Shown piece by piece: positions 1-26,961 of a stretch of DNA of 26,961 nucleotides. A program made the position numbers and the translations under genes. This stretch comes from Elusimicrobiota bacterium (GTDB taxonomy: Bacteria; CG03; SLGR01; PWQF01), in assembly GCA_003557485.1 (NCBI GenBank), contig PWOI01000190.1, positions 1 through 26,961 on the forward strand. Direction: 5' to 3'. The notes under the pieces were generated by a model that saw nothing but the letters and a program-made list of their open reading frames with translations, had not been told where the DNA came from and did not search any database. Each line of letters starts with the position of its first letter. Positions within the stretch are counted from its first letter, which is position 1.

Positions 1-66
1 AGGAGCAAAAAACAGCTTGACGCAACACATAAATACTAATAGAATTTAAATCGGATCTAAACAAAA

Positions 67-116
67 CAGGGGTGGGGAATACTAATTACCCTGCCTGGGG
101 AATATGATGACCCCTG
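67..116. repeat. 50-bp inverted-repeat-bounded element at the 3' end of the truncated SGNH gene
   Basis: The element is bounded by CAGGGGT at 67-73 and its exact complement ACCCCTG at 110-116. Inside lies a 9-bp direct repeat, TGGGGAATA, at 73-81 and 96-104. Its right edge coincides with the point where the SGNH-TPR reading frame loses similarity to its paralogs. It could be a miniature mobile element or REP-like sequence. No transposase is visible and I see no second copy in the window. Confidence 0.45.
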
Positions 117-841
117 ACATATTTGTCCGCCTCTGTAAAATCCCCCATCTGCCTATAATAATTGCCCATCTGCACATGCAAATAATCATTATCAGGATTT
201 TCTTTGAGCGCTTTCTTAAAGTATTTTTCAGCCCTATCATATTCCCCCTCAGAAATCCAATAATTTCTCCAGTCCTGATAGCTCATATCATCCTTATCCG
301 GCAGACTGGATTTCGGAGATTGGCTTTCTAAAGTTTCCTGAGATTTAAACCTTGCGGCTAGATGCATTTTTACAAGACCAAACAGGTTGTAACTCCTGAA
401 ATTTTGGAGAAATTTTTGAATACCGGAACCGGGTTCTGCAACATGAAACATATGTGTATCGAAATCATTTATCCCCATCATTGTTATTACAATGTCAGGA
501 TTATACTTATCTAACGTTGGTTCTAATTCAGATAATATACGGTTTGTATTCGTGCCTGGCACCCCTTTATCTATCACGCTGAATTCAATATCTAAACCGC
601 TATTGTCAAGAATCTCCTGCAAAAAAGGCGGCCACTCTCCGGCAGTGGTGGATTCCCCAAGGCATAACACGCGAATACTGTCTTTTCTTCGGAGAATTGC
701 CCTGTTCCTGCGTTCCTGAAGACTGAGAAAAACAAATCCCCCAAGGCGCAGCCCGGCTTCAAGAAGTATAAGGGAAACGAAAAGTCCCGCCAGCACAAAA
801 GCTGCCTTTCGCCTAAAATTCACTTCTTTTTTCACAGCCAA
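86..841 (-). CDS. Truncated membrane-anchored SGNH/GDSL hydrolase with TPR remnant
   Basis: The protein has 251 residues. An N-terminal hydrophobic anchor (about residues 12-40) is followed by an SGNH hydrolase core: block I G-E-S at 62-64 (candidate nucleophile Ser64), the conserved VIDKG-type block near 89-93, and block III G-I-N-D at 123-126. One TPR-like helical pair occupies about residues 195-242. The paralogs in this window (491 and 517 residues) continue with more TPRs and a C-terminal D-x-x-H catalytic block; this copy stops before it, so it lacks the catalytic Asp-His pair. Homology breaks at the residues encoded at the edge of the inverted repeat at 67-116, which supplies the last residues and the TAA. 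The start is TTG; an in-frame GTG two codons later is also possible. It was probably an envelope esterase and is now either inactive or a pseudogene. The SGNH assignment is firm; loss of activity is inferred. Confidence 0.8.
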   Translation of the reverse strand: MAVKKEVNFRRKAAFVLAGLFVSLILLEAGLRLGGFVFLSLQERRNRAILRRKDSIRVLCLGESTTAGEWPPFLQEILDNSGLDIEFSVIDKGVPGTNTNRILSELEPTLDKYNPDIVITMMGINDFDTHMFHVAEPGSGIQKFLQNFRSYNLFGLVKMHLAARFKSQETLESQSPKSSLPDKDDMSYQDWRNYWISEGEYDRAEKYFKKALKENPDNDYLHVQMGNYYRQMGDFTEADKYVRGHHIPQAG

Positions 842-955
842 ACTCTAATCACTGAATTACTCAATGGATTCCGAAAGACTTCACAAAACACCTCTGTATT
901 AAGCTCCGCAGATTACATTTCAGTATTTTATTAACTTTCATCGATCAGGCACAGG

Positions 956-974
956 TGTCCTCAAAAATTGGACA
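956..974. repeat. Short TGTCC/GGACA inverted repeat, possible IS-end relic
   Basis: TGTCC at 956-960 and GGACA at 970-974 form a perfect 5-bp inverted repeat around an A/T-rich 9-nt centre, in the gap upstream of the truncated SGNH gene. Ends beginning TGTCC occur in some insertion sequences, but nothing else of an element is present, so the IS origin is a guess. Confidence 0.2.
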
Positions 975-1021
975 AAGAATCCCGAAAATCCGATTTCAAC
1001 TCCCGGGAGCAAACAATACCC

Positions 1022-1717
1022 TTAAGCTCCTCCGGCCCCTTTCCTGGCCAGGCGGTCGGCCCTCTCATTCCACCTGTCGCCCGTATGCGCTTCAACCTTG
1101 ACCCAGGTGAGCTTAAGACCTAGAGACCGCACGAACTCCCGGTACTCCCTTGTAAGAGGCATCTTTGCCCTCCACTCCCCGGTGACCCATTTTTTAAGCC
1201 CTTCGTAATCGTAATGCACTGTAACCTCTCCGGCTCCGTCTGAGGCGCACCAGGCAAGAGAGCTCTTCACCCCCTCTATCTCTCCGGCGACCTGCCTTGT
1301 CCCCGAGACCTTCCCGGGGCTCACAGGACCGCAGAGCTCCCTGAGAACCCTGTTATCCTTCAGTATAACCGCGCCGTACCCGGTCGATTCCCCGAGGCAG
1401 GACCCGTCGGCGTATACATGATACCCCTTCCCGGGCCGGGCCGATTCCCCATGCCAGGTCTCCTCCAGCTCTTCCCTAATATTTTCCTTGAGAACCTGCC
1501 GGAGGTCTATCTTATACGAGTTTTTCCGGGGACTGTGATATATAGTAAGAGGGAATTCCCCCTCGGGGGATATGACCTTTATCCTGGCGTTATAGGGGCC
1601 GCAGGCCTCCGGGATAAGCTTCCCTTTCAACCCGGATTCCTCAAGGGCCTTAAGGAACCCCTTAACGCGCTCACCATTTATCCATGCGGGAATTTTATCA
1701 GGGTACAAGGAGATCAA
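1022..1717 (-). CDS. Ribonuclease HI-family protein with an extra N-terminal domain
   Basis: The protein has 231 residues. Residues about 98-227 form an RNase H fold that would cleave the RNA strand of RNA-DNA hybrids using two metal ions. The expected acidic residues are visible: Asp104 (Y-A-D-G-S), Glu146 (A-G-E-I-E), Asp170 (H-Y-D-Y) and Asp221 (N-E-R-A-D-R-L-A), with catalytic-loop His211 in the E-A-H-T-G-D segment. The first 95 residues are not part of RNase H and I do not recognise them; they do not look like the viroplasmin-type hybrid-binding domain. The start is TTG at 1717, with no in-frame ATG nearby, and the gene overlaps the end of the PPC-domain gene by 20 bp, suggesting translational coupling. 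It may be a housekeeping gene stranded among envelope genes. The catalytic assignment is firm; the native substrate is not known. Confidence 0.88.
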   Translation of the reverse strand: MISLYPDKIPAWINGERVKGFLKALEESGLKGKLIPEACGPYNARIKVISPEGEFPLTIYHSPRKNSYKIDLRQVLKENIREELEETWHGESARPGKGYHVYADGSCLGESTGYGAVILKDNRVLRELCGPVSPGKVSGTRQVAGEIEGVKSSLAWCASDGAGEVTVHYDYEGLKKWVTGEWRAKMPLTREYREFVRSLGLKLTWVKVEAHTGDRWNERADRLARKGAGGA

Positions 1718-2141
1718 AACCCGTTTCCGGGTCCCTTTCCCTGGAGGCGGAGGTCCCGGTAAGCTCGAATATGACCGCTTCCATGATATGCCATACCCTG
1801 ACCCCCGGGCGCACGCACCCGGCAGCAGCAGAGCCGCCCCGGCCGGCGGCTATATGCATATGAAGAACGGGCTTCCCACCGGGGCCCGGAAAAAGAGTCC
1901 CGGTCCCGGCCGTCTCGTAAACCCCGTCAAGGACATAGGTGATAGGGTCGATCTTCCTGCCCCGCCCCTCCTCGGGCCCTGTGACAAGGCGGCTTCCGGT
2001 ATCGGCGCCTCCCAGAATTATAACGGCAGCTGCCCTCACCCCTTCTTTAGCGGCAAGCTCCTCTATCGATTCGTGAAGTATATCACCGTCTTCAAGCCTC
2101 ACTATGAATACCCTTCCCTGTGAAGCCTCGGAATATTTCAT
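1698..2141 (-). CDS. PPC domain protein (DUF296, PD1-like)
   Basis: The 147-residue protein is a single PPC/DUF296 domain. Recognisable parts are the G-G-A-D-T-G segment (44-49), the H-M-H-I motif with His94 and His96, and V-W-H-I with His118; in known family members three such histidines bind a metal. It ends with the usual G-F-D-L-L strand. Plants fuse this domain to AT-hooks, but bacterial stand-alone versions are trimers of unclear function; DNA binding should not be assumed. The ATG at 2141 has a good ribosome-binding site (AAGGAG, six bases upstream). The radical SAM gene ends 45 bp upstream, and the RNase H gene starts inside this gene's last codons, so the two are likely co-expressed. 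Confidence 0.9.
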   Translation of the reverse strand: MKYSEASQGRVFIVRLEDGDILHESIEELAAKEGVRAAAVIILGGADTGSRLVTGPEEGRGRKIDPITYVLDGVYETAGTGTLFPGPGGKPVLHMHIAAGRGGSAAAGCVRPGVRVWHIMEAVIFELTGTSASRERDPETGFDLLVP

Positions 2142-2186
2142 TCTAAACTCCTTACGGCTATTAAGCCCATTACAAGCAACCTTTCT

Positions 2187-3266
2187 TTACCAGCAAAGCC
2201 CCATTGAACTCCTGAGCTCCGGGCTTGATACCCAGAAACTGTAGCAGAGCTCTGAGATTCCCCTCCCAAGCATCTTACGCCTGAAACCCCTCATTTTATC
2301 CCCGTTCCACACCTCCATCAGTGACTGGGTGTTTATATCCCCGACTGGTTCCCGGCAGAAAGGGCGCGCCCGGACCAGGCCCCCGACATCAATATACATT
2401 CTCTTCCAGGGAGAGTCACATAGAATATCAGTATCAGAATGACGCGGGGAATTACTCATAGCAGCATTCAGGGCATCAGGGTCATTGTAATTGTCCGATG
2501 GGAGCCAGCTCATTATCTCCACCCCGGCCTCTCTGCCCCTCTCCCTGATTTCCGGGAGCATACTCTCAAGTTCTTCCCATTCGGGCCTCCGGGGAAGAGA
2601 AAAGATCCTCTCGTTCTCAGGAACTGTATGGTTCATAACAGGGAGTATCCTTACTGAGTCAAACCCGTAACGGGCGGCAAAATCAACAGCGCCGGAGGTT
2701 TCCCGAAAGTTGCTCCTCATGGCGACAAAATTTATCAGAGTCCTTACGGTGTACCCGGGCTCCTTTATCCGCCTGTTTTTTTTCTCTTTCTCCGCCTTAA
2801 GAACCGAGAGACTGTTCAAAAGGCTATCGAAAGAGGCCCCTTTATTTATCTTCTCGTATGTATCCCGGGTAAACCCGGGTATTGAAACCACTACCGTGAC
2901 CCCTCTCCGCACATACTCTTCCGCTGTCTCCGGAGAGAAGAAAAGCCCGTTTGTGTCTATTGTGGTGCGCATATGGGGGTGCCTGAGACTCTCCCGGAAA
3001 AGCTCAGGGAACCTTTTATAAAGAAAAACCTCTCCCCCGCGCCAGTAGATACATTCAAGGTAAGGGTAGAGCCCGGTAACCTGAGATATGATGTTATCCG
3101 GAAGCTCCCAGGCCCTCCCCGCGTCGGGGCACATAATACACCTGATATTGCACCTTGTGGTAAGAACTACGCCCAACTCTCCCGGCATTGATTTAAGAAC
3201 GGTTCTCTTTTCACTCATTTCCCGCCGGTTAAGGCTCCTGTTTTCCTCCAGAATCTCACTCCTCAT
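2187..3266 (-). CDS. Radical SAM protein with SPASM-like C-terminal cysteines
   Basis: This is a radical SAM enzyme of 359 residues from the preferred start. The 4Fe-4S motif C-x3-C-x2-C lies about 20 residues into the recognisable domain (T-T-R-C-N-I-R-C-I-M-C), followed by the W-R-G-G-E segment that contacts S-adenosylmethionine. The C-terminal quarter has the SPASM signature layout (C-D-S-P-W, then G-x-V and P-F-C, then a M-E-V-W-N segment), but the final cysteines are unusual: C-Y-S-F-W and a terminal G-L-C-W rather than a C-x2-C pair. The frame is open to 3320, but the ATG at 3266 follows GGGGGGCAGG and overlaps the upstream gene by 11 bp, so I prefer it. The substrate is unknown. SPASM proteins commonly modify peptides, and the setting in a glycan cluster suggests an envelope-related substrate. 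A second SPASM protein lies at 12069-13136. Confidence 0.85.
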   Translation of the reverse strand: MRSEILEENRSLNRREMSEKRTVLKSMPGELGVVLTTRCNIRCIMCPDAGRAWELPDNIISQVTGLYPYLECIYWRGGEVFLYKRFPELFRESLRHPHMRTTIDTNGLFFSPETAEEYVRRGVTVVVSIPGFTRDTYEKINKGASFDSLLNSLSVLKAEKEKKNRRIKEPGYTVRTLINFVAMRSNFRETSGAVDFAARYGFDSVRILPVMNHTVPENERIFSLPRRPEWEELESMLPEIRERGREAGVEIMSWLPSDNYNDPDALNAAMSNSPRHSDTDILCDSPWKRMYIDVGGLVRARPFCREPVGDINTQSLMEVWNGDKMRGFRRKMLGRGISELCYSFWVSSPELRSSMGLCW

Positions 3267-4839
3267 CCTGCCCCCCGTCTTTACCTCCGCCGGAAGGCTC
3301 CCTGAGCCGGAAAATCTCATACCGGACCCCGGATTCCACTAGAGTAAAACTATCCGAGAGCTCTCTGCTCTTAAAACCGTCCACCGAAAAGAAGTATTCA
3401 GGTTCGGGGTGAGGAATCCTGTCATCCCTGAGAAGGAAGTAATGATCCCCTTCAAGAAACCCGGAGAACCGCTTCTTTGTATTACAGTATGCCGCGGGGG
3501 CTTCGGTATAATACTGAACCAGAGAAGGGATGGCGTTTGTAGAAAAAACCTTCCCCTCGAATGCCGGAAGAGACTCTATCCCGGGGAAGGGTCTGTGAGG
3601 AACGTGATTTATAAGCCGGCCTATTGAGAGAGCGGCAAGTATAAGCATAACTCCTCCTAAACGCAGCTTTAAGTTTCCCGCGCCCCTCCAGATTCCAACG
3701 ATAAAGATCCCCCAGAGAAGCCCGGAAAAAGGGAAAAACAGAAGCGGCGTGGAGCCGGCAAAATGGGTGGCGGTGTGCTGGGGGAATATAAAGAACCAGG
3801 CAGACCCCATAATAAGAAAAAGGGCTGCAAGGCGTATAATACCCGGAGACCCGCAGGCGGAAGCGACTCTTTTCCGGATACTTTTAAATAACAAAAGGAC
3901 CGCAGCGGCGGACCAACCGTAACCGTAGAGGTTTTCCAGCCTCCTGTAAAGAAGCAGGAGGTACCCCTCCGGGACCTCCGGGGACCTGTCCCAGATAACT
4001 ACAGGGAATTTATCATATATATCCGCAAAAGTAGAACTCAGCCCGTAGCTTCTCTTAAGAAAAATTGCCGCAAGATCCCTGTGCCAGAACTCAAACCCAA
4101 GCGCCCATATGATAAGTACATTCCGGAGAAGAAAGGCCGCCGCCGGGGCCGAGAGAAAGAAGAGGAGTTTCCTTAGCGAGAGTTCCTCAAGTTTTAAGAT
4201 TTTTACTCCGGCGGCAAATAAAACCATAAAGGGTATCAGCTCATAGTTTGAGAAGGCGGCGCAGAAAAACCCAGCCCAGCCCAAACCCCGGGAAAGCCCT
4301 GAAGGGCGGCGGATATCGGAAACAAGGAAATACAGCCCAGCAAAAACAAACATCCACTGGTGACTTGAAAAAAGGCTGTCCCCCCAGTAGAGCAGGTAGG
4401 GGTTACTAACCGTTACAAGGAGCCCGGCCAGGGCTACCGCATCCCCGGCCAGCGCTTTGATCAGTTTATAAAAGAAGAAAAACCCTATGAGGGTCCAGAG
4501 GATACCCGGCAGGCGCTGCGCTGGAACTCTGCTTAATCCCAGTCTGTGGTATACACCGTTTATTATATCCGAGAGGGGAGGAAAATGGGTATAGTAAAAG
4601 GGATGGTACTCTTCAGGTCCCACGGCGTAATCAGCGGTGAACTTCAGATTTCTGAACCCGAACCTGGCAAAATTCATCCCCGGGATATACTGGTTGGCGT
4701 CAACATAGGAATCCCCGACCTGCGGCGTACGAAACTCCGGGTTCCGGCTCCAGAGGCTCAGCATAACTGCTCCGGCAAGAATTATAATGAGAAATGCCGC
4801 TACACCGGATATGCTGAAAGGTCTCTTAAATATTCTCAC
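3256..4839 (-). CDS. GT-C-type polytopic membrane glycosyltransferase (PMT/ArnT-like)
   Basis: The 527-residue protein has an N-terminal hydrophobic helix (about 10-30), a long first external loop rich in acidic and aromatic residues (Asp43 and Asp47; P-P-L-S around 87-90), then many hydrophobic segments and a soluble C-terminal tail of about 100 residues. This topology and the acidic first loop match GT-C enzymes, which transfer sugar from a polyprenyl-phosphate carrier on the outer face of the membrane. The start is GTG and overlaps the GT2 gene by 14 bp. That is a natural pairing: the GT2 enzyme would make the lipid-linked sugar and this protein would use it. The family is fairly sure; the acceptor is not. 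A plain membrane protein of unknown function remains possible. Confidence 0.7.
   Translation of the reverse strand: MRIFKRPFSISGVAAFLIIILAGAVMLSLWSRNPEFRTPQVGDSYVDANQYIPGMNFARFGFRNLKFTADYAVGPEEYHPFYYTHFPPLSDIINGVYHRLGLSRVPAQRLPGILWTLIGFFFFYKLIKALAGDAVALAGLLVTVSNPYLLYWGDSLFSSHQWMFVFAGLYFLVSDIRRPSGLSRGLGWAGFFCAAFSNYELIPFMVLFAAGVKILKLEELSLRKLLFFLSAPAAAFLLRNVLIIWALGFEFWHRDLAAIFLKRSYGLSSTFADIYDKFPVVIWDRSPEVPEGYLLLLYRRLENLYGYGWSAAAVLLLFKSIRKRVASACGSPGIIRLAALFLIMGSAWFFIFPQHTATHFAGSTPLLFFPFSGLLWGIFIVGIWRGAGNLKLRLGGVMLILAALSIGRLINHVPHRPFPGIESLPAFEGKVFSTNAIPSLVQYYTEAPAAYCNTKKRFSGFLEGDHYFLLRDDRIPHPEPEYFFSVDGFKSRELSDSFTLVESGVRYEIFRLREPSGGGKDGGQDEE
3267..3276 (-). promoter_or_regulatory. Purine-rich ribosome-binding site choosing ATG 3266
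   Basis: On the minus strand GGGGGGCAGG sits immediately before the ATG at 3266, inside the last codons of the GT-C gene. It favours this start over the ATG at 3320, which would give a 65-bp overlap. Confidence 0.45.
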
Positions 4840-5572
4840 CGGAAGAATAACTTATTTTAATTAACCTGCAAAAATCCCGCAGAAGATAAAAAAAAGAGTT
4901 CATGGCAAGTATTTTTGATTTTCCCTGCAGGCGTTTTCCAAGCGGCACGTGAACCTCGACTATCCTGTATCCCGCCCGGTTTGCCCTGAGAAGAAGCTCG
5001 GCCTGAAAAAGAACGCCCCCGGAGAAACCCGGGACAGACTCCAAAAACCGCCTGGGATATACCGCCAGACCGTTATAGTACTTCAACCTTAAACCCGTGA
5101 CCGCGTTAATAAGCCAAGTGTACACATAAGAAACAGTTTTTCTGAGTTCCGTGCGCGGATCCATCCCTCGGTGATGGCAGGTGATAACAGTGTTTTCCTC
5201 AAGGTGAGGGAGGTATTTCAGGAAACTCTCAGCCGAATCCTCGTGGTCTGCGGGAAACCAGGTAAAATAATCCCCTTCCGCCGCCGTCAGTGCACTCCGG
5301 TAAGAGGCCCCCAGCCCCCTGTTTTTTCCGTGATGTATAACTTTAATAACCCCTGGTTTTTCTGAACCCAGTTTATCCGCCGCCTGTGATGTGCGGTCGC
5401 TGCTTCCGTCATTTACTATAATGACCTCTATCGCGCGAAGGCGGGGTGACAGGTGCCTGAGCAAATCCTCAACCGCTTCCCGCAGGGTCTTTTCTTCGTT
5501 ATAAGCGGGAACGCAGATTGAAAGAGATATGGTATTAGTCTGGAAAGTATCTGTTTCCCGCATATTAATCAC
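4826..5572 (-). CDS. GT2 glycosyltransferase, polyprenyl-phosphate sugar synthase-like
   Basis: The protein has 248 residues and a GT-A fold. The nucleotide-binding segment S-I-C-V-P-A-Y-N-E-E is at about 18-27, N-D-G-S-S-D at 54-59, N-R-G-L-G at about 84-88, and the metal-binding acidic cluster P-A-D-H-E-D at 107-112 (the usual form is D-A-D). Size and motif order match the DPM1-like branch, which moves a sugar from a nucleotide to polyprenyl phosphate at the cytoplasmic face. There is no C-terminal membrane pair, so it is a peripheral enzyme. The GTG start at 5572 overlaps the YfhO-like gene by 8 bp; an ATG at 5563, right after that gene's stop, is an equally good start. It is coupled to the downstream GT-C gene by a 14-bp overlap. 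Confidence 0.88.
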   Translation of the reverse strand: MINMRETDTFQTNTISLSICVPAYNEEKTLREAVEDLLRHLSPRLRAIEVIIVNDGSSDRTSQAADKLGSEKPGVIKVIHHGKNRGLGASYRSALTAAEGDYFTWFPADHEDSAESFLKYLPHLEENTVITCHHRGMDPRTELRKTVSYVYTWLINAVTGLRLKYYNGLAVYPRRFLESVPGFSGGVLFQAELLLRANRAGYRIVEVHVPLGKRLQGKSKILAMNSFFYLLRDFCRLIKISYSSGENI

Positions 5573-8315
5573 ATTTTTTATTCAGAAGCAGCAGAAAAAA
5601 TAGACCCGACAGTGTCAATCCGGAAAAGATCAAAGGAAGGTAGAAGCTTTTGGGTGAATATATAAATTCCACCTTATGAGTTCCGGGTTCTATAAAAAGA
5701 CCCCGGAAAGCGAGGTTGACCGGGTAGATTTCGGTCTCAACCCCGTTTACTCTGGCTCTCCACTCAGGGTGATAGGTGTCTGTCAGAACAAGAAGAGCCG
5801 GCTCCGGAACCTCTACTCTTAAAATCAGTGAGTTTATATTGTAAGACTCGAACTTAACACTATAATCAAGTTCTCCCTGGCGCGGGATAAATGTTTCCGG
5901 GATCTCTTCCCGCTCTGCATCTTCCACTACCGCCTTCTCTGAAAAATACCCGGAGTTTTCCAGCATCCATCTTAAAGAGCTTTGCGGGGAATCAGAAATT
6001 TCCCAGTCACGCACCATAAAGGCCCTTGGCATTGCCGCCTTATTCCTGTATTTTTTTATGATACCGTCATAGACTATCTCTGTATCGGGCAGGTTCTCGT
6101 ATTTATTAGAAAGATAGCTTCCGATGCCGGCAAGTGAGAAAAACTCGCTCCTGGCCCTTATATTCCCGGCTATATCCACTCCGGTCACTTTATCCATTAT
6201 CCCTGTATACCACAAACTATGATATTTCCCCTGGGGAATAACAGAAAGACAGTAATCCTGAAACAACTGAAACCTTTCGATAGAAGTGCTTACTATGGAT
6301 TTAACATCCTGAATCTCATATACTGAGGACGAGTTCGGGAAGGTAACGCCCCTTATACCCATAATCCTTGATATTCCGTCATAATCTCTGACCGCTTGAG
6401 GATATTCAAACGGGCTTTCACGAACAGGCATATTTCTCGCCCCCGCAAAACCTATTAGGGCAAGGCAGGGAAGAGAAATAAGCGCGGTGTTCCTGATCCG
6501 AACCACGCTTGTTTTTTTTCTTGTATATATCAGAAGCACACATAATATAAGAGCATAGAAAAAAAGCCGGATGGCACGGGCGGTCTCACCATAACCAAGT
6601 GTGACGTGAAACATCATCCCCAGAACTATTACGGAGGTGCCTGTTAAAGCGCGTAAGTTTTCCTCAACATTATCTCTATTTAACAGGATAAGAAGGGAAA
6701 ATGACAACCCTACTCCTGCGATAACCGCTTCCGCCATACCCTGCCAGATGGAAATACGCTGGAGTTTATCCGTTACCGCAATTAAACTAATGGGACTGTA
6801 TTGAAGAAGCGTAAAAGGAAACCTCGCAACTGATATTATAACAAGTGCCAGTATGGCAGCAAACGCCCAGAAATAACGCATTTTTCTTAAAGATAAAACT
6901 ACGGCAGCGTATCCCGGGATAAAGAGGACCCATCTGAAGACTATGATGAATCTAAGCAGAACTTCAGGAAGCTCCACAAAGGTCCAGAGAACATAGTGCA
7001 GGAAAAAACCTAAAAAAATAATAAAAAACCCCGGAATCATAAGCAGATAATCGGGTTTCCCAGTTTTATCGTCCGGTTTATCTTTGAATCCGGAAAGAAG
7101 AGCCTCAAACCCCATAGCAGCGGCTAAAATAAGAGGAAGGCTCCATACGGCTCCGGTCCACCTGGGAGTCCAAACCTGGTCAAAAACAGGCAGGTGTCCT
7201 ATCCAGGAGACCGGCGGAACCCCTATGTTTTTCAGAACCATAAGAGCGCCGAAAACCAGGAAAAATAAATAGGTCTTCCTCCCCCACCATTTTTTCTTAA
7301 TCCCTGCCAGGATGAGAAAACAAGCTGCAGGCCCCAAATATCCTCCGAGGTAATCCCAACCGAAATTGACCGTAACCGGAGCTATGGACATCCTGTATCT
7401 CATAAATTCAGGAAAGACAGAAGCCATCAGTACTGAAACCGGGGCCGGGGATTGCACTCCCATAGTGCTTCCGGGGGGGTGCAGGTGGTAATACTCCCCG
7501 GAATTCATTAAAAAGGGCACATACAGTGGAGAAGATATTATAAGCGCAATCAGCATCGCCAAAAGAAAAATAAAAGCTTTTTTATTCCAGGAAACCTCAT
7601 CCCTGGTAACAGAAATCCTGAAAAAATAATAGCATACCACAAGGATCAGCGCATAAAAAGACACCTCGGGCTGGTCTGCAAGAACCAGAAGAGCTGCGGT
7701 TATGCTCAGAAAAGAAATACTTCTTAAGTTTATCTTCCGGTTAAGAAGTTCGCATCCGAGAAGCACATAAGGCATTAACATTGAATGATTGCTCTTTTCC
7801 GTCAAGGTAAGCATAATGGTCATTGAACCTGAAAAACCGAAAATAATCCCCCCGGCCAGAGAAGGATAAAAGCCTAGCCCCAGGACTTTCAGAAAAATAA
7901 AAACTCCGAGAGCGGCGGCAAAGACTCTGAAAAGAAGAAAAAAGTCCCTCCATACCCAGCCGAAAATATTCTGCAGTATCTGAAAAGGAAATATCACTCT
8001 GGTGCTGAACTGCCCGATCATAGTAATACCGCACCCCTGATAGGGGTTCCAGAGCGGCAGAACTCCTTGCCTAAGCTGGTTTCCGATAAAAACATCCAGG
8101 GCTTCCTCGTAAGCCGCGGGATGGGCTATATCAACATTAAAAGTATTGGGCATATCATAGGTTTGACGGGGCAGGCCGCTTTTAAACCAGGGGAAGCGCG
8201 CGGCCATAGACAGTGTTCTCCCGCAGAATACCACAGGAAAATAAACTGCGGTAATCAAAGCCAGGTAAACAAGGGAAGCTTTAAGTATATTTTTTTTCAG
8301 GGTCTCCTCTTTCAT
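5565..8315 (-). CDS. YfhO family polytopic membrane protein
   Basis: The protein has 916 residues. The N-terminal two thirds consist of repeated hydrophobic helices with short loops. The first large loop carries V-D-I-A-H and the family motif P-L-W-N-P-Y at 87-92. After about residue 620 comes a large soluble region ending in a beta-rich segment (P-E-W-R-A-R-V-N-G near 840) and two closing hydrophobic helices. This is the YfhO layout; Bacillus subtilis YfhO is implicated in glycosylating lipoteichoic acid, and the fold is considered GT-C-like. Here it probably transfers sugar to an extracytoplasmic acceptor. The ATG has no clear ribosome-binding site. It follows the SGNH-TPR gene by 76 bp and overlaps the GT2 gene. 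A diverged paralog lies at 13115-15295. The family call is strong; the substrate is unknown. Confidence 0.87.
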   Translation of the reverse strand: MKEETLKKNILKASLVYLALITAVYFPVVFCGRTLSMAARFPWFKSGLPRQTYDMPNTFNVDIAHPAAYEEALDVFIGNQLRQGVLPLWNPYQGCGITMIGQFSTRVIFPFQILQNIFGWVWRDFFLLFRVFAAALGVFIFLKVLGLGFYPSLAGGIIFGFSGSMTIMLTLTEKSNHSMLMPYVLLGCELLNRKINLRSISFLSITAALLVLADQPEVSFYALILVVCYYFFRISVTRDEVSWNKKAFIFLLAMLIALIISSPLYVPFLMNSGEYYHLHPPGSTMGVQSPAPVSVLMASVFPEFMRYRMSIAPVTVNFGWDYLGGYLGPAACFLILAGIKKKWWGRKTYLFFLVFGALMVLKNIGVPPVSWIGHLPVFDQVWTPRWTGAVWSLPLILAAAMGFEALLSGFKDKPDDKTGKPDYLLMIPGFFIIFLGFFLHYVLWTFVELPEVLLRFIIVFRWVLFIPGYAAVVLSLRKMRYFWAFAAILALVIISVARFPFTLLQYSPISLIAVTDKLQRISIWQGMAEAVIAGVGLSFSLLILLNRDNVEENLRALTGTSVIVLGMMFHVTLGYGETARAIRLFFYALILCVLLIYTRKKTSVVRIRNTALISLPCLALIGFAGARNMPVRESPFEYPQAVRDYDGISRIMGIRGVTFPNSSSVYEIQDVKSIVSTSIERFQLFQDYCLSVIPQGKYHSLWYTGIMDKVTGVDIAGNIRARSEFFSLAGIGSYLSNKYENLPDTEIVYDGIIKKYRNKAAMPRAFMVRDWEISDSPQSSLRWMLENSGYFSEKAVVEDAEREEIPETFIPRQGELDYSVKFESYNINSLILRVEVPEPALLVLTDTYHPEWRARVNGVETEIYPVNLAFRGLFIEPGTHKVEFIYSPKSFYLPLIFSGLTLSGLFFLLLLNKKCD

Positions 8316-8391
8316 ATGATATTAGTGAAACCCATTAAAATCTTTTATCTCCCCCCTGGAAACAGGCGCTTATCTCATTTTTCATGAGAAC

Positions 8392-9945
8392 TCACTTCCC
8401 GTCCTCAGTTTTACGTACACGAGTTTGGACTTTTTCAATTATAAGGTTCGCCAGGTTTTCGGCTATGAGAATGTTTCTCTTTTCGGTAAAGTGCCCGTAA
8501 TCTCCTGCAAATGAATCGCGAAAATACTCCGAGTATTCCCCGGTTTTTAAGGTTTCACTGAAAAGATTCTCAATATCCACAAGTATAACCTCCGCCGAAA
8601 TATACTCATACCACTCTTTCAGCGCGTTTATTTCACTCAGCGGATACTGCATACAAACATAAGTTATGTCTTTTTCATTAAGCATCAGGTAGAGCCTTAT
8701 ATGGTTGAGTATGCTTACAGGAAGCGCGTCGGGCCTTATTGCTGCCTTTTTCCGCAGATGCTCTTCAGAGGCTGCATACTCTCCCATAAGTGCGTAAACC
8801 CCGCTCAACACCTTATGCGCTTCAAAATTCCCGGGTTCAAGGCTCAGCGCCTGCTTCAGAAGCTCTTCGGCCTCGTCCAGCCTGCCCATATCCCGGTACA
8901 AACGCCCCTGTTCAAGATACAGCCTGTAATAATACTGATTGAGCGAGAGCAATTCTCTAAACAATTCTTCAGATTCCTCAAAGCGCCCCTGCTTCCGGTA
9001 AAGCACAGCCAGCTCTGCCTCCGCCCAGTCATACCCCGGCCTCATACAGGTCATCTGTGCGGCTTTTTTAAGCTCCGCTTCAGCCTCCTCCATCCGGCCC
9101 TGCTCGCGGCAGCTAATACCTTTCCGGATCTGTCGTCTGTAACCCTCCATACAGAATCCCGGAGATTCCGGAACTTGGGACTCAATTAAGTCAAGTTTTT
9201 CCATCTCAGCATGAGCAGGAGAGTATTCAGGGTTTATCTTTGTTGCTTTTTCAAGCATTTTTTCTGCCTTATCGTATCTGCCCATATCAAGGTACAGGCC
9301 CCCCAATTCCACTAGCGCCTTATAGTTCTCAGGATTTGCAACTATCGCATTTTTTATTACTTTTTCTCTCCTCTGCAAAATGGCTTGTGCCGGATCCTGA
9401 GGCATTTTGTTCTTATAAAATTTATATCTGAGATTTTTCCCGGGGCGCCGGAAATCCGCTGCCCTTTTCAGAACCAAAACAGCCTTTTCTTTCATAAGAC
9501 CAACAAACCTGGCGATAAGATTATGCGTTCTGCGCCCCAGAACAGTTCCTGCCTTTTTGAAAAACGATTCCGGGCTTTTCTCATAATTATGAAACCCCAT
9601 CATTGAAATAACCATATCCGGGTTATACTTTCTGAGGAAGCGGGGGGTTCTCCCAAGTATATAAGAACTCTTCGCGCCCTCAAGGCCTTTGTCTATGACC
9701 TTGAATTCTATCCCGGCGCCGCGCTCATCCAGAATTTCCTGAAGAAACACCGGGTATCCTCCGGCAGTAATGGTATCTCCCAGGCAAAGTATCCGGTAAA
9801 TATCAGAAGGAGAATCAGTATCCCGACAGATGGGCAGAGGGCCGAGCCCGGCATAAAAAGCGGTGAAGACAAGTAGAGCCCAAACTGCCAGAAAAAATAA
9901 CTTAAGAACAGATTGAGTACCATCTTTGCGATCAGAGTTTACCAT
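8392..9945 (-). CDS. Membrane-anchored SGNH-like protein with TPR repeats; nucleophile replaced by Thr
   Basis: The protein has 517 residues. A hydrophobic N-terminal anchor (about 13-37) places the rest outside the membrane. The SGNH core is recognisable by alignment with its paralogs but carries key changes: block I reads G-D-T (56-58) where the paralogs have G-E-S, and block III reads G-F-H-N (117-120) instead of G-I-N-D. The C-terminal D-x-x-H block is kept (Asp482, His485, in the D-S-F-A-G-D segment). Between them, residues about 190-410 form several TPR units with the usual G-x-Y and A-x-x-L positions. A Thr nucleophile is rare in this family, so the protein may be a binding or scaffold version, or a weak enzyme. 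The DNA at the Thr codon (ACC) is clear. It is the first gene of a minus-strand run with the YfhO-like gene downstream. Confidence 0.82.
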   Translation of the reverse strand: MVNSDRKDGTQSVLKLFFLAVWALLVFTAFYAGLGPLPICRDTDSPSDIYRILCLGDTITAGGYPVFLQEILDERGAGIEFKVIDKGLEGAKSSYILGRTPRFLRKYNPDMVISMMGFHNYEKSPESFFKKAGTVLGRRTHNLIARFVGLMKEKAVLVLKRAADFRRPGKNLRYKFYKNKMPQDPAQAILQRREKVIKNAIVANPENYKALVELGGLYLDMGRYDKAEKMLEKATKINPEYSPAHAEMEKLDLIESQVPESPGFCMEGYRRQIRKGISCREQGRMEEAEAELKKAAQMTCMRPGYDWAEAELAVLYRKQGRFEESEELFRELLSLNQYYYRLYLEQGRLYRDMGRLDEAEELLKQALSLEPGNFEAHKVLSGVYALMGEYAASEEHLRKKAAIRPDALPVSILNHIRLYLMLNEKDITYVCMQYPLSEINALKEWYEYISAEVILVDIENLFSETLKTGEYSEYFRDSFAGDYGHFTEKRNILIAENLANLIIEKVQTRVRKTEDGK

Positions 9946-9970
9946 AAAGCGTTCTATCTTAATTCTTTAT

Positions 9971-9979
9971 TACATAGCA
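9971..9979 (-). promoter_or_regulatory. Possible extended -10 upstream of the SGNH-TPR gene
   Basis: On the minus strand TGCTATGTA has the extended -10 form TGnTATnnn and lies about 25 bp before the ATG at 9945. A CTGACA box lies 20 bp further upstream, which is a long spacing. Weak support. Confidence 0.22.
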
Positions 9980-10159
9980 AATCCACAGAGGTTAACTGTC
10001 AGGCCCCAGAATATATCTTTCAGCATATATCGTAAAAACAGCCCAATGCCCCTAAAAGGTATTGATTTTCTCCACAGCCCCCCTTAAGAAGTCTTCTGAT
10101 CTGAGTATAACACAATTCCGCATAAGTTACCAAATTTATAATCGTATCATAAAACGGTA

Positions 10160-10185
10160 CGGGGAGAACGGTTCCCGCCTTTTTT
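10160..10185. terminator. Hairpin with T-run at the end of the 10184-12031 gene
   Basis: CGGGGA (10160-10165) and TTCCCG (10172-10177) can pair with one G-T wobble around a 6-nt loop, followed on the plus strand by CC and six T's (10180-10185). On the minus strand, the direction of the gene ending here, the stem has one mismatch and is followed by only a short T-run. It may separate the GT-C gene from the SGNH-TPR gene; the favoured direction is odd. Confidence 0.28.
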
Positions 10186-12031
10186 AATCAATATCCAGGC
10201 GGTTATTCCGGGTTTTCCGGATTTTAATAATACCTGCCCGTTTAAGCAGATATTCTTTATGTTTTTTTACCCTTTTTTCATATACGGCAACCAACCCGCA
10301 TATTCCTCCCAGCCAGAGAAATGGGTAAAAATGCAGCGCAAAACGTCCGCCGTAATTATCACTGAAAACAGCCTGAACAACCGCAAAAAATAAAACAATG
10401 GCCATAAAGGCGGCCAGTGCTCTGGACCGCCAATTTTTTCTCAGTAAAAAAATCCCGGCGACCCAGAAAACCCACATTATACGGTTAAAGTTTCTGCGAA
10501 AAAGTTCTCCGGGCATAAGAAGCATATCCCAGTAGCGCAAAATTCTCAGGGCAGTTTCCGAGTAACCGCGCTGCCCCCAGTAACCCAAAAAGAAATACCG
10601 GTCAAGCTCAAGCCAATTCCAATATCTCTCCGTCATAATCCCGTCTCCGCAATGCGCGCTATACATTAATCCATCTTCAAAATAAAAAATTTGCTCTCTC
10701 TTAAAACTCCCCGGAACTTTTATTTTCTGCGCGCTAAGCCCCAAGATTCTGCGCATCCTTGCCCGCACAGCTCCTTTCTGCCACCGAATAGGAGATTCTA
10801 TCCTTTCCAACTCGGACTTATGCCGCTCGAAGAGATTTGTCATTTTGCGCATCCAAGTTCCATCAAAGCCGTACATATGGCCTGTTGGTGTTTTGGTAGG
10901 AAATTCCCTATGGCTAAGGCCCGGAAGACTATATATTTCAAGGTGCCCCAGGATTCTCAGTAAAGTAAACTTAATGAACTTTTTATAATCCGACCTTATG
11001 CTCTCCATTGACGCTTCAAAGAAAAGGTCATCCGCTTTAAAATATCCTAGATCCTTCTGCGCGAAATTCAGCGTATACATCTGTCTTGAGAGGTATCCGA
11101 TCTCTTTACTAAGACCGAAATCAGATAGTTGCATACCGGAATCTTCCCTGAACCGGACAAGCATTCCTGCTCTATTCAGTTCCTCCGGCGAGTAGTCTCC
11201 CGGAAACCATTTCCTCATATACTCATATAACTTTCGGGAGGCCGGCCCGTTAGAAATATCAAACTGAAGGTCAATAGACCTGCTGATACGTTTGAACAAT
11301 GAAAACCCTTTCATGTAGGTAATATCCCAATACCCAAAATTTACATAATTAAAGAGACACCAACTGTTATAAGCAGCCAGGGTTAATAGAAAAAATAACA
11401 CGGCATGTTTCAGCCGGCGGTGGATCATCCAGCCGAAAATTGTAAAAACAGGGATCAGGATAATCGCTTCTGTCCGGGCAAGAAAACTTAAAATTGCTGT
11501 AAGCGTCAAAAACACCAATGACTTTTTTCCGGGTTTCCCCGTCCAGACTATAAACCTGTCTGCTGACAAAAGCAGCAGGGGTACAAAAAAAGTTACTGAA
11601 GAAATGTGGTGGAAATGAGCGGAAAACGGAAGATTTAAAGCCAAAAGCATTCCCAGAAGAAAACCGGCAGTTTTACTGAACCTGCTTCCCAGGCGATAGG
11701 CAAGGTATACGGAAAATACTCCCAGCGAATGAAGAACAATTGACAAAAAATAAGGCTGCCCCTCAAAAACAAGGTAAAGAATATTCTTGGCTACCGGCAT
11801 TACAGGCGCCCGGAACAGTATCGGAAACAAATCAAAAACATATCCTGAAACCAGCTGCAATCCAGCCACATCATAACTATAGCTGTCTATTCCCGCATAC
11901 CATCCGTACGACAAAAGTGTGAGGGTCTGCTTTAAAACAGCGACGCCAATAACCAATGGCAGCATAATTGATTCCGGATTATCCGGATTAACCCTTTTTT
12001 TTAATATTGTAATAATATTGAGTTTAGGCAT
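10184..12031 (-). CDS. GT-C-type polytopic membrane glycosyltransferase
   Basis: The protein has 615 residues. After a first hydrophobic helix (about 21-42), the external loop contains G-I-D-S-Y-S-Y-D (48-54, Asp49 and Asp54), matching the acidic first-loop motif of GT-C sugar transferases, then P-V-M-P and about eight further hydrophobic segments up to residue 230. A hydrophilic region of roughly 240 residues follows (about 235-490), then two or three more membrane helices and a basic tail. The central soluble region is longer than in a minimal GT-C enzyme and I do not recognise it. It follows the SPASM radical SAM gene by 37 bp. No clear ribosome-binding site precedes the ATG. A role in building a surface glycan is inferred from fold and neighbours. 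Confidence 0.7.
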   Translation of the reverse strand: MPKLNIITILKKRVNPDNPESIMLPLVIGVAVLKQTLTLLSYGWYAGIDSYSYDVAGLQLVSGYVFDLFPILFRAPVMPVAKNILYLVFEGQPYFLSIVLHSLGVFSVYLAYRLGSRFSKTAGFLLGMLLALNLPFSAHFHHISSVTFFVPLLLLSADRFIVWTGKPGKKSLVFLTLTAILSFLARTEAIILIPVFTIFGWMIHRRLKHAVLFFLLTLAAYNSWCLFNYVNFGYWDITYMKGFSLFKRISRSIDLQFDISNGPASRKLYEYMRKWFPGDYSPEELNRAGMLVRFREDSGMQLSDFGLSKEIGYLSRQMYTLNFAQKDLGYFKADDLFFEASMESIRSDYKKFIKFTLLRILGHLEIYSLPGLSHREFPTKTPTGHMYGFDGTWMRKMTNLFERHKSELERIESPIRWQKGAVRARMRRILGLSAQKIKVPGSFKREQIFYFEDGLMYSAHCGDGIMTERYWNWLELDRYFFLGYWGQRGYSETALRILRYWDMLLMPGELFRRNFNRIMWVFWVAGIFLLRKNWRSRALAAFMAIVLFFAVVQAVFSDNYGGRFALHFYPFLWLGGICGLVAVYEKRVKKHKEYLLKRAGIIKIRKTRNNRLDID

Positions 12032-12068
12032 ACGTTCTGAATTAGTAAAGATATAATTTTACTTTACC

Positions 12069-13136
12069 TTATATGAAATTGACATGCGGCCCGGGATTCT
12101 GCAATTCCCGGAGATAAGAATTTATCTCGTCAAGTCGGCAGGATTTGCGGCATTTGTTAACATCCCATTGCGTTCTTATCATTTCCATAATTTTTTCCCG
12201 GGTCGCGCCGAGCCAGATATCTTTAAACCTGTCTTTTGTTATATTTCCGAAAACAAATTCTTTTTTACCCAGAAAAAGACTGCAGGGATAAACATCGCCC
12301 TCGGCTGAAATATAAGTAAAAAACGGAAGGCCAAGACAGCGGCTGTAAGGCCTCTCATCAGTTATTTTTTCCATTGCCCGACGCCTGAAAATTACCTTAA
12401 ACTTTTTATCAGACAAATTTTCAAGCTCTTTTTTAACATGAAAAAAATCCCTGTAATCAATCCCGTCCCCCTCCCTGTTCATACTCAGGGGATGTTGTGA
12501 ATACGGCTTTATAATAAGATAATCCACTCCGATTTCTCTCAGAATACCGGCCAGGGGAGCTGCTTCTTCGCAGTTGCCTTCGATCAGAAGAAACTGCACG
12601 CCTATAGTGCAATCATATCTGTTTCTATTTCTTATTTCTACCGCTACTTTTAAATTATTCAAAACTTTCTCAAAATCTTCCTTTTGGGTGCCGTGAACAG
12701 CTGAATAAGTATTCCGGCAAGCGGCATCCAGGCTGATACGGAGCCAACTGAGGTGTTTTAATGTTTCCCGGGCGGCTTCCCGGTTAAAAAAAACTCCGTT
12801 GGTTGTAACAGCCACATCAATCCCCGCCAGTTTTGTAAATGTGATGATTTCTACAATATCCTTATGCAGCATCGGCTCGCCTTCCCCTGCGTATAGGATA
12901 CTTTTTAATCCGTTTGCCGCTGCTTCGTCAATAAATCTTCTTATGTGTTTTTTATCCAGGGCAACTGGTTTATACCCGGCATAGTCAAATGCGCAGAATA
13001 CACAGCGGTGGTTGCATCCTGAAAAGACTCCGGCCTCGGCATAAACGGGAAATATTTTCTTTCCATGAAGCCAGTCGTTTACTCTTGAAATGTGGTATAT
13101 CAGCTTATGGCTGTCTATCCTCTTATCATCCTGCAT
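12069..13136 (-). CDS. Radical SAM/SPASM domain protein
   Basis: The protein has 355 residues. The radical SAM cluster motif is C-N-H-R-C-V-F-C (Cys41, Cys45, Cys48), followed by the SAM-binding G-E-G-E-P segment near 84-88. The C-terminus carries a well-formed SPASM/twitch region that would hold auxiliary Fe-S clusters: C-L-G-L-P, then E-G-D-V-Y-P-C, G-N-I, D-I-W and finally C-R-K-S-C. It is more canonical than the other SPASM protein at 2187-3266. The ATG at 13136 is preceded by AGGAG at nine bases and lies inside the end of the YfhO-like gene (22-bp overlap). SPASM enzymes usually modify peptides or make cofactors; no precursor peptide is visible nearby, so the substrate stays open. Confidence 0.9.
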   Translation of the reverse strand: MQDDKRIDSHKLIYHISRVNDWLHGKKIFPVYAEAGVFSGCNHRCVFCAFDYAGYKPVALDKKHIRRFIDEAAANGLKSILYAGEGEPMLHKDIVEIITFTKLAGIDVAVTTNGVFFNREAARETLKHLSWLRISLDAACRNTYSAVHGTQKEDFEKVLNNLKVAVEIRNRNRYDCTIGVQFLLIEGNCEEAAPLAGILREIGVDYLIIKPYSQHPLSMNREGDGIDYRDFFHVKKELENLSDKKFKVIFRRRAMEKITDERPYSRCLGLPFFTYISAEGDVYPCSLFLGKKEFVFGNITKDRFKDIWLGATREKIMEMIRTQWDVNKCRKSCRLDEINSYLRELQNPGPHVNFI

Positions 13137-15295
13137 GTTCTTTTTCTCCTGTTTTCACGGTTGACGGTCAGTACTAGCCCTGCCAGAGAAAGAACCGATA
13201 AAAAAGCCCCTAACCTCTCCCGGCTGCGATTATACCGCCATGAAACTGTGTGTTTCCCTTCAGTAAGAGTAATGGCCCTGAGAGAACCCCTGTATTTTTC
13301 TGTCTCAGCCGGTTCCGAGTTGACAAACCCCTGCCAGCCGGGATAATAAAGATCAGCAAGCACTATTTTATCTCCCTCCCTGGCATCTACTGAAAGAGAG
13401 ACAAGCTCCGGGGTGTCTTTACGAAACTCTACTCTTCCGGCAATATACCCGGAATCACGTTTTATGTAAGCCCGCCCCCTGTAATGTATATTCTCCCATA
13501 CCTCCATATCATCAGAACCCAGCTCCGGGCGGCTGACCCAGCCGCTTTTATAATTTTCAGGTATACTATGCGGTCTGAGGACGATAAGGAACCTGACACC
13601 GAACTCGGCAAGAGTGACGGAGTCGGGATACCTAAGCTTCATCCAGTAGGGAAGTACTGCCTCTTCATCTATAAGACCTTCTCTGATCATGCTTTGCTCA
13701 AAATTTAAGTTATAAAATGTGGTATAAGTCGGAACCGTGGGGACCCCTGCCATCACAATTCTATTATCCGTTACATTCAATAAGGCAGCTCTTGAACGGA
13801 TGCCGCCGTATCCAGGCTGCCTGGCAATCCCCCTGTAAACCGTCAAATCCTCAGCAGTCTCGCGAGGAACCATAATGGGGCACTGTATGGGAGGCTGAAA
13901 AATACTCGGGGTTTTAATATCACGCCGCGCGCGGAGAATTGCGTTTCCCAGCAGCGTTACCGATGCGGAAAGGATTATACTGCAAATTAATAATTTTTTG
14001 CGTCCTGCTGAGAGTATCGCCCCGGAAACCAGTATGAAAAAAACCCCGGCAAAAAAAAGGACTGATTCTTCTGAAAAAGGACCGGAATAATTATGACGTG
14101 AAAACTGCAGCCCTGCAAACAGAAAAACCGCTGCAGCCAGTAAAGCCAGATACTTTTGTTTTCTCCCGCCGGCCATGATATTTCTGACACCCTTTGCGGC
14201 TAAAGGAGCAAGGGCTATACAGAATACAGGCATGGATTTCCAGGCATCAACAGCAGTAAAATACCTCATCCCCATATGAAGAAAAACCCGGCTGATAAGA
14301 TAAAAAACAGGAAATAACAGAGCCAGCAAAAAGAAGCGGAACGTATAATCATTCTTTTTAAACTTTAACATTCCGGCTGCTCCCAGCCAGAAAACTGCAG
14401 GCCCGAAATAAAAATATGTATTATCGTAGGGGAAGAAACTCAGCCACCTGTGAAACAGAGCCGCGGAAAAAAAATTAAAGAATCCCGGGGTTATTATACC
14501 CTCGTAATTACGGTATACACGTGAACTCTCCCGCATCCACAAATACCAGGGGTAACTCCACAGAAGAGTTGTAAACAGCGAAAACACAAAGATTCCCGAC
14601 CAGGTTAACGCGTATCCTGCTCTTCCCTTTTCAGGCAGGCATACTATTCGGTCAATTGCAAATCCCGCATAAAGATAAACAGTAAGATCCAGGTCAGAGC
14701 TGTTAGCGGCTATAACACAGAGAAGAGCCGCAACCCACAGGTGCCTCTTATTCCGTGTATCATCATACTTATGGAAAGCCAGCAGCCCCCAGGGCAGTAT
14801 CAGTAGAGATAACAATCCGTAATGATAAATATGCTGAAAAAATACCGGACCTGAAAAAACATACACAAGAGTGCCAACAAATATTTCCCAAAACCCGAAC
14901 CCAAGGTTCTCTAAGAATTTCCATGCCCCGAGACCTGTAAGAAACAGCCCTGTTAATACCATAAGTGTATTCGCCAGCCACGGGTTAAACAGCAAGTACA
15001 GTATTAAACCCGGATGCAACGGCATAAAATTTCCGTCAAAAACTATCTGACCTAGGTTTATATAAGGGTTCCATAAAGGAAATCCCGCTTCTTTAAGCTC
15101 CTGCGCGGCAAAATAATTATTAGGGATACTAAGGTGTACCGCATCTGATACCAGAGCCGCCCAGAAGCTCTCAAAAATAACCGGATGGTATATTACGACA
15201 ACAATTAAAAGCCATAATAATACAGGAATCGCTCTTTTTAAAAGGTCTTCTGATTTTAAAATACTACCCGTAACTTCGAATGCCCGGTCTTTCAA
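13115..15295 (-). CDS. YfhO-like polytopic membrane protein
   Basis: The frame is open to a TTG at 15316 (733 residues), but I prefer the TTG at 15295 (726 residues), which is preceded by AAGGAAGGTGG four bases upstream. Counting from the longer form, a first helix (about 30-46) precedes a loop with V-S-D-A-V (Asp58) and P-L-W-N-P-Y at 80-85, the same motif as in the 916-residue paralog. About a dozen hydrophobic segments follow, then a soluble region and a beta-rich C-terminal part (Y-Y-P-G-W-Q-G-F) with a last helix. It probably acts as an extracytoplasmic sugar transferase; the acceptor is unknown. It is the first gene of the minus-strand run from the divergent promoter region at 15380-15424 and overlaps the radical SAM gene by 22 bp. 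Confidence 0.85.
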   Translation of the reverse strand: MKDRAFEVTGSILKSEDLLKRAIPVLLWLLIVVVIYHPVIFESFWAALVSDAVHLSIPNNYFAAQELKEAGFPLWNPYINLGQIVFDGNFMPLHPGLILYLLFNPWLANTLMVLTGLFLTGLGAWKFLENLGFGFWEIFVGTLVYVFSGPVFFQHIYHYGLLSLLILPWGLLAFHKYDDTRNKRHLWVAALLCVIAANSSDLDLTVYLYAGFAIDRIVCLPEKGRAGYALTWSGIFVFSLFTTLLWSYPWYLWMRESSRVYRNYEGIITPGFFNFFSAALFHRWLSFFPYDNTYFYFGPAVFWLGAAGMLKFKKNDYTFRFFLLALLFPVFYLISRVFLHMGMRYFTAVDAWKSMPVFCIALAPLAAKGVRNIMAGGRKQKYLALLAAAVFLFAGLQFSRHNYSGPFSEESVLFFAGVFFILVSGAILSAGRKKLLICSIILSASVTLLGNAILRARRDIKTPSIFQPPIQCPIMVPRETAEDLTVYRGIARQPGYGGIRSRAALLNVTDNRIVMAGVPTVPTYTTFYNLNFEQSMIREGLIDEEAVLPYWMKLRYPDSVTLAEFGVRFLIVLRPHSIPENYKSGWVSRPELGSDDMEVWENIHYRGRAYIKRDSGYIAGRVEFRKDTPELVSLSVDAREGDKIVLADLYYPGWQGFVNSEPAETEKYRGSLRAITLTEGKHTVSWRYNRSRERLGAFLSVLSLAGLVLTVNRENRRKRTCRMIRG

Positions 15296-15378
15296 AGAAC
15301 CACCTTCCTTTTCCAAACCTTACCGTCTTTCCGCCAAGTTTAATGAGACTAAAAATGAGCACTTTTCAGAATAGAATA

Positions 15379-15424
15379 ACTGCATAATTTTAAAAATTAT
15401 ATATAATAAACTAAACTGACGCAA
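15379..15424. promoter_or_regulatory. Divergent AT-rich promoter with overlapping palindromes
   Basis: A perfect TATAAT lies on the plus strand at 15402-15407 and another on the minus strand at 15401-15396, together forming the palindrome ATTATATATAAT. For the minus direction TTGCGT (15424-15419) lies 17 bp upstream of its -10; for the plus direction the -35 is poor. An adjoining 17-nt palindrome (ATAATTTT-A-AAAATTAT, 15384-15400) could be an operator. Together they would serve the YfhO-like gene to the left and the 15580 gene to the right. Confidence 0.45.
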
Positions 15425-15515
15425 TACGACTTTAGGAGTTGGCACAAGGAAACAGCAGAGAAGCAAGAAAAACTTTGTGGCAGGTAATTGATAAAAACAG
15501 GCACACTCTGTAAAA

Positions 15516-15567
15516 TCTTGTTAGTCATTGAAACAAGAAAGGAGTCATCCCGAGGGAATCGGTTTTT
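15516..15567 (+). promoter_or_regulatory. Possible structured 5' leader before the 15580 gene
   Basis: Between the divergent promoter and the 15580 gene, a 7-bp perfect hairpin (TCTTGTT at 15516-15522, AACAAGA at 15532-15538, 9-nt loop) is followed by a small hairpin CCGA-GGGAA-TCGG (15550-15562) and five T's. The order hairpin, hairpin, T-run just before a start codon is attenuator-like, but the second stem has only four pairs. No known riboswitch class is recognised. Confidence 0.25.
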
Positions 15568-15579
15568 AATTTCAGAAAA

Positions 15580-15954
15580 ATGGTTAGATACCGTAAGAAA
15601 GAATTTAAAAAGATATTACACATAAGTCCCGCCGAATACAAAGCGGATAGCTGGGGAAAATTACATTTCGGCGACAGCACTGATTATATTGAACGCGGAT
15701 GGCACCGTGTTCTTACTTACGCCGGAGAAGCCTTCAGGCGGGAAAGCTACCTGAAAACTGCCCTAAGTTTTTTCAACTCTGCTTTAAAACGGAAGTCTGG
15801 GTCCTGGAAAGCTTTCTTCTTCCGCGCTCTTGCGCACTCAGACAATTTTAACAGGGAAGATGCAAGAAGTGATTTAAAACAAGCTGATAAACTCAGCCGG
15901 ATGGTGATACCGGTGGATGAGATTGAAAGAATACTGTTTAATGGAAGCCGTTAA
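15580..15954 (+). CDS. Small helical-repeat (TPR-like) protein of unknown function
   Basis: The 124-residue protein has a basic N-terminus and an all-helical pattern. Residues about 58-110 look like one to two TPR units (aromatic and alanine spacing in the segments around Y-L-K-T-A-L-S-F-F and W-K-A-F-F-F-R-A-L-A). It has no signal peptide or membrane helix, so it is probably cytoplasmic. Its last codons overlap the start of the GT2 gene by 14 bp, which suggests it is made with, and may bind, that enzyme. The ATG has no good ribosome-binding site. I do not recognise a named family. Confidence 0.6.
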   Translation: MVRYRKKEFKKILHISPAEYKADSWGKLHFGDSTDYIERGWHRVLTYAGEAFRRESYLKTALSFFNSALKRKSGSWKAFFFRALAHSDNFNREDARSDLKQADKLSRMVIPVDEIERILFNGSR

Positions 15955-16729
15955 AAAGAACAACTGTTTTACCCCCGCTCATATGACTGAAAACATCCAA
16001 TCCTGGTCACTGGTGATTTTTGCTTTCAATGAGGCGGACACGCTTCCCGAGGTAATCGAAAAAACTTTCAGCGCAGCAGAACAACTTAACCCTCTTAAGC
16101 ACGAAGTAATAGTTGTTGACGACGGAAGCACAGACAATACCGCTGAAATAATTAAGGAACTGCAAAAAACCTTTTCTAATTTAAGGATTATCCGGCATAA
16201 CAGGAACCTGGGGATAGGCCGCTCTCTGGCATCCGGGTATAATGCGGCTGTTTACGAGAACGTGTGCGCTATTCCCGGGGATGGTCAGTTTAACCCCGCA
16301 GACCTCATCCCATACAGCAGTTTTTCGGGAAGAAATTTTATCTCTTTTTACAGGGCAAGCAAGCGCTATAGCGCATACCGTCAGCTTCTCACAATCGGAA
16401 ACAGGATCATAAATTCCGGGTTATTCGGACTGCGCCTCAAGGATGTCAACTGGATAAAAGCTTATAAAAGAAAGCAGGTAACGGCAGCATCCCCCACATT
16501 GAAAAGTGTTTTACTTGAAAGCGAGATATGCCTCTCCCTTCTTTATGCGGGAGTAACCCCGATTGAAGTTAAATCTTTTTATTACCGCAGGCAGGCAGGG
16601 GTCTCGCGGGGCGCCTCTCCTAAGATTCTTCTTAACGCCCTACGGGATTTAAAGTTCCTGGTAAAGTTGAAATTTTCCGGTCAGATTAAAAGAAAAGCGG
16701 CAGCAGTAAGAGCAGAAATTCAAGACTGA
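15941..16729 (+). CDS. GT2 glycosyltransferase, polyprenyl-phosphate sugar synthase-like
   Basis: The protein has 262 residues from the ATG at 15941; the frame is open from an ATG at 15917. GT-A fold motifs are clear: V-I-F-A-F-N-E-A-D near the N-terminus, V-V-D-D-G-S-T-D, N-R-N-L-G-I-G, and the metal-binding P-G-D-G-Q-F-N-P. The length and motifs match the DPM1/UDP-glucose:polyprenyl-phosphate type, and there is no C-terminal membrane pair. It would load a sugar onto polyprenyl phosphate for the membrane GT-C or YfhO-like proteins nearby. I chose 15941 because it overlaps the upstream small gene by only 14 bp and keeps the full domain. It is a different branch from the GT2 at 4826-5572 (D-G-Q rather than D-H-E), so the two probably handle different sugars. 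Confidence 0.86.
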   Translation: MEAVKKNNCFTPAHMTENIQSWSLVIFAFNEADTLPEVIEKTFSAAEQLNPLKHEVIVVDDGSTDNTAEIIKELQKTFSNLRIIRHNRNLGIGRSLASGYNAAVYENVCAIPGDGQFNPADLIPYSSFSGRNFISFYRASKRYSAYRQLLTIGNRIINSGLFGLRLKDVNWIKAYKRKQVTAASPTLKSVLLESEICLSLLYAGVTPIEVKSFYYRRQAGVSRGASPKILLNALRDLKFLVKLKFSGQIKRKAAAVRAEIQD

Positions 16730-16853
16730 CTCTAATTAGGAAAACTTAATTTGACATTTGCATAAAAGTAAATTCTCATTAATAATACCTGAATAATTTT
16801 AAGAGCGTGCGGCAGTATCTTTCTGTTTATTTTAAAAGCTATCAACATTCTTT

Positions 16854-18329
16854 ATGAAAGAACGAAAAGAAAATCAAACCCGAAAAAAAATCTTACTGGT
16901 TCTGTTTGGATTTTTTTTAAGTCTGGCGGTCCTGGAGTTGGGCCTGAGGGCAGGCGGCTTTCTTTTTTTATCTATTCAGCATTACAGGAACAGAGCAGCT
17001 ATTCGCAGGGTAGATGCCTATCGCATATTATGTATTGGTGAGTCAACTACTGCAAAACAGTATCCGCCCCATCTTCAAAATATACTGGATAATTTTGATG
17101 AGTTAGATATTGAATTCAGTGTAATTGATAAGGGACGGGTCGGCACTAATACTTCCATAATTTTATCAAAGATTGAAACAGATATTAAAACATATAGTCC
17201 GGATATGGTTATCACAATGATGGGCATTAATGATTACGGCGCGCATATGCCAACTTCCGACATAAAACCAGCAGAAGAGCAGCCCCTTATAAAGAGTTTG
17301 AGGATTTACAACCTGTGGCGACTCCTGCTTTTACATATTAGCAGCATTCGCGAGAGATCTGATACTGAAAAAGCCCCGCTCCGCCAATACGTCGGTAGTG
17401 ATATCTCAGAAATAGGTGTTCCTGCCGCTGAACAAGATATTTTACTGAAAGCCCTTGAGGAAGATCCCGAAAACACGGAAGCATTGCTGGGTTTAGCCCT
17501 GTTGTATCGGAATGTCAAGGGTAAATTTAATGATGCTGAGAAGCTTTTACGCAGGGCTATAACGGCTGAACCGGATAATGACACTTTTTACTATGAACTC
17601 GGCCTGGTATATGAAAAGAAAGAAAACTACGATGCCAGTGAATACTATTTCAAAAAGACAATAGAACTTAACCCTGAACATTATTATGCGCATAACACTT
17701 TAGGGGCGTATTATAGCGATACGGGAAAAATATCAGAAGCAGAAGAACTTTTACAAAAAGCTGTTTCTCTTAACCCTTATCCTATAAGGGCTCATTTTTT
17801 ACTTGGCGAGATGTTTTTCAGGGAGGGAAGACTGGAAGAATCTGAAAAAGAATTTCTGGAAATTTTAGAGATGGTTCCGAAACATTACGAGGCCATAGGA
17901 AATTTAGCAAGAATATACCAGCAGAAGGGTGATGAGGAATCGGCTGCCTTCTACAGAAAGAAAAAGCAGGGCTTAAAAAAACATTACGTACATTCAATGA
18001 CTGTTTCCAATTATAGGAGTCTCCATAAAATTTTAAACAAAAAAGGAATAACTCATATGTGTGTCCAGTATCCTATGCGTGCTGTAGAACCCTTAAAAAA
18101 TATATTCAGAGATTCTGAATATGGAGCGGATATAATATTTGTAGATAATGAAAAAGTCTTCCAGGAAGCCGTCGCAGAAGGAAATTACTGGGATTATTTT
18201 ATTGATTCGTTTGCCGGTGATTTCGGCCACTGTACGGAAAAAGGGAATAAACTCCTGGCTGAGAATATCGCAAAAGCAATACTGGGAGAGGCTTTCGGGG
18301 TTGATATGAAAGCGCGGGAAAAATTATGA
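16854..18329 (+). CDS. Membrane-anchored SGNH/GDSL hydrolase with TPR repeats (intact copy)
   Basis: The protein has 491 residues. The basic N-terminus and hydrophobic segment (about 12-40) form a signal anchor. The SGNH core has all expected blocks: G-E-S at 62-64 (Ser64 nucleophile), the V-I-D-K-G block with its glycine near 93, G-I-N-D at 124-127 (Asn126), and D-x-x-H at Asp456/His459 within D-S-F-A-G-D. An insertion of several TPR units (about 190-370) separates block III from block V, so the catalytic site is completed only after the repeats, which may control access or bind a partner. By family it should hydrolyse or transfer an ester, for example an O-acetyl group on an envelope glycan; that is inference. 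It is the closest relative in this window of the truncated gene at 86-841. The ATG lacks a clear ribosome-binding site. Confidence 0.88.
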   Translation: MKERKENQTRKKILLVLFGFFLSLAVLELGLRAGGFLFLSIQHYRNRAAIRRVDAYRILCIGESTTAKQYPPHLQNILDNFDELDIEFSVIDKGRVGTNTSIILSKIETDIKTYSPDMVITMMGINDYGAHMPTSDIKPAEEQPLIKSLRIYNLWRLLLLHISSIRERSDTEKAPLRQYVGSDISEIGVPAAEQDILLKALEEDPENTEALLGLALLYRNVKGKFNDAEKLLRRAITAEPDNDTFYYELGLVYEKKENYDASEYYFKKTIELNPEHYYAHNTLGAYYSDTGKISEAEELLQKAVSLNPYPIRAHFLLGEMFFREGRLEESEKEFLEILEMVPKHYEAIGNLARIYQQKGDEESAAFYRKKKQGLKKHYVHSMTVSNYRSLHKILNKKGITHMCVQYPMRAVEPLKNIFRDSEYGADIIFVDNEKVFQEAVAEGNYWDYFIDSFAGDFGHCTEKGNKLLAENIAKAILGEAFGVDMKAREKL

Positions 18330-18354
18330 GAGCCTTCATGTCTCACCCGCCAAT

Positions 18355-19983
18355 TTATTTTTCCACTATAAAATCACCTATAACAAGAGAGTCCAGTCCG
18401 CTTCCGTAGAATACAGATAAAGCATCCCGTGGAGAGTTGACTATGGGTTCGCGGCTGCGGTTGAAACTTGTATTTACACATACCCCGTATCCGGTATTCT
18501 CTTTCAATATACACAGCAGCCTGTGAAAAAGCGGGTTCTCATCCCGGCTTACCGTCTGTATCCTGGCCGTGGAATCAATATGCGTTACAGCCGGTATCTT
18601 TCTGCTGATGACATCGTAATTGATAGTCATAAAGGGGGATGATTTCTTTTTGCCTCTAAAAAATTCATCAAAATCCTCCTCCAGAACAGCTGGACAGAAA
18701 GGGCGGAACCCCTCCCTGAATTTTATCTTGCTGTTTATGAGCTCTTTCATCTCCGGGGCCAGGGCGTTTCCCAGGATACTCCGGCTCCCCAGGGCCCTGG
18801 GGCCGTACTCACTTCTTCCCTGAAACCACCCGATAACCTTATTATCCGCTATCATAGAAGCAGCCTCTTCGGATGTATCAGAGCTCTCCCTGTACCTTAC
18901 CCCGCAACCCTGGAGAACCTGTTCTATTTCCCGATTATCATAGGACGATCCCAGGCAGGCAGTACTCATTATCTCCGGTTTAAAACCTTCTTCCGCAGAC
19001 ATAAGATAAGCCGCGCCGAGAGAGAGCCCCGAATCCCCTGCGGCCGGCTGCACAAAAAGCTTTTCCGCCCAGTCCTGCTTAAGTATCATACGGTTAGCCG
19101 CGCAGTTCAGGGCCACCCCGCCGGCCATACATATGCTGCTCAGACCGGTCTTGCGGCAGTACCTCTCAAGAAGGGCCAGAAGGGCTTTTTCAAGAGTTTC
19201 CTGCGCTGCCGCCGCCGTATCCTTATAAAGCCCTGTTAAAGGAGCCCCCGGCATCCGGGGCGCGCCAAGCAAATCAATAAGCGAACGGGTATAAACCGCC
19301 TGCTGCCTGGAAGGCTGCCCCTGACCGGGTTCTGCCTGTTTAAAATATTTTTTATTTACAGTGTACCTTCCTCCGGAGACCTTTACTATATCGGAAGTAT
19401 CAACCCTGCCGGGCGTGCCGTAAGGGGCCAGCCCCATAAGTTTGTACTCATCTGTATCTCTAGTAAACCCGCAGAACTGGGTCATCATGGAGTAGAAAAT
19501 CCCAAGGCTGTTTCCCCGGGGTTCCTTATCCAGGAGCTTAAGCTTGCCGTTTTCACCCGTATATGCGTGAAGCGAGTCTCCGTCCCCGGAAGCATCCGTA
19601 GTAAGAACCAGGGCCTCGTCATATCCTGAAGCAAAGTATGCGCTTGCCGCGTGACAGAGATGATGGTGATACCTCTTTACCGGGGGAGAGAATCCGAACC
19701 TGCATGAGAGGTAATCTTTCAGCACATTCTCATACTCATCTCCCCAGGTGCTTCCATGAGAGGCAACTCCGCTGATATCTCTTAAGGTAATCCCCTCAAG
19801 ATCCAGGACCTCCCTGACCGAGAGTTCCGGGAGTTGTCCCGGTGAATGCTTTATGCGGTTGAGCCTCTCCTCCTCAACAGCCGCCGCAATGCGCCCGTTC
19901 TTTAAAAGCGCGGCGGAAACATCCTGGTAGCCGAGGCGCACCCCGCCGTTTATCCCCAGTATGTAGCAGTCCCTATTTGCCAT
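18355..19983 (-). CDS. NodU/TobZ-type carbamoyltransferase
   Basis: The protein has 542 residues, close to the usual family length. The N-terminal domain has the family opening (I-L-G-I-N-G-G), A-A-V-E-E-E-R-L-N-R-I-K-H (35-46), the metal and carbamoyl-adenylate site H-H-H-L-C-H-A-A-S (106-114), and T-T-D-A-S-G-D-G (128-135). The C-terminal half carries W-F-Q-G-R-S-E-Y-G-P-R-A-L-G, the ATP-side signature. These enzymes use carbamoyl phosphate and ATP to place a carbamoyl group on a sugar hydroxyl. It is the last gene of the 18355-23025 operon and overlaps the PP-loop amidotransferase by 11 bp, so its acceptor is probably the same nucleotide sugar or its glycan. The next gene is convergent, 25 bp away. 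Confidence 0.92.
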   Translation of the reverse strand: MANRDCYILGINGGVRLGYQDVSAALLKNGRIAAAVEEERLNRIKHSPGQLPELSVREVLDLEGITLRDISGVASHGSTWGDEYENVLKDYLSCRFGFSPPVKRYHHHLCHAASAYFASGYDEALVLTTDASGDGDSLHAYTGENGKLKLLDKEPRGNSLGIFYSMMTQFCGFTRDTDEYKLMGLAPYGTPGRVDTSDIVKVSGGRYTVNKKYFKQAEPGQGQPSRQQAVYTRSLIDLLGAPRMPGAPLTGLYKDTAAAAQETLEKALLALLERYCRKTGLSSICMAGGVALNCAANRMILKQDWAEKLFVQPAAGDSGLSLGAAYLMSAEEGFKPEIMSTACLGSSYDNREIEQVLQGCGVRYRESSDTSEEAASMIADNKVIGWFQGRSEYGPRALGSRSILGNALAPEMKELINSKIKFREGFRPFCPAVLEEDFDEFFRGKKKSSPFMTINYDVISRKIPAVTHIDSTARIQTVSRDENPLFHRLLCILKENTGYGVCVNTSFNRSREPIVNSPRDALSVFYGSGLDSLVIGDFIVEK

Positions 19984-21163
19984 GCTTAAAGTACTTTTCG
20001 TATGTTATTTTTGGCAGGAGGTTTGCCCTTGAGGCCATCCATATCGGAATCCGGAGAAGTTTTATATATCCGTATCCCGTTGGATAATCCCTGAAGGTTC
20101 TGGGAGGAAGGTTAAGGTAACTTTCAAATTCGTTCCGGGAAATCCCGAGCCTTTTTATGCAGAGGTCTATTATCCTTTCATCCTCAATATGGTACGCCCC
20201 GGAGGCCCTCTCGAGAGCCTTCTCCCTGGAAAGCTGCCCGGAGCGGACTAGAGCCGAATCACTGTTCATATTAAGGTCTATATTGAACTTTACCCGGTGA
20301 ACATAATGGATAAGGCTGTGATAAAGATCATCAAAATAATGAGCCCCGGGGTAAACCCATCCCAGTTCGTTTTTCAGTATTTCCTCAGCATCTTTCCTTA
20401 CATAATCCACATAATATAAAGGGGTCAGGGTCCTGATTTTTTTCAAAACAGTGTAGTAAGTCAGTTCTTTTTTACCCAGATTAAACCCAGGGTCCCCGGG
20501 TTTCCAGGGACGCAGCGGAACCATTCCAAGTTTTTTCTGCACATTGCGCAGGTAGTCGCCGTCAAAAAAAGACCAGGACAGGGGTTTTATTCCCTCTGTC
20601 CGGAAGGACTGCCCTATAAGGATATACTTTATGCCTTCCTGAAAAGCAGCCTCGTACAGAGAAGAAGCTATCCCTATATCCGTCCCAAGGTTCAGATCCG
20701 GGACAGAGGCCTTCAGGAATGTGATTTTAAGGTCTTTGGCCTCTCTCCAGTCGGAAGTAATCGTTCGAAGCTCAACCCCGAGCGCCTCCGCAGCCCGGCT
20801 CATATTCTCACCTCCCACAGGGTTGTCAAACCCGTCGTTAAAATGAACGGCAAGCGGCCGGAGGCCCCATTCCTTTACACACTTCCAAAGCAGATAGGTG
20901 CTGTCCCGGCCGCCGCTAACCCCAACCACACAGTCATACCCGGATTTCCCGGGAGTAGAGCGTATTTTTTCAAAGAAGGATTCAAGGATATCCTGCCCCT
21001 TCTTTCCGGAAGGGTAGATCTCAAGGAGCCTCTCATGCATGCGGCAGAAATTACATACCCCCTCAGCGTCAAAGTTTATACCCGGCACGGAGCTGTCCTG
21101 GATACAGCGGACGCATCTTCTGTGCTCTATATCAAGCTCTACACCGTTTACTATAACGCTCAT
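19973..21163 (-). CDS. PP-loop N-acetyl sugar amidotransferase (WbpG/PseA-like)
   Basis: The protein has 396 residues. An N-terminal four-cysteine zinc-type site (C17-x2-C20 and C37-x2-C40) precedes the ATP-pyrophosphatase PP-loop S-G-G-R-D-S (83-88), then H-F-N-D-G-F-D-N and a helical C-terminal half. This architecture is that of the N-acetyl sugar amidotransferases, which activate a sugar acetamido group with ATP and replace its oxygen with ammonia to give an acetamidino group, as in some O-antigens and flagellar nonulosonic acids. WbpG is known to work with a HisH-type glutaminase; none is present here. Instead the gene overlaps a nitrilase-superfamily amidohydrolase by 4 bp (ATGA). Its 3' end overlaps the carbamoyltransferase by 11 bp. 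Confidence 0.9.
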   Translation of the reverse strand: MSVIVNGVELDIEHRRCVRCIQDSSVPGINFDAEGVCNFCRMHERLLEIYPSGKKGQDILESFFEKIRSTPGKSGYDCVVGVSGGRDSTYLLWKCVKEWGLRPLAVHFNDGFDNPVGGENMSRAAEALGVELRTITSDWREAKDLKITFLKASVPDLNLGTDIGIASSLYEAAFQEGIKYILIGQSFRTEGIKPLSWSFFDGDYLRNVQKKLGMVPLRPWKPGDPGFNLGKKELTYYTVLKKIRTLTPLYYVDYVRKDAEEILKNELGWVYPGAHYFDDLYHSLIHYVHRVKFNIDLNMNSDSALVRSGQLSREKALERASGAYHIEDERIIDLCIKRLGISRNEFESYLNLPPRTFRDYPTGYGYIKLLRIPIWMASRANLLPKITYEKYFKHGK

Positions 21164-22008
21164 TTTATAACCGCTTCAAAATCGTATCCCTTTTTACGAA
21201 CTTTCTCTCCGATCTGCACACCTTTCTCCCGTCCGGAAACAGGGGAGGCTTCAAAAGTTATGAGTTCCCCGGCGAGCTCATTCACACTTCCTTTTGTGAT
21301 GATCCCTTCCGGAGATACCGCAAGGGACCCCCCCACCATTTTTTTCCCCTCGTAAGGCCCCCCTACTATGTACCCCACGGCAGTAGCGCTTATCAGGGTT
21401 ACATCGTATAGCCGCGCCACATGCTTAAGAGGCCGCTCCCATTTCTGGCTGTAAGGTTCGCGGCTCTCCGCTACAGAGTAATCAACCGTCCAGCTGGCCG
21501 GGGATAATATAAAGTCGGCACCCATTGATGCCAGGGTTTTAGCAATATGAAGGGATTCTATGTAATTATCTGAACATATGTTCAGTCCTATCTTTCCCAG
21601 GGCGGTATCAACAACCGATATCGAACCCCCCACCGTATAATAAGGAAATTCAACTTCCAGGAGGTTGATCTTACTGTACTTTAAGAGTATATTTCCGGAG
21701 CTGTCTATGAGAATAGCGCTGTTATAATTCCTGTCTTCTCTTCTTTCAGTAAGACCTACCGCCAGGAAAATCCCGTACCTGGCAGCAGCTTCACAGAAAA
21801 AGTCACTGTAACTCCCCGGAACGGGCCTGGCTTCATCAATGGAAGAAGGGTGTGTCCACCCGAAATCAATAGTTTCGGGAAGCACCGCCAGTCCGCATCC
21901 TTCCCGGGAAGCCCCGGCTACAAGTTTTTCGGCGCGCTCAAAATTTCTCTCCGGCTCCCCTCCTTCTACCAGAAGCTGAACCATAGCCGCTTTTACAGGT
22001 TTATCCAT
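21160..22008 (-). CDS. Nitrilase-superfamily carbon-nitrogen hydrolase
   Basis: The protein has 282 residues and a single CN-hydrolase domain. The catalytic triad is visible: Glu45 in V-L-P-E-T, Lys113 in Y-S-K-I-N, and the nucleophile Cys145 in G-L-N-I-C-S-D. The family hydrolyses amides or transfers the ammonia; members include amidases, omega-amidase, carbamoylputrescine hydrolase and the glutaminase domain of NAD synthetase. The protein sequence alone does not pick a substrate. Context does suggest one: it is translationally coupled (ATGA) to a PP-loop amidotransferase that needs ammonia and has no HisH partner in view, so it may be its glutaminase. It starts 24 bp after the oxidoreductase, with an AAGG nine bases before the ATG. 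Confidence 0.9.
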   Translation of the reverse strand: MDKPVKAAMVQLLVEGGEPERNFERAEKLVAGASREGCGLAVLPETIDFGWTHPSSIDEARPVPGSYSDFFCEAAARYGIFLAVGLTERREDRNYNSAILIDSSGNILLKYSKINLLEVEFPYYTVGGSISVVDTALGKIGLNICSDNYIESLHIAKTLASMGADFILSPASWTVDYSVAESREPYSQKWERPLKHVARLYDVTLISATAVGYIVGGPYEGKKMVGGSLAVSPEGIITKGSVNELAGELITFEASPVSGREKGVQIGEKVRKKGYDFEAVIK

Positions 22009-22032
22009 TTTTTACAACCTTAAACGAATCCT

Positions 22033-23025
22033 TTAAAACCTTTCCAGTCTCCCGCCTTTATTCATTGAACGGTCAGCCATCTCAAGTGTTTTTATTATAA
22101 GGATCTCCTCCTCGGGGCTTAATATCCCTTCAGAACGTTTGCTAACAGATGAGATAAAAGTTTCAAGCATAAGGTTCAGCGGCTCCCGAAGTGAAAACTT
22201 GGGGATTTTTATATCTCCAAGCCGGAAATCTATAAGGGCGCTGCGTTTATTATCTTTTTTATGACGGTAATCATATATCTTCAATTTGTCTGTCGGTTCA
22301 ATATCATCATATATAAGCATTTTATTTTCTCCGCCCACTATCATCTGCCTTATTTTGACCGGAGAGGCCCAGGAAGAGTTAACATGGACCATTACCCCAG
22401 AACTGTATGTTATAAACATATGCGCGAGGTCGGCTGTGTTGTAGGTATTATGAACCTTCCCTATGCACCTTAGATTTTCGGGGGTTTCATCAAAAAAGTA
22501 ATTTATTATGGAAAGATCGTGGGAGGCCAGGTCCCAGACAACACTGATATCACTATGGTAGATACCGAGGTTTATCCTTTTGGAATCCAGGTAGATTATA
22601 CTGCCGAAACTCTCATTCTCAAGGATCTGCTTCATTTTCCGGACTGCACCGTTGTAAAGAAAAGTATGATCAACCATTAAAACCAGGTTTTTCTTTTCAG
22701 CGGTGTCAAGGAGAATTTCAGCCTGCTTTGCGCTTACGGTCATAGGCTTCTCAACCAGAACATGCTTTCCTTCTTTCAGGGCTTTTATGGCGTATTCAAA
22801 GTGAGAGTTTACCGGAGTAGCTATTACAACAGCATCGATGGCGGGGTCCTTTATTAAATCTTCCGGATAAACAGTGGTCTTTATTTTTAAATGTTTCTGG
22901 TTTAGCAGGTTAAGTCTTTTTCTATCCTTATCCGCCACCTGCACTTCTTTCACATTAGGCAAAGAAAGTAGATTCCTCAGGAGATTGGGCCCCCAGTAAC
23001 CGTATCCGAACAAAGCTATTTTCAT
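22033..23025 (-). CDS. Gfo/Idh/MocA family sugar oxidoreductase (WbpB/WlbA-like)
   Basis: The protein has 330 residues. The N-terminal Rossmann domain opens with G-Y-G-Y-W-G (7-12) for NAD(P); the family signature V-E-K-P (about 91-94) supplies the lysine near the nicotinamide, and D-L-A-S-H-D carries the active-site Asp and His in the C-terminal substrate domain. The W-D-L-A-S-H-D form and the length fit the branch that oxidises C3 of UDP-N-acetyl-glucosaminuronate (WbpB/WlbA) in diacetamido sugar synthesis, though the exact substrate cannot be read off. It is the first gene of the operon, with CAGGA ten bases before its ATG and a promoter candidate at 23198-23226. As a WbpB-like step upstream of a WbpG-like step it fits an acetamidino-uronate pathway; the aminotransferase, acetyltransferase and epimerase are not in the window. 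Confidence 0.88.
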   Translation of the reverse strand: MKIALFGYGYWGPNLLRNLLSLPNVKEVQVADKDRKRLNLLNQKHLKIKTTVYPEDLIKDPAIDAVVIATPVNSHFEYAIKALKEGKHVLVEKPMTVSAKQAEILLDTAEKKNLVLMVDHTFLYNGAVRKMKQILENESFGSIIYLDSKRINLGIYHSDISVVWDLASHDLSIINYFFDETPENLRCIGKVHNTYNTADLAHMFITYSSGVMVHVNSSWASPVKIRQMIVGGENKMLIYDDIEPTDKLKIYDYRHKKDNKRSALIDFRLGDIKIPKFSLREPLNLMLETFISSVSKRSEGILSPEEEILIIKTLEMADRSMNKGGRLERF

Positions 23026-23197
23026 GTTAATAAAATCCTGTAATCACTCAGAGTCTGACTGGTGCAATTACCCGGACAGGATACTTTTTGCACTGGCAGA
23101 ATACTCCGAGTATTATTAATTTCATGCCTCGTGTATGAAAAAAGCTTGCAGAACAACTTCCTTAACCTCGTATTAATCAATGGCTCTAACATTGAAA

Positions 23198-23226
23198 AGT
23201 GTAATTTATTCTCTAATAAATTGCAA
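23198..23226 (-). promoter_or_regulatory. Candidate promoter of the sugar-modification operon
   Basis: On the minus strand TTGCAA (23226-23221) and TACACT (23203-23198) are 17 bp apart, each matching four of six consensus bases. The start point would be near 23190, giving a leader of about 165 nt before the oxidoreductase ATG. Confidence 0.38.
23203..23222. promoter_or_regulatory. Operator-like dyad in the promoter spacer
   Basis: AATTTATT (23203-23210) and AATAAATT (23215-23222) are exact complements separated by CTCT. The dyad fills the spacer between the -35 and -10 boxes of the minus-strand promoter, the position expected for a repressor site or a spacer-binding activator. Confidence 0.4.
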
Positions 23227-23252
23227 GGAAACAAGTTTAACCAAGAAGAATT

Positions 23253-23281
23253 TTGCTAAAATATATGTATTTTGTTAAAAT
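23253..23281 (+). promoter_or_regulatory. Candidate promoter of the B12-type radical SAM gene
   Basis: TTGCTA (23253-23258) and TAAAAT (23276-23281) are separated by 17 bp and match consensus at four and five of six positions. The predicted leader is about 95 nt. Confidence 0.42.
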
Positions 23282-23383
23282 TATTAAAAATACTGATTAT
23301 TTCAGACCGTTTAAGTTTCTAGGATCTGATGTCCCGGTAAAGACTTTTGGTGCCTTTAATGACAGAACCCGGAAAATTGATAA

Positions 23384-24802
23384 ATGAAATTACTTCTCAT
23401 AAATCCTCATGAACAAAACATTATAAGTACGCGTCCGGTAATGGCGCTGGAAAAAAATTCCGCTTTTTTCCCTTCTCTCGGCCTTCTTTACATTGCCACC
23501 TATCTCAACTCCTCACGGAATCATAGAGCCGAAGTAATTGATATAAGCGCTCAAAATCCGGAAGCGCTTTTCCCAAAGCTTCTGAGTTTCAAGCCCCAGG
23601 TGGCGGGAATAAACGTTACCTCTTTTAATTTACTCAGCGCGCTTGATGTAGCCCGAACTATAAAAAGAATAAATCCTAATATAAAAATAATCCTGGGCGG
23701 CCCGCATGCTACAATATACCCTGCTGAAACCGCTTCATACGAAAATGTTGATTTTGCCGTTTCAGGGGAGGGAGAAAAAACAACCCTTCACCTGCTGGAC
23801 TCTCTGGAATCATCCGGAAGAGCAGATAATATACCGGGAGTAACTTTCACTACAGATGGCGGCCGGATTATCACAACACCTCCGGAACTTATAGAAGACC
23901 TGGATTCTCTGCCGTTTCCCGACAGAACACTTCTTCCTTACAAAAAACACTTCAATATATTAAGCGAAAGAAAACCATCCACCACCATGTTTAGCGGGAG
24001 AGGATGCAATCATAACTGCAGTTTCTGTTATCACAGTTTCGGCAGAGCAATACGACTGAGAAGCGCGAGTAATGTTGCCGATGAAATGGAATATGTCTCC
24101 CGTCTGGGCATAAGAGATGTTTTTTTCTTTGATGATTCTTTTACTGTAAGCCGCAAAAGGGTGATAGAACTGTGTATTGACCTGATCAGACGCTCCCTGA
24201 ATCTTGAATGGGCAGTAAGAGGTCGTGTCGACTCAGTGGACAGTGAGATGCTCAGATATATGAAGGCTGCAGGATGCAGGAGAATACATTACGGTGTCGA
24301 AACTGCCAACAAGGAAACTCTGCGAAGTTATGATAAAAGAATAACCCCTGAAAAAGTACGGCATGCTTTCAGGCTGACAAGAAATTCCGGGATAAAAATC
24401 GGGGCAGATTTTATGCTGGGAGGTCCGGGAGAAACCTATTCCAAAATAATAAACACAGTTAACTACTGCCTTGAATTGAACCCTGATTTTGCTTTTTTTG
24501 ACATAACAACCCCCTATCCTAAAACAAGATTATATCACCAGGCTCTTGCAAAAGGGATATTGGATTCTGATTACTGGGGTGATTTTGCCGCTTCCCCGGA
24601 TAGGGAAATGAGGATAAAATACTGGGAGGAATATCTCAGCAGGGGAGAACTGGAATCCCTTTTAAGAAAGGCCGTTTTCAGGTTTTATTTCCGCCCGCTT
24701 TATATCCTTAAGCTTCTCTATTTTACCCGCTCCTTCTCAAGTTTGTTCGGTAAATTCAAAAAATCAGTTACGATGGTCAACTACTTATTTAAAAACCTGT
24801 AG
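23384..24802 (+). CDS. B12-binding-domain radical SAM protein
   Basis: The protein has 472 residues. The N-terminal Rossmann-like domain (about 1-150) has the cobalamin-binding family pattern (L-L-I-N-P at the start, V-I-D-I-S near 51-55, L-G-G-P-H-A-T at 104-110, V-S-G-E-G-E near 127-131) but lacks the D-x-H-x-x-G lower-ligand motif, as do many family members. The radical SAM domain has C-N-H-N-C-S-F-C (Cys208, Cys212, Cys215) and a downstream F-F-D-D-S segment. A basic C-terminal tail of about 70 residues follows. Such enzymes do methylations and ring rearrangements on lipids, sugars, cofactors and natural products; the substrate cannot be told here. It stands alone on the plus strand with its own promoter candidate and converges on the next gene with a 10-bp gap. 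Confidence 0.88.
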   Translation: MKLLLINPHEQNIISTRPVMALEKNSAFFPSLGLLYIATYLNSSRNHRAEVIDISAQNPEALFPKLLSFKPQVAGINVTSFNLLSALDVARTIKRINPNIKIILGGPHATIYPAETASYENVDFAVSGEGEKTTLHLLDSLESSGRADNIPGVTFTTDGGRIITTPPELIEDLDSLPFPDRTLLPYKKHFNILSERKPSTTMFSGRGCNHNCSFCYHSFGRAIRLRSASNVADEMEYVSRLGIRDVFFFDDSFTVSRKRVIELCIDLIRRSLNLEWAVRGRVDSVDSEMLRYMKAAGCRRIHYGVETANKETLRSYDKRITPEKVRHAFRLTRNSGIKIGADFMLGGPGETYSKIINTVNYCLELNPDFAFFDITTPYPKTRLYHQALAKGILDSDYWGDFAASPDREMRIKYWEEYLSRGELESLLRKAVFRFYFRPLYILKLLYFTRSFSSLFGKFKKSVTMVNYLFKNL

Positions 24803-24810
24803 GACTCTTC

Positions 24811-24848
24811 CTTCAATACCCCGGAATTTTAGAAAGAAGGTATTGAAG
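24811..24848. terminator. Hairpin between convergent genes
   Basis: CTTCAATACC (24811-24820) and GGTATTGAAG (24839-24848) form a perfect 10-bp inverted repeat with an 18-nt loop, spanning the stop codon and last codons of the minus-strand gene, just past the plus-strand stop at 24802. No T-run follows directly on the plus strand; on the minus strand a TTTTT lies about 10 bp beyond. It may act as a bidirectional transcription barrier. Confidence 0.45.
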
Positions 24849-26669
24849 CCTTCTCATACCTTCTCGCCTAAAACCACTTTTATAAGCAAAAAGGTTTCCA
24901 TAATAGTACCTGTAAAAGTCCATACCCCATTCCCCATAAATATCATATATATGATCTTCAATTGCTGAAACCCTTTCAGTATCGCCCTTTAAATAGAATA
25001 TATATATAAGTGAAATCATTGCCGTCAGGTTCTCAGCTTTCTCATACTCGTCAGGTTTTAGCATATAATATTGGTAATCATTACCCAGATTTCCTTTTTC
25101 AAGCAGCGCCTCAACATTGCTCCTGTTATTAACAACATTAAGAACCGTAAATAAAGTATAACTTGCAAAAAAAAATAACGTGAGATAAGTAAATATGCGC
25201 AAGGGTTTTCCACTGCGCAAGTCTTTATTATTCCAGAAATTAAACTCCGTTTTTTTGACGCGTGTAAGGAGGATATGAGATAGATATCCGAATACAATAA
25301 GCAAAGGCAGCATAAGCCTTAATTTCATATCCAGATCCCTTAGCATAAAAACCTGAAATATGTAAAGTATATTCACAACTCTCAGTGAAAGCGGAACGGG
25401 GTTTAAAATATACTCGAAAACAATATCTGTCATATATTCTGTAATCACCAAAAAATTCCAGAGAACACATATTATAGAAGTAAGGATCAGGACAGCTCTT
25501 ATACGCCTGTGCTTAAAGTATGATATTACAACCCCCAGCAGAATTACAAAAACAGTCAACTCCGTAACCAGTATCCTGGCACCCGGGGTTCCCAGGCCCC
25601 AGGCAAACCTGAGAGACGTAATCACCAGTTTAAAAACAAGTAACCCGCCCAGGAACAGTATCATCAGATCCCGGTTTTTCCGTTCGGGGCTTTCGCGGCT
25701 TTTCAATACGTTCCATCCCGCTACTGCTACTCCCGCCATACATATATAAAGCAGCGGAGAGGTATAGAAAAATCCGTGATAGCGGGAAAACATCTGTTCC
25801 AGAAAATAGCTATCTCTAAGGTTTATTACACCAAACTCTCCCATGTGGAGCCTTCCGTATTTTATGTAGTCGTTTATCGTTTTTAAAACCATGGGAGGCA
25901 ATACCCCAAAAAGAAAAAACAGCCCTTTCTTCCAGTCAGTTCTTTTTTGGTATAACAGCCATAAAAAAACACAGCCTATAAAGAAAGGAAGAAACCATAC
26001 GTCGACCTTAACCACCATAGCTATCCCTAAAAATACTCCGAACAGAAACCAGTGTTCTTTTTCGGCTGCGGCAACATACCGGAAATACCATATCGTCAAA
26101 GTCAGGAAAAGCATTGCGATGACATTCGCATTTCCTACTTCGTAAAATGTAAAGAAAAAGATCGGGGTACCGAAGAAAACTATAACTGAAGCAATAAGGG
26201 AAATATAATTTGAAAAAAATGCCCGGGCTATCAGGAAACTCAAAAAAAGAGCAATAACTCCGAAAACCACTGTACTGAATGAAAGAGCGCACAGGGTAAG
26301 TTCCTCCCATGTATAAGAAGAATAAAAATTTAAACCCAGTATTCTGTCAAAAAAATGCAAAGCCCGCGCATACACATAAAATGGGACCCACAGGACTATC
26401 CCTCCATGGTTATGCTGGGTGGGAAGGTTATAGGTCGGTGATACGCCGTATGTCCCGTCGGGGAACACATACGGATACCTCTCGTCAATATACCTTACTG
26501 GGTTAAGATCCCGGTCCTCAACAACACTTCTTGTATACGCATAATAAATAGGCATATCGGGACCTTCGAAGTTGGTCGTAAATGAAAAAAATCCAATCAG
26601 TAAAACTGTAAGAAGAGAAAAATATATAACCTTTTCTGTGGAAAGAAAACCAAACTTTTTTTCGGGCAT
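24813..26669 (-). CDS. GT-C-type polytopic membrane glycosyltransferase
   Basis: The protein has 618 residues. A first hydrophobic helix (about 14-31) leads to an external loop with G-P-D-M-P (Asp38) and E-D-R-D (51-54), then Y-N-L-P-T-Q-H-N-H-G around 79-88, a pattern seen in GT39/ArnT-like proteins. Ten or so more membrane segments follow up to about residue 500, then a soluble C-terminal part of about 110 residues with helical character. It probably transfers a polyprenyl-linked sugar outside the membrane. The ATG is preceded by AAAGGA at five bases. It is separate from the other envelope runs and has its own upstream region of at least 292 bp. Sugar donor and acceptor are unknown. Confidence 0.7.
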   Translation of the reverse strand: MPEKKFGFLSTEKVIYFSLLTVLLIGFFSFTTNFEGPDMPIYYAYTRSVVEDRDLNPVRYIDERYPYVFPDGTYGVSPTYNLPTQHNHGGIVLWVPFYVYARALHFFDRILGLNFYSSYTWEELTLCALSFSTVVFGVIALFLSFLIARAFFSNYISLIASVIVFFGTPIFFFTFYEVGNANVIAMLFLTLTIWYFRYVAAAEKEHWFLFGVFLGIAMVVKVDVWFLPFFIGCVFLWLLYQKRTDWKKGLFFLFGVLPPMVLKTINDYIKYGRLHMGEFGVINLRDSYFLEQMFSRYHGFFYTSPLLYICMAGVAVAGWNVLKSRESPERKNRDLMILFLGGLLVFKLVITSLRFAWGLGTPGARILVTELTVFVILLGVVISYFKHRRIRAVLILTSIICVLWNFLVITEYMTDIVFEYILNPVPLSLRVVNILYIFQVFMLRDLDMKLRLMLPLLIVFGYLSHILLTRVKKTEFNFWNNKDLRSGKPLRIFTYLTLFFFASYTLFTVLNVVNNRSNVEALLEKGNLGNDYQYYMLKPDEYEKAENLTAMISLIYIFYLKGDTERVSAIEDHIYDIYGEWGMDFYRYYYGNLFAYKSGFRREGMRRLQYLLSKIPGY

Positions 26670-26961
26670 AATTATCCTTTAAAACGGCATTGACATGCTA
26701 CATATTTACTTATATATCTCGCGCGAGTTAATTCTTTCTCTTTATTTTTAAATTAAAGTTGGAAAACTAAATGTATTCTAAATTTACTTGATAATTATAT
26801 CAATTTAACACAGCATTGACAATTGAACGCATTAAATAATTTGGAAATAGGAATAGACATCGTAACCCCCTGGAGCGGAAATACAGATTAACAAAGCTAT
26901 TATGTATAGGTAAAAAAAAGTGGCTAGAGCTGGAACGGCAGGTTAATAGTCATAAGCGGAG
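26670..26961. other. Non-coding right end, 292 bp
   Basis: This AT-rich stretch lies upstream of the GT-C gene. It contains a plus-strand promoter-like pair (26690-26718), a GC-rich palindrome CTCGCGCGAG (26718-26727), a dyad TTGATA-ATTA-TATCAA (26788-26803) and a second TTGACA (26816-26821) with only a weak -10. No coding frame or RNA gene is recognised up to the window edge. Confidence 0.5.
26690..26727 (+). promoter_or_regulatory. Promoter-like pair with adjoining CTCGCGCGAG palindrome
   Basis: TTGACA (26690-26695) and TATATC (26713-26718) are 17 bp apart on the plus strand, pointing away from the GT-C gene toward the window edge. A perfect 10-bp GC-rich palindrome begins at the last base of the -10. 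The target transcript is not in the window. Confidence 0.33.

Follow-up and report, generated by a model that had tools for sequence, protein, structure and literature searches.

A nitrilase-fold amide hydrolase as putative ammonia-supplying partner of a PP-loop sugar amidotransferase

In some bacteria, the partner that normally supplies ammonia to a sugar-modifying enzyme appears to have been exchanged for an amide-splitting enzyme of unrelated fold. In the window (the whole stretch of DNA analyzed here: 26,961 nucleotides, contig PWOI01000190.1 of an Elusimicrobiota bacterium), the gene for a nitrilase-superfamily amide hydrolase (NIT) overlaps that for a PP-loop N-acetyl-sugar amidotransferase (AMT). 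Sequence comparison establishes the families of both proteins, their motifs, their conserved pairing and the missing HisH/HisF2 module, and we consider it somewhat probable that NIT and AMT form a two-protein, ATP-dependent amidotransferase in which NIT takes the place of HisH/HisF2.

Gene order at the locus

The following features, all on the minus strand, are relevant to this reading:

22033..23025, minus strand: GFO/IDH/MocA-family sugar dehydrogenase (PF01408), just upstream of NIT
21160..22008, minus strand: NIT, nitrilase-superfamily amide hydrolase, 282 aa (PF00795; triad; AF2 model)
21160..21163, minus strand: ATGA overlap of the NIT stop codon (TGA) and the AMT start codon (ATG)
19973..21163, minus strand: AMT, PP-loop N-acetyl-sugar amidotransferase of the WbuX/WbpG (NASAT) family, 396 aa (TIGR03573; 8wex)
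18355..19983, minus strand: CARB, NodU/TobZ-type O-carbamoyltransferase, the next gene after AMT (PF16861 and PF02543)

The 4-bp overlap of NIT and AMT, already pointed out in an earlier, sequence-only reading of this DNA, was indeed found at bases 21160 to 21163. Since both genes abut again in relatives of other lineages, with junctions ranging from overlaps of 4 bp (L005) and 7 bp (L007) to gaps of 5 bp (L006) and 18 bp (G230), the arrangement goes beyond chance. CARB overlaps AMT by 11 bp, the two being codirectional and part of the same operon. On the other side, the dehydrogenase gene is separated from NIT by 24 bp and runs in the same direction; its product has UDP-GlcNAc 3-dehydrogenase as its top NCBIfam match, at 148 bits and thus below the cut-off of 450, and a homologue is present in L005, where it is not adjacent.

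NIT and AMT are paired across genomes

The AMT clade was found in seven genomes, several of which are metagenome-assembled genomes (MAGs). All seven carry a gene of the same NIT subfamily, which is adjacent to AMT in five, 3.3 kb away in one and 260 kb apart in another. The two genomes in which NIT is not next to AMT are L008 and G044; since the latter has both genes at the 260-kb distance, linkage through common transfer alone fails to explain the co-occurrence. CARB lies beside AMT in five of the seven, and the complete NIT-AMT-CARB cassette is conserved in L005 (Flavobacteriales), L006 (Bacteroidales), L007 and L008, with identities of 66 to 71% for AMT, 56 to 62% for NIT and 53 to 58% for CARB. 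The MAG containing L007 is labeled Verrucomicrobia, but the search taxonomy puts it and Acidiluteibacter in one phylum, a placement made because phylum searches for G063 and G064 returned identical genomes. G230 carries NIT and AMT alone, with CARB not adjacent and with no recognizable polysaccharide locus around the pair.

Among 395 Bacteroidota genomes, strong matches to the NIT profile (447 and 531 bits) were limited to G230 and G064, the very two that contain the AMT clade; the probability of such a co-occurrence by chance is about 1.3e-5 (n = 395). The check proposed beforehand, a survey for genomes that keep members of both families side by side and lack HisH there, turned out positive. 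No relatives of AMT were found in the viral contigs of IMG/VR, and the plasmid search found no NIT on plasmids. It did return eight other AMTs, less than 37% identical, and HisH was annotated within the stretch shown for five of the six that were inspected. A literature search combining nitrilase or carbon-nitrogen hydrolase with N-acetyl sugar amidotransferase yielded no paper, most subscription journals being outside its reach.

NIT-type amidotransferases lack HisH and HisF2

HisH/HisF2 was found near none of the seven NIT-type AMTs but near 48 of 67 other AMTs, and, conversely, NIT was found near six of the seven NIT-type AMTs versus 0/67. Neither partner was nearby in the remaining 19/67, and therefore free ammonia may serve as the source. 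In the order to which G064 belongs, 16 of 26 other AMTs had neither HisH/HisF2 nor NIT nearby, so that an enzyme of this family may draw on free ammonia or on a remote partner. A near-universal linkage to HisH/HisF2 (38/41) was considered and dropped, as a denser sample of one order gave 10/26.

An internal control is provided by G062, which carries two AMTs, one with its own HisH and HisF2 (the latter scoring 351 bits against NF038364, with a cut-off of 310) and one of the NIT type with NIT. The WbpG-HisH-HisF2 three-protein system is defined by HisH and HisF2 being encoded with the amidotransferase, an arrangement that NIT-type genomes do not show for this AMT. A consistently co-occurring HisH-type glutaminase, named in the sequence-only reading as one result that would refute its proposal, was sought and not found: G061, G063 and G064, all NIT type, contain no HisF and nothing that scores above the HisH cut-off, and the two HisF proteins of the window's MAG are both of the histidine type.

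Features of the two proteins

AMT exceeds the TIGR03573 (WbuX) cut-off of 203.2 only just, at 214.4 bits. The hallmarks of NASAT enzymes, a PP-loop (SGGxDS) and a CxxC...CxxC tetracysteine motif (PMC10607449), are both present, as SGGRDS at positions 83 to 88 and as Cys17, Cys20, Cys37 and Cys40. These motifs, noted earlier from the window alone, proved invariant within the clade. Additionally, the NASAT structure 8wex was the top PDB match of AMT in both sequence searches and by fold, and it gave the longest alignment (268 residues); its fold score of Z 13.2 is closely followed by LarE and the nitrile synthetase ArtA (Z 12.4), and, with a weak model (pLDDT 54.7), the fold matches only back the sequence result. 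NIT-linked AMTs form a single clade (support 96), in which 26 fixed positions differ from HisH-type AMTs, and therefore the substrate may differ from the usual N-acetyl sugar.

In a family profile search, NIT matched CN_hydrolase (PF00795) at 122 bits, with a cut-off of 23.2. Its predicted catalytic triad, Glu45 (LPET), Lys113 (YSKI) and Cys145 (NICS), is present as originally described and invariant among the aligned NIT relatives. The AF2 model (pLDDT 71.5) has as its closest solved structure the Pyrococcus horikoshii amidase with glutaramide (Z 27.3), and the nearest solved structures in general are general amidases and carbamoyl-amide hydrolases. When distant nitrilases served as the outgroup, the NIT tree was too noisy for use.

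Two features of NadE glutaminases are absent from NIT: the glutamine-site Glu after the catalytic Cys, with Ser or Ala following Cys145 instead, and the YRE-loop stretch. Both are kept, the former as C-E-D, in NadE of G062, G064 and G044. Together with a score of 35.7 bits against the NAD synthetase family NF010588 (cut-off, 479), this led us to reject NIT as a NadE (class IV) glutaminase by descent or signature. Glutamine use by NIT is not indicated by its residues, as far as these two NadE glutamine-site features go. We likewise rejected NIT as an N-carbamoylputrescine amidase (TIGR03381, aguB), the alternative activity that the earlier reading had named as contradicting its proposal, since the family score of 55 bits, with a cut-off of 410, gives it no backing.

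Proposed mechanism and alternative explanations

In the proposed scheme, the Cys-Glu-Lys triad of NIT would hydrolyze a carboxamide, either glutamine or some other small amide, and thereby free ammonia. AMT would use ATP at its PP-loop to adenylate the amide oxygen of a nucleotide-linked N-acyl sugar and would then add the NIT-derived ammonia to give an amidine; both this chemistry and the product are extrapolated from family knowledge. NIT would thus hold the role that HisH (glutaminase) and HisF2 (conduit) have in most other family members, and CARB would then probably carbamoylate the same sugar or glycan. Genomic context is what suggests the ammonia hand-over, a NIT-AMT complex and the nature of the amide donor. 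Weighing against the scheme are the two NadE glutamine-site features missing from NIT, the other AMTs that have neither HisH/HisF2 nor NIT nearby, the 26 clade-specific positions of AMT, the surroundings of the pair in G230 and the small sample of seven genomes.

Alternatively, NIT might act in the same pathway without donating ammonia. It would then hydrolyze a carbamoyl or amide group carried by the sugar or a precursor (e.g., a uronamide or a wrongly carbamoylated CARB product), and AMT would be supplied by free ammonia or by a remote glutaminase. We regard this as rather unlikely, yet to be taken seriously: the amidases and carbamoyl-amide hydrolases nearest to NIT, the operon shared with CARB, the many AMTs of other clades without a linked glutaminase and the nonadjoining NIT genes of L008 and G044 all fit it. 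Against it speak the pair in G230, where NIT has been kept with no CARB beside AMT, the lack of HisH/HisF2 beside every NIT-type AMT and the coexistence in G062 of both modules, each with its own AMT.

The nitrilase superfamily also includes acyltransferases such as Lnt, and NIT could be an acyl- or amidino-transferring homologue that makes the amide for AMT and has no hydrolytic role. The clade-specific substrate-site residues of AMT would suit such a function, but the full triad, the closeness to hydrolytic amidases and the weak match to the Lnt profile (25 bits; cut-off, 133) make it improbable. Marginally more improbable still is that AMT is a different kind of PP-loop enzyme, akin to sulfur transferases or nitrile synthetases, and that NIT handles the nitrile or thioamide end of that chemistry. 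The narrow TIGR03573 score and the similar fold scores of LarE and ArtA could be read that way; however, the model behind those fold matches is weak, 8wex leads in both sequence searches and by fold, and AMT keeps the PP-loop as well as the four cysteines typical of NASAT enzymes.

Returning to NIT as the ammonia donor, its lack of the NadE post-Cys Glu and YRE loop argues for independent recruitment. We give about even chances to the proposal that, independently of NAD synthetase, an N-acetyl sugar amidotransferase acquired a nitrilase-fold enzyme as its dedicated ammonia subunit, one that displaced HisH/HisF2, maybe uses a nonglutamine amide and spread between phyla together with the amidotransferase. 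Nitrilase-like (class IV) glutaminases have been assigned to NAD synthetase (PMC3376133). If the proposal is true, AMT would join it as a second PP-loop enzyme served by a nitrilase-fold protein, implying that members of one synthetase family can exchange their ammonia modules; HisH/HisF2-fed and nitrilase-fed enzymes could be compared directly inside a single genome (G062), and the unassigned nitrilase subfamily of NIT would gain a testable role and a route to asking which amide is used.

Comparison with known systems

Judged by its profile score, its PP-loop, its four-cysteine motif and its fold, AMT belongs with the WbpG/WbuX/PseA-type amidotransferases, which work with HisH and HisF2 (AglZ/HisF2 family, NF038364); it differs in having NIT as its partner and in forming a separate clade with its own specific positions. 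PH0642 of P. horikoshii (6ypa, 1j31), one of the solved structures most similar to NIT in both sequence (28% identity) and fold, is a stand-alone amidase, with no synthetase partner described among the entries listed. The sequence-only reading had cast the pair as a two-protein analogue of NAD synthetase architecture. This view is supported in part, by the conserved pairing without HisH; kinship of NIT with NadE glutaminases is not supported. The fused NadE of Mycobacterium tuberculosis shares the nitrilase fold, the Glu-Lys-Cys triad and the PP-loop domain (structural match to NIT, Z 23.8) but makes another product, and its glutamine-contacting Glu after the nucleophile, Glu177, belongs to a glutamine-site signature not common to NIT (PMC6946656); NIT and AMT, moreover, are separate proteins. 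A precedent is the two-subunit NAD synthetase of Thermus thermophilus (TTC1538/TTC1539), whose PP-loop synthetase and nitrilase-fold glutaminase likewise come from separate genes, lying together in some genomes and far apart in others (PMC3376133); there, however, the synthetase is NadE, whereas here it is a sugar-amidotransferase homologue, served by a NIT without the NadE glutamine-site features.

Gene arrangement and protein families

The Elusimicrobiota metagenome-assembled genome (MAG) that carries the window as its contig C102 is 2.07 Mb in size and 86.6% complete. Four closely spaced genes lie on the minus strand:

22033-23025, - strand, GFO/IDH/MocA dehydrogenase
21160-22008, - strand, nitrilase-fold amide hydrolase (NIT)
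19973-21163, - strand, PP-loop N-acetyl-sugar amidotransferase (AMT)
18355-19983, - strand, NodU/TobZ-type O-carbamoyltransferase (CARB)

In that order, they are joined by a 24-base gap, a 4-base overlap, and an 11-base overlap. The coordinates, NIT/AMT overlap, catalytic triad, and motifs claimed in the sequence-only reading were all correct when checked against the sequence, and both carbamoyltransferase domains were found in CARB. A 3.3-kb contig labelled Candidatus Sumerlaeota (L009) showed 100% identity across the end of AMT, the whole of CARB, and the next gene. Elsewhere in the window, three look-alike proteins (86-841, 8392-9945, and 16854-18329, the third covered by a Pfam scan) have an SGNH-hydrolase-like part and TPR repeats; large membrane proteins and radical SAM genes are their neighbours.

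AMT scored 214.4 bits against TIGR03573 (cutoff, 203.2), and a Pfam scan of it returned no family of note. Its sole clear PDB relative by sequence, a Legionella N-acetyl sugar amidotransferase (8wex), was also the top fold match of its (weak) model, with a Z score of 13.2 over 268 residues. Both marks of that family, SGGxDS and a zinc-binding tetracysteine motif (PMC10607449), are retained, and, judged by sequence, AMT is a family member with a different partner. NIT is a CN_hydrolase that matched no equivalog, with all NCBIfam scores far below the cutoffs; its predicted structure (pLDDT, 71.5) was nearest to a Pyrococcus horikoshii amidase with glutaramide (Z, 27.3), followed by general amidases and, lower, the Mycobacterium tuberculosis NadE glutaminase (Z, 23.8).

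Conservation and descent of the pair

A genome scan with AMT yielded four full relatives (67 to 71% identity), all with NIT and CARB close by. The order NIT-AMT-CARB is retained in L005 (Flavobacteriales), in L007 (a MAG labelled Verrucomicrobia), and in L006 (Bacteroidales, where one gene separates AMT and CARB); in Acidiluteibacter ferrifornacis (L008), NIT lies 3.3 kb off on the opposite strand. A profile search found AMT-family genes in 43 of 395 Bacteroidota genomes, with clade-range scores only in G064 (779 bits) and G230 (617 bits; next best, 408), the same two genomes that held the only strong NIT-profile matches (531 and 447 bits, respectively). In G230, NIT is 18 bases upstream of AMT, with no CARB near the pair. 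The only further NIT-profile match in this set was a 153-bit relative with a signal-like N terminus in G222 (L139:8385-9221), a genome with no AMT match in the search. In G044, from another small phylum, a single contig carries both AMT (702 bits) and, 260 kb away, NIT (429 bits). The NIT subfamily is thus present, linked or unlinked, in all seven genomes found to carry the AMT clade (in G061, a contig end truncates NIT).

The NIT-linked AMTs form one clade (SH-aLRT, 96), and G044 branches off next (94). None of the 15 relatives of the window's genome drawn from its genus, order, and phylum has an AMT-family gene above the cutoff, yet the window's AMT shares 71% identity with its counterpart in a Flavobacteriales MAG; the gene has therefore likely moved between phyla by transfer. 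That G044 has both genes without linkage suggests that they are kept together for more than physical reasons. At 26 positions, the clade is fixed for residues rare among HisH-type AMTs, some of them oppositely fixed in all 38 of the latter (N109/D, Y276/H, and D278/E); this could reflect another substrate, another ammonia entry, or shared descent alone.

NIT and HisH/HisF2 as probable alternative partners

The surroundings of other AMTs, in stretches of at most ~20 kb, were scored for NIT, the glutaminase HisH, and HisF. HisH and/or HisF, often directly adjacent, was close to 38 of 41 AMTs in an even Bacteroidota draw plus a few others and to 10 of 26 when the order of G064 was sampled more densely. 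Pooled, HisH/HisF accompanied 48/67 and NIT 0/67, against 0/7 and 6/7 for the NIT type, bearing out the conserved adjacency without HisH that the sequence-only reading had named as a check (Fisher's test, 4e-4 for HisH/HisF and 4e-8 for NIT, both rough, as loci from related genomes are not independent). Among plasmid-borne relatives from Pseudomonadota and Bacteroidota, five of the six inspected had HisH. In nearly all AMT-adjacent HisF proteins, Asp11, which is catalytic in histidine HisF, has been lost, and the four tested scored as AglZ/HisF2.

For many AMT-family genes of the G064 order, the fetched stretch contains no HisH/HisF2 and no NIT (L176-L183, L185, L186, and L190). Three loci there encode AMT-family proteins of ~737 amino acids with a long N-terminal extension (L177:10942-13155, L179:11300, and L181:10984), each near a second, normal-length AMT. 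On an Agrobacterium plasmid (L163:494-4640), no HisH/HisF is annotated near the plasmid's AMT, and a glutamine-hydrolysing asparagine synthase gene lies two genes upstream.

A histidine-pathway HisH could in principle double as the AMT partner in NIT-type genomes, and consistent co-occurrence of a HisH had been named beforehand as evidence against NIT as the ammonia donor. A single HisF scored above the histidine cutoff in each of G044 and G230, and the window's genome has two hisH-hisF pairs:

C166:1558-2909 (L140), hisH-hisF pair
C99:2-1187 (L141), hisH-hisF pair

Both are histidine type by score and catalytic residues (HisF, 380 and 368 bits against a cutoff of 294.55; HisF2 model, 251 and 218, below 310). 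One shares its contig with hisD-, hisC-, hisB-, and hisA-like genes; the C99 pair is truncated at the contig end, near HisA-like and other unrelated genes. The second pair may be a true duplication or contamination. G061, G063, and G064 lack both a HisF and any HisH that passes the cutoff; several of the NIT-type genomes are incomplete MAGs. The clearest single piece of evidence for NIT and HisH/HisF2 as probable alternatives is G062, in which a second AMT has both HisF2 and a HisH of its own beside it (L142:6600-9113, contig C30) and the NIT-type AMT is accompanied by NIT. A real and conserved partner swap is well supported by comparative genomics. It is apparently undescribed so far; no paper linking the two families was found in the literature searched, of which coverage was partial.

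Proposed mechanism and comparison with known systems

Most likely, NIT would supply ammonia to AMT, and CARB would carbamoylate the same glycan building block. We are confident that NIT and AMT are coupled, and NIT is probably the ammonia source; whether the acceptor is a sugar amide is an even call. Glutamine as the amide hydrolysed is somewhat less likely than not, because NIT has Ser or Ala at the position of the glutamine-contacting Glu of NadE (residue roles in PMC6946656) and lacks the YRE stretch. The same two differences argue that NIT is not a borrowed NadE glutaminase.

Compared with the N-acetyl sugar amidotransferase family, AMT differs in having NIT as its partner. The proposed analogy to NAD synthetase holds for architecture and gene arrangement, as described for the two-subunit enzyme (PMC3376133), with genes clustered in most cases and remote in one; it fails at the NadE Glu and YRE stretch. 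By this analogy, NIT/AMT would operate like two-subunit NAD synthetase without being a member of that system.
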